From NCBI GenBank assembly GCA_023511915.1, contig JAIMAN010000010.1, positions 1 through 60,085 on the forward strand: 60,085 nt of DNA, read 5' to 3'. The position numbers and the translations under genes are program-made. Source of the stretch: Armatimonadota bacterium. Its GTDB lineage: Bacteria > Armatimonadota > Fimbriimonadia > Fimbriimonadales > GBS-DC. The notes beneath the pieces are model-generated. The model had not been told where the DNA came from, did not search any database, and saw only the letters and a program-made list of their open reading frames with translations. This document shows positions 1 through 60,085 of the stretch, one piece after another (position 1 is the stretch's first letter; every line of letters begins with the position of its first letter).

Positions 1-466
1 ATCGCCACATCTTCCGCTACAGGCGCTTCAGGGAGTCGGTTCACCTGTGGGGCAAGCTGCTCGTAAGCCTGCAAGAGCGATCCCGACTCTAACTGAAGGA
101 TTTGGAGCAGGGTGTTCGCCACTAAGACGCCGACAGGCAGCCGATCCACGCCCCACGCAGGCGCGCCTAAGAGCGCGGAGACAAACAAGGTCTGCCCATC
201 CCGCAGAAGGGATCCAGCACCTGCAGCGGCTGCTTCCCTTTGTGCTGCTGCAAAATTTCCTGAACCAAAGTGAAGGCAAACGCCTCCTTGTAGCGATAGA
301 GGCGAAGCAGCGGCAGTTCTTTGTTAGCACGGTAGGAGACGCGCTCCGCAAGTTCAGGACGCTCCGAAAGTAAGGGACGGTACTGCTCCTCTAACTGGGC
401 ACGCAAGGGGCACAGATTCGACTCCGAAATGCCCGATTCCCACAGGCGGAGTTGCGTCTCTCGCAC
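1..466 (-). pseudogene. DNA methyltransferase N-terminal part, partial and frameshifted
   Basis: This is the start of a class I SAM-dependent DNA methyltransferase (N4/N6 type) that runs off the left edge of the window. From a GTG at 466 the protein reads into the SAM-binding motif DPFCGMG at about residues 84-90, then hits a stop at 167. The next frame continues sensibly from the same point (GQTLFVSALLGAPAWGVD and onward to base 1). One missing G, opposite the C run at 195-197, would restore one frame. The break is therefore either a real inactivating deletion or a sequence error in a homopolymer. A TAAAAT -10 at 473-478 lies 6 bases before the GTG and supports this start. The gene is divergent from the HD-GYP gene. 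Target specificity cannot be judged from this fragment. Confidence 0.6.
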
Positions 467-472
467 GGCTGA

Positions 473-478
473 ATTTTA
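473..478 (-). promoter_or_regulatory. -10 element of the methyltransferase gene, leaderless spacing
   Basis: TAAAAT on the minus strand ends 6 bases before the GTG start at 466, so the transcript should begin at or next to the start codon. I see no Shine-Dalgarno sequence. The final hexamer base and spacing match the other leaderless promoters in this window. Confidence 0.45.
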
Positions 479-549
479 CCTGTTGCCCTCAGTGTTATGT
501 TCGGGTTCAGTGAAGCGTTGCACGCCTGCCTGCCAATAATACCCTCGGT

Positions 550-1899
550 ATGCAGACGCCACTGACTTTTGCGGAGATTCTGAGCGCGCTTAGCCACGCG
601 CTGGACATCACGGAGGGGCAGCCACGCGGACACGCCGTGCGCACCGCTTACATCGCCCTGCGTATCGGCAAGGAGCTGCAGCTGCCCGATACCGATATGC
701 GCGACCTCTACAAGGCAAGCCTGCTCAAGGACGCAGGCTGCTCCAGCAACGCTGTGCGCGTCTACAAGGTATTCGCCGCCGATGACTTATTGACGAAGCG
801 CAGCGTGAAGCTGGTTAACTGGTCGAACCCGTTGGAGTCGCTGCGCTTCGCGCTGGAGCATATGATGCCAGGCGCGAACATCTTCCAGAAAATCGCGCAC
901 GCGCTCAAGGAGACGCGCGGCTCGGTCGGCGTGATGGACGAGGTGACCCAAGCGCGATGCACGCGCGGCGCGATGATCGCCCGCTACATCGGCTTCACCG
1001 AGCAGGTCGCCAAAGCCATCGAGTACCTCGACGAACACTGGGACGGCAAAGGCTCGCCCTACAAGCTCAAGGGGGAGCAGATCCCGCTGCACGCGCGAAT
1101 CTTATGCCTATGCCAGACGATGGAGGTCTTCGCGGCGGCGTTCGGGGTGGAGTCCGCCTACGAAATGCTGCAGCAGCGGCGCGGAAAGTGGTTTGATCCT
1201 GAGTTGGTGCGCGTGGCGGAGAGCTTCCGCAACGACCGCGCGTTCTGGGCGCTGCACGCGGAGATGCTGCACAATCCCGACATGGCGCCGCCGATGCCCG
1301 ACCTCACGCGCCAAGTGCTGCCCAGCGACATCGACCGCGTGTGCGAGGCGTTCGCGATGATTGTCGACGCGAAGTCGAGCTTCACGGCGGAGCATTCGCG
1401 ACGGGTAGCGCACTACGCTGTGCAGCTGGCTGAGGCGCTGGGCTGGGACGCCGAGCGCGTGAACTTCATCTACCGCGCGGGGCTACTGCACGACATCGGC
1501 AAGCTGGGCGTGTCGAACGCCATCCTCGAAAAGCCAGGCAAGCTGACCGATGACGAGTTCGCCGCAGTGCGCGCGCACCCGCGCTACACCTTCGAGATTC
1601 TGCGGCGCATCCGCTCGTTCGCGTGGCTGGCGGAAGTCGCGGGAGCGCACCACGAGCGGCTCGACGGGCGCGGCTACTGGCAAGGGCGCACCGCCGAGCA
1701 ACTCACGCTCGAAATGCGCATTCTGGCGGTCGCCGATGTGTTCGACGCGCTCAGCGCGGAGCGCCCCTACCGACCTGCGCTGCCGCTGAACCAGGTGTTC
1801 GAGATTATGGAACGCGACAGCGGAACCGCGCTCGACGGCGAACTGGTGCAGATTCTGAAGTCGCTCCACGCGGGCGTCGCCCACGCGCAGGCGGCATAG
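550..1899 (+). CDS. Tandem HD-GYP domain protein with degenerate first domain
   Basis: 449 aa, cytoplasmic, no membrane segment. The C-terminal half is an HD-GYP phosphohydrolase domain of the cyclic-di-GMP phosphodiesterase type. It has EHSRR (near residue 281), LLHDIGKLG (HD near 315) and HHERLDGRGYW (near 367), so the GYP signature reads GYW. The N-terminal half has the same architecture but its HD is replaced (LLKDAGCSSNA), with a residual DEHWDGKGSP, so it is probably a non-catalytic sensor or regulatory copy. Likely role: second-messenger degradation or signalling; the nucleotide substrate is inferred from the family. The start ATG at 550 has an AATAAT hexamer 9 bases upstream and no ribosome-binding site, suggesting a very short leader. 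Confidence 0.85.
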   Translation: MQTPLTFAEILSALSHALDITEGQPRGHAVRTAYIALRIGKELQLPDTDMRDLYKASLLKDAGCSSNAVRVYKVFAADDLLTKRSVKLVNWSNPLESLRFALEHMMPGANIFQKIAHALKETRGSVGVMDEVTQARCTRGAMIARYIGFTEQVAKAIEYLDEHWDGKGSPYKLKGEQIPLHARILCLCQTMEVFAAAFGVESAYEMLQQRRGKWFDPELVRVAESFRNDRAFWALHAEMLHNPDMAPPMPDLTRQVLPSDIDRVCEAFAMIVDAKSSFTAEHSRRVAHYAVQLAEALGWDAERVNFIYRAGLLHDIGKLGVSNAILEKPGKLTDDEFAAVRAHPRYTFEILRRIRSFAWLAEVAGAHHERLDGRGYWQGRTAEQLTLEMRILAVADVFDALSAERPYRPALPLNQVFEIMERDSGTALDGELVQILKSLHAGVAHAQAA

Positions 1900-1922
1900 C
1901 GTCAAACGCACGGCAAGTGTGG

Positions 1923-1962
1923 TATAATAGGCTGACTGCCATATAACCATAAGGTAGTCAGC
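1923..1962 (+). promoter_or_regulatory. Promoter and palindromic operator of the GntR-type regulator
   Basis: TATAAT at 1923-1928, preceded by GG, is the -10. Just downstream lies an inverted repeat: GCTGACTGCC at 1931-1940 and GGTAGTCAGC at 1953-1962, with a 12-base spacer. The arms match at 9 of 10 positions when one is reverse-complemented. A palindrome over the transcription start and 12 bases before the regulator's ATG is the layout expected for autorepression by a dimeric wHTH protein. It could also fold as an mRNA hairpin. Confidence 0.6.
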
Positions 1963-1973
1963 GAGATAGGGTT

Positions 1974-3092
1974 ATGCGCTTCAATGCGGAGACGCCGCGC
2001 TATGTGCAGGTGCGCCAGTGGGTCGAGCGGCAGATTGCGACGGGCTATTGGAAGTCGGGCGATGTGCTGCCCCCCGAACGCGAGTTGGCGCAGCAGTTGG
2101 GCGTTAGCCCACTGACCGTAAGCCGCGCGTTGCAGGGGCTGGCGCGCGAAGGCATCGTGACGCGCAAGCGGCGCGTCGGCACGGTCGTCGCCGAGAATTT
2201 GCCCCCAAACCTGCTGCAACGCTCGTTCACCATCATGGCGTTGGGGCTGGGCGGCGGCACGCGCCAGCCCGTGGACTTTTACTTCAGCAGCATCCAGCGC
2301 AGTGTGCTGAACACGCTCGCGCCGCTCGCGCTGCGCACGCTGTGGCTGGACTACCAGATCGACCAGATCGAGCGCGAGTTGCTCTCGACGGAGTTCGTGG
2401 GCGTGCTGGCGATGGCGCCTGCGGCGGAACATATCGCGCTGCTGGAGGACCTGTACCGTCGGGGCGTGCCTGTGGTGATTGTCGGCGCAAGCGCGCAGGA
2501 GTGGGAGACGCCGACGGTGGACACGGACAACTACCGCGCGGCGCGTGAGGGCGTGGAGTACCTGCTGGGGCTGGGGCATCGGCGGTTTCTGGGGTTGTTC
2601 GGCGCGTTGGAGACCTTCAACTCGCGCGACCGCTGGCGCGGCTTTCGCGACGCGCTGCACGAGGCGGGCGTCCCAGAGGCGCACCTCTGGACCTTCACGA
2701 CGCCCTACGCCGACGAGATCGACGAAGCCGTGCGCGAGGGCATCCGCACCGCGCTGCGCCTGCCCAACGGACCGACGGCGATTGTCGCAGGGGGCTACTA
2801 CCTCGCGCTCTCGGCGATGCAGACGGTGCATCAGGCGGGTCTGCGCACGCCCGACGATGTGTCGGTGCTGGGGTTCGACGACCCGCCGTCGGCTGCGCTC
2901 GCCTCGCCGCCGCTGACCACCTTCCGCCAGCCGCTGGAACAGCTCGGCGCACGCGCCGTGCAGAAACTGCTGGCATGCGCCAAGGGCGCGCGCCCCGACC
3001 CGCTGCACGAGTACCTGCCCATCGAACTCATCGTGCGGGGTTCGACCGCGCCGCCTACTCCAGCGGCGCGTGCGCTCGCGCAATCGCCGTAA
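1974..3092 (+). CDS. GntR-family regulator with LacI-like sensor domain
   Basis: 372 aa. Residues 5-75 form a GntR winged helix (Y/V-QV--W-E-QI, GDVLPPERELAQQLGVSPLTV, and a RKRRVGTVV wing). The rest is a periplasmic-binding-protein-like effector domain of the LacI/GalR type (VDTDNYRAAREGVEYLLGLGHRRF and DDVSVLGFDDPP). Such proteins normally sense a sugar or sugar derivative and repress a carbohydrate locus. No transport or sugar-use operon lies next to it, so the ligand is unknown. An inverted repeat in its promoter suggests autoregulation. Its 3' end overlaps the convergent trpE gene by 38 bases. Confidence 0.88.
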   Translation: MRFNAETPRYVQVRQWVERQIATGYWKSGDVLPPERELAQQLGVSPLTVSRALQGLAREGIVTRKRRVGTVVAENLPPNLLQRSFTIMALGLGGGTRQPVDFYFSSIQRSVLNTLAPLALRTLWLDYQIDQIERELLSTEFVGVLAMAPAAEHIALLEDLYRRGVPVVIVGASAQEWETPTVDTDNYRAAREGVEYLLGLGHRRFLGLFGALETFNSRDRWRGFRDALHEAGVPEAHLWTFTTPYADEIDEAVREGIRTALRLPNGPTAIVAGGYYLALSAMQTVHQAGLRTPDDVSVLGFDDPPSAALASPPLTTFRQPLEQLGARAVQKLLACAKGARPDPLHEYLPIELIVRGSTAPPTPAARALAQSP

Positions 3093-4542
3093 GCGCGGCG
3101 CGCGCTTTGTTCAGGCACTCCTCGTACTCGCGCTCGGGCGCCGAGTCGGCGACAATCCCCGCGCCCGCCTGCACATGCGCCATGCCGTCCTTGACCAGAA
3201 TCGTGCGGATGGTGATGCAGGCGTCCATCTCGTGAGTATAGCTGAAGTAGCCGACCGCGCCCGCGTAGGGTCCGCGCTGCGTCGGCTCCAGCGCGTCGAT
3301 AATCTCCATCGCGCGTACTTTGGGCGCGCCCGACACCGTGCCCGCAGGGAAGCACGCCCGCAGCGCATCGAACGCATCGGCGTCGGGACGCAACTGCCCC
3401 TGCACTTCCGACACGATGTGCATCACATGCGAGTAGCGCTCAATCACCATCAGGTCGGTCGTGCGCACTGTGCCGTAGACGCTCACGCGCCCGATGTCGT
3501 TGCGTCCTAAGTCCACCAGCATGATATGCTCGGCGCGCTCTTTGGGGTCGGCGAGGAGCTCCTGCGCGAGTTGGGCGTCCTCTTCGGGAGTTTTGCCGCG
3601 CGGGCGCGTGCCTGCAATCGGGCGCGTGATTGCCTTGCCGTCCTCCACCGTCACCAACACTTCGGGCGACGCGCCAATCAGCGTCGTGTCGTCAAACTGC
3701 AGATAGAACATGTAGGGCGACGGATTGATGGTGCGCAGCGCGCGATAGAGGTAGAACGGCGGGGCGGTAATCGGCTGGCTGAACCGCTGCGACAGCACGA
3801 CCTGAATGCAGTCGCCCGCGTGGATATACTCGACGGTCTTGCGCACGGCAGCTTCGAACGCCTCGCGGGTGATGTTCGGCTGGGGGCTTAGCGTGAAGTG
3901 CGGGGCGTTGTAAGGCGGGGGCGGCGGCATGGGCGTGCGCAGTCGCTGCAGGGTCTGCTCGATGCGCCTGACCGCCTCGGCGTAGCTCTGTTCGGGCGAC
4001 GCGCTCGGCGACGGGTTGGTCAGAATCGTGATGGTGTGCATCGCGTGGTCGAAGATTAGCAGCACTTCGGGCGCAATCAGACAGCAGTCGTCAGTGTGCA
4101 GGTCATCGGGCGGCGGGTTGGGCAACCGCTCAAAAAAGCGCACGAGGTCGTAGCTGAGATAGCCGACCAGCCCGCCCGTGAAGCGCGGCAGCGCAGGCGA
4201 CGCTTGATAAGGGTGTCGGCGCAGCAGCGTGCGGGCAATGTCCAGCGGCGTCTGCGCGGGCGGGATGTCGAAGGTGCGCCAGCCCGTCTCGCGCTCCCAC
4301 ACGCGCGCCGTGCGCCCTTTCGTGCGCAGGATTAGCGTCGGCGCGAAACCGATGTACGAGTAGCGGGCAATCTGTTCACCGCCCGTGACGCTCTCCAGCA
4401 GGAACGCATACGGCTCGTGGGCGGCGGTCTTGTAGAAGGCGGAGACGGGCGTCTCCCAGTCGGCAAGCGCGACGCGATACACGGGCGTCATCTGCCCCTG
4501 CCGCGCGATGGCGATATACTCACTCTGGTCTGGCGTAGTCAT
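3055..4542 (-). CDS. trpE: Anthranilate synthase component I
   Basis: 495 aa. It converts chorismate to anthranilate with the TrpG amidotransferase, the first step of tryptophan synthesis. Visible are the N-terminal tryptophan-binding LLES segment (near residue 50), IARYSYIGFAP, and the chorismate-binding core with GDCIQVVLSQRF, PIAGTRPRG, DLGRNDIGRV, PAGTVSGAPKVRAMEII and AGAGIVADS. The LLES feedback motif and full length favour TrpE over PabB. No trpG or other trp gene is adjacent, so it is an isolated trp gene. The ATG at 4542 has TAGAAT (4555-4560, preceded by GGG) 12 bases upstream, leaving a leader of only about five bases. Confidence 0.93.
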   Translation of the reverse strand: MTTPDQSEYIAIARQGQMTPVYRVALADWETPVSAFYKTAAHEPYAFLLESVTGGEQIARYSYIGFAPTLILRTKGRTARVWERETGWRTFDIPPAQTPLDIARTLLRRHPYQASPALPRFTGGLVGYLSYDLVRFFERLPNPPPDDLHTDDCCLIAPEVLLIFDHAMHTITILTNPSPSASPEQSYAEAVRRIEQTLQRLRTPMPPPPPYNAPHFTLSPQPNITREAFEAAVRKTVEYIHAGDCIQVVLSQRFSQPITAPPFYLYRALRTINPSPYMFYLQFDDTTLIGASPEVLVTVEDGKAITRPIAGTRPRGKTPEEDAQLAQELLADPKERAEHIMLVDLGRNDIGRVSVYGTVRTTDLMVIERYSHVMHIVSEVQGQLRPDADAFDALRACFPAGTVSGAPKVRAMEIIDALEPTQRGPYAGAVGYFSYTHEMDACITIRTILVKDGMAHVQAGAGIVADSAPEREYEECLNKARAALTAIARAHAPLE

Positions 4543-4577
4543 GTGGTCGCTCCAATTCTACCCGTCATCGGCTAAGG

Positions 4578-4583
4578 TACAAT
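4578..4583 (+). promoter_or_regulatory. -10 element, near-leaderless promoter
   Basis: TACAAT preceded by GG lies 9 bases before the ATG at 4593. There is no room for a ribosome-binding site between the expected transcription start and the start codon. Confidence 0.5.
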
Positions 4584-4592
4584 TCAGGCGCG

Positions 4593-6050
4593 ATGCGAAC
4601 CCGCTGGTTACGGTTTGGGATCCTACTGTGCGGTCTGCTCTGGGCGTTCGCGCCTGCGGTGCAACAACCCCCTGTTGAGAAAATCGAGAAGCGCATCAGC
4701 CCGCACTTGGTGCTGTTCCAAGAGATTTCGGTCAACCCGCCGCTGGCGATACAGGGCGTGCGGATTACCCCTGCGCGGGCGGTCAGTTTCCGCTCGACGC
4801 TGGGCAACGATGTGGTCGCCACCGAGGGCGCGCTGCGCGGGCGGGAACTAACCAGCCGCATGGCGTGGCGACACCGCGCGGTTGCCGCCATCAACGCCGA
4901 CTTTTTCGACGGGGGTGACCCGCTGGGGCTGTGTATTGCCGACAGCGAAATCGTCAGCGAGACCTATCCGGGACGCCCTGCCGTCGGCTGGACAGCGACG
5001 GGGCAGGTGGTGATGGGCGACCCGACGCTGGACGCCGACCTCACGCGCCCCGACGGCGCGAAGCTGGCTCTGACGGGGCTGAACCGTGTGGCGAAGGCGG
5101 AGGGCGACTTGGTGCTGTTCACCTCGTTCTATGGGACGACGGCGCAAGCGGCAGGCGCAGGCACGGTGGTCGCGCTGGACGCGCTGCCGCGCCCGTTGCG
5201 GGTGGGCGCGCAGGTGCAGGCGGTCGTGCGCGAGGTGCGTCAGGGCAGTTCCGCGCCGATTCCGCCTGCAGGCGGCGCGCTGATAGGCACGGCGGGCGCG
5301 GCGGACTTTCTGCGCGCGCTCCAGCCCGGCGACCGCATCACGCTGCGGATTGACCTGCAGGGCGACGGCGCGGCGCAGTGGCGCACTGTGCGCGAAGCCG
5401 TCGCAGGCGGGCCGTGGCTGATCCGCAACGGCAAACTCGTCGCGCCTGACGAGATGCCCGGTGGGTTCAACCCGCAGACTTTTATTGAGCGACGCCACCC
5501 GCGCACCGCCGTCGGGCGCACCAAGCAGGGCGAGGTGCTTTGGATTACCGTCGACGGACGCCAGCCCCACAGTCAGGGCGTTTCGCTCAGCGAACTGGCG
5601 CAAATCATGGCGCGCTACGGCGCGGTGGACGCCATCAACTTGGACGGCGGCGGCTCCACCACGCTGGTCGTGCGCAACCTTGTCATCAACAGCCCCTCCG
5701 ACGGCGTGGAACGCCCCGTGTCGAACGCATGGCTGGTGTACGACGACGCGCAACGCCCGACCCTGCCGCGCTATACCGACTACCGCATCGAGCCGCCACA
5801 AGCCAGCCTCAAGGTCGGCGAGCAGGTGCGGTTCCGCATCGTGCGGGGCGACCAGCCCGTCTCGACTTGGGAAGCGGTCTGGGGCACGGTGAGCATCGGG
5901 TTTGTTGACCAGTGGGGGCGGTTCCGCGCGTTGCGGGCGGGGCGCGGGGTGGTGAGCGCGTACATCGACGGGCAGTGGCTGCACGCGCCCGTGGAGGTTG
6001 TGGGCGATGCGCCGCCGCAAACGCAAAATGGGAATCCGAGCAGGAATTAG
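4593..6050 (+). CDS. Secreted phosphodiester glycosidase family (NAGPA domain) protein
   Basis: 485 aa with an N-terminal signal peptide (RWLRFGILLCGLLWAFAPA). The core carries hallmarks of the NAGPA / DUF2233 family: AAINADFFDGGDP near residue 97, HPRTAVGRTKQGEVLWITVDGR near 302, and AVDAINLDGGGSTTLVV near 345. These enzymes cleave or bind sugar phosphodiesters in exopolysaccharide or envelope turnover; the exact substrate is not predictable. A C-terminal segment of about 90 residues after NAWLVYDD looks like a small beta-rich add-on domain. It is transcribed alone, divergent from trpE, from a near-leaderless promoter. No genes of a polysaccharide pathway flank it. Confidence 0.82.
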   Translation: MRTRWLRFGILLCGLLWAFAPAVQQPPVEKIEKRISPHLVLFQEISVNPPLAIQGVRITPARAVSFRSTLGNDVVATEGALRGRELTSRMAWRHRAVAAINADFFDGGDPLGLCIADSEIVSETYPGRPAVGWTATGQVVMGDPTLDADLTRPDGAKLALTGLNRVAKAEGDLVLFTSFYGTTAQAAGAGTVVALDALPRPLRVGAQVQAVVREVRQGSSAPIPPAGGALIGTAGAADFLRALQPGDRITLRIDLQGDGAAQWRTVREAVAGGPWLIRNGKLVAPDEMPGGFNPQTFIERRHPRTAVGRTKQGEVLWITVDGRQPHSQGVSLSELAQIMARYGAVDAINLDGGGSTTLVVRNLVINSPSDGVERPVSNAWLVYDDAQRPTLPRYTDYRIEPPQASLKVGEQVRFRIVRGDQPVSTWEAVWGTVSIGFVDQWGRFRALRAGRGVVSAYIDGQWLHAPVEVVGDAPPQTQNGNPSRN

Positions 6051-6054
6051 CTTC

Positions 6055-6130
6055 TGGAGGCGCCGGTGGGAATCGAACCCACGAATAAGGGTTTTGCAGA
6101 CCCTCCCCTTAGCCACTTGGGTACGGCGCC
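6055..6130 (-). tRNA. tRNA-Cys (GCA)
   Basis: Cloverleaf on the minus strand. The acceptor stem is GGCGCCG (6124-6130) pairing with CGGCGCC (6059-6065). The anticodon loop CTGCAAA closes an AGGGT/ACCCT stem, giving anticodon GCA. The T arm is GTGGGTTCGAATCCCAC. The discriminator base is U, an identity element for tRNA-Cys, and the CCA end is encoded (6055-6057). It is convergent with, and 4 bases from, the glycosidase gene. Confidence 0.95.
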
Positions 6131-6141
6131 TCGCCTGCCTA

Positions 6142-6147
6142 ATTATA
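6142..6147 (-). promoter_or_regulatory. -10 element of tRNA-Cys
   Basis: TATAAT on the minus strand, preceded by GGGG, begins 12 bases upstream of the tRNA 5' end. The -35 region is not obvious (TTGAAA lies 20 bases upstream). Confidence 0.55.
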
Positions 6148-6192
6148 CCCCAAATTGCGCCCGCGGGTTTCAACAGGGGGCAATAAAAAGGA

Positions 6193-6227
6193 GGGTGGCA
6201 GTGAAAGGAGAGCAAAGCCTGCCACCC
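6193..6227. repeat. 9-bp stem hairpin in the 6131-6345 intergenic gap
   Basis: GGGTGGCAG at 6193-6201 pairs with CTGCCACCC at 6219-6227 across a 17-base loop. On the minus strand the stem is followed by TCCTTTTTATT, as in an intrinsic terminator, but no minus-strand gene is seen upstream for 2 kb. It may end an unrecognised small RNA or be a 5' structure for the downstream permease gene. The rest of this gap holds no gene I can support. Confidence 0.35.
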
Positions 6228-6345
6228 CCAAGGAAGGAAGGTGAACTCGTTCCCACTTAATATTATGGCACATCGCGCCGAAATCTTTAGCCCTTAACGG
6301 GGACTTAATGGGGGAATTTCGCCCCCTGCGCGCTGAATCCTTCAC

Positions 6346-7566
6346 ATGGGTATACGAACGATGGTCAAAAAAAGTTTCCATGCGGCGTTAGAATCGATTT
6401 GGACGACCCCGCGGCGCACGCTGCTCAGCGGTTTGGGCATGGCGGTCGGCGTGGCGGCGATTGTGGTGCTGGTCTCGCTGGGCAAGGGCGTGCAGCGCGA
6501 TGTGGTCGCGCAGGTGGAGTCGCTGGGGGTGAACTTGGTGATTGTGCTGCCCGGTCGGCTAAGCCCCGAAAACCCGTTCAACCCGATGAGTTTCATCGGG
6601 CTAAGCACGCTGCGCGCAGGCGATGTCACGGCAGTGGCGCAAGTGCCAGGCGTGCGGCGGGTCGCGCCGATTACCTTCGTGGCAGGCGGGGCGCAACGGG
6701 GCGACCGCTGGGCAGACGCCGCACTGATATTAGGCACAACCCCCGAATGGTTCGAGATACGCCCCCACACGCTCAAGCACGGCAGGTTCTTCACGCACGC
6801 TGAGGCAGACAAGTTCGTGTGCGTGCTCGGTCCCAAGCCTGCCGAGCAGCTGTTCGGCGACGCAAACCCCGTGGGCAAGCAGGTGCGGCTCAACGGCAAG
6901 CTGTTCACCGTGATTGGCGTCACGGCGGAAGACTCCAGCCGCTCGCTTTTGGGCAGCGGCGGGTTCGAGTTCGCGATTTACGCGCCGATTCGCGCCCTCC
7001 AAAAAGCGATGGGCAGCGAGCAAATCCACCGCGTGATTGCCCAGACTGCGCCCGACCAAGACCCCGCGCAACTGCAAGCGCAGATTCGGGCGGCGGTGCT
7101 GCGCAGCCACGGCGGCAGCGAGGACTTCTCCGTGCTAACGCAAGAAGAACTGCTCAGCCGCCTGTTCACCCTGCTGCAGATTGTGTCCGTCGCGCTGACG
7201 GGCATCACCTCCATCGCGCTGGTGGTCGGCGGGATTGGCGTGATGAATGTGATGTTGATGAGCGTCACGGAGCGCGTGCGCGAGATTGGCATCCGCAAGA
7301 CCGTCGGCGCGCAGCAGCGGGACATCTTCTGGCAGTTTCTGATTGAGGCGCTGCTGATTGCGCTGGTGGGCGGGCTGATGGGCGTGCTGATTGGCTGGGG
7401 CGCATGTGCGGCGATTGACCGCTTCACGGTGCTGACGCCCGAGGTCACAGGCGACACAATCGGGCTGGCGTTGGCAGTGTGCGGCGCGGTGGGGCTGGTG
7501 TTTGGAGTGTTGCCCGCTGCCCGCGCCGCCCGTAAAGACCCTGTGGAGGCGTTGCGCTACGAATAG
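6346..7566 (+). CDS. MacB/FtsX-type ABC transporter permease
   Basis: 406 aa. There is one transmembrane helix near residues 20-45, a MacB-type periplasmic core domain (to about 260), then the FtsX domain with three helices (VALTGITSIALVVGGIGVMNVMLM, LIEALLIALVGGLMGVLIGW, TIGLALAVCGAVGLVFGVLPA) and the conserved SVTERVREIGIRKTVGAQQRDI loop. The family couples to an ATPase and often a periplasmic adaptor for export of lipoproteins, peptides or drugs. Neither partner is adjacent, so it must use an ATPase encoded elsewhere. The start is uncertain: ATG at 6346 and 6361 are both possible and neither has a clear ribosome-binding site. Confidence 0.85.
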   Translation: MGIRTMVKKSFHAALESIWTTPRRTLLSGLGMAVGVAAIVVLVSLGKGVQRDVVAQVESLGVNLVIVLPGRLSPENPFNPMSFIGLSTLRAGDVTAVAQVPGVRRVAPITFVAGGAQRGDRWADAALILGTTPEWFEIRPHTLKHGRFFTHAEADKFVCVLGPKPAEQLFGDANPVGKQVRLNGKLFTVIGVTAEDSSRSLLGSGGFEFAIYAPIRALQKAMGSEQIHRVIAQTAPDQDPAQLQAQIRAAVLRSHGGSEDFSVLTQEELLSRLFTLLQIVSVALTGITSIALVVGGIGVMNVMLMSVTERVREIGIRKTVGAQQRDIFWQFLIEALLIALVGGLMGVLIGWGACAAIDRFTVLTPEVTGDTIGLALAVCGAVGLVFGVLPAARAARKDPVEALRYE

Positions 7567-7577
7567 CACACGAGAGG

Positions 7578-7583
7578 TACAAT
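7578..7583 (+). promoter_or_regulatory. -10 element of the MNT/HEPN pair, leaderless spacing
   Basis: TACAAT preceded by GG directly abuts an ATG at 7584 and lies 6 bases before a second in-frame ATG at 7590. Transcription would begin near 7590, so the second ATG is the likelier translation start. Confidence 0.5.
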
Positions 7584-7589
7584 ATGAAT

Positions 7590-7934
7590 ATGCAGACCCA
7601 AGTCGTGCCAGACGAGGCAATCCCTACGCTTATAGCAGAAATCATCCGCTCAGAGGCAATCGACGCGGGCGTCACCGTAGAGAAAATCGTGCTGTTTGGC
7701 TCGCGGGCGCGCGGGGACGCCGATGCACAGAGCGACTGGGATGTACTGGTTGTCTTACGCAATCCTATAAGCCACCGCGAACGGATTGCTCTGTCCACCC
7801 GTCTGAACCGCGCTCTCGCGCGTCGACTCATCCCGTGCGACCTGCTAATACGCTCCTGTCAAGAGGTACAAAAGCAAGCCCACCAGATTGGCTCGATTAT
7901 ACGAACCGCTCTTGCAGAGGGGATCAGCCTATGA
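7590..7934 (+). CDS. Minimal nucleotidyltransferase (MNT) of an MNT/HEPN pair
   Basis: 114 aa from the preferred ATG at 7590. It has the polymerase-beta-like nucleotidyltransferase signature IVLFGSRARGDAD followed by SDWDVLVVL, where the Asp pair binds metal. In the type VII toxin-antitoxin model, MNT proteins AMPylate or otherwise neutralise the partner HEPN toxin. The stop codon overlaps the start of the HEPN gene in an ATGA (7931-7934), so the two are translationally coupled. The pair could instead serve another regulatory role; the assignment rests on family and gene order. Confidence 0.85.
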   Translation: MQTQVVPDEAIPTLIAEIIRSEAIDAGVTVEKIVLFGSRARGDADAQSDWDVLVVLRNPISHRERIALSTRLNRALARRLIPCDLLIRSCQEVQKQAHQIGSIIRTALAEGISL

Positions 7935-8377
7935 GTGACGAGGTAATACAGTGGTTGCGGAAGGCGCGAGAGGACCTGATGGTGGCACGCCACGAGATGG
8001 CGCTGCCAGACGAAGAGACGGTGACCGCTGCCGTATGCTTCCACTGCCAACAATTCGTCGAGAAGGTTTTCAAAGCATTCCTCGTTCTGCACGGCGTCGC
8101 CTTTCCGAGAACTCATAACATAGAGTACCTGAAGGAACTGTGCGCCCAAGTCGATCCAGAATTCGCGCTTGTGGATGTGCAAAACCTTTCATTCTACGCT
8201 GTCGAGATTCGCTACCCTGGAGACTATCCAACCCCCACGCTGACGGAAGCCGCTGCATGTCTCGCAACTGCAGAGTCCGTCCTACAGTGGAGCGAAAACT
8301 CTCCATCTCTTTCGAGTCCCTGTGAGGTAGTTCCCCCCTCCACGCTACTGGAGGAGGGGACTTTCAGGAAAGATTGA
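7931..8377 (+). CDS. HEPN domain protein (probable toxin of MNT/HEPN pair)
   Basis: 148 aa. Residues 5-125 match the HEPN family: WLRKAREDLMVARHEM, CFHCQQFVEKVFKAFLVLHG, PRTHNIEYL and EIRYPGDYPTP. The usual RNase signature Rx4-6H is not present; this subfamily shows RYPGDY instead, so RNase activity should not be assumed. The last 20 or so residues (SPCEVVPPSTLLEEGTFRKD) are encoded by a GC-rich palindrome at 8329-8362 and look like a tail added when that repeat replaced the original stop. Coupled to the MNT gene by an ATGA overlap. Confidence 0.8.
   Translation: MSDEVIQWLRKAREDLMVARHEMALPDEETVTAAVCFHCQQFVEKVFKAFLVLHGVAFPRTHNIEYLKELCAQVDPEFALVDVQNLSFYAVEIRYPGDYPTPTLTEAAACLATAESVLQWSENSPSLSSPCEVVPPSTLLEEGTFRKD
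8329..8362. repeat. Palindrome at the HEPN/rplL convergent junction
   Basis: AGTTCCCCCCTCCA (8329-8342) pairs with TGGAGGAGGGGACT (8349-8362), one mismatch, 6-base loop. It lies inside the HEPN reading frame and 31 bases past the rplL stop. It may act as a bidirectional terminator although no T tract follows on either strand. Confidence 0.6.
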
Positions 8378-8392
8378 GGCAAGCATAGCGCC

Positions 8393-8788
8393 TTACTTGA
8401 TCTCGACCTTCGCGCCTGCCTCTTCGAGCTTCTTCTTGATTTCCTCTGCCTCTTCCTTGCTCACGCCCTCTTTGACCTTCTGCGGCGCGCCCTCAACGAG
8501 GTCTTTCGCGTCCTTCAGTCCGAGCTGCGTGAGTTCGCGGACGACCTTGATGACCTGCAGCTTGTTGTCGCCTGCAGCCGCCAGCACGACATCGAACGAG
8601 GTCTTCTCTTCAACAGCGGGGGCAGCCTCTGCTGCGCCTGGCATCATGCCAGGCATCGCCGCAACGGCGACAGGCGCGGCTGCCGACACGCCGTACTTCT
8701 CCTGCAACGCCTTGACCAACTCGTTCAGCTCCAGAACGGTCATCTCGTCAATCGCCTGAATCAGTTCCTCTGCAGTTAGTTTCGCCAT
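8393..8788 (-). CDS. rplL: Ribosomal protein L7/L12
   Basis: 131 aa, the flexible stalk protein of the 50S subunit that recruits translation GTPases. The N-terminal dimerisation domain ([31 protein letters not shown]) is joined by an Ala/Pro/Met-rich hinge to the globular domain ([40 protein letters not shown] ending in AKVEIK). It follows rplJ after 24 bases in the standard operon order and has a GGAGG ribosome-binding site. No rpoB is found downstream: the next gene is convergent HEPN, so the usual rplJL-rpoBC linkage is broken here. Confidence 0.97.
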
Positions 8789-8812
8789 AGTGAGTGCCTC
8801 CTGTGTTTGGGA

Positions 8813-9391
8813 TTATTGGGTTTCTGCCTTCTTATCGGCAATGGCTTGGAGCGTGCGCACGAACTGCCCGATGATTTCGGAAAGCGTGCCCACCAGCCCC
8901 GTGATGGGCGACTGAAGCGCGCCCACAAACTGTGCCAGCATCACCTCGCGCGGGGGCAACTTCGCCAGCGCGTCGACCATCTCGGCGGGGTAGACCTTCT
9001 CGCCCAGCAGAAGCGCTTTGACCTCCGCCTTACGCATCTGCTTGATGTAGTCGGTGAGCGCTTTAGCGGCGGCTGCCTCGTCGCCTATCACAAACGCGAT
9101 GGCAGTCATCCCGTGCAGGTGCGGTTCCAGCGTTTCGGGGATATTGCCCTCGCGCGCGATGCGGTAGAGCGTGTTTTTGACCACGCGCAGCTCCGCGCCC
9201 GACTGACGCAGCTGCTTGCGCAGGTCGGTAATCTCGCGCACGCTTAGCCCGCGGTAGTCCACCAGAATCTGCGCTTTGGAGTCGCCCATCCATGCGCGGA
9301 TCTGGTTCACCTGCGCCACCTTTTCGGGGCGCGGCGTGCGCTCCCAGCGGCGCGCAGGGCTGGCGTGCGTCGCCTGTTCGGTTGTCGCCAT
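8813..9391 (-). CDS. rplJ: Ribosomal protein L10
   Basis: 192 aa. It forms the base of the L12 stalk on 23S rRNA. Typical segments are AQVNQIRAWMGDSKAQILVDYRGLSVREITDLRKQLR, LRVVKNTLYRIA and the C-terminal helix that binds L12 dimers. An ATG at 9391 is preceded by AGGAGGTGTACCG. An upstream in-frame extension to 9517 is open but contains the L10 leader and is not coding. L10 in complex with L12 normally represses its own operon through that leader. Confidence 0.96.
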   Translation of the reverse strand: MATTEQATHASPARRWERTPRPEKVAQVNQIRAWMGDSKAQILVDYRGLSVREITDLRKQLRQSGAELRVVKNTLYRIAREGNIPETLEPHLHGMTAIAFVIGDEAAAAKALTDYIKQMRKAEVKALLLGEKVYPAEMVDALAKLPPREVMLAQFVGALQSPITGLVGTLSEIIGQFVRTLQAIADKKAETQ

Positions 9392-9519
9392 TCGGTACAC
9401 CTCCTTGCTTGGGTTCGCGCTTTTAAACCAAAAACGCGAGCCATGCCGCAGCAGGCTCGCAACGGTTCCGTGCGACGCGAGCGCGCCGACACGCGCTCTC
9501 CATCGCAAAATTGCCAACT

Positions 9520-9600
9520 GTCCCGTGCGCCGTTCCTCGGCAGGCGGACCGCTGCGCGGATTATGTCCCCACTGGGACGCCTGCTGTCTGCGGTATGGCG
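9520..9600 (-). promoter_or_regulatory. Ribosomal protein L10 leader
   Basis: On the minus strand the rplJ 5' UTR contains CCGCAGACAGCAGG, then CCCAGTGGGG, then CGCCTGCCGAGG. These are the conserved blocks of the L10 leader RNA that binds the L10(L12) complex for autogenous control. It sits just after the promoter and about 130 bases before the rplJ start. Confidence 0.8.
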
Positions 9601-9605
9601 GGCAA

Positions 9606-9635
9606 AGTATACCCCACGCGCGTCAGGCGCGTCAA
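9606..9635 (-). promoter_or_regulatory. rplJ-rplL promoter
   Basis: TATACT (9606-9611, preceded by GGGG) with TTGACG (9630-9635) at an 18-base spacing. The -35 overlaps the stop codon of the upstream nitrilase gene (9632-9634). This is one of the few promoters here with a good -35, as expected for a ribosomal operon. Confidence 0.75.
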
Positions 9636-10537
9636 GGGGTAGGGTGTATCAGAATCTCCTCTTGATCTTTGCTTCTGGCGCGGGCGAGGTAGCCGCTGCC
9701 GTCGGGTGTGCGGGCGCGCGACGCCACTATCGACGACTGCCCCTCCGCACGCACATCGAAAAAGCCGCCCACCCCCATCGGATTGACGCCGATCAGGTCG
9801 GGATACTTCTGCACGCCCGCCAGCAGTCCCGTCTCCCAGCCCTGCGCCTCCTCTTTCGTCCACGGCAGCGGATTGTAGGAGGGCATCGCAATCACGCGCA
9901 CGCCCCGCTTCGCATGTTGGTCAATCAGCTCATGGTAGAAGCCGTCCAGACAGATCAGCACGCCCAGTTTGCCCAGAGGGGTGTTCACATTCGGCAGCTC
10001 ACGCGGTGCGGGGCATAGGTTCAAGCCTGCCTCCTGCTCCAACGGCACGAGGTTGATTTTGCGCTGCACCAGCACGCGCTCGCCCTTCGGGTTGTAGGTG
10101 TAGCAGACATTGTGGACGCACTCACCCTGCGCGATGGGCGCGCTGCCCGCCACGACCCACGCGCCCCCCACTCGCGCCGCCTCCGAGAAGACCTCGTGGT
10201 AGACGCGCTCCACAAACGGGCTAAGCGTGCGCAAAAGGGTGCGCGTCGCTCCCGCAAAGCCGCCCTCCCCCGCGAAGGCGTTGATCTGATACCGCTCCAT
10301 CAGGCGCAGCCCCGCCTCCACCATCGTCTTGGCGGTTTGCACCCGCTCAAAGTCCTGCGTGAAAATCAGCCCCAGCCCCACATCTTCGGGGAACACCACC
10401 AGCAAATCGCCCTTGGGGGCGCGCTGACGCACCGCGCGCATCACCCCCAGAACGCGCTCGCGGAACGCCTCCACGCTACGGTAGTCCTCCAAGCGGTACT
10501 GCATCTGCACCGCTGCCAGCGACGCGCTTTTCGGCAT
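9632..10537 (-). CDS. Carbon-nitrogen hydrolase (nitrilase superfamily)
   Basis: 301 aa. The catalytic Glu-Lys-Cys triad is visible: VVFPEDVG (Glu near 51), QRKINLVPLE (Lys) and LGVLICLDGF (Cys). Such cytoplasmic enzymes hydrolyse amides or N-carbamoyl compounds; the substrate cannot be read from sequence. A TACAAT 6 bases upstream of the ATG at 10537 marks a leaderless transcript. Its stop codon lies within the rplJ promoter, so it is separately transcribed and may read through into the ribosomal operon. Confidence 0.85.
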   Translation of the reverse strand: MPKSASLAAVQMQYRLEDYRSVEAFRERVLGVMRAVRQRAPKGDLLVVFPEDVGLGLIFTQDFERVQTAKTMVEAGLRLMERYQINAFAGEGGFAGATRTLLRTLSPFVERVYHEVFSEAARVGGAWVVAGSAPIAQGECVHNVCYTYNPKGERVLVQRKINLVPLEQEAGLNLCPAPRELPNVNTPLGKLGVLICLDGFYHELIDQHAKRGVRVIAMPSYNPLPWTKEEAQGWETGLLAGVQKYPDLIGVNPMGVGGFFDVRAEGQSSIVASRARTPDGSGYLARARSKDQEEILIHPTP

Positions 10538-10543
10538 ACAACG

Positions 10544-10549
10544 ATTGTA
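10544..10549 (-). promoter_or_regulatory. -10 element of nitrilase-family gene, leaderless
   Basis: TACAAT on the minus strand, preceded by GGG, ends 6 bases before the ATG at 10537. No ribosome-binding site fits between them. Confidence 0.55.
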
Positions 10550-10614
10550 CCCGCTCGGCGCAGCAGCAATAGGTATCTACTCTTCAGGGGCTGTGGATCG
10601 TCTCTCCAATCAGG

Positions 10615-10620
10615 TACAAT
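10615..10620 (+). promoter_or_regulatory. -10 element of the small DUF2283 pair
   Basis: TACAAT preceded by GG, 9 bases before a GTG at 10630. The spacing supports the GTG as the start of the small gene. Confidence 0.45.
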
Positions 10621-10629
10621 CGGCTGTCG

Positions 10630-10869
10630 GTGAAAGCTACATGCTACTTTCTGGAACAAGTGCTTCGGAAGCGACCGTACATCCGACCCGAGTGGCGCGA
10701 AAGAGTCATCCAGCAACCGCTCAAGAAGGAGGTACAGCCCGATGGCAGGATACGGTACTGGGGTTATATTCCCGAACTCGGACGCTACTTGCGTGTGGTC
10801 ACCTTAGCCGATGGGGAGACAATTCACAACGCATTCCCCGACCGAAACTTCAAACTGGAGGTGAACTAA
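10630..10869 (+). CDS. Small protein paired with DUF2283, DUF4258-like
   Basis: 79 aa from a GTG. The protein (MKATCYFLEQVLRKRPYIRP, then RYWGYIPELGRYLRVVTLAD) resembles the short, compact alpha/beta proteins that commonly sit before DUF2283 genes and that have been compared with RelE/BrnT-fold toxins. That resemblance is weak by eye. Its stop TAA (10867-10869) shares a base with the ATG of the DUF2283 gene (TAATG), so they are coupled. A two-gene toxin-antitoxin-like function is inference only. Confidence 0.6.
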   Translation: MKATCYFLEQVLRKRPYIRPEWRERVIQQPLKKEVQPDGRIRYWGYIPELGRYLRVVTLADGETIHNAFPDRNFKLEVN

Positions 10870-11090
10870 TGCGACTGCTCTACTACCCAGAGACGGACAG
10901 TCTCTACATCGATCTGCGTGAGGAGGCAAGCGCGGACTCTGTGGAGGTCGCTCCTGGCATCGTGGTAGACCTCGATGCACAGGGTGGTATTGTGGGTATC
11001 GACATCGACCACGCGCGGCAACAGTTCTCGCTGGAGCGGGTGGAACTCCACAACCTCCCCCTGCAGGCTCTGGTCGCGCAGTCCGAGTAG
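10869..11090 (+). CDS. DUF2283 family protein
   Basis: 73 aa. It shows the family signature: YYPETDSLYIDLRE at the N-terminus, then APGIVVDLDAQGGIVGIDIDHA. DUF2283 proteins are small, widespread and often adjacent to short toxin-like genes; some are treated as antitoxins but the function is not established. It is translationally coupled to the upstream 79-aa gene. The next gene, hpt, begins 53 bases later with its own ribosome-binding site. Confidence 0.82.
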   Translation: MRLLYYPETDSLYIDLREEASADSVEVAPGIVVDLDAQGGIVGIDIDHARQQFSLERVELHNLPLQALVAQSE

Positions 11091-11142
11091 GCGCGACATA
11101 CCGCCATCAGGTATCCTTTACCACCCTCTGGGAAGGACTGGC

Positions 11143-11700
11143 ATGCATGCAACCGACGCCGCGTGGCTGAAACGCTTCCCCGAGCTGGAGATACTCATCG
11201 ACAGCGACACCCTCCAAGCGCGGGTACGCGAACTGGGAGAGCAGATTACGCGCGACTACGGCGCGCACCCGCCCCTGCTGGTGGGCGTGCTGAAAGGCTC
11301 GCTGGTGTTCCTGGCAGACCTGATGCGGGCGATTCCGCTGCCCGTGTCCTACGACTTCGTGGCAATCTCCAGCTACGGCGCAGAGACGCAGACCACAGGG
11401 CAAGTGCGCCTCATCAAAGACCTCGATTCGCCGATTCACGGGCGCCATGTGCTGGTGGTGGAAGACATCTACGACACGGGGCTGACGCTGAGCTATCTGC
11501 TGGGGCTGCTGCGCCAGCGCGAGCCTGCGAGCCTGCGCGTCTGCACGCTGCTTGCCAAGCCCGCACGCCGCCAAGTGGCGTTGGAGATTGCCTACTGCGG
11601 CTTCGAGATCCCCGACAGGTTCGTCGTCGGCTACGGGCTGGACTATGGTGAGCGGTATCGCAACCTGCCGTTTATTGCGGTACTGCAGGGGCAGCCGTAG
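11143..11700 (+). CDS. hpt: Hypoxanthine phosphoribosyltransferase
   Basis: 185 aa. It salvages hypoxanthine or guanine to IMP or GMP with PRPP. Visible are [20 protein letters not shown], the PRPP-binding [18 protein letters not shown] and the C-terminal [25 protein letters not shown] at 11143 is preceded by GGGAAGGA. The 3' end overlaps the convergent carB gene by 29 bases (11672-11700), so transcripts of the two genes must overlap. Confidence 0.95.
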
Positions 11701-14700
11701 GCGACACAGCGGCGTACCTGACCTGCCCAATCGGATGCACCTGCCACGCCTCGGCGTCCAACGCCCGCAGGAGCGCCCACGCGGTGTCCAGCGCGGTTAG
11801 GCACGGCACGCCCGATTCGACGGCAGCGCGGCGGATTAGCAGCCCTTGCTGTTGGGCGCGCCGTTCAGGGCTGGGCGTGTTGATCAGCAGTTGCACGCGC
11901 TTGCCCTTGATGTAATCCAGCAGGTTCGGGCTGCCCTCGCCGATTTTGGGCACGACCTGCACGGGTAAGCCCGCCGCCTGAAGCGCAGCCGCCGTGCCGC
12001 GCGTCGCCAGCAGCTGGAACCCCTTCGCAAGGAACGCCCGCGCTAACTGCACGCCCTCCGCCTTGTCTTTGTCGGCAAGCGTCAGCAGCACTGCGCCCGT
12101 GCGCGGGATTTTGATGCCCGCGGCGACCATCGCTTTGTAAAGCGCGGCTTCGTAGGTGCAGTCGATGCCCATCACCTCGCCTGTGGAGCGCATCTCGGGT
12201 CCCAGCGCGACCTCCACCTGCCGCAGTTTCAGGTGCGAGAACACGGGCGCTTTGACCGCGATTCGCCCGCGCGTGGGGTCGGGCGGCATCTCCACAAGCG
12301 GCAGGGGCTGCCCCAACTGCGCCGCGACCGCCAACCGCACCATCGGGATGTCGGTGATCTTGGACAGGTAGGGCACGGTACGGCTGGCGCGCGGGTTCAC
12401 CTCGATTACATAGACCTGCCCGTCCTGCACCACGAACTGGATGTTGAGCAGCCCGCAGGCGCGCAGCGCACGCGCCAAGCGCAGGCTGTAGTCGCGAATC
12501 TGCGCCTGCTCCGACTCAGTGAGCGTCTGCGGCGGCACGACGGTCATGCTGTCGCCCGAATGCACGCCCGCCCGCTCGATATGCTCCATAATCGCAGGGA
12601 TGAGGAACCGCTCGCCGTCGCCGATGAGGTCTACCTCCGCCTCTTTGCCCTCGATGTATTTGTCCACCAGCACGGGCGCGTCGGGGAACGCCAGCACCGC
12701 CGAGCGCCAGTAGGTCTCCAGCTCGGCGTCGGTGCGCACGATTTCCATCGCGCGCCCGCCCAGCACATACGACGGGCGTACCAGCACAGGGTAGCCGACC
12801 GCCTGCGCCGTTTCACGCGCCTCGCCCAAAGTTAGCACAGCGCGCCCTGACGGACGCGGGACGCCCAACAGCTCCAGCAGCGCATCAAACTGCCGACGGT
12901 CTTCCGCCAGCTCAATCGATTCGGGCGGTGTGCCCAGAATCGGCACGCCGAACGCTTGCAGCGACTTGACCAAGTTGATTGCCGTCTGCCCGCCGAACTG
13001 CACCAGCACGGGGATTGGCTCGCCCGAATCGCCCGCCTCGTACTCCAGCAGGTTCAGCACATCCTCCGTTGTGATGGGGTCAAAGTAGAGCGCGTCGGAG
13101 ATGTCGAAGTCAGTGGAAACGGTTTCGGGGTTGTTGTTGAGGATCATCGCGTAGTAGCCCATCTCGCGCAGGGTGCGCACGGCATGCACGGCGGAGTAGT
13201 CGAACTCGATGCCCTGCCCGATGCGGATGGGTCCCGACCCCAGCACGAGCGCCTTGCGTGGATGTTTCGGCGCAGGGCGGTCGGAGACGCCGTGATAGGT
13301 GCTGTAGAAGTAGGGCGTGCGCGCCTCGAACTCACCCGCGCAGGTGTCCACCATCTTGAAGGCGGGCACGATGCCCAGCGCCTTACGCCCTGCCCGCACC
13401 TGCGCCTCACTTAGCCCCGTGATTTGCGCCAGAAACTTGTCGCCGAATTGCCACTCTTTGGCGCGGCGAAGGAGGGTTTTGATGCCCTCACCCCTCGCCC
13501 ACCCTGTGGGAGAGGGGCTGGGGGTGAGGGCAGACACGATCTCCTCACTCCGCGCAATCAGCTCCTGCTCCATCTCCACCAGTCGGCGGATGCGATGCAG
13601 GAACCACGGGTCTACCTTGCACAATCCGTACACCTCGTCCACGAGCCAGCCGCGTCGGAACGCTTCGGCGATGTAGAACAGGCGCATGTCGTTGGGCGTG
13701 GCGATGAGCGTCTCCAGCTCCATCGGGCTGAGCCGCGCGGCGGGCGGATAGCGCAGGTCGCTCACGCCGACTTCCAGCCCACGCACCGCCTTCATCAGTG
13801 CGCCCTCGAAGGTGCGGTCAATCGCCATCACCTCGCCCGTCGCCTTCATCTGCGTGCCCAGCGTGCGGTCGCCTGTGGGGAACTTGTCGAACGGGAAGCG
13901 CGGAATCTTGACCACGCAGTAGTCCAGCGCAGGCTCGAACGCCGCCGAAGTGCCCGTGATGGGGTTGCGAATCTCGTCCAAGCGCAGCCCGATGGCGATT
14001 TTGGCGGCGATTCGCGCAATCGGGTAGCCTGTCGCTTTGGACGCCAGCGCGCTGGAACGGCTCACGCGCGGGTTGACCTCAATCACATAGTAGTCGCTGC
14101 CGTTGGGGTTCAGCGCGAGCTGCACATTGCACCCGCCCTGAATGCCCAGCGCGCGGATAATGCGCAGCGACGCCGTGCGCAACAGCTGATACTCGAAGTC
14201 GCTCAGCGTCTGCGACGGCGCAACGACCATCGAATCGCCCGTATGCACGCCCATCGGGTCTAAGTTCTCCATGTTGCACACCACGATGGCGTTGTCCGCG
14301 CCGTCGCGCATCACCTCGTACTCAATCTCCTTCCAGCCCAGCAGCGAGCGCTCTACCAAGATCTGCGAGCGCATCGACAGCTCCAGCCCCCGCGCGCCGA
14401 TTTCGAGCAGCTCGTCGGGGTTGTGCGCGATTCCGCCGCCTGTGCCGCCCAGCGTGTAGGCAGGGCGCACGATACACGGGTAGGGCGCAATCTCCGCCAC
14501 GCGCCGCAACTCGCCGATGCTTTCCACAATCCACGATTCGGGCACAGGCTCGCCGATTTGGCGCATCAGGTCGCGGAACTTCTCGCGGTCCTCCGCCGCT
14601 TGAATCGCCGTCAGGGGCGTGCCCAGCAGACGCACGCCGTACTTGTCCAGAATGCCGCGCACCGCCAGCTCCGTCGCGAGGTTCAGTCCTGTCTGCCCCC

Positions 14701-14971
14701 CAAGCGTCGGCAGTAGCCCGTCGGGACGCTCCTGCGCAATCACACGCTCGGCGAACTCTACGGTCAGCGGCTCGATATACACGCGGTCGGCGGTGTCGGG
14801 GTCGGTCATGATGGTGGCGGGATTGGAGTTGATTAGCACGACTTCCAGCCCTTCTTCGCGAAGGGAACGACACGCCTGCGAACCAGAGTAGTCAAACTCG
14901 GCGGCTTGCCCGATGACAATCGGACCTGAGCCAATCACCAAAACCTTCCGTAGCGATGTGTCTTTCGGCAT
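11672..14971 (-). CDS. carB: Carbamoyl-phosphate synthase large subunit with repeat insertion
   Basis: 1099 aa. It makes carbamoyl phosphate from bicarbonate, ATP and ammonia delivered by CarA, for arginine and pyrimidine synthesis. Both ATP-grasp halves are complete: [21 protein letters not shown] near residue 10 and [19 protein letters not shown] near 570, followed by the allosteric MGS-like domain ([16 protein letters not shown]). The start is ATG 14971 with GGAGGAGATT upstream; a longer in-frame version is not supported. Residues about 481-496 ([16 protein letters not shown]) have no counterpart in E. coli CarB and are encoded by a 48-bp palindromic repeat. carA is not adjacent. Confidence 0.96.
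13484..13531 (-). repeat. 48-bp palindromic repeat inserted in frame in carB
   Basis: The ends GCCCTCACCC and GGGTGAGGGC are a perfect 10-bp inverted repeat, with a second, inner pair (CTCGCCCAC/GTGGGAGAG). The element is exactly 16 codons long and reads [16 protein letters not shown] in carB. A close copy, nearly identical over about 40 bases, is intergenic at 48920-48960. This shows the element is dispersed and was inserted without breaking the frame. Confidence 0.85.
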
Positions 14972-15020
14972 AATCTCCTCCCTTGTCGCCTCGCTGGACG
15001 GACTTAAAGGGTCAGCCTGC

Positions 15021-15026
15021 AGTATA
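15021..15026 (-). promoter_or_regulatory. carB promoter -10
   Basis: TATACT on the minus strand, preceded by GGG, 49 bases upstream of the carB start. No convincing -35. The leader has a strong ribosome-binding site; I see no terminator-antiterminator structure. Confidence 0.5.
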
Positions 15027-15137
15027 CCCAAAGGGTATTGCCTTCGGCTGTTTGTGGGCAAGTTTTCATGAAAAACCTGCACGATTAGCGAGGGGCTGGC
15101 GCGTTTCGGGGTATCCTAACTGCGGGGTGCGTTCGAG

Positions 15138-15490
15138 TTTTCCACACGCAACTAATTTCCATGCCCCTATACCTATAGAATCCATGGTAGTAGTAGGTCA
15201 TTGTGGAATTGTGGATAACTTTGTCTACTTCGACCGCACGGTCGACGAATTTGGGGGGTTCCGAAGGGCAATTTTGAACTCAAATTGCAACTTTTGTCTA
15301 CTGACCGAGCGTTTAATTAGCCACGCTAAGGATCGGGGGTCTCGATGTGGATAACTTGTGGAAAACTGTGGATCCATTGTGGATAACTCTGTGGATAACG
15401 GGGCGATTCAGGGGTTTTCCACAGGGTTTTCCACAGAGTTATCCACAATTGGGGGCGAGTTATCCACAATTCGCGGGAGAGTTATCCACA
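15138..15490. other. oriC: Candidate chromosomal replication origin (oriC)
   Basis: Eleven DnaA boxes fit TTWTNCACA. One forward TTTTCCACA is at 15138. Five in reverse orientation (TGTGGATAA or TGTGGAAAA) start at 15210, 15346, 15357, 15378 and 15390. Five forward (TTTTCCACA or TTATCCACA) start at 15415, 15427, 15439, 15460 and 15482. The dense part is thus bipolar around 15405. A relatively AT-rich segment and three TAG trinucleotides (15188-15196) lie to the left of the box at 15210, as in an unwinding region. rsmG, parA and parB within 12 kb are typical origin neighbours. The last box contains the stop codon of the glycosyltransferase gene. dnaA is not here. Confidence 0.85.
15268..15288. 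repeat. Inverted repeat inside the oriC region
   Basis: GCAATTT (15268-15274) and AAATTGC (15282-15288) flank a 7-base loop in the AT-richer spacer between the DnaA boxes at 15210 and 15346. Its role is unknown; a protein-binding site or secondary-structure element of the origin is possible. Confidence 0.45.
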
Positions 15491-16603
15491 CCCCACTGCC
15501 TGCAGGTAGGCTTGCCAGGTGCGCTCGGCGGTGATGCGCCACGAGAAGCGTTGCGCCTGCGTGATGGCTCGTTGGCGAAGCGCCTCGCGGTAGGCGTTGT
15601 TGGTCAGCAGTGTGTGGATTGCGCTTGCCCACATGCCAGGCTCATTAGGCGGCAGCAGGATGCCCCCAGAGCCGACCACTTCGGGCAGCGCGCCGCCGTT
15701 GGAGGCGATTACGGGTGTCCCGCACGCCATCGCTTCCAGCGGGGGCAGCCCAAAGCCCTCGTAGAAGGAGGGGTACAGCAGCATCTCGGCGGCGTTGTAG
15801 AGCCACACGAGATGCTTGTCGGGCACATAGCCCGTCTCGATGAGCCAGCCGTCGGATGCAAAGGTCTGCTTGGCGCACGCCAACTCCCGACGCGCCCAGC
15901 CTGCCTTGCCTGTCAGCACGAGCGTCATCGGAAGCTCGTACTCCTCGCGAGCAAGGTACACCGCCTCGATTGCCAGCTGCCAATTCTTGCGCGGCTGCAG
16001 CACGCCCACTGCCAGCGCGAAGGGCGGCTCGACCCCATACTTTTTGCGTACCCACGCCTGCGCTTCCGCTTTTGGGATGGGGTAGAAGCCTTCAGGCAGC
16101 CCGTTCGGTGTGGCAATCACTTTGTCGGGGGGCAGTCCGAGCATGGCGATTATGTCTTCGCGCGAGGTCTCCGAGACGGTCAGCACCCGCTTGGCGCGGC
16201 GGCACGAAGCAGGCACGGTCAGGCGTAGCAGAATCCTGTCTTTCAGCGGGAACCAGCGCGGCTCGATCAGGAACGAGATGTCATGCACGGTCGTCACGGT
16301 CGGAACCGCGAATAAGGGCGAGACTGTGTATTGCGTGTGAACTAAGTTGCAGCGGTTCTGTCGGGCGAGTTTGGGCAGGCGCAGTAGGCTCCAGAGCCGT
16401 TCAGAGCGGGCGGGCGCGACCACAGGCTCATACAGCGGCGATTCGGGAAGTGTCCCTGCGGGGATGGGGCGCGTGGAGAACAGCACGAGCCGATGCTCGG
16501 TGGGACTCAGCAGCTCGCCCAGCGCCTTGAGCAGCCCGCGCCAGTAGGTGCGGTCGCCTGTGTACGCGCCCGTGAGCAGCCGCGCGTCGATGCCTACCCT
16601 CAC
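15482..16603 (-). CDS. GT4-family glycosyltransferase
   Basis: 373 aa from a GTG at 16603. It is a GT-B fold retaining glycosyltransferase: [11 protein letters not shown] at the N-terminus, [24 protein letters not shown], then the donor-binding domain with [40 protein letters not shown] and GGALPEVVG. The [10 protein letters not shown] motif has the conserved Glu of GT4. Acceptor and donor are not predictable; such enzymes usually build envelope or exopolysaccharides. Its GTG overlaps the rsmG stop in GTGA, so the two genes are coupled. Its own stop codon lies inside the last DnaA box of oriC. Confidence 0.87.
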
Positions 16604-17334
16604 GGCTTGACCCCCAGCGGGCGGCTCAGAATCTGCTTCCACGGGCGCGGATACGACTTGGGCGTCGGTCGCTCCTTGCGCAGCAGCCCGATTGCACGCG
16701 AGACGGTTCCCTGCTCGGTCTCGAAGCTGACCGTGCGCAGCTCCAGCGTTGCGCCGAGCCGTTGCGCGGCGGGGGCTGCCGACAGGATCTCGTCGGTCTC
16801 ACCTGCGCTCTTGAGGGCAAGCCCAACGCCCCCGACTTTCAGGAACGGCGTCGTCAGCTCCGTCAGAATCGGCATTTTGGCGACGGCTCGGGCGACAGCG
16901 AGGTCGAACTGCTCGCGGGCGTCGGGATTGTGCGCCCACTCTTCCGCGCGCGCCTGCACGACGGTTGCGGGCAACTCCAGCGCGGCGCAAGCCTCCCGAA
17001 GGAACTGCACCGTCTTGCCGTGCGAATCGAGCAGGGTCAACCGCAGGTCGGGGCGCGCAATTGCCAGAGGAATGCCAGGCAGCCCTGCACCCGTGCCGAT
17101 GTCCAACACCCGCGCACCTTCGGGGGGCGTGTAGACCGCCAGCAGGCACAGCGAGTCCAGTAGGTGTCGCCCGACGGCTTGCTCGGCGGGCACGCGCGTC
17201 AGATTCACCCGCTGGTTCGCCTCGTACAGCAGCGTAAGGTAGCGTAGGAGCATGTCGCGCGTGTGAGAATCCAACCCGACACCCCACGCGGTTGCCTGCT
17301 CCAAAAGCGCCCAATCGCCGATGTTCACGTGCAT
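16600..17334 (-). CDS. rsmG: 16S rRNA (guanine-N7)-methyltransferase RsmG (GidB)
   Basis: 244 aa from ATG 17334. It methylates G527 of 16S rRNA. Motifs: the SAM-binding VLDIGTGAGLPGIPLAIARPDL, LLDSHGKTVQFLREA, the conserved NLTRV in the N-terminal helix, and AVARAVAKMPILTELTTPFLK. rsmG is classically found beside oriC with parA/parB, which supports the adjacent origin. The start is not certain: a TTG at 17343 and a GTG at 17328 are alternatives, with GAGGG just upstream of the latter two. Confidence 0.93.
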   Translation of the reverse strand: MHVNIGDWALLEQATAWGVGLDSHTRDMLLRYLTLLYEANQRVNLTRVPAEQAVGRHLLDSLCLLAVYTPPEGARVLDIGTGAGLPGIPLAIARPDLRLTLLDSHGKTVQFLREACAALELPATVVQARAEEWAHNPDAREQFDLAVARAVAKMPILTELTTPFLKVGGVGLALKSAGETDEILSAAPAAQRLGATLELRTVSFETEQGTVSRAIGLLRKERPTPKSYPRPWKQILSRPLGVKP

Positions 17335-17381
17335 AGCCCTCAAGAATACGAATACGGATACCCATAATACCCTGTGGAGAG

Positions 17382-18227
17382 ATGCCGATTGCTGTGGTGA
17401 TGCAGAGAGAGGTTGAAGCCGCGATTAAAGCACTTCAACCGCTGCCCAGAGCCGTGATGCGACTGGTGGAACTGTTGGAGTCCGAGACGGCGGTACTGGG
17501 TGAGGTCGAGGCGCTTCTCAAGGCGGAGCCTGTGCTGTGCGGCAAGGTGCTGCAGATTGCTAACTCTGCCTATTACGGTCTGCCGCGAGCGGTCTGTTCG
17601 ATCTACCAAGCGCTGATGCTGCTTGGTGTACACGCGGTGCGGGGGATAGTTTTGGGCGTTGCCGCTGCATCTACGCTTCGGGGGAACCGCGTTGTAAGCA
17701 GTGTTGAGCGCGAGTTGTGGCGGCATTCGGTCACGGTCGCGAGCAACGCACAGAGGATTGCACGCGCGTGTCGCTGGGGACAGCGGGTCGCTGAAGATGC
17801 CTACATCGCGGGGTTGCTACACGATATAGGCGCGATGTTCCTTGCTGCGCGCTTTTCAGGGGTCTACCACTCACTGATTCGGGCAGACGAGGACAGACTA
17901 TCCGTCGAGCGCGAGCTGTTCGGCTATGACCACGCCGACATCGGCGCGATGATTGCCGAACACTGGAAACTACCTGAGCGGATTGTGCGCGTGATTGGCG
18001 AACATCACGCACCTTGCTTGCCCGAAGGCGATATACGGCTGCTAACGGCAGCGGTCATGCAAGCCGACCTGTGGGACGCCGAGAAGCGCGGCGCGCCCGT
18101 GTCTACATCTGCCTACCCGCGCGCGGAACTCTCGGAACTCATTCGCGTCGACGATTCTGCCGCCGCCGAAATTCGCCAGAGCGTGGACGAATCGGTGGAC
18201 ACTCTGTGCGACTTGCTGTTGGGGTAG
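17382..18227 (+). CDS. HDOD domain signalling protein
   Basis: 281 aa, a stand-alone HDOD domain (residues about 12-210): LPRAVMRLVELLE, EPVLCGKVLQIANSAYYGLPR, ALMLLGVHAVRGIVLG, AYIAGLLHDIGAMFLA and HADIGAMIAEHWKLPERIVRVIGEHH. HDOD proteins are HD-related, usually non-catalytic modules in motility, twitching or cell-cycle signalling. Here the HD pair (LLHDIG) is retained, so metal binding remains possible. It is divergent from rsmG; CATAAT at 17363-17368 is a candidate -10 close to the start. No receiver domain is attached. Confidence 0.83.
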   Translation: MPIAVVMQREVEAAIKALQPLPRAVMRLVELLESETAVLGEVEALLKAEPVLCGKVLQIANSAYYGLPRAVCSIYQALMLLGVHAVRGIVLGVAAASTLRGNRVVSSVERELWRHSVTVASNAQRIARACRWGQRVAEDAYIAGLLHDIGAMFLAARFSGVYHSLIRADEDRLSVERELFGYDHADIGAMIAEHWKLPERIVRVIGEHHAPCLPEGDIRLLTAAVMQADLWDAEKRGAPVSTSAYPRAELSELIRVDDSAAAEIRQSVDESVDTLCDLLLG

Positions 18228-18231
18228 CCTC

Positions 18232-19200
18232 TCAACCGCCCGCGCCAAAGTTCATTAGCACGAGCAACAGATCCGCATCGTCCACAACGCCGTCGCGGTT
18301 GAGGTCGTAGAAGCAGTACCCAGAGCATGTAGCACCGAACGCCATCAGTATCTGCAGTAGGTCGGCGTCGTCCACGATGCCGTCGCCGTTCACATCGCCC
18401 TCGGGACGCACCTCGAAGTTGAAGTGCAACTGCACGCCGTTGCGGAAGCGCAGCACGATGTTGTCTACCGCCCCAATGAAAGCGCCGTCCCAGCCTGTGC
18501 CTGCGCCGACGCTGACGCCACAGACAACGCTGTCGCCACTGTAGCGCACGCCGACGCGGTTGCCCTCGCGTGGCTGGTAGCCTGCGTCAGATTGCCACAC
18601 GGATAGCGGTTGCGCATCGAAAAAGTTGCCCCCGTTAATTGGGTTCTGCCAGAAGCGACGATCGGACGCCGCAACCTCCTCCGTGACCCAAGTATCTGTA
18701 GGTACAGCCCCACTGAAACCGTTCATCGAGCGTTCGTAGATGAGGTAGCCCAAGTCCCGCAGCCGACCCTGACTGTCCAAGTTCGCGACATAGATACGCA
18801 GCGGGAGGTGGATGTACCCAGCGACGGTGCTTCGGCTGTCGCGATACCAGTCGTAGGAGAGCCACTCTAAGTTGCGTAGGCGACCCCAGTAAGATTGACC
18901 GTCCAGGAATCGGTACTCGATGTCCGACTTGGCAAGTGCAGTTGGCGTATAGAAGTAGACCGAGCCGTTGCCTGAGCGGGTGTAGTCCGTGCGGATGCCG
19001 ACCACGCCGTCACGCTGCACATGCCCGTAGTACCAGTTCCACTGGTGGAAAAACGGGAAGAAGGCGTAGTTCACCCCGCTATGCGTGAACCAGTCGCCAG
19101 GTGCAGCAAACAGCGAGTAGACGCGCGTCTCCGTCTGTGCATGCGACGCGAGCGTCAAAGCCAGCCAGAGAGCCACAATTCGCACAGGCGTTCGGAACAT
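18232..19200 (-). CDS. Secreted protein with C-terminal dockerin-like pair
   Basis: 322 aa with a signal peptide (MFRTPVRIVALWLALTLASHAQ). The central 240 residues, rich in Tyr/Trp/Asn, have no family I recognise; the sequence hints at a beta-sandwich carbohydrate-binding or jelly-roll domain. The C-terminus has two calcium loops, DVNGDGIVDDADLL and DLNRDGVVDDADLL, spaced like a type I dockerin, and ends in NFGAGG. The same ending occurs in the protein at 39572-41185. The start ATG 19200 has GGAGGCAACCC upstream. It is divergent from the GH13 gene, so both may act on extracellular polysaccharide. Confidence 0.75.
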   Translation of the reverse strand: MFRTPVRIVALWLALTLASHAQTETRVYSLFAAPGDWFTHSGVNYAFFPFFHQWNWYYGHVQRDGVVGIRTDYTRSGNGSVYFYTPTALAKSDIEYRFLDGQSYWGRLRNLEWLSYDWYRDSRSTVAGYIHLPLRIYVANLDSQGRLRDLGYLIYERSMNGFSGAVPTDTWVTEEVAASDRRFWQNPINGGNFFDAQPLSVWQSDAGYQPREGNRVGVRYSGDSVVCGVSVGAGTGWDGAFIGAVDNIVLRFRNGVQLHFNFEVRPEGDVNGDGIVDDADLLQILMAFGATCSGYCFYDLNRDGVVDDADLLLVLMNFGAGG

Positions 19201-19218
19201 GGGTTGCCTCCACGCACT

Positions 19219-19243
19219 ATTATAGCCCAATCTGGGTTATAAT
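19219..19243. promoter_or_regulatory. Divergent promoters of the dockerin-like and GH13 genes
   Basis: TATAAT on the minus strand at 19219-19224 serves the dockerin-like gene, giving a leader with a ribosome-binding site. TATAAT on the plus strand at 19238-19243 lies 6 bases before the GH13 ATG at 19250, giving a leaderless transcript. The two hexamers are only 13 bases apart, so RNA polymerase probably cannot occupy both at once. Confidence 0.6.
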
Positions 19244-19249
19244 ATACAC

Positions 19250-22200
19250 ATGCGACGCGGCTGGATGGTTTTGGGACTGCTGCTTTGGGTAGCGACGGCG
19301 TGCGCCCAACTGAACTGGGTCGGCAACACGCGCATTTACGCGACGGGCTTCCACGCCCTGCCCAGCCGACTGGGGATGATCGACCCATGGCAAGTCATCA
19401 CTATCACCACACAGACGAATCCTATTGCAATAGGGCAGTCAGTTCAAGCAATCGTTACCACTGACAATTGGTTGACCACGCGAGAATACGATTTCTCGTT
19501 TGATTTCAATACTGGCGGGAATACGCAGTGGTATCTGGTACTACCGCCCTACCCTGCGGGCACGCATGTGCAGTTTTACATTCGGGCGCGGGGCGCGAAT
19601 AGCGAGGTGCGCTTCGACAACAACGGCGGGTCCAACTACAGCGTGTGGGTACGCTACGCCCCGCGCTACCGCGAGACGCCGATCCTGCAGTGGTTCCAGA
19701 CCGATTACCGCACGATTATGCAACGCCTGCCCGAAGTGGCGACGGCGGGCTATGGCGCGATTTACCTGCCTTCGCCTGTGAAGTCGGGCGGTGGGGGCTT
19801 CAGCACGGGCTACAACCCGTTTGACCCCTTCGATTTGGGCGACCGCTTCCAGAAAGGCACAGTGCGCACGCAGTACGGTACAACGCAGGAGCTGATTGAG
19901 CTGATTCGGCTGGCACACCGTTTTGGGCTTGAGGTCTACTGCGACTTGGTGACCAACCATGCGGACAACCGCGCCAGCACGGCAATCGACCGCTATCCAG
20001 GCGTCATCCCAGAGGACTTCCACATCCGCTCGACAGCCGACCCCAGCAATAGCGAGATAGACTTCAACAACGCGCCGCCGTTCGGCTTCGGCACGCTGAA
20101 CCATGACGTCGTCGGGCTGGCGGACTACGCCCACGAGGACGGCAATAACACGCGCACGGGTGCATTCAACCTGCCCAGCTACGCGCAGTTCAACGCCTTC
20201 GGTAAGCCCGGCTTCGTGCGCCACCCGCTGAACCCCCACTACTACCCGACGGGGCAGCCCTATGCCGAGGATGTTCGCGACTACCTGAAGCGGTGGGGCT
20301 GGTTCCTGACAGAAGTGATAGGCTTCGACGGCTACCGCATCGATGCCGTGCGCCACACGCCGCCAGGCTTCTTCGCGCGGACGCCCCAGCAACCTGGCGG
20401 GACGGTCAGCAACGGCAATCTCTTGCCCTACCTGTTTAGCCTCAAACCGTCCCTGTATGTGTTCGGCGAGGTCTACTCAGGCGATTCCTACGAACTGCGC
20501 GAGTACGCCAAGACGGGGATGAACCTGCTCGACTTCCCGATGAACTTCATGCTGAAAAACCTGTTCAGCGCCAACGGCTTGGGCGATTTGGGCGCGTTGC
20601 TGAGCAATCCGCTGGGCGCAGACCCCGCCACGGGGCTGCCCTACGAGCTGGGCGGGCTGGCGCGCTATTTGAGTGTCGGCTTCGTGCAGAGCCACGATGA
20701 CGGTCCGCCACGCTCGAACAATCTTGCGCATGCGTGGCTGCTGACCCGACCTGGCAGACCGAAGATTTACTACGACGGCAACAACATCGAGCCGAATAAC
20801 TGGAGCCACTTCCCGCGTCCAGGGCGCTACAACGCGCTGGGCAACGGCGACAACAGCCTGCTGCGCCTGCTTGATGTGCGCAAGCGGTTCGCGCGAGGCG
20901 ATTTGGTCAATCGCTGGGTAAGCAGTGATCTCTACATCTATGAGCGCCAAGTAAACGGGCATAGCCTGCTGCTGGTGGGGCTGAACGATCGCGGCGACCT
21001 AACGCCCCTCACGGCGACCGTACAGACCAACTTCCCGTCGGGCACGGTGCTGGTAGACTATTCGGGGCAGCGTCCGCCCGTGACAGTCGGGTCGGATGGG
21101 CGCGTGACGATAACCGTGCCGCCGAACTCCGCGCCTGGCAACGACAATAACGCCTATGGCTATGTGCTGTACGCGCCGCGCACGCCGCAACCTGTGGCAG
21201 GCGAACGACCCGTGCGCCTCTACAACGCGCTGACGGGTGCGGAGTATCCCTTCCAGACGATTAACACGCCTGGCGGAACCTACGCGACAGGGCGCAGCTT
21301 CGAGGCAGCGACCGTAACGGGCGACCTACTCACGGTTCGAGTGCGCACTGATGCCACGGGCGTGCGTGCCTTCGCGAAATTCAATAGCGGCATCGCGATG
21401 GGCAACTTGCAGCCGTTGACGAACACTCCCGAAGGGCTAACGGACGGCTTCATCCCCATGACGCGCCTTGCAGACGGAAACTTCTCCCTGAGCCGTGTAG
21501 ATCTCTCGCACCTGCCGCAGGGACTGCACTTGGTGCAGATTCGCGTGTTTGCGGATACGGGGGCGCGTCCAGGGCTGTTCACCGACTTTTACGCCTTCTT
21601 CTACCTCCGCCGCCCCGAGCCGCGAATCGCTGTGGACGGCGACCTCAGCGACTTAGGAACGCCAATTGCCGTGCAGACCCGCACGCCGAGTTCCAACCTG
21701 AACCGCCTCGATGCGCTTTATGTGCGCAACGACCACAGGAACCTCTATATCGGACTTGCGGGGCGCGTGGACACAGCGGAGAACCTGCTGAACGGGGTGG
21801 TGGTCTACCTCGATGCGAACTACGGGCTTGGCACGGGGCTGACGCAGCTTAATCAACTGGGCGACGACAGCGGTCCTGCTGCGCGCCTAATCTCGAATCG
21901 CAAGCTGACGCCGCCTGCGGGCTTCGGCGCGGAGTTCGCAGTGGGCGTCTTTCGGCACAAGGGCTTGCATTCCGCGCCGGAATCTAACTTTGTGGGCGAC
22001 GCGCTGCTGCCTCCCCCCGTAGGGGCGGAGGCGGGCGTGTACCGCCTGGAGGCGAATCGGCTGAACTGGCTGGAGGGCGTCGCTGCTCGAATTGTGTGGC
22101 GACCTCGCAATACGCCGACTGACCCGCCGACGGGGTTGGAAATCGCCATTCCGCTGGAGACGCTGTTTGCAGGACGCAAGGCGAGCCGCCCAATCGGGCT

Positions 22201-22732
22201 GTTCGCTGCGCTGCTGACAACGGGTGAGACAGGCGCGATTCTGTCGGCGTATGATTCGCGGCGTGGGACGCTTGGCGCGCGCCCGCCGACCAACAGCTTC
22301 GTCACGAACCAGTTCCTGCCGCCGCAGCCGAATATCGTGAACAATCCAGGCACGACGGCAGTGGCGTTGCAGACCGTCGCGACCTACACGCTGCAGGAGA
22401 TGTCCGTGCTCTCGGCAGGGTATCGTCTGCACCTGGAGCCGATGCGCTTTGACCCGCGCGTGAACGCCTATCGTCTGCGCGGGCGCATCGTGAACATCAG
22501 CGGGCAGACCATCGGGGGACCTGTAGCGCTTGTGGCGTCGCTTCCTGAGGGTGTGGAGTGGCTGAACCGCACGGGCGAGAGTATTCTGCAGCAGGGCGTC
22601 GCTTACCAGATTCTCACGGAGAGCGACCTGCCCTCTGGCGGCGTGCTGACTTTCGAGGTGCGGTTGCGCTCCGCAAAGCCGTTGGTGCGCCCGCCGAAGT
22701 TGGAAGTGCGGGCAGGTGTGGGCGCAATTTAG
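19250..22732 (+). CDS. Secreted GH13 (alpha-amylase family) glycoside hydrolase
   Basis: 1160 aa with signal peptide (WMVLGLLLWVATACA). An N-terminal beta domain (about 35-135) resembles a starch-binding module. The GH13 barrel follows, with region I DLVTNHADN (about 230), region II GYRIDAVRH (nucleophile Asp about 364), region III FGEVYSGD (acid/base Glu about 406) and region IV FVQSHDDG (about 481). After a C-terminal beta domain comes a DOMON/CBM9-like module (IAVDGDLSDLG near 790) and a long region of unknown function. It should cleave alpha-glucans such as starch or pullulan outside the cell. The final residues are not dockerin-like. Leaderless promoter. Confidence 0.88.
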   Translation: MRRGWMVLGLLLWVATACAQLNWVGNTRIYATGFHALPSRLGMIDPWQVITITTQTNPIAIGQSVQAIVTTDNWLTTREYDFSFDFNTGGNTQWYLVLPPYPAGTHVQFYIRARGANSEVRFDNNGGSNYSVWVRYAPRYRETPILQWFQTDYRTIMQRLPEVATAGYGAIYLPSPVKSGGGGFSTGYNPFDPFDLGDRFQKGTVRTQYGTTQELIELIRLAHRFGLEVYCDLVTNHADNRASTAIDRYPGVIPEDFHIRSTADPSNSEIDFNNAPPFGFGTLNHDVVGLADYAHEDGNNTRTGAFNLPSYAQFNAFGKPGFVRHPLNPHYYPTGQPYAEDVRDYLKRWGWFLTEVIGFDGYRIDAVRHTPPGFFARTPQQPGGTVSNGNLLPYLFSLKPSLYVFGEVYSGDSYELREYAKTGMNLLDFPMNFMLKNLFSANGLGDLGALLSNPLGADPATGLPYELGGLARYLSVGFVQSHDDGPPRSNNLAHAWLLTRPGRPKIYYDGNNIEPNNWSHFPRPGRYNALGNGDNSLLRLLDVRKRFARGDLVNRWVSSDLYIYERQVNGHSLLLVGLNDRGDLTPLTATVQTNFPSGTVLVDYSGQRPPVTVGSDGRVTITVPPNSAPGNDNNAYGYVLYAPRTPQPVAGERPVRLYNALTGAEYPFQTINTPGGTYATGRSFEAATVTGDLLTVRVRTDATGVRAFAKFNSGIAMGNLQPLTNTPEGLTDGFIPMTRLADGNFSLSRVDLSHLPQGLHLVQIRVFADTGARPGLFTDFYAFFYLRRPEPRIAVDGDLSDLGTPIAVQTRTPSSNLNRLDALYVRNDHRNLYIGLAGRVDTAENLLNGVVVYLDANYGLGTGLTQLNQLGDDSGPAARLISNRKLTPPAGFGAEFAVGVFRHKGLHSAPESNFVGDALLPPPVGAEAGVYRLEANRLNWLEGVAARIVWRPRNTPTDPPTGLEIAIPLETLFAGRKASRPIGLFAALLTTGETGAILSAYDSRRGTLGARPPTNSFVTNQFLPPQPNIVNNPGTTAVALQTVATYTLQEMSVLSAGYRLHLEPMRFDPRVNAYRLRGRIVNISGQTIGGPVALVASLPEGVEWLNRTGESILQQGVAYQILTESDLPSGGVLTFEVRLRSAKPLVRPPKLEVRAGVGAI

Positions 22733-24102
22733 TCGCTGTTGGGGGGTAGTTGCACGCGCTGGAGGGCGGGATTCTCAGCGGGCGCGCGCCCGACCTTCGC
22801 CAGCGGGACCCAGCGCCCCTCGACGCACACGCGCACAACATCGGCGGTGAAGTCGGTGTTGGTACCCTCGACCGTGCTGTTGCTGAGGAACGACGAGCCG
22901 ACGCCGTATACATCGACGGGCGCGCCCGCCTCCTCGAACTGGCGGATGCGCGTTTCGTTGAACCCGCCCGTCGCGACAATCTGAATAGCGCGGCAGTAGG
23001 CTTGGGCGCGCTCGCGCCAGTGCGGGGGCAACTGCCACTCTTGCCAAGCTGTATCCAGTCCCTCACGGAGTTTGAAGATGAGGCGTGGGTTCACGCCGTA
23101 AAGTTCGGCGGCGTTCGGCTCGTGCTGTAGGCTCTTATCCGTGAGGTTCGCGCTGGTGTCGGGGCGCACGCCGTGCAGGATGTACCGCTGCGCGGTCTCC
23201 GTGTCGCCGCGCTCGTGTGCCGCGCGGTGTCGCTCGAAGAAAGCCCTCGCGACCGCACGCGCTGTGCCCACACAGTCGTTGTCGAAGTCCACCAAAGCGA
23301 CGCGACGCACTTCGGGTGGCATGATTCGCGCGAACTGCAGCATTAGCTCGACGGTGTCGCCCAGAAAGGCGGCGATTAGCGCGTGCGCTGTCGTGCCGCC
23401 AGCTGTACCTCCCCACAGGCGTGTTTGGGCAGGCGTAGAGACGATGGCAGGGGTGTTGGAATGGTGGTCTAAGTTGTAGCGTTGCACGCCGACATAGTGG
23501 GCATACCCATCGTACATCTGGGTTTGGGGCAGGTCGAAGCGTGCGGGGAAAAACAGCACGGGCTTGCCGCGCGCTGCCTGCAAAATGCGGTAGGTATTCG
23601 TGGCAACACGGCTCATGCGCGTCAGCACGCCCAGCAGTGGGGTCTCCAGCAGAGCGAAATCGCGATACCTGCCGCGCACTTTCAATACAGGGACGCCCTG
23701 CGACGGGTCGCCGTCGTAGGGGGCAAGGAACCCGTCATGGACGGCTTCCACCTCCAGCAGGTGCGCCGTGTTGACGAACCGCTCGCCCTCGAAGTAGCCT
23801 GTCGCGTGCTGCAAAATAGCCAGCGCAGTGTCGATTCCTGCTACAACAGTGAACGGCTTGCGTCGCGCGAAAAACTGCATCTCGACGCGCATGTCGCCGA
23901 TGGGTTCAGGCGGTTGGGGGTCTAAGCCTTGTTGTGTCAGTCGCGGCGAATACCCTGCAAACCGATAGCCTTCCTGCGCGAGTTGTTGCAGGATCCGAAC
24001 GCCGTTCCAGAAATAGCGATCGGAGTAGTCGCCGTTGCGGATGCCTTGCCAGTCCAGTTGCCAGCGCGCGGGTTCGATGCGTGAGTGATTCCAGACAGCC
24101 AC
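22729..24102 (-). CDS. pncB: Nicotinate phosphoribosyltransferase
   Basis: 457 aa. It converts nicotinate and PRPP to nicotinate mononucleotide in NAD salvage. Family features are NGDYSDRYFWNGVRIL at the N-terminus, ETPLLGVLTRMSRVATNTYR, NLDHHSNTPAIVSTPAQT, GGTTAHALIAAF and IVATGGFNETRI. The product would feed nadD at 44991. A GTG start at 24102 is supported by TACACT 7 bases upstream, a leaderless arrangement. It ends 4 bases inside the convergent GH13 gene end (22729-22732). The gene symbol is by function; the long variant may also be annotated as NAPRT. Confidence 0.88.
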   Translation of the reverse strand: MAVWNHSRIEPARWQLDWQGIRNGDYSDRYFWNGVRILQQLAQEGYRFAGYSPRLTQQGLDPQPPEPIGDMRVEMQFFARRKPFTVVAGIDTALAILQHATGYFEGERFVNTAHLLEVEAVHDGFLAPYDGDPSQGVPVLKVRGRYRDFALLETPLLGVLTRMSRVATNTYRILQAARGKPVLFFPARFDLPQTQMYDGYAHYVGVQRYNLDHHSNTPAIVSTPAQTRLWGGTAGGTTAHALIAAFLGDTVELMLQFARIMPPEVRRVALVDFDNDCVGTARAVARAFFERHRAAHERGDTETAQRYILHGVRPDTSANLTDKSLQHEPNAAELYGVNPRLIFKLREGLDTAWQEWQLPPHWRERAQAYCRAIQIVATGGFNETRIRQFEEAGAPVDVYGVGSSFLSNSTVEGTNTDFTADVVRVCVEGRWVPLAKVGRAPAENPALQRVQLPPNSD

Positions 24103-24109
24103 CGCCCAA

Positions 24110-24115
24110 AGTGTA
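24110..24115 (-). promoter_or_regulatory. -10 element of nicotinate phosphoribosyltransferase gene
   Basis: TACACT on the minus strand, preceded by GGG, 7 bases before the GTG start at 24102. It lies 6 bases before the end of... the neighbouring glmM stop (24121-24123), so the promoter sits in the gap between the two genes. Confidence 0.5.
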
Positions 24116-24120
24116 CCCGA

Positions 24121-25485
24121 TTAGCTGAGTGCGCGCCGTACAGCCTCGACCACAGGCGTCAAGGCGGCGTCTACCAGTTCGGGCGTCTCCGCTTCCACCA
24201 TCACGCGGATGAGGTTCTCCGTGCCCGACGCGCGGACACTCAAACGCCCGCGTGCGCCCAGTAGCCGTTCTGCCTCTTGGATCTGCGCCTGTATCTCGGA
24301 GTGTGATTGCCAGCCGTACTTATCGCGCACGGGGACGGAGACCAGTTTCTGCGGGTACGGCTCGAAGGGATGCGCAATCTCCGAGAAGGGCTTCTGATGA
24401 TGTAGCCAGACGGCAAGCGTCTCCAGCATGGTAATCAGTCCGTCGCCAGTGGTGGCGCGCTCGCTGAAGATGATGTGCCCCGATTGTTCGCCGCCGATGA
24501 GTGCGCCTGTGGCGCGCATCGCTTCGGCAACATAGCGGTCGCCGACCTTCGTGCGGTGCAGTTGGATGCCCTCCGCCTCCAACCGCTTCTGCATGCCCAG
24601 ATTGCTCATCTCGGTGGCGACGACAAGAGGCGGGTTGAGGGTGTTCTGCTGATGGCGGGTGAGTGCCCAGAGGGTCATAACGGCGTCGCCGTCCACGATG
24701 TCGCCGCGTTCATCGCAGAAGAGGGCACGATCCGCGTCGCCATCAAAGGCGATTCCGATGTCGGCGTTCGTCTCCAGCATTGCGCGCTGTAGGTTTTCTA
24801 AATGCGTCGAGCCACAGTGGAGGTTGATATTGTCGCCGTCGGGTTCACCTGCGTAGAGGCTGACCTTCGCGCCGAGTTCGTGTAGCACGACGGGGGCGTA
24901 TTGGCTCGCCGCACCGTTGGCGCAATCGACGGCGACATGCACCCCGCGCAGCGGTTCACGCTCACCCGTTTGCTCGCGCATAAGGTGCAGCAGATACAGC
25001 AGGTACTGCTCGCTCTCGCGCTCGTCATAGTCCCAGAAGCCGATTTTGTCGGCGGGCGGATAGGGAAACGGCTCAGGCGTTTCGGCTAGTCTTGCTTCGA
25101 TTTGCGCCTCGTACTCGTCGGGGAACTTGTAGCCGTCGCCGCCGATGAGTTTGATGCCGTTGTCGCGGGCAGGGTTGTGCGAGGCGGAGATGACGATGCC
25201 CAGGTCGTAGTGCCCCTCGCGTGCGAGGTAGGCGATGGCAGGAGTCGGTACAACTCCCGCTGAGGTGGCGTTCACGCCCATCGAGGTGATCCCGCTCACG
25301 AGGGCAGTTTCCAGCATCGCGCCACTGCGGCGGGTATCGCGCCCGATTAGCACGCGCGGGGAGTGGTGAGGCGTGGTCTCCAGTAATTGTTGGGCGATTG
25401 CGCGCCCCAGTCGCAGCGCGAACTCAGGCGTCAGCAGGTCGTTCGCGACCCCGCGCACCCCATCCGTTCCGAAATAGCGTCTCAT
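24121..25485 (-). CDS. glmM: Phosphoglucosamine mutase
   Basis: 454 aa. It interconverts glucosamine-6-phosphate and glucosamine-1-phosphate for peptidoglycan and lipopolysaccharide precursors. Visible: RYFGTDGVRGVAN at the N-terminus, the phosphoserine loop GIVISASHNPARDNGIK, metal-binding AFDGDADRALF, GGEQSGHIIF and the C-terminal phosphate loop VRASGTENLIRVMVE. The start ATG at 25485 overlaps the grpE stop (ATGA at 25482-25485), so glmM is coupled to grpE, an unusual partner. Confidence 0.95.
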   Translation of the reverse strand: MRRYFGTDGVRGVANDLLTPEFALRLGRAIAQQLLETTPHHSPRVLIGRDTRRSGAMLETALVSGITSMGVNATSAGVVPTPAIAYLAREGHYDLGIVISASHNPARDNGIKLIGGDGYKFPDEYEAQIEARLAETPEPFPYPPADKIGFWDYDERESEQYLLYLLHLMREQTGEREPLRGVHVAVDCANGAASQYAPVVLHELGAKVSLYAGEPDGDNINLHCGSTHLENLQRAMLETNADIGIAFDGDADRALFCDERGDIVDGDAVMTLWALTRHQQNTLNPPLVVATEMSNLGMQKRLEAEGIQLHRTKVGDRYVAEAMRATGALIGGEQSGHIIFSERATTGDGLITMLETLAVWLHHQKPFSEIAHPFEPYPQKLVSVPVRDKYGWQSHSEIQAQIQEAERLLGARGRLSVRASGTENLIRVMVEAETPELVDAALTPVVEAVRRALS

Positions 25486-26057
25486 GCCTGCACATCCAGT
25501 CCTTGAGTGGTCGGTTCTGAGGGGCGTTTCGCGACGATAACGCGACTGGGTCGCAAGATGCGCTCGCCCATGCAATAGCCGCGCTCGACCTCGTCGATGA
25601 CGACCCCGTCTTCGTAGTCGTTGGTCTCCACGCGCTGAATCGCCTCGTGCAGGTTAGGGTCGAACGGCTGCCCGATGGCGACGATGGGGTGAATGTCGTA
25701 GCGGGCAAGCACCGCTTTGATTTGCCGCTCGGTCATGCGCACGCCCTCAATCAGCGGCTCCAGTTCGCGTGTGGCTTCTGCCGCCTGCAACGCGCGCTCG
25801 AAGTTATCCAAGATGGGCAGCAGTTCGGTCATCAATGACTCGAGCAGCAGTCCGCGCTGGCGTTCCATCTCCTCGTGCTGACGGCGGCGGTAGTTTTGGA
25901 AGTCCGCCAGCGTGCGCAGGTAGAGATTCTTCTGCTCCTCGTAAGCCTGCTCCAATTCTGCGATGCGCGCTTGCAGCGGCTCTGCATCTGGCGCGTGAGT
26001 CTCCGATGTCTGCTCCTGCTCCATAGGCGTCTCGCGATCCGTCATGGCTCGTTCCAT
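25482..26057 (-). CDS. grpE: Nucleotide exchange factor GrpE
   Basis: 191 aa. It promotes ADP release from DnaK. It has the N-terminal coiled coil (RIAELEQAYEEQKNLYLRTLADFQNYRRRQHEE) and the C-terminal beta domain (GQPFDPNLHEAIQRVETNDYEDGVVIDEVERGYCMGERILRPSRVIVA). The acidic N-terminus is typical. ATG 26057 is preferred because GGAGGTGAT lies just upstream; ATG 26063 is an alternative. dnaK and dnaJ are not adjacent. A TATACT (26120-26125, preceded by GGG) is a likely -10. No CIRCE operator is visible. Confidence 0.95.
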   Translation of the reverse strand: MERAMTDRETPMEQEQTSETHAPDAEPLQARIAELEQAYEEQKNLYLRTLADFQNYRRRQHEEMERQRGLLLESLMTELLPILDNFERALQAAEATRELEPLIEGVRMTERQIKAVLARYDIHPIVAIGQPFDPNLHEAIQRVETNDYEDGVVIDEVERGYCMGERILRPSRVIVAKRPSEPTTQGLDVQA

Positions 26058-26180
26058 AGGCATCACCTCCACGATATGCCATACCACGAGTGAGGCGATG
26101 TCTGTTTTCCTCGGTGAAGTATACCCAAAGTGTGGGCGCAACTGGCAGGAGATGTTCAGTGAGGCGCGAAACACTCTCTT

Positions 26181-26984
26181 GTGAGGCAGCAGGGCTGGAT
26201 TTTAGCGGTCATCAACCAGAAGGGCGGCGTCGGCAAAACCACGACGGCGGTCAACTTAGCCGTGGGGTTTGCACTGGGCGGCGAGCCGACGCTGTTGGTG
26301 GACGCCGACCCACAGGCGAACGCCACCAGCGGGCTGGGACTGGATCCACGAACCGCGCCCCGCAACCTCTTTCAGTGGATTCAAGATTGGCTGGCACACT
26401 CGTCGGGCGACCTTATCGAACCGCCAATTCTGGAAACGACGCGCCCGAATCTGCACCTTATCCCCGCAAGTATCGACTTGGCAGGTGTGGATGTCATGCT
26501 GGCTTCTCGGATTGCTCGCGAGACGATTCTGAAGAGCCTCCTCTCTCCGCTTCAGGAGAGGTATCGGTGGATTGTTATTGACACGCCGCCCTCGCTGGGG
26601 ATACTCACGATTAACGCACTCACAGCGGCGGACGGGCTAATCGTGCCTGTGCAGTGCGAGTATTACGCGCTGGAGGGGTTATCGCAACTGTTGCAGACGA
26701 TAGATTTGGTGCGGCAACACCTGAACCCGCGCGTCGAGATTTGGAAGGTGCTGCTCACGATGCACGACTCGCGCACGCGCCTTGCGGAACAGGTGGAACA
26801 GGAGGTACGCAAGTTTTTCGGGGCGAAAGTTGCTCGGAGCGTCATTCCGCGCAACATTCGTGTCAGCGAGTCGCCCAGTTTTGGGCAGTCGGTTTTGGAA
26901 TACGACCCCCGCTCACGGGGGGCACAGGCGTATCTGGAATTCGTCGAGGAGGTTAAAGCGTATGCCGCGTCCTGCACTGGGTAG
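26181..26984 (+). CDS. parA: Chromosome partitioning ATPase ParA (Soj)
   Basis: 267 aa from GTG 26181. It is a deviant Walker-A ATPase that, with ParB and parS, positions origins. Motifs: ILAVINQKGGVGKTTTAVNLAVGF, LLVDADPQANATSGLG, the switch/Walker B region WIVIDTPPSLGILTINAL, and VPVQCEYYALEGLSQLLQTI. The short N-terminus without a helix-turn-helix puts it with chromosomal Soj proteins rather than plasmid type Ia ParA. It overlaps parB by 23 bases. Proximity to oriC (11 kb) fits a chromosomal par locus. Confidence 0.95.
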   Translation: MRQQGWILAVINQKGGVGKTTTAVNLAVGFALGGEPTLLVDADPQANATSGLGLDPRTAPRNLFQWIQDWLAHSSGDLIEPPILETTRPNLHLIPASIDLAGVDVMLASRIARETILKSLLSPLQERYRWIVIDTPPSLGILTINALTAADGLIVPVQCEYYALEGLSQLLQTIDLVRQHLNPRVEIWKVLLTMHDSRTRLAEQVEQEVRKFFGAKVARSVIPRNIRVSESPSFGQSVLEYDPRSRGAQAYLEFVEEVKAYAASCTG

Positions 26985-27834
26985 AGGTCTGAGCGCGTTG
27001 ATTGGGCAGAGCGAGCTGGCGGAGACCCTTGTACGCGAGATACCGATTGCGCAGATTCGCACGAATCCGTACCAGCCGCGTCGGCAGTTTAGCGAGGAGT
27101 CGCTGGAAGAGCTGGCCGCGTCGATTCGCGAGATGGGCGTCCTGCAGCCGATAATCGTTCGGCAGGAAAGCGAGGGGGACTATGTGCTGGTGGCGGGCGA
27201 GCGCCGACTGCGTGCTGCTCGAATGGCGGGGCTGACGACGATCCCCGCGCTTGTGCGTTCCCCATCGGAGCAGCAGATGCTGGAGATGGCGCTGGTCGAG
27301 AATGTGCAGCGTGAGGACATTAATCCAATTGATGCGGCTCTCGCCTACAAACGCCTGATGGACGAGTTTGGGATGACCCAGGAACAGGTTGCCCAGCGCG
27401 TGGGTAAGAGTGTGCCCGCGATTTCGAATACGCTTCGCCTGTTGCAGCTGCCCGAGTATATCATCAAGAGCCTGCAAGAGGGTGTCCTGAGCGAGGGGCA
27501 CGGGCGCGCGCTACTGATGGTGAAAGATCCGACCTTGCAACGCATGTTGTGGAATGAGATCACTTCGGAAGGGCTTAGCGTGCGTGCAGCGGAGTTGCGC
27601 GCCCGCGAGTTGCGCCCGATGAATCCGACGCCGCGCAACGCTCCCGACCCCGCACCCCAGCCTTCGCCGAAGCCAGAGGAGTTGAAAGCGCTGGAACACA
27701 ATCTGAGTGGCTACTTGGGCACGCGCGTTCAGGTTGTGCAAATGGCAGGGGGCGGCGGCAGAATCGTGATAGAGTTTTACTCGGAGGAGGAGCTGGGGCG
27801 CGTTCTGGAACTCATCGCGCCTGACGGTCTGTAG
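26962..27834 (+). CDS. parB: Chromosome partitioning protein ParB (Spo0J)
   Basis: 290 aa. It is a parS-binding CTPase-type ParB. Domains: N-terminal ParA-interaction tail (RPALGRGLSALIG), the nuclease-like CTP-binding core with NPYQPRRQF and LVAGERRLRAARMAGL, the helix-turn-helix region (MTQEQVAQRVGKSVPAISNTLRLLQLPE) and a C-terminal dimerisation domain after a Pro-rich linker (about 220-240). The ATG at 26962 gives the conserved start; longer versions would lie in the parA frame overlap. No parS (TGTTTCACGTGAAACA-like) was found in the window by eye. Confidence 0.95.
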   Translation: MPRPALGRGLSALIGQSELAETLVREIPIAQIRTNPYQPRRQFSEESLEELAASIREMGVLQPIIVRQESEGDYVLVAGERRLRAARMAGLTTIPALVRSPSEQQMLEMALVENVQREDINPIDAALAYKRLMDEFGMTQEQVAQRVGKSVPAISNTLRLLQLPEYIIKSLQEGVLSEGHGRALLMVKDPTLQRMLWNEITSEGLSVRAAELRARELRPMNPTPRNAPDPAPQPSPKPEELKALEHNLSGYLGTRVQVVQMAGGGGRIVIEFYSEEELGRVLELIAPDGL

Positions 27835-27842
27835 GTTTTCAC

Positions 27843-29051
27843 ATGAAAACAACAAGGGTGCCAACGATGGAAAAACAGCGCCAGCAGACGCGGGAAGCCT
27901 TTCGCCAGATGCGGTTCGGGATGTTCGTCCACTGGGGCATCTACTCACTCCTTGAACGGGGCGAGTGGGTCATGCACCAGGAGAAAATCCCCGTTTCTGA
28001 ATACGAACCGCTGATGCATCGATTCAACCCCGTGCGCTTCAACGCCAGTGAGTGGGTACAACTGGCGAAACACGCGGGTATGCGTTACATCACCATCACC
28101 ACCAAGCACCACGATGGCTTCTGCATGTACGACAGTGCACTGACCGACTACAAAATCACGAATACGCCTTTCAAGCGGGATGTCATACGCGAGCTGTCCG
28201 AGGCATGCCGAAGGGCGAACATAGCGCTACTATTCTACTATTCGCCGTTGGATTGGCATCACCCCGCTTACAAGTCGGACTGGAATGCATATACCCGCTA
28301 TTGGCACGGGCAGGTTATCGAACTGGTCGAGAAATATCATCCGATGGGCATCTGGCTTGACGGATGTTGGGATAAAGCCGAAAACATAGACAAAACTTGG
28401 AGGCTCTCCGAGTTGTACCACACCCTACGCAAAATGCAGCCCAACCTGCTCCTCGCGAACAACCACCATCAGAAACCCCTGCCTGACGAGGATATTCAGA
28501 CCTACGAGCAAGAACTGCCTGGAGAGAACAAGATAGGGTTCAATCCTGAGCCGCCGAGTGAAAACGCACTCATCGAGACATGTATGACCATCAACAACAG
28601 CTGGGGGTATAATGCAGGAGACATGAACCACAAATCCGCTGCTCAACTGATACGCATTCTGGCAGGGTGCGCCAGCAGGGATGCGAACCTGTTGTTGAAT
28701 GTGGGACCCAAGCCAGATGGAACGATTCAGTCTGAACATCAGGAACGGTTGCGAGAGGTGGGCACATGGCTTCGGGACTATGGCGAGTCGATCTACGGAA
28801 CGCGCGGAAAAGTTTTCTCCAGCACGCCCTGGGGTGGTGCGACGCGCACTGAGCATCGAATCTACTTACATATCTGGAACCCGCCTGCAGATAGTCAGTT
28901 AGCAATAGAACTACCTCTACGAATAAAGTCGGCAAAATTATTGCGAGATGGAACGCACCTTACCCACCGACAGCAGGAACGCTTGCTAACTGTAGAGTTG
29001 CCAGCCCAGTTGCCTGACTCACGCAACACGGTCGTCGCTTTGGAGGTTTGA
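27843..29051 (+). CDS. GH29 alpha-L-fucosidase
   Basis: 402 aa. It hydrolyses terminal alpha-L-fucose. GH29 features are the N-terminal WFxxxRFGMFVHWGIYS-like segment (RFGMFVHWGIYSLLERGEW), YITITTKHHDGFCMYDS, the nucleophile region PMGIWLDGCWD, and MTINNSWGYN with LLLNVGPKPDGTI. No signal peptide is present, so it acts on imported oligosaccharide in the cytoplasm. It starts only 8 bases after parB and is likely co-transcribed, a strange companion for a partition locus. ATG 27843 lacks a good ribosome-binding site; the internal ATG at 27870 is an alternative. Confidence 0.9.
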   Translation: MKTTRVPTMEKQRQQTREAFRQMRFGMFVHWGIYSLLERGEWVMHQEKIPVSEYEPLMHRFNPVRFNASEWVQLAKHAGMRYITITTKHHDGFCMYDSALTDYKITNTPFKRDVIRELSEACRRANIALLFYYSPLDWHHPAYKSDWNAYTRYWHGQVIELVEKYHPMGIWLDGCWDKAENIDKTWRLSELYHTLRKMQPNLLLANNHHQKPLPDEDIQTYEQELPGENKIGFNPEPPSENALIETCMTINNSWGYNAGDMNHKSAAQLIRILAGCASRDANLLLNVGPKPDGTIQSEHQERLREVGTWLRDYGESIYGTRGKVFSSTPWGGATRTEHRIYLHIWNPPADSQLAIELPLRIKSAKLLRDGTHLTHRQQERLLTVELPAQLPDSRNTVVALEV

Positions 29052-29053
29052 CT

Positions 29054-29761
29054 ATGGAACGCTCAGAGAAACTACTCAGCCGAGAGAACTCCGCGCTGGT
29101 GATTGTCGACGCGCAGGAGGTGTTCCTGAAACCCGTCAAGGTTAGGGACTTCATCGTGGAGAACCTCCAGCTGCTTGTTCAGGTAGCCAAGCAACTGGAG
29201 GTACCCATAATCGCCACCACACAAAACGCCGAAAAGCTTGGCGCTCTGACGCCTAAGCTTGCGGAGCTAATCGGCGATACGCCTGTTGTGGACAAGCTGT
29301 GCTTCAGTTGTCTTGGTTCAGAGCCATTTGCACAGCACCTGCAAGCAACGGGGCGTTCGCAAGTCGTCCTTGCGGGCGTGGAGGCGCACATATGCGTGAT
29401 GCAGACTGCGTTGGATATGCTGAGAGCAGGCTACACGGTGCATATCCCGTATGATGCTGTTGCAAGTCGCCTCAAGCGCGATTGGAAGTACGCGCTACTG
29501 CGGCTATCGAGCAGCGGCGCAGTGGTCAGCGCTGTAGAGTCGGTTGTTTACGAATGGCTCTACGAAGCGGGCACCGACTCGTTTCGCGAGGTGCTACCGC
29601 TTCTCAAAAGCCGTGAGCAAGCGCGACAAGAGGCTGAAGACTCAGACGAAGACGAGGAAGGCGAGGATGTGGAGACGCCCGCGATTGAGGATCCCAACCA
29701 AGAGCAAGAGAACGAAGGTACCGAAGCGTCGTCTACTTCCGAAACAGACTCCGAAGAATGA
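29054..29761 (+). CDS. Isochorismatase-family cysteine hydrolase with acidic tail
   Basis: 235 aa. Residues 1-185 form an isochorismatase-like hydrolase with candidate Asp-Lys-Cys triad: ALVIVDAQEVF, TTQNAEKLG and VLAGVEAHICVMQTALDML. The resemblance is to the YcaC / ISOC-type group, whose substrates are mostly unknown. The last 45 residues are almost all Glu, Asp, Ser and Thr (DSDEDEEGEDVE and onward), an intrinsically disordered acidic tail unusual for this family. ATG 29054 follows GGAGG by 7 bases. It starts 2 bases after the fucosidase stop. The tail-coding end overlaps the convergent proline dehydrogenase gene by 29 bases. Confidence 0.85.
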   Translation: MERSEKLLSRENSALVIVDAQEVFLKPVKVRDFIVENLQLLVQVAKQLEVPIIATTQNAEKLGALTPKLAELIGDTPVVDKLCFSCLGSEPFAQHLQATGRSQVVLAGVEAHICVMQTALDMLRAGYTVHIPYDAVASRLKRDWKYALLRLSSSGAVVSAVESVVYEWLYEAGTDSFREVLPLLKSREQARQEAEDSDEDEEGEDVETPAIEDPNQEQENEGTEASSTSETDSEE

Positions 29762-30647
29762 AGTAGAGATTGGCGGGACGCTCTGCAAGGCGGCGAGAAA
29801 AGTAGGGATACCACTGCTCGCCATACGGCACATAGATCAGTGTGCGGTAGCCCTCTGCTACTAACCGCTTCTGAAGCTCTCGGCTAATCCCGTAGAGCAA
29901 CTGGAATTCAAACTGCGTTTTGCTCAAGCCCAGTTCCGCTGCGTAGCGTTTAGCATCGCTGATCAGGCGCGTGTCGTGGGTAGCAATCGCAGGCTCGTTG
30001 CCTTTCTCAAGGAGCATCTCCATCTGTATTTTGAACTGTCTGTCTACCGATCGCTTGTCGGGATAGGCGACCTCTTTCGGCTCGGCGTATGCACCCTTGA
30101 CCAGACGAATCCGTGCGCCCAACGCAATCAGTCGCTCCAAATCCTGAGGGGTGCGGTAAAGATAGCTTTGCAGCACTGTGCCAGAGTGCGGATAGCGGGG
30201 GTACAGCTCGCAGAACAGATCCAGTATCGCCTGCGTGTGTTTACTGCTCTCCATGTCTACCCAGACGAAGTTATTGAGTTCCCGCGCGGCTGCCAACACT
30301 TTCTCCAAGTTTCGGCGGGCGATAGAGTCCCCGAGATCTAATCCCAGCTGGGTGAGCTTGATAGAAATACACGAATTGACCCCGCTCTTGTGAATCTGCT
30401 CCAGCAGCGTGATGTATTGCTCTGCGGCGTATTCGGCATCCTCGATGCGGTGAGTGTCTTCCCCCAGATAGTCCAGCGCGACGAGGAAGCCCTCTTGGTT
30501 GAGTTGGCGCGTGATGCGGAGGGCTGTTTCCAGATCCTCGCCTGCGATGAAGCGTTTGATAAGTCCCTGCGTCAATCGGCTGTGCCTAATCCAACGCTTG
30601 AATGCGGGTAGCTCCGCGACCTTCAGTACCAGTGTGCGAGAGAGCAT
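29733..30647 (-). CDS. Proline dehydrogenase
   Basis: 304 aa, a monofunctional FAD-dependent PRODH of the short bacterial type. It oxidises proline to pyrroline-5-carboxylate. Visible: LVALDYLGEDTHRIEDAE, SCISIKLTQLGLDLG, NFVWVDMESSKHTQAILDLF, RIRLVKGAYAEPKEVAYPD, EPAIATHDTRLI and the FAD/substrate region FEFQLLYGISRELQKRLVAEGYRTLIYVPYGEQWYPYFSRRLAERP. The C-terminal YFxRRLAERP is diagnostic for substrate binding. The P5C dehydrogenase partner is not adjacent. Convergent overlap with the acidic-tail gene. Confidence 0.93.
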   Translation of the reverse strand: MLSRTLVLKVAELPAFKRWIRHSRLTQGLIKRFIAGEDLETALRITRQLNQEGFLVALDYLGEDTHRIEDAEYAAEQYITLLEQIHKSGVNSCISIKLTQLGLDLGDSIARRNLEKVLAAARELNNFVWVDMESSKHTQAILDLFCELYPRYPHSGTVLQSYLYRTPQDLERLIALGARIRLVKGAYAEPKEVAYPDKRSVDRQFKIQMEMLLEKGNEPAIATHDTRLISDAKRYAAELGLSKTQFEFQLLYGISRELQKRLVAEGYRTLIYVPYGEQWYPYFSRRLAERPANLYFILRSLFRK

Positions 30648-30672
30648 CGTCGCTTCTCCTGTGGGCTGACGC

Positions 30673-31017
30673 CTACTTTTTGGTCTTTGGCGGCGCGGTT
30701 TCCCACCAGTATTCCATCACATCACGATTCGGGTCAGGCTTTGGCATCTGCTGTTGGGCGGCAGGCTTCGGTTCAGGCGCGGGGCTTGCCTTCGGTTCGG
30801 GCTGGGCAGACATCGCCGCCTGATTGCGCTGCAGCTGCGCCTTGACCTCTTCCTCGCTGAGGGCGGGGGCAGCCTCTTTTGGCTCAGCCTGTTGTTGCTG
30901 CGCGCGCTGCTCCGCAAGGTGCGGCGCGATGTTCGTCTGCCACCCGTACCAGACCACGAACGCGAACAATATGGCAATGAGTCCTGTCCATACAATCGGC
31001 AATCCTCTACGGCGCAT
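30673..31017 (-). CDS. Small membrane-anchored protein with low-complexity tail
   Basis: 114 aa. One N-terminal transmembrane helix (IVWTGLIAILFAFVVWYGW) is followed by a charged, Gln/Ala/Pro/Glu-rich region (QQQQAEPKEAAPA, KPAAQQQMPKPDPNRD). No recognised domain. It is possibly an anchor or spacer protein of the envelope. ATG at 31017 is preceded by TGGAGGTAAACC. It lies 25 bases upstream of proline dehydrogenase on the same strand, so the two may share a transcript. Function unknown. Confidence 0.65.
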   Translation of the reverse strand: MRRRGLPIVWTGLIAILFAFVVWYGWQTNIAPHLAEQRAQQQQAEPKEAAPALSEEEVKAQLQRNQAAMSAQPEPKASPAPEPKPAAQQQMPKPDPNRDVMEYWWETAPPKTKK

Positions 31018-31076
31018 GGTTTACCTCCAGTGTATTATACCCTCCCCGCCCGCTGAAGCGTTCCCGAAGCCAGCGG

Positions 31077-31082
31077 TATAAT
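31077..31082 (+). promoter_or_regulatory. -10 element of acylphosphatase gene, leaderless
   Basis: TATAAT preceded by GG, 7 bases before the ATG at 31090. The transcript should start at or within one base of the start codon. Confidence 0.6.
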
Positions 31083-31089
31083 TGCCGTA

Positions 31090-31362
31090 ATGAAGCGGCT
31101 GTATGCGCGTGTGCATGGGTATGTGCAGGGCGTCGGCTACAGGGCGTTTGCGCAGTCGGAGGCGCAACGGCTGGGGCTGTGCGGCTATGTGCGCAACTGT
31201 GCGGACGGCACAGTGGAGGTCGTTGCGGAGGGGGAAGAAGACGCGCTGCAACTGTTCCTGCACGCGCTTCGACGCGGACCCACAGGCGCGCGGGTGCAGC
31301 GCGTGGACGCCGACTACGCCGAAGCCACACGGAAGTGGAATGCTTTCACGATACGCCGATAA
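31090..31362 (+). CDS. acyP: Acylphosphatase
   Basis: 90 aa, full family length. It hydrolyses acyl phosphates. Signature [46 protein letters not shown] has the catalytic Arg (in GVGYRAF) and Asn (in GYVRN). The gene has a leaderless promoter. Its TAA stop shares a base with the ATG of the next gene (TAATG), so the downstream membrane protein is coupled to it. Confidence 0.95.
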
Positions 31363-33356
31363 TGCGCGCGCTCATCCTCTGTATACTATGTGTACTCGCA
31401 ACGGTAGTCTCCGCGCAGCCCAAACTGCTGGTGGTATTCGTGCATCAGGCGGTGGATCATGACGCAATCGTGGGTCGAGTGCCGTCGCAGTCGGCGTGGG
31501 TGGTCTGGGAGAAGGGTACGACGGAACCGTATCGGTTAGCGACAGGGTGCACTCTCAAGAGGTTTCCCCAGAACCGCCCCGTGCTGCAGATCGCCTCGCC
31601 AGCGAATGCGACTACCGCGCGTCATCGGCTGCTTGTGCGATCAGGCGCGCCGCGTGAAGTTCTCACCCTGACGCTGGCAAGTCGTCTGCAGCGCATCGGC
31701 AAGCGTGGAGTGTACCTACACACCCCAAAGTCGCCCAGCCCGACCCCCTATGCCCTACTCGCGGTCGCCAGCGACGCCGCCGCGCCTGTGCGAGTGTTCC
31801 CCAGCCTTGAGGCGATGCGCCTCGCCTTTTTCAGCCTTGAAGCAGACTGGGCGCTGTTGGAACTGAAGCGATGGGACTACCGCGCGCTGGAGTTGCTGCT
31901 GGCGGAAGGCGTGGAGGTGTGGGTGTTGGCAATCCCTTCGCCTGACGAGGTGCGCTTCAGCAAGACGCGCCTGAGTGCGGTCGTGCGCTTCGCGGCGCGT
32001 GAACCCAACGGCTTACTCACCTCGCCCAGCACCCGCTGGAACGGGGTCATCCGCGAAGTTGACCTTGCGCCGACACTGTATCGTGCGCTAACGAATCAGC
32101 GGGGAGACGACTGGCTGGGCAACCCTGCCTTTGAGACGCGCCAGTCGGATTGGCATCGCTTCTGGAACGGCTGGCTTGCGCGGGTTGCCCTGCGCGAGAC
32201 GACCGAAGCCGTCGGGCTGGGCGTGCGCGGCAGCGCGCTGACCCGCAGCGCGGAGTGGGCGCAGGCGAACGAACGGCTGACGCCGACTTTTCGCGCGGCG
32301 CTGCTAGGCTTCAATCTGGGCTGGTTGGGCGGGGGCGTTGCGCTCTGGCGGTTGCGCTGGTTGCGTGGGCTTGTCAGGCGAGTGTTCGTGTCGGGGCTGG
32401 CGGTGTTCGCACTCGCGCCTGCTGTGGGGATTGCCTACGCCTACGCGCCCTTCGCCCTCTGGACAGGCGAGTGGCGGGCGGACGCCGCGACCCTCGCGGG
32501 CTGGCTCACGGGGTGTTGGGCAGCGCTGAGTCTGCTGATGGCGGGCTTGGCGCGGTGGGGGCAGGTTCCTCTGCTCGGCGCGGCGGTGATGGTCGCGCTT
32601 GCCGTATTGGGCGCGGACATCCTGATTGCGGGCGGCTACGGGGTGAACCGCTCGCTGCTTAGTGCGGGGATTAGCAGCGTTCCTGCGTTTGGCGTCGGCG
32701 AGGCGTTTTGGGCGTTCGCGTTGACGGGGGGGCTGTTCGCGCCCGCGAGTTGGCTGGAGAGTCGCGGGCGGTTGCGGTTGGGCGCGCGCGGGCAGGCAGC
32801 GCTGGGGATGGCGTATGGGCTGCTGCTAATGCTGTGTGGGCTGCCGTTGCTGGGCGCGGCGTTGAACGCCTGGCTGCCTATGACGCTCGCGTTCGGGCTG
32901 GGCGTCGCCATATTCACGGGGCTACTGCCGCTGCAGATAGACACCCGCCTGCTCGTGCGTGTGGTGGGGGCGTTGCTGGGGGTGGGCGCGTTGCTCACAG
33001 CGTTGGCGGTTGGCATCGATGCGCTCCAGCCGTGGCAGCGTCAAGCGGGCTGGGCGCGCGATTGGTGGGGCGCGCTGGGATGGCGGTTCGCGCCGTTGGC
33101 GTGGCTAAGCGTCATCGGCGGAGTCGCGCTGCTGGCGTATGCGATGCGCCGCACGCTTCGGCAGGTGTGGGAACGCGCCTTCATCCTGCGCACGACGCTG
33201 CTTGCGGGGCTACTCTGCGCAGGCGTCGCGTTGCTGGTCGGCAAGGTCGTCGCCTGCCTCGTCATCCTTGCCGTGGGGCTGATGTTCCTGCTGGAATATC
33301 GGCTTGGCGGCAAGGATTGGGGCTACCCCTACGAGGGGAACGGCGTCGCTCACTAA
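31362..33356 (+). CDS. Large membrane protein with extracytoplasmic N-terminal domain
   Basis: 664 aa. A signal peptide (ALILCILCVLATVVSAQ) is followed by about 300 residues outside the membrane, then 9-11 hydrophobic helices (about 310-655). The N-terminal part carries a motif like the end of alkaline-phosphatase/sulfatase folds (REVDLAPTLYRALTN) but lacks the metal-binding signatures I would expect, so it may be a degenerate member. The overall plan (lost hydrolase domain plus polytopic domain) is not one I can name. The start overlaps the acylphosphatase stop by one base. A longer in-frame version to 31179 overlaps acyP and is rejected. Confidence 0.7.
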   Translation: MRALILCILCVLATVVSAQPKLLVVFVHQAVDHDAIVGRVPSQSAWVVWEKGTTEPYRLATGCTLKRFPQNRPVLQIASPANATTARHRLLVRSGAPREVLTLTLASRLQRIGKRGVYLHTPKSPSPTPYALLAVASDAAAPVRVFPSLEAMRLAFFSLEADWALLELKRWDYRALELLLAEGVEVWVLAIPSPDEVRFSKTRLSAVVRFAAREPNGLLTSPSTRWNGVIREVDLAPTLYRALTNQRGDDWLGNPAFETRQSDWHRFWNGWLARVALRETTEAVGLGVRGSALTRSAEWAQANERLTPTFRAALLGFNLGWLGGGVALWRLRWLRGLVRRVFVSGLAVFALAPAVGIAYAYAPFALWTGEWRADAATLAGWLTGCWAALSLLMAGLARWGQVPLLGAAVMVALAVLGADILIAGGYGVNRSLLSAGISSVPAFGVGEAFWAFALTGGLFAPASWLESRGRLRLGARGQAALGMAYGLLLMLCGLPLLGAALNAWLPMTLAFGLGVAIFTGLLPLQIDTRLLVRVVGALLGVGALLTALAVGIDALQPWQRQAGWARDWWGALGWRFAPLAWLSVIGGVALLAYAMRRTLRQVWERAFILRTTLLAGLLCAGVALLVGKVVACLVILAVGLMFLLEYRLGGKDWGYPYEGNGVAH

Positions 33357-33361
33357 GCAGG

Positions 33362-33367
33362 TATACT
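33362..33367 (+). promoter_or_regulatory. -10 element upstream of the VKOR-DsbA gene
   Basis: TATACT preceded by GG, 19 bases before the ATG at 33387, leaving a short leader with CGGAGGAT as ribosome-binding site. Confidence 0.5.
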
Positions 33368-33386
33368 TATCGCGGAGGATGTCATT

Positions 33387-34532
33387 ATGAGTGTGATTGC
33401 CCAGAATCGCCTGCTAATCCTGTTTGCATCGGTAGGGATGGTGATTTCCGCGCTGTTGTGGATTTCGCACTCGGCGGATTTCGCGCTGCCCTGCACGGGC
33501 GGCGGCTGCGACGAGGTGGCGCGCTCGCCCTACTCGCGAATCGCGGGCATCCCCGTCGCCGCGTTGGGATTCGCATACTTCGGGCTACTGGTGCTAATAG
33601 CGCTCTCGCGCTTACAGTATCCCGAACAGTGGCGCACTTACGGCAAGATGCTGGCTGCGCTCAGCACTTTGGGGGTGCTGGCGTTCGCCTACTTTACTTA
33701 TGTGCAACTTTTCGTGCTGAATCTGTACGCGAAGGGCGCGCCGTGTTGGTGGTGCTTGGCAGCGGCGGGCGCGAATCTGGTCGTGTGGCTGTTGTCGCTG
33801 ATGGGCTTGCGCGGCGCGTTGCAGGCGACGGGCGTGCTTACGCGCGAGTTGGCGCAGTCGCTCGTCGTCTCGCTTGCGCTGGTCGTCGCGGGCTTGGCGT
33901 ATGGCGGCTGGCAGTGGAACCGCGCCACAACCGCACAGACTATCCGAACCGACAACGAGAAGTTGACCTTGCTCTACCTGGACGGTCAGGGCTGGCGCAA
34001 GGGCAACCCAAAGGCGCCACTGGTGATTGTGGAGTTCTCCGACTTCCAGTGCCCCGCCTGCAAGCAAGCCTACGAGTTGCTGGAAACGCAGATTCTGCCC
34101 CAGCTGGGCGACAAAGCGCTGTTCGTGTTCCGCCATTACCCGTTGGTAAACATCCACCCGATGGCGTGGGTCGCGGCGTCGGCGTCGGAAGAGGCGGGCA
34201 AACAAGGCAAGTTCTGGGAGATGTATGCCAAGCTGTTCGAAAGCCAGCAGGCGCTCACCAGGAACCGCATCCTCAAAATCGCCGAAGAGTTGAAACTCGA
34301 TGTCGAAAAAGTGCGTCAGGCGGTGGATAACCAAGACATCTACTTCAAGAAAATCTACCGCGACTTCGAGGAGGGATCCAAGTTGGGGGTGCAGTCCACG
34401 CCCAGCTTTATCGTGGTCTACGAGGGCGAGATGCATGTCGCATCGGGAATGGCGGCGCTGGTCAGCACGCTCAACGCGAACCCCAAGATTCAAGCGTATC
34501 TGGGCAAGCAGATTAATGTCTCTCCGCGATAG
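33387..34532 (+). CDS. VKOR-DsbA fusion for disulfide bond formation
   Basis: 381 aa. Residues 1-180 are a vitamin K epoxide reductase-like quinone oxidoreductase with several helices, an outer Cys pair (PCTGGGCDEV) and the active-site CWWC in APCWWCLAA. Residues about 205-380 are a periplasmic thioredoxin-fold domain with CPAC (SDFQCPACKQAYELL) and the cis-Pro loop STPSFIV. VKOR regenerates the oxidised DsbA-like domain by passing electrons to quinone, so one polypeptide does the job of DsbB and DsbA. This fusion is known in cyanobacteria and some other phyla. It may fold Cys-rich secreted proteins such as those at 39572 and 41286. Confidence 0.93.
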   Translation: MSVIAQNRLLILFASVGMVISALLWISHSADFALPCTGGGCDEVARSPYSRIAGIPVAALGFAYFGLLVLIALSRLQYPEQWRTYGKMLAALSTLGVLAFAYFTYVQLFVLNLYAKGAPCWWCLAAAGANLVVWLLSLMGLRGALQATGVLTRELAQSLVVSLALVVAGLAYGGWQWNRATTAQTIRTDNEKLTLLYLDGQGWRKGNPKAPLVIVEFSDFQCPACKQAYELLETQILPQLGDKALFVFRHYPLVNIHPMAWVAASASEEAGKQGKFWEMYAKLFESQQALTRNRILKIAEELKLDVEKVRQAVDNQDIYFKKIYRDFEEGSKLGVQSTPSFIVVYEGEMHVASGMAALVSTLNANPKIQAYLGKQINVSPR

Positions 34533-34535
34533 GCG

Positions 34536-35804
34536 ATGGAACTGAAATACCGCGCGCCCGAAGGGATGAACGATGTGCTGCCAGAGAGTAGCCATCTCTG
34601 GCAGTATGTAGAGGCGCGCTGGCGCGACCACTGCCACCGCTACGGCTACGGCGAAATCCGCACGCCGATTATGGAGTCGGCGGCGCTGTTCGAGCGCAGC
34701 GTCGGCGAGACCAGCGATATTGTCTCCAAAGAGATGTATGTGCTGGAGCGCGGCGAGGAACGGTTCGCGCTGAAGCCCGAGGGCACTGCGCCTGTCGTGC
34801 GCGCCTACCTTGAGCATGGTCTGCACGCAGGCGGCGGCGTGCAGAAACTGTATTACATCACGCCGTTCTTTCGCGGTGAGCGACCGCAGAAGGGGCGCTA
34901 TCGTCAGGCGCACCAGTTCGGCGCGGAGATTATCGGCGCGGCGCACCCGCTGGCAGACGCCGAGCTGCTGGCGATGGTGATGGCGTTTTTCGCAGGGCTG
35001 GGCGTGCCCGACAGCGCGTTGCAACTGCGCCTGAACACCATCGGCTGCCCCGAATGCCGACCCGCTTATCGCGATGGCATCCGCCAGTTCGGGCAGGCGA
35101 ACTTCGCGCGCCTGTGCAGCACCTGCCAGAGCCGACTGGAGCGCAACCCGCTGCGCATTCTGGACTGCAAGGTGTGCGTCGCGATTACCGCCGACGCGCC
35201 GCCGATTGACCCCTACCTGTGCGATGGCTGCCGCACCCACTTCGAGACGCTGCAAGGGCTGCTGAAGACGCTGGGCGTGGGCTATGTGCGCGACCCTCGG
35301 CTGGTGCGCGGGCTGGACTACTACACGCGCACGACCTTCGAGGTGGTCGCCGAGCAGGGGCTGGGGGCGCAAAACGCGCTGTGCGGCGGCGGACGCTATG
35401 ACGGGCTGGTCGAGCAACTCGGCGGCGCGCCGACCCCTGCGCTGGGCGTCGGCATCGGCGTCGAGCGCACGCTGCTGGTGTTGCACGCCCTGAACGCGCC
35501 CTTGCCTGAACCGCCCCGTCTGGACGCCTTTGTGGTCGCGTTTGGCGACGCGGCGCGCCCCATCGCCCTGCAAATCGCCCAGCAGCTGCGCATGGCGGGC
35601 ATCGCCTGCGACTTAGACCTCGAAGGGCGCAGCCCGAAAGCCCAGATGCGCCTCGCCAACCGCACAGGGGCGCGCTATGCCATCCTGCTGGGCGAGACCG
35701 AGCTGCAGACCGCCACCGCGACCGTCAAAGACCTCGCCAGCCACGAGCAGACCGCTGTGACCCAAGCGGAGCTTGCCGCATGGATACGCCAACGACTGCC
35801 TTAG
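34536..35804 (+). CDS. hisS: Histidyl-tRNA synthetase
   Basis: 422 aa class II synthetase. Motif 2 region ALKPEGTAPVVRAYLEHG (near 85), IDRYRQ-type FRGERPQKGRYRQAHQFGAEIIG, the histidine-specific RGLDYYTRTTFEVV (near 260) and motif 3 ALGVGIGVERTLLVL. A C-terminal anticodon-binding domain ends the protein. A Cys-rich stretch (CPECRPAYRDG, CSTC, CKVC, CDGC) in the insertion domain looks like a zinc-binding element seen in some bacterial HisRS. It starts 3 bases after the VKOR gene stop and overlaps the next gene by 25 bases. Confidence 0.96.
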   Translation: MELKYRAPEGMNDVLPESSHLWQYVEARWRDHCHRYGYGEIRTPIMESAALFERSVGETSDIVSKEMYVLERGEERFALKPEGTAPVVRAYLEHGLHAGGGVQKLYYITPFFRGERPQKGRYRQAHQFGAEIIGAAHPLADAELLAMVMAFFAGLGVPDSALQLRLNTIGCPECRPAYRDGIRQFGQANFARLCSTCQSRLERNPLRILDCKVCVAITADAPPIDPYLCDGCRTHFETLQGLLKTLGVGYVRDPRLVRGLDYYTRTTFEVVAEQGLGAQNALCGGGRYDGLVEQLGGAPTPALGVGIGVERTLLVLHALNAPLPEPPRLDAFVVAFGDAARPIALQIAQQLRMAGIACDLDLEGRSPKAQMRLANRTGARYAILLGETELQTATATVKDLASHEQTAVTQAELAAWIRQRLP

Positions 35805-36547
35805 AGCCGCGCGATGTCGCCTACTTCCAGCGCGGCGCGTGGGAGAACCCCCGCTTCTGGAGCCGTCTGGGGGGTCAGCCCGACCTCGCAAGCAAAACGG
35901 CGCTGGATCTCGGCTGTGGGCACGGCAGTCTGTGCATCGATATGGCAAAGGCGGGCGCGGCGCGCGTCGTTGGCGTCGACCTCAACGAGCGCCTCATCCG
36001 CTTCGCCCAGCAGAACCTGCAACGCAACTACCCCGAACTCGCCGACCGCGTGGAGTTTCACTGCATCGACATCGCCGATCTGCCTGAAGGCGACTTCGAC
36101 CTGATGACCAGCAAGGATACCTTCGAGCATGTGATGGACTTGCCGAAGGTGCTACGCGACATGCGCGAGCGACTGAAATCGGGCGGCAGACTCTACGCCG
36201 CCATCGGACCCCTCTGGAACAGCCCCTTCGGCGACCACGACACGGTCAAGCGGCTGATTGGCGTCAACATCCCATGGGCGCACCTGTGGCTGCCTGACCG
36301 TCTGGTGCTTCGCGCCACGGCGAAACGGCTGGGCAGACCCCTGCAGTCCTACCGCGACTTGGGGATGAACATGCTGGCGTTCCGCGACTATCGGCGGATT
36401 ATTCACGATGCGGGCTTCGTGGTGGAGTTTTTCCAGCCGAACTGCAGTCGCCACCCCGTCGTGCGGATGTTCAGCCTTTTGCGCCACCTGCCGCTGGTCG
36501 GTGACTACTTCGTGAACAACCTGTATTGCATCTTGCGCAAGCCGTGA
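35780..36547 (+). CDS. Class I SAM-dependent methyltransferase
   Basis: 255 aa. SAM-binding motif I TALDLGCGHGSLCIDMAKAGAARVVGVDLNERLI, motif II region DLMTSKDTFEHVMDLPKVLRDMRERLKSGGRLYAAIGPLW. The substrate is unknown; the SKDTFEHV pattern resembles methyltransferases near lipid or sugar modification genes. The start at 35780 lies inside the hisS 3' end (25-base overlap), so it is coupled to hisS. C-terminal residues (MFSLLRHLPLVGDYFVNNLYCIL) may lie on a membrane surface. Confidence 0.85.
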   Translation: MDTPTTALEPRDVAYFQRGAWENPRFWSRLGGQPDLASKTALDLGCGHGSLCIDMAKAGAARVVGVDLNERLIRFAQQNLQRNYPELADRVEFHCIDIADLPEGDFDLMTSKDTFEHVMDLPKVLRDMRERLKSGGRLYAAIGPLWNSPFGDHDTVKRLIGVNIPWAHLWLPDRLVLRATAKRLGRPLQSYRDLGMNMLAFRDYRRIIHDAGFVVEFFQPNCSRHPVVRMFSLLRHLPLVGDYFVNNLYCILRKP

Positions 36548-36588
36548 GGCGGTTCCTGTTTGTGTGGGATAGGGGACGCCCCGCGCGA

Positions 36589-39405
36589 TCACCGCTGCGC
36601 TGTGCGGCACAGGTCGGCGAAGGCGCAGCGGCGGCAGTGGTCGCCAGGCGTGGGCGCAATCGTTGCGTGGCGCAGCCCATCAATCGCTTGAGTCAACAGG
36701 TGGCGCAGGCGGTTCTCCGCCTGACGCCACTGACCCTGCGTGAGCAGAACCACGCACCCGTTGTCCTCCCAGTTGCCTCTGTTGAACCGTTGCACGAGTT
36801 GTGTCTCGTTGGGCACGAAGCGCACCCGCTTGCCCGCCTTGAGACGGTCATACGCCAGCACGACCTGCGCGTTGGGCAGCAGGCTACGCACCGCATGCAC
36901 ATACAGCAGTCCTTGCACGGCGCGCCCCTCCGTGAGATCCTTCGCGCGGGGCGCAGTGCCCAGCTTGTAGTCGAGCACGAGCGCAAGATCGCGTTGCGGG
37001 CTGAGGTCGATACGGTCAATCACGCCGCAGAGAGCGATCTCGCGCCCGTTTCCCAGTCGGTAGACCACACGACGCGGCTGTTGCTGGTTGTGCAGTGGCT
37101 CGGCAATCGTGCGTTCGTCTTCGTCGTCGGTTGCGCTACCGAACGCCCATTCGCAGGCGTGCGGCTCAAGTCCGAACTGCTGCAGGTAGCGCGGCTCGCG
37201 CCAGCCGAAGCGTCGCGCCAGTCGCTGCGCCAGCGCCCGCAACACCTCGACCTGCCAATCGGGCAGGTCGGGCGCACGCTCGGCTAACAACGCCTGCAGA
37301 TGCTCCACGAGCCGTTGCACCCACTCTTGCGGGTCGTGGCTGCGTGGGCGTTGGCGCACGGCGCGGCACAGCGTCGCGTGCGTGACGCTGCCCACCTCGC
37401 GCAGGCTCAACTCGCGCACCAGCGGGCGCAAACGCAGCACATACCGCGCGAAATGCTCGAACGGGCAGCGCAGCAGCGTCTCCAGCTCCGTGACGCTGAA
37501 GGGACGCTCAAGGTCGGCAAGGCGAGCGCGGTGGTCGGGATGGCGCAGAATCGGCGGCGGCTCGGCATACGGCGTCGGCTCGCGCAGCGACTGGTCGTAG
37601 GGGTGCAGCGCGTCTTCGGGCGCGGGCGTAATCGCTTCGAGGCTGTAGAAGCGCGTGCGCACGGCGTCGCCCAGACGCGCCTTGAGCGTCTCCAAGTAGA
37701 ATGAGGGCAGCGAGTCGCTATCGCCCCCTTGCGTGCGCGGGTAGCTGAAGAAGAGCTGCTCGCGCGCGGAATGCAAGATGCGCTGGAACAGCATCGGCTC
37801 GGCGGCTTGCGCGTCGGCGCGGGTGGGCAGGCACACCCCCTGAGCGCCCAGCGCGGCGTTGAGCGCGTTGCGTTCCGCCTCGCGCAAAAACGGGTCGTCA
37901 GGGCAGCGGCGTGGCAGCGTGCCTTCCAGTACCTGCAGCGCGAAGGCGACCTGCGTCTCCACCAAGTCGGCGTGTTCCATCGGCAGCAGGCGCACGCCCG
38001 ATGTGCCCAGCCGATGCATAGAGCGCGCGCCGCTCACCAGCCGCTCCAGTAGGTTCGTCGCCTCTGGCGCGCTGAGCCGTCGCCACTGGCGCGCGTAGGC
38101 GTCTATCAGTTGCAGCCACTCGGCGAGGTCGCTCTCTTGCGTAGGCGTGCCCAAGTGTTGGATGAGCCGTCGGGCGACTTGGGGCAAACTGGCGGGCAGC
38201 CCCTGACGCCACTCGTGCAACCGCTGGAGCAGGCGGTGCAGATTAGGGTCTGCCGCGCGCGTCAAGGCAGCGTCCAGCCACGAACGGGCAGACTGGTGAC
38301 GACGCAGCCTGTGCAGCGGGCGCAGCGTCGCGTAGTCCAGCCGATGCGCAGGATGCTCCAGCCAGTGCAGCCAGTCCGCGCCGACGCCCACGCCCATCAG
38401 CACCCGCACGCCGTCCATCAGCCAGCGAACGCGCCACGAACGCTCCAGCGGCAGCCCGACCTCGCCCTGCAGGGGTATCTCGTAGCGGGCGAAGATGACC
38501 GCCAGCGTCTCGGCGAGCGCGTCGGGCTGGCGCACCAGCAGCGCAATCTCATCCAGGGCGACGCCCTCCTGCTGCAGTTTCAGGATCTCGCGGGCGACCG
38601 TCTCCACCTCGTACAGCGGGTTCGGCGTGTCCAGGATGGTCATCTGTGGGGGCGCAACGGGCGCAGCGGGTATGAGAATCTCCTGCAGCGGCATGTCTGC
38701 CGCGCGAAGGATTGCTGCCAGCCGCGCGGTGGGGCGGTAGGCGTCGGGGTGCGCGTCGTCGTGCAGGGCGACCAGCGCAATCGGCGTGCGGGCGTCCAGA
38801 ATGCGCAGCGCGGCGCAGTCCATCGCCGTCAGCTCCGTGAAGCCCGCCATCACCAACGGCGGCGCGGCGCGTGCTGGCAGCGCGTCCAGCAGGATTTGCC
38901 AGCCGCGAATCGGCTCCATCAGCCCCGCCTCTGTAAGGGCGGCTTGCCACGCGCGCCAGAGAGACGCCAGCTCGCGGGTCTTGCGCGTCCACTCCTCGCG
39001 CAGCGCGTCGTCGTCCAGTTCGGCGAGGGCGGCGTGCTGCTGCAGAACGGCGTCCGCGCCCTGCTCCAGCAGGTCAGGGGTCAAGCCGTCCATGCTCCAG
39101 TGGCAGAGGCTGTGCGCCAGCGCGCTGTGGAATCGGGGCGAGAGGCGCACCTTGCCGAAGTAGCTCGCTGGGATTAGCGTGCGCTCGCACGCCTCGCCGA
39201 GCAGGGCGACCATTTCAGGCGTCGGCTGCACAACGGGCGCGATTCCCGTCAGGGCGCGCAGGAAGGCGTACCAGTCGTGGGTCTCGCCCGCGCCCGCCAT
39301 CGCGCGCGCCGCGCCTGCAGGCAGAACCATCACGGCGCCCTCGCCCAGTGCGGACTTGGCTGCCTGTATCCCCTCACGATACGACGCGCACAAAAAGAGC
39401 CTCAT
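36589..39405 (-). CDS. AddB/RexB-like PD-(D/E)XK nuclease
   Basis: 938 aa. The C-terminal third is a RecB-family nuclease: PFSVTELETLLRCPFEHFARY (first iron-sulfur Cys near 645), DRIDLS and LVLDYKLGTA (catalytic Asp and Lys near 805-810), RAVQGLLYVHAVR, and CRRCAFADLC (three more Cys) near the end, which together form a 4Fe-4S site as in AddB. The N-terminal region matches UvrD-like inactive helicase folds but has no Walker A GxGKT, so it cannot bind ATP in the usual way. It likely acts in double-strand break resection with an AddA encoded elsewhere. Confidence 0.82.
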   Translation of the reverse strand: MRLFLCASYREGIQAAKSALGEGAVMVLPAGAARAMAGAGETHDWYAFLRALTGIAPVVQPTPEMVALLGEACERTLIPASYFGKVRLSPRFHSALAHSLCHWSMDGLTPDLLEQGADAVLQQHAALAELDDDALREEWTRKTRELASLWRAWQAALTEAGLMEPIRGWQILLDALPARAAPPLVMAGFTELTAMDCAALRILDARTPIALVALHDDAHPDAYRPTARLAAILRAADMPLQEILIPAAPVAPPQMTILDTPNPLYEVETVAREILKLQQEGVALDEIALLVRQPDALAETLAVIFARYEIPLQGEVGLPLERSWRVRWLMDGVRVLMGVGVGADWLHWLEHPAHRLDYATLRPLHRLRRHQSARSWLDAALTRAADPNLHRLLQRLHEWRQGLPASLPQVARRLIQHLGTPTQESDLAEWLQLIDAYARQWRRLSAPEATNLLERLVSGARSMHRLGTSGVRLLPMEHADLVETQVAFALQVLEGTLPRRCPDDPFLREAERNALNAALGAQGVCLPTRADAQAAEPMLFQRILHSAREQLFFSYPRTQGGDSDSLPSFYLETLKARLGDAVRTRFYSLEAITPAPEDALHPYDQSLREPTPYAEPPPILRHPDHRARLADLERPFSVTELETLLRCPFEHFARYVLRLRPLVRELSLREVGSVTHATLCRAVRQRPRSHDPQEWVQRLVEHLQALLAERAPDLPDWQVEVLRALAQRLARRFGWREPRYLQQFGLEPHACEWAFGSATDDEDERTIAEPLHNQQQPRRVVYRLGNGREIALCGVIDRIDLSPQRDLALVLDYKLGTAPRAKDLTEGRAVQGLLYVHAVRSLLPNAQVVLAYDRLKAGKRVRFVPNETQLVQRFNRGNWEDNGCVVLLTQGQWRQAENRLRHLLTQAIDGLRHATIAPTPGDHCRRCAFADLCRTAQR

Positions 39406-39420
39406 GGCAGTGGAAACTTT

Positions 39421-39426
39421 ATTGTA
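39421..39426 (-). promoter_or_regulatory. -10 element of AddB-like gene
   Basis: TACAAT preceded by GGGGG on the minus strand, 15 bases before the ATG at 39405. This leaves a leader of about eight bases without a ribosome-binding site. Confidence 0.45.
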
Positions 39427-39571
39427 CCCCCTCTTTTCGGCTCTCTCCCATGGGCGTATTCCACCACGGGGGGGCTCCCCATCACCGTCCCTCTTTACAA
39501 CCGAGCTTTTTAGTCTTTTTTCAGTGATTTTTCAGGAGCGAATTCATTAATTGGGGCGGAGGTAAACAACG

Positions 39572-41185
39572 ATGCGTGTACGCTCAACACACTTGGTGCA
39601 GTTCGGTATGCGAGCCGTGGCTCGCACAGCGTTTCGTGGCGTTTCGATGCTTGCTGCCCTCAGCGCAGTGAGCCTGACCGTGCTTTATGCCAACCCGTTC
39701 AGCATAACCATTCGCAGCGGACCTGGCGTGACCTTTGTCGCAAGCGGCGGATGCGGAGTTCCTTTGAGGTCGTCTGCGTTCACGGCGGCAGATTTCGCAG
39801 CGGCGCAGGCAGGCGCGCCTGCGGTGGTGGTTACACCTAACTCCCCCTGGATTCCCTCACTCTCTGCAGACCCACAAGCGCAGTGGATTGCTGTAGACGC
39901 CAATCGATCGGGGCGTTCCGCTCTATTTGCGCAGCGGTTCGACCTGCCGTGCCGCCCGATGGAAGACAGTGTGGAACTGAAATTTTACTGGGCAGTGGAC
40001 GACTTTCTGGGCGACCCAGCGTCGGGACCGTATGCGGGTCCGAACATCAGCGGAGTCTATATCAACGGTGTGCCGCTCAATATCTCAGGACCTGGCTACA
40101 CCTTCCAGAGTACGGCAACCGTTTCTGTGCCGTCGAGCATCCTGAATCCAGGAGCGAACTATCTCTATGTTTACATGCGCGACGCAGGCTGTGCCGTTGC
40201 TGGCGTCATCTACTCGGCGACCCTGCGCGGCGTCTGCCCAGACTGTAGGTTTGACAACGAGCAGCCGTGGAACAAGTGCTTGCCGTCCACCCCCTCAGAT
40301 GTGATTGACTGCGCGCCGCCGACGCCGTGGAACATGCTCGTCGCCCAAAGCGCGGACGACTTCGTGGCGACCTACACGGGACTTGTCAACACGGTCGAGT
40401 GGTGGGGCACGCTCAGCCATCCCAGCCAGCGCACGCGCCCGTTCCAAATCGCCATCTATCGGCAGGACGCGAACTGCCGACCGCCGTATGGTCTCCCACT
40501 CTATCGGGTCTGCGTGCGCGCGCAGGCGCGACCCGTCGGCTACGACTGCAACGGCAAGCGCGTCTGGCACTTCCGCGCCTACCTGCCCGCGCCCTACTTC
40601 AATCAGGTTGCTGGACAGAAGTACTGGCTGATGATCACGGAAATCGATAGCCAAAGCATCCGTCCAGGGCAGACCGACTTCGAGTGGTCGGGGCACGCGG
40701 CGTGCCAGTCGTGCGCGGGCGACGGGTTCTACTGCAACTGCCGCGCCATCAAGTTCACCTTCGACGGCTCGCAAGTCTATGTGAACCCCATTCAGGGCTG
40801 CCAAGGTGAAATCACCGACCTGGCGTGGGCGCTACGCTGGCGCACGCACATCAAACTGCTCACAGGGAACAATCCGCCCCATGCGGCTCGCGTGCGCATC
40901 CGCCTGCCGAACAGCGGTCCCGTCTTGGAAGAGCAGGCGATTAGCGGGGACGCCGACTCGGACGGCGAGGCGTGGGCGACTCTGGCGACCAGCCTGCCCG
41001 AAGGCGAGTACGAACTGGAGGTGCTCATCGACGGCTCGCTGCCGATGACCTTCCCCATCACGCTGGACGGCAGCGAGGTCGAGATCGACCTGAGCAGCCG
41101 CGTCTTGGGCGACCTGAACGGCGACGGCAGCGTGGACGACGCCGACCTGCTGACGGTGCTGTTCAACTTCGGCGCGGGCGGCTAA
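39572..41185 (+). CDS. Secreted Cys-rich protein with dockerin-like C-terminal loop
   Basis: 537 aa. A long N-terminal signal region (to about residue 41) is followed by extracytoplasmic domains containing many Cys residues (CGVPL, CPDCRFDNEQPWNKC, CQSCAGDGFYCNCR), probably disulfide-bonded. Middle region (about 210-400) has a beta-sandwich look (VEWWGTLSHPSQRTRPFQIAIYR). A segment near 440-500 resembles a small beta domain (GDADSDGEAWATLATSLPEGEYELEVLIDG). It ends with one calcium loop DLNGDGSVDDADLL and FNFGAGG. No enzyme motif was recognised. The ribosome-binding site GGCGGAGGTAAACAACG precedes ATG 39572. Confidence 0.75.
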   Translation: MRVRSTHLVQFGMRAVARTAFRGVSMLAALSAVSLTVLYANPFSITIRSGPGVTFVASGGCGVPLRSSAFTAADFAAAQAGAPAVVVTPNSPWIPSLSADPQAQWIAVDANRSGRSALFAQRFDLPCRPMEDSVELKFYWAVDDFLGDPASGPYAGPNISGVYINGVPLNISGPGYTFQSTATVSVPSSILNPGANYLYVYMRDAGCAVAGVIYSATLRGVCPDCRFDNEQPWNKCLPSTPSDVIDCAPPTPWNMLVAQSADDFVATYTGLVNTVEWWGTLSHPSQRTRPFQIAIYRQDANCRPPYGLPLYRVCVRAQARPVGYDCNGKRVWHFRAYLPAPYFNQVAGQKYWLMITEIDSQSIRPGQTDFEWSGHAACQSCAGDGFYCNCRAIKFTFDGSQVYVNPIQGCQGEITDLAWALRWRTHIKLLTGNNPPHAARVRIRLPNSGPVLEEQAISGDADSDGEAWATLATSLPEGEYELEVLIDGSLPMTFPITLDGSEVEIDLSSRVLGDLNGDGSVDDADLLTVLFNFGAGG

Positions 41186-41224
41186 CACACTTCCTCACAC
41201 ATCGCATCATCGCCTACCCAGCGC

Positions 41225-41254
41225 GGGCGGCGGGGATTCTGTTCCCCGCCGCCC
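41225..41254 (+). terminator. Perfect 12-bp hairpin after the dockerin-like gene
   Basis: GGGCGGCGGGGA (41225-41236) and TCCCCGCCGCCC (41243-41254) with a 6-base loop, 40 bases after the stop. There is no T tract, so it may end transcription only weakly, protect the 3' end, or be one of the dispersed palindromes. Confidence 0.5.
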
Positions 41255-41269
41255 GTCGCGCAGGTGAGG

Positions 41270-41275
41270 TATAAT
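41270..41275 (+). promoter_or_regulatory. -10 element of the Cys-rich 131-aa gene
   Basis: TATAAT preceded by GG, 10 bases before the ATG at 41286. It leaves a leader of only a few bases and supports the gene as real. Confidence 0.5.
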
Positions 41276-41285
41276 TCCCCACAGG

Positions 41286-41681
41286 ATGCCGAGCTGTCCG
41301 TTGCGCCGATGGGTTCTGTGGATGCTGGCGCTGTGGGTGAGCCTGCTGACGCCGCTTGCCGCATGGGGCTGTCTGCAGGCGTGCGGGCGCGACGGGGAGG
41401 CTGTTCGCTGCTGCGCCTCCGAGACCACGCTCCCGTGTTCCGACCACCCATGCTCGTGCGAGCCGTGCCCCGTGTGCAGCGCGCCTGCGCCGTCGCCCGT
41501 GTGGGCGAAGACGGAGGAGCCGAAGCCGCCCGCGCCTGCGCTCGTCAGCATAGCGACTCTCGCGCTGGAACTGCCACAACTCGCCGCGCAGCCGACGCCC
41601 CTACCCGAACCGCCGTTTATTCCCCCAGACACAGGCATCGCGTGGGGACACCCCCACCGCGCGCCTCCTGTTCTCTCCTAA
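41286..41681 (+). CDS. Small exported Cys- and Pro-rich protein
   Basis: 131 aa. A signal sequence or single helix (WVLWMLALWVSLLTPLAAWG) is followed by a dense Cys cluster (CLQACGRDGEAVRCCASETTLPC and HPCSCEPCPVC, over ten Cys within about 45 residues) and a Pro/Ala-rich tail. No family recognised. The Cys cluster could bind metal or form disulfides. It precedes the prepilin gene by about 105 bases on the same strand. The near-leaderless TATAAT upstream supports expression. Confidence 0.55.
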   Translation: MPSCPLRRWVLWMLALWVSLLTPLAAWGCLQACGRDGEAVRCCASETTLPCSDHPCSCEPCPVCSAPAPSPVWAKTEEPKPPAPALVSIATLALELPQLAAQPTPLPEPPFIPPDTGIAWGHPHRAPPVLS

Positions 41682-41786
41682 CCCCCGACCGCACGGCGCA
41701 GGCAGCCTGCCTGCCGCATGCGTTCACATCTTTCCGCTGTTCTGCTGTCTTCAGCGGGACGAAACCAATACGAACAGGAGGCGACT

Positions 41787-42701
41787 ATGCAAACCCGAAA
41801 CGGCTTTACGCTGATTGAACTGCTGGTGGTGATTGCGATAATCGCGCTGCTGGCGGCGATGCTGTTCCCCGTGTTTGCGGGGGCGCGCGAGAAGGCGCGT
41901 CAGACTGCCTGTCTCAGCAACAATAAGCAACTGGGGCTGGCGTTCGGCATGTACCTCAACGACTACGACGAGACCTACCCGCTCGGCTTCGGGTACGCGG
42001 ACGGGTGGCTGTGGGATCGCTACCATGCGACCCCGCACGACTGGCGCGCGAGTGTGCCGCAAAACAGCCCGCTCCATCAGGCGTATCAGGCGCACTGGTC
42101 GAACGCGGCGCAGCCCTACATGAAAAGCGACGGCGTGTACGGTTGCCCGTCGGCGTTGCTGATTCGGTTGAACACGCCCGATTATGCGAACGCGCGCCGC
42201 GCGCCCGCACGGGTCAGCTACACCTATAACGGGCTGCTGCACGGGCTGTCGGCGGCGGTTGTGGCAAGCCCCTCCACGCTGCCGCTGCTCTGGGAAGGGC
42301 GCGGCAAGGCGGGCGTGGAAGGCTTCGCGCTCACCAACCCCAGCCTGCGCTGCGACACGCCGAACCTGCCGTGCCGCTACTTCAGTTGCGTTAGCGGCGC
42401 GCCTGCGGATCCTTACCCGCTCGGCGTGATGTTCGCGCTGGATGGGGCGATGTGGGTTCACCAGCAGGGCGCGGTGTTCGTGGCGGCGGACGGCAGCGCA
42501 CGCTGGCGACGGCTCGGCGCACAACTCGCGCCCGCCCACACCGACTGGCGCACCGACCCCTACACGCAGTACGACGCGCAGGGACGCCCCGCCCAATACT
42601 GGTACGACGGCTGCAACCCGTGGCTGTTTAGACCCGATTACGACCCGAACAACCCGACAGGCGAGTGCCGCGGGCGCGGGTGCGAACACTGCACCGACTA
42701 A
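41787..42701 (+). CDS. Type II/IV prepilin-like protein with H-X9-DG domain
   Basis: 304 aa. The N-terminus has a prepilin peptidase site and helix: [41 protein letters not shown], cleaved after Gly with Glu at +5. The C-terminal region carries the prepilin-type H-X9-DG motif ([12 protein letters not shown]). Such pseudopilins are abundant in Planctomycetes, Verrucomicrobia and Armatimonadota; their role (surface fibre or secretion) is poorly known. ATG 41787 follows AGGAGGCGACT. No pilus assembly ATPase is nearby. Confidence 0.9.
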
Positions 42702-42709
42702 AACGCACG

Positions 42710-42740
42710 CAGGGCGCAGCGCACCCCGCGCAGCGCCCTG
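42710..42740 (+). terminator. Hairpin after the prepilin gene
   Basis: CAGGGCGC (42710-42717) pairs with GCGCCCTG (42733-42740), continued by GCGC/GCGC past an A-A mismatch. It lies just after the prepilin stop. No T tract follows. Confidence 0.45.
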
Positions 42741-42791
42741 TAGCAGGAATCGCCCGCGCCGCGTCGAACCCCCGCTCGTGAGGTGAACTCT

Positions 42792-43430
42792 ATGAGACGA
42801 CGCGAATCGGGACGAGTTGCAGGCATTCTCGCGCTGCTGGTGCTGCTGGCGGGCATCGGCGCGGGCGCGTGGTACTTCCTGGTCTACACGAAGTCGCCCC
42901 AGTACGCGCTGAACCAGTTCTTCGCCGCCGCCAAAGCGAACGACACGCAGAAAGTCGAGCAGTATGTCGACAAGTCAGGTGGAATCGTGGGGTTGCTCAG
43001 CGCGGCAGCGACGATGAACCCGAACATGGCAGGCGCCGACCCCGTGCGCGCCATCTACCCCGGCTACATGGACGCCTCGCTGGGGCAGACCCAGAAGGTG
43101 CAGGTGGACTCCGTCACCGTGGAGGGCGACCGTGCTAAAGCGCAGGTGACGATGGAGGTCGCCGTGGACGGCAAGACCGAAACCATCAAGCCGACCTATG
43201 TGCTGGTGAAGACCGAAGAGGGCTGGAAGGTGCATGTGCAAGACACCATGTTCGGCTCGTTCAATCAGTTTGTCTCGCCCCGTGCGCAACGGATGATGCG
43301 TGCGCAGCTGCGCGCGATTGCCAACAGTCCTGCGGGCGCGATGGCGAAGAGCCAACTGCAAGCCCTTCGCGCCGAGATCGAGAAATACCCCGACTTTGCC
43401 AAGTTGCTGCGTGAGGTGGGGCTGCTGTAA
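42792..43430 (+). CDS. Membrane-anchored protein with NTF2-like extracytoplasmic domain
   Basis: 212 aa. One transmembrane helix (GILALLVLLAGIGAGAWYFLV) is followed by an alpha/beta domain: SPQYALNQFFAAAKANDTQKVEQYVD and VDSVTVEGDRAKAQVTMEVAVDG with VLVKTEEGWKVHVQD. This looks like the DUF4878/NTF2-like fold often found in envelope proteins. Function unknown. ATG 42792 has GTGAGGTGA upstream. The stop TAA shares a base with the MFS start (43430), so the two are coupled, perhaps as a transporter accessory. Confidence 0.72.
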   Translation: MRRRESGRVAGILALLVLLAGIGAGAWYFLVYTKSPQYALNQFFAAAKANDTQKVEQYVDKSGGIVGLLSAAATMNPNMAGADPVRAIYPGYMDASLGQTQKVQVDSVTVEGDRAKAQVTMEVAVDGKTETIKPTYVLVKTEEGWKVHVQDTMFGSFNQFVSPRAQRMMRAQLRAIANSPAGAMAKSQLQALRAEIEKYPDFAKLLREVGLL

Positions 43431-44722
43431 TGTCGGTCGCCCCCGAAGCGCGCCCCAAGCGTTGGTACGACGGGCTGACGGGCTATCACTGGCTGGTGCT
43501 GGTCGTCGCGTCGCTGGGATGGCTGTTTGACACGATGGATCAGTGGCTCTATGTGCTGGCGCGTCAGCCCGCGATTACCGAGCTGCTGGGTCCAGGCGCG
43601 ACGCGCGAGGAGGTGGCGCGCACTTCGGGGCTGGTGCAGATGATCTTCATCGCGGGCTGGGCGACGGGCGGCTTTTTGTTCGGGATTATCGGCGACAAGC
43701 TCGGGCGCACCCGCACGATGATGATTACCGTGCTGATGTACGCGGGCTTCACGGGGCTAAGCGCACTGGCGCAGACTTGGGAGCAGTTCGCGATTCTGCG
43801 CTTTCTGGTGGGGCTGGGGATTGGCGGCGAATTCGCGGCGGGCGCGGCGCTGGTCGCCGAGACCTTCCCTGCGCACGCCCGCCCGACCGCGCTGGGCATC
43901 ATGCAAGCCAGCTCGGCGATTGGCAACCTGCTGGCGGCGGTGATTTACCTGCTGGTAGGCGCGAACCCGAATCTCGGCTGGCGCTGGGCGTTCGCCGTCG
44001 GCTTTTTCCCTGCGCTGCTGGTGTTCATCATTCGGCTGTTTGTGCGCGAGCCTGAACGGTGGCAGCAGGCGCGTGCGATTGGCGAGAAGCTCGGCTCGTT
44101 CGCGGAGCTGTTCCGCGACCCGCGCTGGCGACGCCACACGCTAATCGGCGTCGGGCTGGCGGCGGTCGGCGTGATCGGCTTCTGGGGCATCGGCACTTGG
44201 TCGCCCGAACTGCTCAAGCAGGCGCTGAACCCCACGAACGACCCTGCGCTGAACCCGCTGGTGGAGGAGCGCAAGACCTACGCCGTGATGGTGCAGCAGG
44301 TGGGCGCGTTTTTCGGGATGCTCGGCTGGGCGATCTTGGCGCAGCGCATCGGGCGCAAGCCGACCTTCGCGCTGACCTTCGCCGCGTGCCTCGTGGTCGT
44401 GCCTGCGACCTTCTTCCTGACGACCTCGTTCGAGCGCGCGCTGCTGATGTACCCGCTGCTGGGCTTTTTCACGACCGCGCTCTTTGCGGGCTACGCGGTC
44501 TACTTCCCCGAACTGTTCCCAACGCGCCTGCGGGCGACAGGGGTCGGCTTCTGCTACAATGTCGCTCGCTACATCGCGATTGTCGGACCCTACACCTTCG
44601 GCTTGCTCACCGCGGCGTACAGCATCCAGTGGGCGGCGACGATTCTGTCGGGCGTGTTCCTGCTGGGCTTTATCGTGCTGGCGTTCGCGCCTGAGACGAA
44701 GGGGAAGCCATTACCTGAATAG
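43430..44722 (+). CDS. Major facilitator superfamily transporter
   Basis: 430 aa with twelve helices. The N-terminal half shows GWLFDTMDQWLY, the loop 2-3 motif GDKLGRTRTMM, RFLVGLGIGGEFAAGAALVAETFPAHARPTALG (helix 4 to 5), and the second half LPTRLRATGVGFCYNVARYI. This pattern is that of the sugar/aromatic-acid (SP/AAHS) type H+ symporters. The substrate cannot be fixed. One-base overlap with the upstream membrane protein. A short AF2212-like gene is convergent at its 3' end. Confidence 0.9.
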   Translation: MSVAPEARPKRWYDGLTGYHWLVLVVASLGWLFDTMDQWLYVLARQPAITELLGPGATREEVARTSGLVQMIFIAGWATGGFLFGIIGDKLGRTRTMMITVLMYAGFTGLSALAQTWEQFAILRFLVGLGIGGEFAAGAALVAETFPAHARPTALGIMQASSAIGNLLAAVIYLLVGANPNLGWRWAFAVGFFPALLVFIIRLFVREPERWQQARAIGEKLGSFAELFRDPRWRRHTLIGVGLAAVGVIGFWGIGTWSPELLKQALNPTNDPALNPLVEERKTYAVMVQQVGAFFGMLGWAILAQRIGRKPTFALTFAACLVVVPATFFLTTSFERALLMYPLLGFFTTALFAGYAVYFPELFPTRLRATGVGFCYNVARYIAIVGPYTFGLLTAAYSIQWAATILSGVFLLGFIVLAFAPETKGKPLPE

Positions 44723-44724
44723 CA

Positions 44725-44949
44725 TTAGAGACTTTCACGACGCAGTTGCTCGTCAGTGAAGACAGCATTCGTGGGATTTTGCCGAAAACGCTCAAGCATC
44801 CGCCGATAGCGCAGTCGCCGTTCCCCTGAAGACTGCGGCTGTTCAACAGGCTCTTGCAAGACAATCAGAACCCATTCCCCCGACTCCAACGGCACGGGGT
44901 GCTTGGGCACGAAGCGTTCCCCATCAAATTCGGCTCGGACGACAATCAT
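44725..44949 (-). CDS. AF2212-like (DUF104) putative antitoxin, orphan
   Basis: 74 aa. The N-terminus IVVRAEFDGERFVPKHPVPLESGEWVLIVLQEP fits the AF2212 / DUF104 family of VapB-like antitoxins, followed by a helical C-terminus that usually binds the PIN toxin (RRYRRMLERFRQ-type). No PIN-domain gene lies next to it: downstream is the convergent MFS gene and upstream nadD is divergent. It is therefore an orphan antitoxin or a domesticated regulator. TATACT at 44967-44972 (minus, preceded by GG) is the likely -10. Confidence 0.65.
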   Translation of the reverse strand: MIVVRAEFDGERFVPKHPVPLESGEWVLIVLQEPVEQPQSSGERRLRYRRMLERFRQNPTNAVFTDEQLRRESL

Positions 44950-44990
44950 GGTCTCACCGTAGGCAAGTATACCTCGATGCAGGAGGCGTA

Positions 44991-45611
44991 TTGGATTTGG
45001 CGAAATGTATATATGTGCGCATCGCGCTCTTTGGCGGTACTTTTGACCCTGTGCATTACGGGCATTTGCGTCTGGCGGAGGAGGCGCGCGAGGCGGCGGG
45101 CTTGGAACGGGTGCTGTTTGTGCCCGCGCACACCTCGCCGTTCCGCCAGCAGGAACCGATCAGCCCGCCGCGCCATCGAATCGACATGGCGCGCTTGGCA
45201 ACCGCCGACAACCCGGCTTTTGAGGTCTCGGACATCGAAATCCAGCGCGGGGGCGTCTCCTATACGGTGGACACCGTGGCGACGCTGCGCGCGCTGTACC
45301 CCGACGACGAACTATTTTTGATTCTGGGCGCGGACGCGCTGCAGGGATTTATGCACTGGGCGCGCCCCGACGCGATTGCCCACGAGTGTATCCTGCTGGT
45401 CGGCGTGCGCCCCCACTACGACCTGCAGGCGGCTCTGGAGCATCTGCCCGACGCGATTCGCGCGCGCGTGCAGCCTGTGCCGATGACCCCGCTGGACATT
45501 AGCGCACGCGACCTCCGCCAGCGCATCCGCGCAGGACGCTCCATCCGCTACCTGACCCCCCCAAATGTGATAGAATATATCCAGCAACACCGGCTGTATC
45601 TGGAGCCATAG
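44991..45611 (+). CDS. nadD: Nicotinate-nucleotide adenylyltransferase
   Basis: 206 aa. It makes deamido-NAD from nicotinate mononucleotide and ATP. Motifs: RIALFGGTFDPVHYGHLRLAEEA (HxGH), VLFVPAHTSPFR, LILGADALQGFMHWARP and the ISARDLRQRIRAGRSIRYLTPPNVIEYI ending. A TTG start at 44991 follows AGGAGG by 4 bases; a GTG at 45015 is an alternative nearer the conserved domain. It heads a tight cluster with rsfS and a TPR protein, the standard nadD-rsfS arrangement. Confidence 0.95.
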   Translation: MDLAKCIYVRIALFGGTFDPVHYGHLRLAEEAREAAGLERVLFVPAHTSPFRQQEPISPPRHRIDMARLATADNPAFEVSDIEIQRGGVSYTVDTVATLRALYPDDELFLILGADALQGFMHWARPDAIAHECILLVGVRPHYDLQAALEHLPDAIRARVQPVPMTPLDISARDLRQRIRAGRSIRYLTPPNVIEYIQQHRLYLEP

Positions 45612-45615
45612 CGAT

Positions 45616-46008
45616 ATGACAACGGAACAGAAGCGTCAATTGATTCTGGACGCCGCGGAGGACGCCAAAGCGGAGCGCGTTCGCGCGCTGGACTTACGCG
45701 GCAAGACGCTGATTGCGGACTACTTTATCGTGTGCAGCGGCACTTCGGATGTGCATATCCGCTCGGTGGCGGACAAGATTCAGGACGCCCTGCGCGCCGT
45801 CGGCGAGCGCGCCCTGCGCGTGGAGGGCTACCGCGAAGCCACTTGGGTGCTGCTGGACTACGGCGACATCGTGGTGCATATCATGCGCGAGGAGACGCGC
45901 CAGCACTACGGGCTGGAGGCGTTCTGGCAAAACGCGCCGCTGATTGAGAGCCTACGGGAGCATACAAGCGATGGGTCTCGGCAACGAGTTGGATCCGAAG
46001 CGGGATGA
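45616..46008 (+). CDS. rsfS: Ribosomal silencing factor RsfS (Iojap)
   Basis: 130 aa. It binds L14 on the 50S subunit and blocks subunit joining in starvation. Visible: DLRGKTLIADYFIVCSGTSDVHIRSVADKI, and GYREATWVLLDYGDIVVHIMREETRQHYGLEAFWQNAP. The last 18 residues extend past the usual end, because the next gene starts inside this one (38-base overlap). It lies 4 bases after nadD. Confidence 0.95.
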   Translation: MTTEQKRQLILDAAEDAKAERVRALDLRGKTLIADYFIVCSGTSDVHIRSVADKIQDALRAVGERALRVEGYREATWVLLDYGDIVVHIMREETRQHYGLEAFWQNAPLIESLREHTSDGSRQRVGSEAG

Positions 46009-46639
46009 GATCGAGCGGCTGCTGCGCATGGCGCACATCCACCAGGTGCGCGGCGAACGCGAGAAAGCCAAAACGCTGCTGCAGCAGGCGTTGGAACTGG
46101 ACGCCGAGAACGCCAGCGTGTGGGAGCTGCTGGGCGACTACCGCCGCGAGGCAGGCGACTGGCAAGGCGCGCACGACGCCTACAAACAGGCACACGAACT
46201 CGCCCCCGACAACGCCGCTATCGAACGCAAATACGCCGAAGCTGTGCTGCAACTCACCCGCCAGCAGGAGCAGTACCAGCAGTGGGAGCGCGCTATCGAG
46301 GGCAAAGGCGTCGGGGACGGCGCCACACTGACGCGCAATCCCGGACTGGCGTTCCTGCTCTCGCTGCTGATGCCCGGCGTCGGGCAACTCTATAACGGGC
46401 AGATGGTCAAGGGCGGGATTATCTTGGGGGTGATGTTCGTCTGTGTCGTGGTTTTCATGCTCACGCCGGGCGGGAGCGACTTCGTTTACAACCTGCTGGC
46501 GTACTTGGTGAACCCCGCGCGGGTGCGCGGCACGATGAGCAGCACGCAGCTACTGACCGCAGTCGTGATGTTTGTCGTCTGGGTGTATGCGTTTATTGAC
46601 GCGCCGCTGAGCGCAGCGGCGCGTAACCGACTGGTATAA
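45971..46639 (+). CDS. TPR protein with C-terminal membrane domain
   Basis: 222 aa. The N-terminal half holds two to three tetratricopeptide repeats (RMAHIHQVRGEREKAKTLLQQALELDAENASVW, LLGDYRREAGDWQGAHDAYKQAHELAPDN). The C-terminal half has a TM2-like segment (NPGLAFLLSLLMPGVGQLYNGQMVKGGIILGV), then two more helices. Proteins of this plan probably anchor a protein-binding TPR to the membrane; function unknown. ATG 45971 lies within rsfS. Confidence 0.78.
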   Translation: MGLGNELDPKRDEIERLLRMAHIHQVRGEREKAKTLLQQALELDAENASVWELLGDYRREAGDWQGAHDAYKQAHELAPDNAAIERKYAEAVLQLTRQQEQYQQWERAIEGKGVGDGATLTRNPGLAFLLSLLMPGVGQLYNGQMVKGGIILGVMFVCVVVFMLTPGGSDFVYNLLAYLVNPARVRGTMSSTQLLTAVVMFVVWVYAFIDAPLSAAARNRLV

Positions 46640-46670
46640 TACCGACCTCGCCAGCAGAGTTCATCGTTGC

Positions 46671-46766
46671 CCCCCTCCTTCAGGTTCCCCCCGCTTCGCG
46701 AGGGGAACCGCGAGAGGCGCGCCTACTCGGTTCCCCCTGCGTGCATGGGGAACCTTAAGGAGGGGG
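46671..46766. repeat. 96-bp nested palindromic element
   Basis: A 20-bp outer inverted repeat (46671-46690 and 46747-46766, 19 of 20 matching) encloses two smaller hairpins with GGTTCCCC/GGGGAACC arms (46683-46709 and 46729-46754). It lies between the convergent TPR and E2 genes. The structure suggests a small non-autonomous mobile repeat or an unusually complex bidirectional terminator. Confidence 0.7.
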
Positions 46767-46779
46767 TTCTGAGACAGGC

Positions 46780-47946
46780 TCACGCCATCCCGCGCTCGAC
46801 CAGCGACTCGGCGTTTTCGAGGTTTGCGGCGACGGCGTTGAGAAACTCCGCGCCGCCCACACCGTTAATCAGCCGATGGTCAAAGGTCAGCACCAAGTTC
46901 ACATGCGGGACGCCATCGACGGGGAACGCCTCGCCCGCGAACAGGATTGCCGCCGCAGGCGAGACCAGCACAGGGATGGCGTCCACCATCTGAAACCCGC
47001 CCATGTAGGTCAGCAGCAGTTGGACGCTGGCGTCCGCTTGGTCTTCACCCGCGCGCGCCTTGCGGATTTGCGCCTGCAGCGTGCGCACAAAGCTCACAAA
47101 GTCCAGCGCGGAGGCGTTTTTGACCAGCGCGGTCACCAGCTCGTCGCCTGGGCGCGCTACCGCAATCCCCAGATTCACATGCGGGTACTGGCGCAGGGTC
47201 TCCTCGCCGACCAGTTGCGAGCGGAACTTGGGGTGCTGCAGGGTCGCTTGCGCGGCGCAGTAGGCGAACACCGCGAACTCGGACGGCTGCACGGGCGCGT
47301 TCGGGTTGGACTTGAGTTGCGCGACGACGCGCTGCACAGCGTCCCAGCGCGCGGGTCGGCGCAAAGTCGCAGGCACGACCAGCTGCGTGCTGCGCTTGAG
47401 GCGGTAGATGAAGGTGCGCTGCTGGGGCGGCAGCGGGTAGTCTACATACTCTGCCGCGCCGTCGCCTGTGCGCCCGGCGAGGTAGGCGTCGATGTCTTCG
47501 GGCATCAGCTTGTTGCCCGATGCGGCGGGGATACGGCGCAGCTCCTCTTCCGAGACGCCTTTTTGTCGGGCGTAGGCGCGCGTGCGCGGCGGAATGACCA
47601 GCTCCAACCGTGCGCCGACCGCGACTGGCTCACGCGCGGGCGCGGGACTGGGCGCAGGCGCGGCAGGCGCGGCAGGCGCGGCGGGCGGCGCGACCTCCAC
47701 GGCACCTTCCACCTCCATACGGGCAATCGGCGCGCCAATCGGCAAAATGTCGCCCTCTTTGGCTAACCACTCCACAATCACGCCCGCATAAGGGCTTTCG
47801 ACTTCCACATTCGCCTTGTCGGTCTCCATTTCGTAGATATGCTCGTCGCGCGCGACGCGCTCGCCTGGCTGCTTCAAAAAGCGCATCACGCGCACTTCCT
47901 GCAAGCCTTCGCCTAACTGGGGTACGATAACCTCTACAATCGCCAT
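46780..47946 (-). CDS. Lipoyl-dependent acyltransferase E2 component with Asp-to-Asn change
   Basis: 388 aa. Residues 1-78 are a lipoyl domain with ETDKAN (lipoyl-Lys near 44). An Ala/Pro linker follows, then a peripheral subunit-binding domain (PPRTRAYARQKGVSEEELRRIPAASGNKLMPEDIDAYLA) and a CoA acyltransferase domain. The active-site signature, normally DHRxxDG, reads DHRLING: the His is kept but Asp is replaced by Asn. It should belong to a 2-oxo acid dehydrogenase complex, but no E1 or E3 is adjacent. The transhydrogenase at 52447 is not E3. ATG 47946 has GTAGGAGGCG upstream and TACACT (47971-47976) as -10. Confidence 0.88.
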   Translation of the reverse strand: MAIVEVIVPQLGEGLQEVRVMRFLKQPGERVARDEHIYEMETDKANVEVESPYAGVIVEWLAKEGDILPIGAPIARMEVEGAVEVAPPAAPAAPAAPAPSPAPAREPVAVGARLELVIPPRTRAYARQKGVSEEELRRIPAASGNKLMPEDIDAYLAGRTGDGAAEYVDYPLPPQQRTFIYRLKRSTQLVVPATLRRPARWDAVQRVVAQLKSNPNAPVQPSEFAVFAYCAAQATLQHPKFRSQLVGEETLRQYPHVNLGIAVARPGDELVTALVKNASALDFVSFVRTLQAQIRKARAGEDQADASVQLLLTYMGGFQMVDAIPVLVSPAAAILFAGEAFPVDGVPHVNLVLTFDHRLINGVGGAEFLNAVAANLENAESLVERGMA

Positions 47947-47970
47947 CGATAACGCCTCCTACGGGAACAG

Positions 47971-47994
47971 AGTGTACCCGTTTTCGGGTATAGT
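47971..47994. promoter_or_regulatory. Divergent promoters between E2 and the DUF2092-like gene
   Basis: TACACT on the minus strand (47971-47976, preceded by GGG) serves the E2 gene. TATAGT on the plus strand (47989-47994, preceded by GGG) serves the gene starting at 48017. Confidence 0.5.
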
Positions 47995-48016
47995 TCAGTA
48001 TACGGAGACGAGAACG

Positions 48017-48805
48017 ATGCGAACTCTATGGATGGCAGTGGTGATTGTGGCAGCGACGGCGGTCGGCTTTGCGCAGCAGGATGCGAAAGCGTTCCTCAAG
48101 CAGGTGCAGCAGAAGTACCGCAACGCGAAGTCGTGGGAAATCAGTATCGACATCTCTGCCGAGCTGAACTTCGGCGGCAACTCGCAGAAGCAGCAGTCCA
48201 GCTCGACGATTGCGATGCAGCGTCCGAATCGCGTCGCGGCGAAGGTGGGCGCGAGCGGTTTCAGCCCCGCGCGCGAGGTCTACTCCGACGGCAAGACGGT
48301 CTTTGTGTATGTGCCCAGCGCGAAGCAATACATGAAGCAGCCTGCGCCGTCTGACCTCAAGGGCGCGAACGCGGGGCTGCTGGGCGAGGCGGGCATGCTG
48401 ATGGGCATCGCCGAGCAAGATTTAGACCAGCTGGGTCCGAATGCCAAGATTCAGTTTCGCGGCACGCAGACCGTCGGGGGCAAACAGACGCGAATTGTGG
48501 AAATCACCGACACACAGGGCAACGCCTCAGTTAACTTGAAGCTCTTCATCGGCGCGCAAGATCGCCTGATTTACCGCGTGGAGCTGAACCAGACCGCGCG
48601 TCCGCAGCAGGGCGGTCAAGGCGGCGGTCAGGCGCAGCCGCAGTCGTCGATGAAGGTGGTCGCCACGATGCGCTACATCAGCTTCGATAAGCCCATTCCC
48701 GCGTCGCGATTCCGCTTCACTCCGCCCAAAGACGCGAAGGAGATTCAACCGCCCCAGCAGGGTCAGCCGATGACCCCGCCGCAACCGCCTAGGCGCGGGC
48801 GGTAA
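48017..48805 (+). CDS. Periplasmic DUF2092/LolA-like protein
   Basis: 262 aa with signal peptide (TLWMAVVIVAATAVGFAQ). The body matches the LolA-like DUF2092 fold: KAFLKQVQQKYRNAKSWEISIDISAELNF, a MQRPNRVAAKV strand, and REVYSDGKTVFVYVPSAKQYMKQPAP. A Gln/Gly/Pro-rich insert (about 203-217) and a Pro-rich end are low complexity. Members bind hydrophobic ligands or lipoproteins; the actual ligand is unknown. ATG 48017 is chosen because it begins the signal peptide; longer in-frame starts precede the promoter. Confidence 0.78.
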   Translation: MRTLWMAVVIVAATAVGFAQQDAKAFLKQVQQKYRNAKSWEISIDISAELNFGGNSQKQQSSSTIAMQRPNRVAAKVGASGFSPAREVYSDGKTVFVYVPSAKQYMKQPAPSDLKGANAGLLGEAGMLMGIAEQDLDQLGPNAKIQFRGTQTVGGKQTRIVEITDTQGNASVNLKLFIGAQDRLIYRVELNQTARPQQGGQGGGQAQPQSSMKVVATMRYISFDKPIPASRFRFTPPKDAKEIQPPQQGQPMTPPQPPRRGR

Positions 48806-48838
48806 TCAGTGCCCAAGCGTTGAGAGGTTGCGCCCCAA

Positions 48839-48860
48839 CCCTCCCCGCCTGCGGGGAGGG
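48839..48860. repeat. Short palindrome, family A
   Basis: CCCTCCCCGC (48839-48848) and GCGGGGAGGG (48851-48860). A similar palindrome is at 57963-57986, so this is a repeated element. It is first in the gene-free stretch 48806-49180, which is almost entirely palindromes. Confidence 0.65.
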
Positions 48861-48919
48861 ACTTCCCTGACGAGGGTACATCGCTTGAGTTCGCTGTGTG
48901 CAGGGATCGCACGCTTTTT

Positions 48920-48960
48920 GCCCTCACCCCCAGCCCCTCTCCCACAGCGTGGGAGAGGGG
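48920..48960. repeat. Palindromic repeat, second copy of the carB element
   Basis: Shares GCCCTCACCCCCAGCC and CTCTCCCACAG, then GTGGGAGAGGGG, with the reverse complement of the element inside carB (13484-13531). It has lost the outer right arm. A degenerate third copy may lie at 49041-49062. Confidence 0.7.
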
Positions 48961-48980
48961 AGCCGCGCGCAGACCTATTT

Positions 48981-49032
48981 GGAGTGCTGAAGCGTCAGCT
49001 TCAGCGTGGGCGGAAGCTTCGCTTCCGCACTC
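48981..49032. repeat. Composite 52-bp palindrome
   Basis: Outer arms GGAGTGC (48981-48987) and GCACTCC (49026-49032) enclose two hairpins, TGAAGC/GCTTCA and GGAAGC/GCTTCC. It forms a cruciform-like composite unit in the 48806-49180 gap. Confidence 0.6.
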
Positions 49033-49064
49033 CACATCCCCCCTCGCCCACGCTGTCGGCAAGG

Positions 49065-49089
49065 GGTGTAGGGGCGCACGGCGGTGCGC
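49065..49089 (+). repeat. 25-bp dispersed repeat, copy 1
   Basis: GTGTAGGGGCGCACGGCGG followed by TGCGCC, containing GGCGCAC/GTGCGCC. It recurs with one mismatch at 60061-60085. Confidence 0.65.
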
Positions 49090-49094
49090 CCTGA

Positions 49095-49132
49095 TGCGCG
49101 TTCTCCCCCGCCCGCCTGCGGGGGAGAACGCG
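49095..49132. repeat. Perfect 16-bp stem palindrome
   Basis: GCGCGTTCTCCCCCGC (49095-49110) and its exact reverse complement (49117-49132), 6-base loop. It lies 48 bases before the Tricorn gene start and would form a very stable hairpin in its leader if transcription begins upstream. Confidence 0.65.
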
Positions 49133-49180
49133 CAGTCGGTATTACAGGAACACACGCCGCTTTGGGGAATCTAACGCAGT

Positions 49181-52100
49181 ATGCTTATGAATCGCGTTGT
49201 TGGTGTGCTGTTCGGTCTCTGTGGAGTGTTGCTGATTGCCTTCGCGCAGTTGCCCGCGCCTGCCCCGCAGCCGATTGTCGGCGCGCGGATGCCCGCGCTT
49301 AGCCCCGACGGTAGTCAGATTGCGTTTGTGTATCGCGGCGATATTTGGGTCGCGCCCAGCGCGGGCGGTCGCGCGATGCCCATCACGCGCCATGTCGCCT
49401 ACGACGCCTACCCGCTCTGGTCGCCCGACGGCAAGTGGCTCGCGTTCGGCAGCGTGCGCAACGGCAACTGGGATGTGTTTGCGATTCCCGTTGAGGGCGG
49501 CGCGCCCGTGCAACTGACCTTCCACGCGCAGGCGGAAATCCCCAGCAGCTGGAGCCGCGACGGACGGTTCCTCTACTACAGCGCGTCCTACGACTCGAAC
49601 AACCCCGCGCTTATCGAGCTGGAGGTCGCCACAGGCAGGTTCCGCCGTGTGGTGGAGGACTATGTGTCGCTGTCGGGACCGCAGATCGCGCCCGACGGCA
49701 AGACGCTGGCGTATGGGCGGTACGGCTTCCCGTGGTGGCGTCCGCGCTACACAGGCTCCGCCGCGATGCAGGTGTGGCTGTACGACATGCAATCGGGCGC
49801 GCGGCGTGCGCTTACCCGCGATGCGAATCAGCACCTGTGGACGCAGTGGCTGCCCGACGGGCGCACGCTGCTGACCGTGACCATCGGCGAGAAGACGCCC
49901 GACTCGCCGCGCTTGGGCGAGCGGCTGCCCGTGTTCCAAGACAACGCGCGGCGCACGCCCAACCTGTGGACGATTGACCTCAACGGGCGCAAGCGGCAGC
50001 TCACGCAGTTCGTGGGTGGGGCGGTGCGCTTCCCGACCGTCGCCGCCAACACGGGCGACATCGCCTTCGAGTACGAGGGACACCTGTACCTGCTCAAGGC
50101 GGGTCAACGCCAGCCCCAGAAACTCAGCTTCGTCGCCGCGCAGGACGACGCGCAGACCACCCGCCAGCGCGAACTGCTTGCCAGCGGCGTCGAAGAAGCC
50201 GAACCCTCCCCCGACGGCAAACAGTACGCCTTCCGCATCCGCGGCGACATCTGGCTTATTGACATCGAGAAGCCGAAAGCGACGCCTGACAAGCGCAACG
50301 CCGAGTTCGCCCGCCAACTCACTGACTGGGTGGGCGACGACTCCGACTTCGTGTGGGCAAAGGACGGCAAGACGCTCTACTTCACCTCCGACCGCAACTA
50401 TCACCAGCAGCTCTACGCGCTGGATGTGGCGACGCTGCAGGTGCGGCGGCTGTTTGACCGCCCCGCCGATGTGTCGCGCCTGAAGCGTTCGCCCGACGGC
50501 AAGCAGTTGGGCTTCTGGGTCTCTGGCTCGGATGGCGGGCTGTTCGTGCTGAACTTGGAGACGGGCGAGGCGAGGAAGGTGCTGCACGAGCCAGGCACGC
50601 ACTGGTACGGGCTGGGCGGGGGCGATTTCGCGTGGTCGCCCGATATGCGCTGGCTGTGCGTGCAGCGGCGCGCCCCCTACGGCGCGTGGAACCTGTGGAT
50701 CCTGCCCGCCGACGGCAGCGGCGAACCCGTCAACATCACGCGCCAGAACGCCTTCCACAACCAGCCCGCATGGTCAGCCGACGGCAAGTACCTCTACTTT
50801 TTCAGCACCCGCGCGGGCAACGCCCTGTACGCCATTCCGCTCACGCGCGAGACCGCCCGCCGCGACGACAAGGACATCCAGTTCGAAAAGCCCAAAGACG
50901 ACCAGCCGCTGGAGGTGCGCATCGACTTCGAGGACATCGACCGCCGCATCCGCCGCTGGAACGCGCAGCCCCCGCAGGGCGACCTGACAGCCGCCAGCGA
51001 CGGCAAGATTTACTACCTCTCGGAGGGCGACATCTGGCAGGTCGCTTATGACGGCAGCGAGAGTAGGCGGCTCACCACAGGCGGCGGGCACGGCGCGCTG
51101 CGCGTCTCGACGGACGCCAAACGGCTCTATTACATCCGCAACGGGGAGCTGTATGTGATGCGCTTGGACGCCAACAACCGCGTCGACAAGGTGGAGTTCA
51201 AGGCGGACTACGAGTTCGACGCGCAGGCGCAGCGCGCGGCGGCGTTCGTGCAGTTCTGGCGGGCGTATGAGCGCGGGTTCTACGACCCGTCGTTTCACGG
51301 GCGCGACTGGGCGGCAGTTCGCGAGCGGTATCGCCCCTTGCTGGCGGGCGTCGGCGTGCCCGAGGAGTTCGGGATCGTGCTGTCGATGATGGTCGGCGAG
51401 TTGGAAGGCTCGCACACGGAGGTCTCCCCGCGCTCCAGCGCGACCACGCGCAGTCCCAGCACGCCGCATCTCGGGTTCACCATCGACTACAGCCATCGCG
51501 GACTCGGACTGAAGGTCGCCGCCGTGCCCGAAGGCTCGCCCGCGTCGTTCCCCGAAACGCGCATTCAGCCTGGCGAGTATGTGCTGAAAATCAACGGCGA
51601 ACCCGTACAGGCGAACCAGAAGCTCTGGCAACTCATCAACGACAAGGGCGACCGCACCTTCGAGTTTCTGGTGAACAGCGCGCCTGTGGAAGAGGGCGCG
51701 CGCACCGTGCGCTACAAGCCGCTCAGCGGCGGCGAGTGGAGCGAGCTGCACTACCAGAACCGCGTTAACCGCCTGCGCAGGCTCGTCGAGGAGCGCACGA
51801 ACGGACAGGTCGGCTATGTGCATATCGCGGCGATGGGCGGCGGCGACCGCGAACGCTTCGAACGCGAGTTCTACGAGTACGCGCAGGGCAAACGAGCGAT
51901 GATCATCGATGTGCGCTTCAACGGCGGGGGCAACATCGCCGACACGCTGGTCGATTGGCTGGAGCGCAAGCCGTATGCCTACTATGTGCCGCGCGATGGG
52001 CTGCCCGCTGTCGGTCCCCCGAACGCGCTCGATATGCCTATGGTCGTGCTGATGAACGAGCGCAGCCTCTCCAACGGCGAGATGTTCCCCTACGCCATGC

Positions 52101-52360
52101 GCGCCCGCAAACTCGCCACGCTCATCGGCTGGGAGACGCCTGGGTATGTCATCTGGACTTGGGGACTGGGGCTGGTGGACGGCACGGGCGCGCGAATGCC
52201 GCAGCAAGGCGCGTACCGCATCGACGGCTCCAATATGGAAAACAACGGCGAGAAGCCCGATATTGCCGTGTGGCTCTCGCCCGAAGACTGGCTTGCCGAG
52301 CGCGACCCGCAACTGGACAAGGCGCTGGAGGTGCTGGGACGGAGGCTCGCGCAGCAGTAG
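49181..52360 (+). CDS. Tricorn protease homologue
   Basis: 1059 aa, close to the archaeal enzyme in length, with a signal peptide (VVGVLFGLCGVLLIAFAQ), so it is exported rather than cytosolic. Residues about 30-620 are two TolB-like beta-propellers (repeats such as PALSPDGSQIAFV, PLWSPDGKWLAFGS, PAWSADGKYLYFFS). A PDZ domain (about 755-850) and an S41-type core follow. Candidate catalytic residues align well with Tricorn: His in GELEGSHTEV (about 743), Ser in NERSLSNGEMF (about 964) and Glu in MENNGEKPD (about 1021). It degrades peptides, possibly feeding amino-acid catabolism. Confidence 0.9.
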   Translation: MLMNRVVGVLFGLCGVLLIAFAQLPAPAPQPIVGARMPALSPDGSQIAFVYRGDIWVAPSAGGRAMPITRHVAYDAYPLWSPDGKWLAFGSVRNGNWDVFAIPVEGGAPVQLTFHAQAEIPSSWSRDGRFLYYSASYDSNNPALIELEVATGRFRRVVEDYVSLSGPQIAPDGKTLAYGRYGFPWWRPRYTGSAAMQVWLYDMQSGARRALTRDANQHLWTQWLPDGRTLLTVTIGEKTPDSPRLGERLPVFQDNARRTPNLWTIDLNGRKRQLTQFVGGAVRFPTVAANTGDIAFEYEGHLYLLKAGQRQPQKLSFVAAQDDAQTTRQRELLASGVEEAEPSPDGKQYAFRIRGDIWLIDIEKPKATPDKRNAEFARQLTDWVGDDSDFVWAKDGKTLYFTSDRNYHQQLYALDVATLQVRRLFDRPADVSRLKRSPDGKQLGFWVSGSDGGLFVLNLETGEARKVLHEPGTHWYGLGGGDFAWSPDMRWLCVQRRAPYGAWNLWILPADGSGEPVNITRQNAFHNQPAWSADGKYLYFFSTRAGNALYAIPLTRETARRDDKDIQFEKPKDDQPLEVRIDFEDIDRRIRRWNAQPPQGDLTAASDGKIYYLSEGDIWQVAYDGSESRRLTTGGGHGALRVSTDAKRLYYIRNGELYVMRLDANNRVDKVEFKADYEFDAQAQRAAAFVQFWRAYERGFYDPSFHGRDWAAVRERYRPLLAGVGVPEEFGIVLSMMVGELEGSHTEVSPRSSATTRSPSTPHLGFTIDYSHRGLGLKVAAVPEGSPASFPETRIQPGEYVLKINGEPVQANQKLWQLINDKGDRTFEFLVNSAPVEEGARTVRYKPLSGGEWSELHYQNRVNRLRRLVEERTNGQVGYVHIAAMGGGDRERFEREFYEYAQGKRAMIIDVRFNGGGNIADTLVDWLERKPYAYYVPRDGLPAVGPPNALDMPMVVLMNERSLSNGEMFPYAMRARKLATLIGWETPGYVIWTWGLGLVDGTGARMPQQGAYRIDGSNMENNGEKPDIAVWLSPEDWLAERDPQLDKALEVLGRRLAQQ

Positions 52361-52367
52361 ACGCCTA

Positions 52368-52414
52368 CCCCCGCGCGGGAGAGGACGCTCGGAGAGCCTT
52401 GTGCCGCGCGGGGG
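52368..52414. terminator. Hairpin between convergent Tricorn and transhydrogenase genes
   Basis: CCCCCGCGCGG (52368-52378) and CCGCGCGGGGG (52404-52414) form a perfect 11-bp stem with a 25-base loop. It is placed for bidirectional termination but lacks T tracts. Confidence 0.5.
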
Positions 52415-52446
52415 CATAGCCACACTGCGTGGGGCAGCGAAACCGC

Positions 52447-53865
52447 CTACGCCGCCAGGCGGAGCATGTCCTGCTGCAGCAGGCGCAGCTTGTTGCTCCC
52501 GTTCAGCGCGGCGAGCTTGTAGCACTCCGCCAGCGTGGGGTAGTTGAAGATGGCTTTCAGGAAGTAGTCCACCGTCGCGCGGAAGGCGATTGCCATCTGC
52601 CCGATGTGAATTAACTCCGTCGCGCCGGTGCCGATGGCATGCACCCCGAGAATCTCGCGCGTGGTCTCGTGGATGAGTATCTTGAGCATGCCGCTCGTGT
52701 CGCCGAGCAGTTGCCCGCGCGCCGTTTCGCGGTAGTGCGCCACGCCGACCTCGTAGGGCACGCCCTCGCGCGTGAGCTGCTCTTCGGTCTTGCCGACCAT
52801 CGCGATTTCGGGGACGGTGTAGATGCCGTAGGGGAACAGCGGGCAACTCTGCTCGACGGGTTCGCCACAGGCGTAGCAGGCAGCGACGCGCCCCTGCTCC
52901 ATCGAGGTGCTTGCCAGCGCGGGGAAGCCAATCACATCGCCGACGGCGTAAAGGTGCGGCAGGGCAGTCTGGAACCGTTCGTTGACCTGCAGGCGTCCGC
53001 GCGAGTCGGGTTCCAACCCGATTTTCTCCAGTCCCAGCGTGGCGGTCGCGCCCTGCCTGCCGATGCAATACAGCAGCGCGTCGCCGCGCAGATGCTTGCC
53101 GCTGGCTAAGGTCGCCTCCACCAGCCCGCACGGCAGGATTTGCACCTGCTGCACCTGTTCGCCCAGTCGCAGGGTGATGTCGGCGGCGCGCATATGGTAC
53201 TGCAACGCCTCGCTGATTTCGGCGTCCAGAAACTCCAGCAGGCGCGTGCGTGCCTCTACCAGAATCACGCGCACGCCCAGCAGGTTCATCATGCAGGCGT
53301 ACTCCGTGCCGATGACCCCGCCCCCGACGATAATCAGCGTCTTGGGCAGGCGCGGCAAGCGCAAAAACGAATCGCTGTCCACCACATAGCGGTCGTCAAA
53401 CGGGATGTGCGGTGGGCGCGCGGGAACCGTGCCAACCGCTAAGATAATCGCCTCCGCACGCACAATCTCGTGCCCCGACGGCTGAATCACGCGCACGGTA
53501 TGCTCATCCTCGAAGTAGGCGTTGCCCCACAGCAGCATCACGCCGTTTTTCTGCAGGTGTTCACGGACGACTGACTGTTCGATGCGGATAATGTGCTGGC
53601 ACTGGGCGACCAGTTCCTGAATCGAGAGGTTTTGGGGCGGTGTGGGGCTGGCGTCGTGGGCGAAGGCGTCCCTGCGTCCAGTGAGTTGCAGGATGGCTTC
53701 GCGCAGCGCCTTGCTGGGGATGGTTCCTGTGTGCAGACAGACGCCGCCCAGTTGGGTCTGCCGCTCGACGATGGCGACGCTGCGCCCCAGCTTGGCGGCT
53801 TGAATCGCCGCGCGCTGCCCCGCCGGACCGCTGCCAATCACCAGCACATCCACCTGCCGCATCAT
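52447..53865 (-). CDS. sthA: Soluble pyridine nucleotide transhydrogenase
   Basis: 472 aa flavoprotein of the disulfide-reductase fold. It has the FAD site [23 protein letters not shown], the NAD(P) site TLIIVGGGVIGTEYACMM and the C-terminal dimer domain with YGIYTVPEIAMVGKTEEQLT and ATELIHIGQMAIAF. The active-site region reads GGVCLHTGTIPSKALREA: the second Cys of the CxxxxC redox pair is Thr, as in SthA-type enzymes, so it is not a dihydrolipoamide dehydrogenase. It balances NADPH and NADH. ATG 53865; no operon partner. Confidence 0.9.
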   Translation of the reverse strand: MMRQVDVLVIGSGPAGQRAAIQAAKLGRSVAIVERQTQLGGVCLHTGTIPSKALREAILQLTGRRDAFAHDASPTPPQNLSIQELVAQCQHIIRIEQSVVREHLQKNGVMLLWGNAYFEDEHTVRVIQPSGHEIVRAEAIILAVGTVPARPPHIPFDDRYVVDSDSFLRLPRLPKTLIIVGGGVIGTEYACMMNLLGVRVILVEARTRLLEFLDAEISEALQYHMRAADITLRLGEQVQQVQILPCGLVEATLASGKHLRGDALLYCIGRQGATATLGLEKIGLEPDSRGRLQVNERFQTALPHLYAVGDVIGFPALASTSMEQGRVAACYACGEPVEQSCPLFPYGIYTVPEIAMVGKTEEQLTREGVPYEVGVAHYRETARGQLLGDTSGMLKILIHETTREILGVHAIGTGATELIHIGQMAIAFRATVDYFLKAIFNYPTLAECYKLAALNGSNKLRLLQQDMLRLAA

Positions 53866-53952
53866 CGGGGGTTATTCCATACAACCTCAGTGGATCTCGA
53901 GAGTTGCCCGCGTCGAAAGCGGGTACAATTGTCCCACTTACGGAGGCAAGGT

Positions 53953-54525
53953 ATGGTAGACACCAGCGATTTCCGCAGTGGGCTGAACATTATCATAGAC
54001 GACGAAATCCATACGGTTCTGGAGTATCAGCAGTCGCATCAGGGGCGCGGGAGCGCGATTGTGCGGGCGCGGTTGAAACGCCTGCGCGACGGCGCGATTT
54101 TCGAGCGCACCTTCAAATCGGGCGAGCGGTTCCCGCAGGCATACCTCGAGCGCAAGCAGATGCAGACGCTCTACCGCGACGGCGACGAGTGGGTCGTGAT
54201 GGACGCCTACACCTTCGACCAGATCCATGTGCCCGTGGCGCAGTTCGGCGACGGCGCGAAGTTCCTCAAGGACGGCATGGAGGTCTACCTGCTCTACTTC
54301 AACGACCAGATTGTCGGGGCGGATGTGCCCGACCTTGTGGAGTTGGCGGTCGCCGAGACCGACCCGAACTTTCGGGGTGACACGGTATCGGGCGGCTCCA
54401 AGCCCGCCAAGCTGGAGACGGGCGCGGTGATTCAAGTGCCGTTCCACATCGAGGTCGGCGATGTGCTGAAGGTCAACACGCGCGAAGGCGTCTATGTGGA
54501 GCGCGTGCGCAAGGGCGGGGGCTAA
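53953..54525 (+). CDS. efp: Elongation factor P
   Basis: 190 aa. It relieves ribosome stalling at polyproline. The three beta domains are intact: SDFRSGLNIIIDDEIHTVLEYQQ, LERKQMQTLYRDGDEWVVMDAYTFDQIHVP, and PNFRGDTVSGGSKPAKLETGAVIQVPFHIEVGDVLKVNTREGVYVERV. The loop that reaches the peptidyl transferase centre reads SHQGRGSAIV with Arg at position 32, instead of the usual Lys of PGKG-type proteins, and without the Pro. Arg32 is the rhamnosylated residue in EarP organisms, but here its modification is unknown. TACAAT about 23 bases before the leader and CGGAGGCAAGGT precede ATG 53953. Confidence 0.96.
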   Translation: MVDTSDFRSGLNIIIDDEIHTVLEYQQSHQGRGSAIVRARLKRLRDGAIFERTFKSGERFPQAYLERKQMQTLYRDGDEWVVMDAYTFDQIHVPVAQFGDGAKFLKDGMEVYLLYFNDQIVGADVPDLVELAVAETDPNFRGDTVSGGSKPAKLETGAVIQVPFHIEVGDVLKVNTREGVYVERVRKGGG

Positions 54526-56048
54526 TCGCCCGAGAGCACCTCGCGCACCTTCGCCGAGAGTTGCGCCATTGTGAACGGCTTGGCGAGGAACGCTACGCCA
54601 GGCTTCAGCTCGCCCCGCTCGATAATCGTATTCTCGGTGTAGCCCGACACGAAGAGCGTCCTTAGCGTGGGGTGCATTACCTGAAGGGCGCGCGCCAGCT
54701 CGCCGCCGCGCATCTCGGGCAGCACCACATCGGTAATCAGCAGGTCGGGCGCCTGCGCCGCTGCGATTTGGAACGCTTGCTGGGGGTGGCTTGCTTCCAG
54801 CACGGTGTAGCCGAGCGTGCGCAGCATCTCGCTCATCGTATGGCGCACCTCGTCGCTGTCTTCCACAACCAGCACGACGCCGCTGCCCAGTTGCGCGACG
54901 CTTGGCGCAAGGCGCGGCTGCAGCGGCTCTGCTGCCTCATAAATGCGCGGCAGGTAGATATTGAAGGTCGTGCCCTTGCCTGGCTCGCTGTAGACCCAGA
55001 TGTGTCCGCGCGCCTGATTGATAATCCCATGCACGGTCGCCAGACCCAGCCCCGTGCCGCTGGCGCGCCCTGTGTAGAACGGTTCGAAAATGTAGGGCAA
55101 GTGTTCGGGCGCGATGCCCTCGCCCGTGTCCGTGATGCTGATCAGCACATACTCGCCCGGCTGCACGCCCCAGTGCTGGGTGGTGTATGCCTCGTCCAGC
55201 GTGATGTTCTGCGTCTCTACCGTCAGCGTGCCGCCGTTGGGCATCGCCTGCCGCGCGTTCGAAGTTAGGTTCACCAGCACCTGCTCCATCTGCACGGGGT
55301 CGGCGCGCACTGCGCCCGTCTGTTCATCCAGCAGGCATTCCAATTGGATGTCTTCGCCCAGCACGCGCTGCAAAAACGGCGTGAGCTGCGTCAAGTGGTC
55401 GTTGACGCTCATCGCCTGCGGGGCAATCACGCGCCGTCGCGCGAACGCCAGCAGTTGGTTCACTAACTGACTGGCGCGGTCAACGGCGTCCAGCACCTGC
55501 AGCAGGTTCGCGCGCGCGGGCGCATTTTCGCCCATCTGCAGCAGCGCGAGTTCCGTAAAGCCGCTAATCGCCGCCAGCATGTTGTTGAAGTCGTGCGCGA
55601 TCCCGCCTGCCAGTCGCCCGATGCTCTCCAAGCGCGTCGATTGTTCCACCTGCTCCTGCAGCCGCTGAATCTCCGTGATGTCTACCGCCAAGCCCAGCAC
55701 GCCTTCGATAGCGCCGTCCGCGCTGCGCAGCGGTTCGAGGCGCGTCTGATACAGCCGCTTGCCCCACTGGAACTCGTACTCGACCGACTCGCCCTGCAAG
55801 GCGCGCCGATGATACCGCAACGGCGCAAAGTCGGGATCGGCGGTTTGGAAGTAGTCCATCAGCGTCCTGCCGCGCAGCTCGTTCTCCTGCAGCCCCAGCG
55901 CGCCCAGTCCCGCGCCCAGCGAGGAAGTAAACCGCAGGTCGCGGTCTACCGTCCAAGTGATGGCAGGAAGTTGGCTCAGAATCAAGCGTAGTCGCTGCTC
56001 CGAGGTCGGCTCAGGCGCGTCAGGCGAAGGCTTCGGTTTATTGTCCAC
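54522..56048 (-). CDS. PAS-histidine kinase-receiver hybrid
   Basis: 508 aa, cytoplasmic. Order: a PAS domain (about 20-130), a HisKA domain with phosphoacceptor GGIAHDFNNML (His about 155), an HATPase domain with N box VNLTSNARQAM, G1 DTGEGIAPEHL and GTGLGLATVHG, and a C-terminal receiver (about 390-505) with VVEDSDEVR, phosphorylatable Asp in LLITDVVLPEM and KPF. The HDFNNML type of H box places it with the hybrid kinases that use a receiver in cis. No response regulator gene is adjacent. GTG start at 56048 after AAGGGGACTATT. It overlaps efp by 4 bases convergently. Confidence 0.92.
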   Translation of the reverse strand: MDNKPKPSPDAPEPTSEQRLRLILSQLPAITWTVDRDLRFTSSLGAGLGALGLQENELRGRTLMDYFQTADPDFAPLRYHRRALQGESVEYEFQWGKRLYQTRLEPLRSADGAIEGVLGLAVDITEIQRLQEQVEQSTRLESIGRLAGGIAHDFNNMLAAISGFTELALLQMGENAPARANLLQVLDAVDRASQLVNQLLAFARRRVIAPQAMSVNDHLTQLTPFLQRVLGEDIQLECLLDEQTGAVRADPVQMEQVLVNLTSNARQAMPNGGTLTVETQNITLDEAYTTQHWGVQPGEYVLISITDTGEGIAPEHLPYIFEPFYTGRASGTGLGLATVHGIINQARGHIWVYSEPGKGTTFNIYLPRIYEAAEPLQPRLAPSVAQLGSGVVLVVEDSDEVRHTMSEMLRTLGYTVLEASHPQQAFQIAAAQAPDLLITDVVLPEMRGGELARALQVMHPTLRTLFVSGYTENTIIERGELKPGVAFLAKPFTMAQLSAKVREVLSGD

Positions 56049-56167
56049 AATAGTCCCCTTGCGCCTAAGCCCCAGAAAACTGTTTGAGAAAAGGCGCGTG
56101 CAAATGATACCCTATTGTTGTTTTTTGCAGAACATCGCGCAAGGACGCGAGTCTATACGAAGTGGGG

Positions 56168-56173
56168 TACAAT
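56168..56173 (+). promoter_or_regulatory. -10 element of the M28 peptidase gene
   Basis: TACAAT preceded by GGGG, 20 bases before the ATG at 56194. The short leader carries TTTGGAGGCG as ribosome-binding site. Confidence 0.5.
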
Positions 56174-56193
56174 CCCCTTTGGAGGCGCTGCTT

Positions 56194-57957
56194 ATGAGAC
56201 GAATCGGTATGATGATTGGCGTTGTGTTGCTCGTTGCGTTGGCGTTGGCGGATCGCACGAGCGTTTCGGTCAGCAACCTGCAGGCGCATGTGAAGTATCT
56301 CTCGTCGCCCGAATTAGAGGGGCGATTCGCGATTGCGCCCAGCGCGCACAAAGCGGCGGACTATATCGCGCGGGTGTTCGAGCAGTCGGGACTGGAGCCG
56401 AAGGGCACGAACGGCTACTTTCAGGATTGGGAGTTGACGCTGGGCTTCAAGCCCGGCGCGGACAACAGCCTCAAGATTCGCGGCGGGCGCGTGTGGGAAG
56501 CCCCCGCCGAAGCGATTCGCCCGCTGAACCTGACCGCCAACACGAAGGTGGAGGGCGAGCTGGTGTTTGTGGGCTACGGGATTTCGCAGCCGAACGCGGG
56601 CTACGATGACTACGCGACGGTCGATGTCACGGGCAAGGTCGCGGTCATCCTGCGCGGCGCGCCGAACTGGGAGGGCGTCAGCCCCGACATCCAGCGCGCG
56701 GCGCGCATCGCCCCGAAGGTGCAGACCGCCCTGCAAAAGGGCGCGGTCGGCGTGATTCTGGTGAACCAACCCGATAACGACCGCCTGCTGCCGCTGGGCA
56801 TGCGCGGGCGCGCCCCCGCCGCGAACGCCGCGCTGCTGAATGTGCAGGCAAGCGTCGGCGACAAACTCCTGCAACCGCTGGGACTCACCGTCGCGGAAGC
56901 GGTCAAGCGCATCAACGAGACGGGCACGCCCATCAGCGCGGAGCTGAACCTCTCCGCCGAGATGAGCGCGTCCATCGAGCCGAATCGCGGCGTCGCGCGG
57001 AATGTGGTCGGCTTCATCCCAGGCAACGACCCGCAACTGCGCGACGAGGTGATTGTGATTGGGGCGCACTACGACCACCTGGGCTACGGCGAGGTCGGCT
57101 CGCTCGCGCCTGAGCCAGGCGACATCCACCCCGGCGCGGACGACAACGCTTCGGGCACGGCAGCGATCATGGAACTCGCGCGCCTGCTGGCGCAGAATCG
57201 CGAGCGCCTCAAGCGCAGCGTGCTGGTGATTGCCTTCTCCGCCGAGGAGGAGGGCTTGCTCGGCGCGGAGTATTTCGTGCAGAACCCTACCGTGCCGCGC
57301 GAGAAGATTGTCGCGATGCTGAACTTCGACATGGTCGGGCGGATGACCAACAATCGCGTCTCGGTTAGCGGCGTTGGCACGGCGGCTGAATGGGAAGGCA
57401 TCCTCAAGGCGGCGAACACGGAGAATCTTGGCTTACAACTGGGTCAGTCGGCGTCGGGCGGCAGCGACCACATGCCGTTTATGCGCCGCGAGATCCCCGT
57501 GCTGTTCTTCTTCACGGGCATGCACCCCGACTACCACCGCCCGTCGGACACTTGGGAGAAGATCAACTTCGAGGGGCAGGCGCAGATTGTCGCGCTGGCG
57601 GAGCGCGTGGTGTACGCCCTTGCGAGCCGACCTGAGCGGCTGCAATACACGCGCCCGCAGCAGCCGCAACCGCAGCAGGGCGCGCAGCGGGGCGGCTTCC
57701 GCGTGCGCATCGGGCTGATCCCGACCTACTCGGAGCAGGATGGCGTGCTGCTGGAGGGCGTCGCGCCTGGCTCGCCTGCCGAACAAGCAGGGCTAAAAGC
57801 GGGCGACCGCATCGTTGCCGTCATGGGGCAGCGCGTGCGCAATATCGAGGAACTCACCAGCCTGTACGACAAGATGGAGCCAGGCAAGCCTGTAGAGTTT
57901 ACCATCATCCGTGAGGGCAAGGAACTCAAACTGCAGGTGACGCCTGCTGCGCCGTAG
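56194..57957 (+). CDS. Secreted M28 zinc peptidase with PA insert and PDZ domain
   Basis: 587 aa with signal peptide (GMMIGVVLLVALALA). Zinc ligands of the M28 aminopeptidase core are visible: VIGAHYDHLG, HPGADDNASGTAA, AFSAEEEGLLGAEYF (catalytic Glu), LNFDMVGRM and PDYHRPSDTWEKINF. A PA-like insert (about 115-255, GKVAVILRGAPNW) precedes the core. The C-terminus is a PDZ domain (GVLLEGVAPGSPAEQAGLKAGDRIVAV) after a Gln/Pro linker. It should release amino acids from peptides in the periplasm and so complement the Tricorn protease upstream. Confidence 0.92.
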   Translation: MRRIGMMIGVVLLVALALADRTSVSVSNLQAHVKYLSSPELEGRFAIAPSAHKAADYIARVFEQSGLEPKGTNGYFQDWELTLGFKPGADNSLKIRGGRVWEAPAEAIRPLNLTANTKVEGELVFVGYGISQPNAGYDDYATVDVTGKVAVILRGAPNWEGVSPDIQRAARIAPKVQTALQKGAVGVILVNQPDNDRLLPLGMRGRAPAANAALLNVQASVGDKLLQPLGLTVAEAVKRINETGTPISAELNLSAEMSASIEPNRGVARNVVGFIPGNDPQLRDEVIVIGAHYDHLGYGEVGSLAPEPGDIHPGADDNASGTAAIMELARLLAQNRERLKRSVLVIAFSAEEEGLLGAEYFVQNPTVPREKIVAMLNFDMVGRMTNNRVSVSGVGTAAEWEGILKAANTENLGLQLGQSASGGSDHMPFMRREIPVLFFFTGMHPDYHRPSDTWEKINFEGQAQIVALAERVVYALASRPERLQYTRPQQPQPQQGAQRGGFRVRIGLIPTYSEQDGVLLEGVAPGSPAEQAGLKAGDRIVAVMGQRVRNIEELTSLYDKMEPGKPVEFTIIREGKELKLQVTPAAP

Positions 57958-57962
57958 TCTCG

Positions 57963-57992
57963 CCCCTCCCCGCTGGCGGGGAGGGGTATACT
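57963..57992 (+). promoter_or_regulatory. Palindrome fused to a leaderless promoter
   Basis: CCCCTCCCCGC (57963-57973) and GCGGGGAGGGG (57976-57986) form a perfect 11-bp palindrome. TATACT (57987-57992) begins on the next base, 6 bases before the ATG at 57999. The GG that usually precedes the -10 in this genome is supplied by the palindrome, and the -35 region lies inside it. Confidence 0.6.
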
Positions 57993-57998
57993 CCTGCT

Positions 57999-58886
57999 AT
58001 GCGCATCGTGTCGCTGTTGCCGAGCGCGACGGAAATCGTGTGCGCGTTGGGGCTGGGTGAGTGCCTGGTCGCCCGCAGCCACGAATGCGACTACCCGCCC
58101 GAAATCCAAGACCGCCCCGTGATCACCTACAGCCTCATCCCGCCCGACCTGCCCAGCGATGAGATTGACCGCATGGTCTCCGAAACGCTGATGACGCACG
58201 CCACGCTGTACGGGCTGGATGTGGCGCTGCTGCAGCAACTGGACCCAGACCTGCTGATCACGCAGGCGCTATGTGATGTGTGTGCGGTGTCGTTCAACTC
58301 GGTGCAGGAGGCGGTCGCGCAGCTTAGCCCGCGCACGCGCGTGCTGAACTTAGAGCCGACAACGCTGCAGGGCGTGCTGGACACCTTTCAGCAGGTCGCC
58401 GACGCCGCAGGCGTGCCCGAACGCGGGCGCGCCCTCATCGCCCAGTTCCGCGAGCGTGTCGAGCGCGTGCGCCAACGCACGCAGAATCGCCCGCACGTGC
58501 GCGTCACCTTCCTGGAGTGGCTGGATCCACCCTTCGCCTGCGGGCACTGGACGCCCGAACTGGTGCAACTGGCAGGCGGCATCGATGGGCATGGACGCGC
58601 GGGACAGCCCTCGCGCCGACTGGAGTGGCGCGAAGTGCTGGAGTGGCAGCCCGAAGCAATCGTGATTGTCTGCTGCGGCTTCACCGTAGAGCGCACCCTG
58701 CAAGACCTGCCCGCGCTGGAGCGGATGCCTGGCTGGAACGACCTGCCCGCCGTGCAGCGCGGCGCGGTGTTCGTCACGGACGGCAACGCCTACTTCAGCC
58801 GTCCCGGTCCGCGCCTCGCCGATTCGCTGGAGTGGCTGGCGGCGCAGCTGGAGCGGTGTAATGCGCCTGTCGCCTCGCGCGTCTAA
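57999..58886 (+). CDS. Cobalamin-binding-type ABC solute-binding protein without signal peptide
   Basis: 295 aa. It is a BtuF/PF01497-like helical backbone protein: RIVSLLPSATEIVCALGLGECLVARSHECDYPPEI at the N-terminus, LDVALLQQLDPDLLITQALCDVCAVSF, RVTFLEWLDPPFACGHWTPELVQLAGGID and AIVIVCCGFTVERT. Annotated relatives are called cobalamin-binding proteins. The N-terminus has no signal peptide, so it would be cytoplasmic, unlike transport-linked BtuF. No ABC transporter genes are adjacent. Leaderless ATG 57999. The real ligand is uncertain. Confidence 0.82.
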   Translation: MRIVSLLPSATEIVCALGLGECLVARSHECDYPPEIQDRPVITYSLIPPDLPSDEIDRMVSETLMTHATLYGLDVALLQQLDPDLLITQALCDVCAVSFNSVQEAVAQLSPRTRVLNLEPTTLQGVLDTFQQVADAAGVPERGRALIAQFRERVERVRQRTQNRPHVRVTFLEWLDPPFACGHWTPELVQLAGGIDGHGRAGQPSRRLEWREVLEWQPEAIVIVCCGFTVERTLQDLPALERMPGWNDLPAVQRGAVFVTDGNAYFSRPGPRLADSLEWLAAQLERCNAPVASRV

Positions 58887-58895
58887 CCTTCAGGT

Positions 58896-58901
58896 GGTAT
58901 A
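58896..58901 (+). promoter_or_regulatory. -10 element of the last gene
   Basis: TATAAT preceded by GG, about 22 bases before the ATG at 58924, giving a short leader with GTGAGGAGGCAACCC. Confidence 0.55.
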
Positions 58902-58923
58902 ATCGTGAGTGAGGAGGCAACCC

Positions 58924-60051
58924 ATGCGATACTTCTGGCTGATTGGGGCACTCGTGTTTAGCTTGAGCTTCGCTGACGACGGTCTGGGGGATTTGGTGCG
59001 CAAAACCGAAGGCAAAAAGGGCGGCAACAAGCCCGCGCCGTCCCGCGAATCGGACAACACCCCCAGCCCGTCGCGCAGCAGCAACGATAAAGGCAACAAG
59101 CCGCGTCCGAGCGAGAACAACGCGCCGCAGGGTGGTCAGGGCGGCGCGCAGGACAACGACCCGTTCCGCAAGAAGCCGCGCAGCGGTTCCGGCAACGCGC
59201 CGCAGCCGCAGCAGGACAACTCTGGGCGCGTGCCGTTGGAGGGGCAGCGCGTACCGCTGGAGGCGCGCCCCGTGCCGTTCGAGTCGCGTCCCGTGCTGAC
59301 CCCGCCCAGCGCGCCCGACCGAATCGAGAACCGCCCCGTGCCGCTGGAGGGCGCGAGCCTGCCCGCGCTGGTGCGCCGCACCGAAGGGCTGAACCCCGCC
59401 CGCTGGCGCGACCGCTATGTCATCGCGCCGATTGACCGCGGCTACAGCTACAGCGGGTTCTATGTCAGCTATCGGTTCGGCAACCTGCGCTTCGGCTACG
59501 AGTATTACTATATCTATCCCGACCCGTACCGCGTAGTGTACGCGCCGTACTGGTACTATGACCCGTGCCCGCCGTTCGTGGTGGTGTACCGCGTGGTTTA
59601 TTTGCCGCCGCGCCCGCACACTATACTGGTGGAAGTGCCGCTGTATGTGGAGACGCCCTACTACTTGGAGCGTCGCCCGCCCGATAGCCAGCAGCAGCTG
59701 CTGAGCGACCTGCGCGCGGCATGGCTCCTGCGCGACCCCAGCTACATTACGCGCTACATTCGCCCCGAAAGCTACATCGCGATTTATCTGGACGGGCAGT
59801 ATGCCTACTCGCTGCCCGCGCAAGACTACATCGACATGACGCGCGACGCCATCCGCGCCGTGCGCACCGAGCAGATTCGCTTCTACCGCATCACGAAGCG
59901 CGGCGAGACGCAGGTGGTCGTGCGCGGCGAGCATCAGTATATCGACGACGCGACGGGCGTGCGCCGACTCGTCTACATCCAGTACACCTTCGAGCAGGTG
60001 GACGGGCGCTGGTACCTGATTGAGGCGGGTTCGTCGGCGAATCGGTTGTGA
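58924..60051 (+). CDS. Secreted protein of unknown function with VPLE repeats
   Basis: 375 aa. A signal peptide (YFWLIGALVFSLSFA) is followed by a disordered, Lys/Pro/Ser/Asn-rich region (about 20-95) and a short repeat series (RVPLEGQRVPLEARPVPFES, later RPVPLEGA). A Tyr-rich segment (FYVSYRFGNLRFGYEYYYIYPD) suggests a wall- or surface-associated domain. The C-terminal 120 residues (LLSDLRAAWLLRDPSYITRYIRPES onward) have an NTF2-like look. No known family recognised. ATG 58924 is preceded by GTGAGGAGGCAACCC. Confidence 0.7.
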   Translation: MRYFWLIGALVFSLSFADDGLGDLVRKTEGKKGGNKPAPSRESDNTPSPSRSSNDKGNKPRPSENNAPQGGQGGAQDNDPFRKKPRSGSGNAPQPQQDNSGRVPLEGQRVPLEARPVPFESRPVLTPPSAPDRIENRPVPLEGASLPALVRRTEGLNPARWRDRYVIAPIDRGYSYSGFYVSYRFGNLRFGYEYYYIYPDPYRVVYAPYWYYDPCPPFVVVYRVVYLPPRPHTILVEVPLYVETPYYLERRPPDSQQQLLSDLRAAWLLRDPSYITRYIRPESYIAIYLDGQYAYSLPAQDYIDMTRDAIRAVRTEQIRFYRITKRGETQVVVRGEHQYIDDATGVRRLVYIQYTFEQVDGRWYLIEAGSSANRL

Positions 60052-60060
60052 GCGCGGGGT

Positions 60061-60085
60061 GTGTAGGGGCGCACGGCAGTGCGCC
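60061..60085 (+). repeat. 25-bp dispersed repeat, copy 2 (cut by window end)
   Basis: GTGTAGGGGCGCACGGCAG followed by TGCGCC matches 49065-49089 at 24 of 25 positions. It may extend past the window edge. Confidence 0.6.

Follow-up and report, generated by a model that had tools for sequence, protein, structure and literature searches.

An intergenic palindrome array in a Fimbriimonadales genome that resembles a truncated stack of MITE, palindrome and REPIN

The intergenic gap at 48806-49180 of the DNA analysed here (the window, a stretch of 60,085 nucleotides in all) appears to be a composite of three mobile layers, truncated on its right and fused to part of a second copy of its middle layer. 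The outer layer is an IS4-family MITE, the middle layer a double palindrome that we call BD, and the inner layer a REPIN of the RAYT encoded at G000:C111:34348. We give this reading a probability of about 0.8. The window is contig C89 of the source genome (G000; 2.73 Mb in 122 contigs), whose closest named relatives are Fimbriimonadales MAGs (Armatimonadota), the nearest being KatS3mg018 (AP024673.1; also G010 below).

Results

Hairpins in the gap

The gap separates two genes on the plus strand. The left one (47972-48805) encodes a DUF2092 periplasmic protein of 277 aa with orthologues in 14 of 17 relatives, and the right one (49181-52360) a tricorn-like S41 peptidase of 1059 aa, which shares 92% protein identity with its counterpart in KatS3mg018; the alignment with that genome starts at the leader of the peptidase gene (49146-49180, plus strand). 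A 53-56% relative of the peptidase, of the kind typical of Verrucomicrobia contigs, is carried by contigs L043, L045, L046, L059 and L062, which are titled Klebsiella pneumoniae or Akkermansia muciniphila; these titles look like placeholders.

A hairpin scan and folding bore out the richness in palindromes that an earlier note on this DNA had described. All five of its hairpins (48839, 48920, 48980, 49069 and 49095) are present, far above the Markov expectation: three stems scoring at least 9 were found in 48806-49180, whereas 200 first-order Markov versions averaged 0.07 and never had more than 1. When 48867-49134 was folded as single-stranded DNA, the energy was -93 kcal/mol, compared with -57.8 +/- 3.6 kcal/mol for 200 shuffles, none of which equalled it. 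Such strong folding (z -9.8) between two same-strand genes speaks for a selected regulatory or terminator structure of the gene pair, or a structured RNA. However, the array is absent at both genes in the sister species, and its sequences recur at tens of other, unrelated loci, which makes a selected structure very improbable. A search of six sources (129,977 bases) with Rfam at the gathering threshold returned two tRNAs only and no structured-RNA family.

From left to right, hairpin A (CCCTCCCCGC/GCGGGGAGGG, 48839-48860; 10-bp stem, loop of 2) adjoins the end of the MITE, whose left arm (48867-48919, plus strand) opens with the terminal repeat CTGACGAGGGTACATCG (48867-48883). B, the left half of BD (48920-48962, plus strand), has the head GCCCTCACCCCCAGCCCC, and its hairpin at 48920-48960 consists of a 12-bp stem (48934-48960) behind the head GCCCTCACCCCCAGCC. 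C, the REPIN (48980-49034, plus strand), follows, with its left REP at 48980-49006 and its right REP, in inverted order, at 49009-49034. At 49036-49051 (plus strand) the start of the right BD half of the first copy runs into the second copy, and the shared CCCCTCGCCCAC at 49040-49051 is the putative fusion point. The second copy contributes a degenerate B-type hairpin (49040-49066, plus strand), then E (49069-49091, plus strand; hairpin GGGCGCA..TGCGCCC), a palindrome TAGGGGCGCACGGCGGTGCGCCC that serves as an alternative filler of BD in other copies (L120 and L121), and F (49095-49134). The stem of F, earlier given as a perfect one of 16 bp, is indeed perfect but measures 17 bp, with a 6-base loop. 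Three kinds of hairpin recur within the window, as had been said: A at 57964-57985, B at 13491-13532 and E at 60064-60085. The elements had also been assigned to different families; instead, B (48934-48960), the hairpin at 49040-49066 and F are variants of a single family.

The REPIN and its RAYT

C is built of TGGAGTGCTGAAGC..GCTTCAGCG and GGCGGAAGC..GCTTCCGCACTCCA, two REP hairpins in inverted order that are dispersed as one unit. With 48980-49049 as query, at least 51 matches were obtained in the source genome (40 of 98 candidates scored); among the 21 copies printed with their flanks, B usually stands before C and the matching right half after it, and some copies show further arms outside these, those of the MITE. 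KatS3mg018 gave at least 42 matches (40 of 161 candidates scored) and G016 gave 13, mostly weak, while no match was found in the remaining 15 of the 18 genomes searched. C is abundant only in the source genome and KatS3mg018, close relatives that both carry its RAYT.

The RAYT gene (182 aa; G000:C111:34348, locus L068) has four left REPs before it and four right REPs after it. Its product passes the NCBIfam REP_Tyr_transpos model NF047646 (100.7 bits, cut-off 80), lies above the cut-off of PF01797 and matches TnpArep 4er8 (E 1.2e-6). The translation contains NHYHVIL and LNYVNNNPVRHGLV, which we take to be the HUH motif and the catalytic tyrosine of a RAYT, the places of these motifs being assumed. 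The same locus exists in KatS3mg018, with a gene 71% identical and REPs alongside. Neither C nor the RAYT occurs in 14 of the 18 genomes; in G015 a RAYT relative (41% identity) is present and C is absent, and G016, with its 13 mostly weak matches to C, lacks a close RAYT. The relative in G015 (L107, G015:C21) is flanked by other REPs, which have the same foot, TGGAG(C/T)GC, and a different palindrome. The REP foot of C is GGAG and not the canonical tetranucleotide GT[AG]G, as given in a passage of PMC6006769; the REPs of C therefore form a variant class.

The outer MITE and its transposase

The MITE ends in CTGATAAGGGTACATCG on the left and in its reverse complement on the right. Allowing at most two mismatches, TGATAAGGGTACATCG occurs 39 times in the source genome, with no occurrence of the reversed-pattern control, and 63, 46, 45 and 21 times in G009, G013, G001 and G012, respectively. 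We could pair ends with matching terminal inverted repeats into 19 MITEs of 199-390 bp from six genomes (nine from G000, three each from G013 and G001, two from G012, and one each from G007 and G009). As a group, these have a target duplication of exactly 11 bp: the mean identity of their flanks is 0.675, against 0.281 for mispaired flanks. The 11-bp flanks are exact in 5 of the 19 and identical at 9 of 11 positions or better in 7, a clear duplication being wanting in the other 12, and at every other length from 5 to 14 there was never more than one exact case. Among the nine MITEs of the source genome, L120 has the sole exact duplication and L121 matches at 9 of 11 positions.

At G000:C18 this terminal repeat stands before a transposase gene, and at G000:C73 before the start of one. 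The transposase at G000:C18 is of the IS4 type (NF033591, E 1.6e-13); its score of 50.5 stays below the cut-off of 152 because the gene is cut by the contig end. No copy of this element with both ends on one contig was seen, and relatives of the transposase that bear the same terminal repeat are present in G012 and G007. The gene in G012 has a MITE-type end on its left, and its right end, TGACAAGGGTACATCACTTGAGTTCACC, on other contigs, resembles the left arm of the MITE. KatS3mg018 has a second IS4-type element of 1438 bp, in two identical copies with 11-bp duplications. One full copy (L131; G010:C1, about 485 kb) was found inserted in a BD hairpin loop, flanked by an exact 11-bp duplication, CCCGCGCGGCG. 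Two of the checks proposed along with the landing-zone idea thus gave positive answers: a fitting REP-associated tyrosine transposase and an IS4-type transposase were both found in the genome that holds the array, and the outer MITE layer shows a target-site duplication of 11 bp.

The layers as one unit

The full stack reads, in order, a MITE arm, the GCCCTCACCCCC head with its hairpin, a spacer ending in CCTGTT, the REPIN, AATCCCC with the second hairpin, GGGGGTGAGGGC and the second MITE arm. Five complete copies of MITE, BD and C (L097, L102, L104, L118 and L125) are 277-310 bp long. We examined 46 copies of C in the source genome, a non-random sample in that the loci were chosen for holding C or the terminal repeat; the left junction was found in 27, the right junction in 39, both in 26 and at least one in 40, and motifs of B or of the right half stood at 42. 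Because at least one flanking junction is identical in 40 of the 46, we conclude that the layers travelled as one unit.

A BD or G motif lies within 40 bp of 13 of the 19 MITE insertions. In the source genome the same holds for 17.5% of 3000 intergenic positions and 5.2% of 3000 genic ones (binomial P about 1.5e-6, a rough value in that the background is that of a single genome and the MITEs are those of six). Palindromes are thus favoured landing sites, so that arrays would grow by insertion into earlier arrivals. Comparison of the two sister genomes revealed empty and occupied sites: a BD with its arms in KatS3mg018 (L086, 18245-18468) is missing in the source genome, where the flanking genes adjoin (L182, 563-583), and an element bearing C breaks the start of an ORF in KatS3mg018 (L167, G010:C1:1221700-1222800) that is uninterrupted in the source genome (L097). 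A double palindrome of the related kind G (CCCTCCTTCAGGTTCCCC..GGGGAACCTTAAGGAGGG; about 46670-46766 of the window) has no counterpart at the equivalent place in KatS3mg018, and in the gap on C24 the palindromes differ between the two genomes.

These data bear on the landing zone as first meant, in which five unrelated palindromes were inserted separately. The preference for palindromic targets (13 of 19 MITEs) agrees with that idea and is a part of it that stands; hairpin A, which lies outside the composite, and the different palindromes at G000:C24 also speak for it. However, both the left and the right part of the gap align en bloc with composite copies at other loci, and most C copies share a junction, so we consider separate insertion an unlikely account. 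From the alignments, separate landing of B, C, D, E and F seems largely refuted; that of A does not.

Carriers in sister species

The centre of the MITE varies. The nine paired MITEs of the source genome represent stages of the stack, as their centre holds BD alone (two), BD with E (two) or BD with C (five). Elsewhere it is a TGTCATTCTGAG-type repeat in G013 (3/3), G palindromes in G001 (3/3) and G012 (2/2), and BD in G007 (1/1) and G009 (1/1). We also read 20 C loci of KatS3mg018, each on both strands, and none lay inside BD. Six were between TAAGTGCCTTTGCG-type ends and four between GTCAGAGTTCG-type ends, with both ends present, compared with 0.4% and 0.03%, respectively, of random places; six others had no carrier-end match in a regex test. 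As C lies in BD in the source genome and between other terminal repeats in KatS3mg018, the carrier of this REPIN differs from one sister species to the other.

The reach of BD

Allowing a single mismatch at most, we found the BD motif CCCTCACCCCCAGCCCCTCTCCC in 69 out of 291 Armatimonadota genomes, the reversed-pattern control being 0 in the rows listed, and BD-related palindromes occur in 12 plasmid records, mostly cyanobacterial. One of these records, a plasmid of another phylum, from Cupriavidus sp. EM10 (NZ_CP076061.1), has 35 places similar to palindrome B. Within the window, a single BD-type palindrome of 48 bp (13484-13531, minus strand) lies inside an ORF of 1136 aa (11672-15082, minus strand); since 48 is divisible by three, the palindrome may be translated in frame as part of the protein. 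In G001, units of about 100 bp that resemble the G palindrome are repeated in tandem (L077, G001:C7:8969-12784), with seven BLAST matches between 729 and 1317. A text search for the letters of BD returned no bacterial repeat paper among the matches listed.

No mobiliser of BD was found. A common Y1 protein (L067 type) was considered and rejected: a Y1 match is present in 19 of 19 genomes, five of which have no BD head (G005, G011, G015, G016 and G017), and a BD head stands at just 2 of 28 Y1 loci (L184-L211), its distance from the Y1 gene being about 275 bp in one and 850 bp in the other. The Y1 transposase-like protein (L067, L186-L201 and L203), which measures roughly 250-300 aa, had a match in 18 of 18 family genomes searched, without flanking REPs of the C kind; it appears to be retained family-wide and is possibly domesticated.

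The copy in the window

Two blocks make up the array. Positions 48867-49048 align with the complete stack L104, and 49040-49127 align in the same orientation with the BD+E stacks L120 and L121, from which it follows that F, up to 49127, is the right half of a second BD. The right end of the first copy is missing; for that reason no target duplication can be read. Recombination in the shared CCCCTCGCCCAC stretch is the likeliest cause of both the fusion and the lost end.

The array is neither unique nor conserved at this place, the two findings that were to have counted against the landing-zone idea: C has its dozens of matches in the genome, and the array is missing at both genes in KatS3mg018, where these genes are 1.6 Mb apart (427 kb and 2,066 kb) with no palindromes beside either. 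Of five array loci in the source genome with comparable flanks, four are at breaks of synteny with KatS3mg018 (the window, C46, C63 and C33) and C24 is not. No palindrome lies at the partner end, C46:10715, and the two genomes show widespread loss of synteny; we therefore do not claim that arrays caused the breaks.

A metagenome assembly could also have joined two arrays inside a repeat, in which case neither the fusion nor the synteny break would be real. These repeats lie at or near the ends of many contigs in this assembly, the change of family falls inside a shared hairpin, and synteny with KatS3mg018 breaks exactly there. Against this, the longest exact stretch shared with the other sequence of the source genome that was compared, a part of the genome, is 48 bases, shorter than the usual large k-mers, and no second copy of F was found in the source-genome sequence scanned. 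We regard an assembly artefact as unlikely.

Discussion

Under the preferred reading, a truncated composite fused to part of a second BD, an IS4-type transposase would move the whole stack by its outer ends, as the terminal repeats, the duplications and the cognate IS suggest, the chemistry being presumed. The RAYT would first have put the REPIN into BD or the MITE, and thereafter the REPIN would have been copied mainly as a passenger, which the shared junctions support. Recombination between dispersed copies may then fuse and truncate them; this would account for the mixture of elements in the array, and perhaps also for its position at a break of synteny. A host function would not be needed.

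Several parts of this picture are already known: REPINs and RAYTs, IS4-type MITEs, ISs that choose REPs, and REP dimers in palindromes. IS4-family MITEs are short, with matching ends and target duplications, and have a transposase-bearing relative. The outer layer here is like them in all of these respects and differs in that its centre acts as a replaceable cargo bay, holding BD, BD with C, BD with E, G palindromes or a TGTCATTCTGAG-type repeat, depending on the genome. As in the REPINs and RAYTs described in passages of Bertels and Rainey 2011 (PMC3116915) and of the work on REPtrons (PMC6006769), two inverted REPs form one unit with tens of dispersed copies, and the same REPs flank a RAYT gene, which NCBIfam names accordingly. 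Unlike those described there, the REPs here have the foot GGAG, and nearly all examined copies are passengers in other elements.

Section 7 of PMC3733652 reports that REP dimers of A. variabilis, T. roseum and H. neapolitanus are inserted in palindromes. In that section the outer palindromes are tied to no transposase, whereas the outermost layer of the present stack is bounded by IS4-type ends, shows 11-bp duplications and has a cognate IS; an additional middle layer and carriers that differ between sister species also go beyond it. Tobes and Pareja 2006 (PMC1525189) describe IS-type elements that land preferentially in palindromic repeats (REPs). The full IS in the BD hairpin loop of KatS3mg018, with its exact 11-bp duplication, resembles those cases; unlike them, the inserted elements here are mostly MITEs that are themselves carriers of palindromes. 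In the open-access literature we found no description of a stack of REPIN, double palindrome and IS4 MITE that spreads together with carriers differing between sister species, and we consider the three-layer stack and the change of carrier unusual.

A wider proposal, which we make tentatively, is that REPINs in these genomes have largely stopped moving alone and may now travel in the middle of MITEs that unrelated DDE transposases mobilise, on carriers that differ between sister species (an IS4-type MITE with BD against at least two other terminal-repeat carriers). Their central place could be explained if a MITE palindrome were extruded and the RAYT joined REPINs into its single-stranded loop, and BD, which reaches from Armatimonadota to cyanobacterial and betaproteobacterial plasmids, might serve as a cross-phylum landing pad.

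If the stack is read correctly, palindrome-rich gaps of this kind would be explained as stacks of parasites and not as regulatory structures, and it is a warning that assemblies and gene order may break at them. The spread of REPs is still poorly understood, according to a statement in PMC8266576. REPINs riding at the centre of DDE-transposon MITEs would constitute a second route of spreading, one that can be tested through the junctions among sister genomes.
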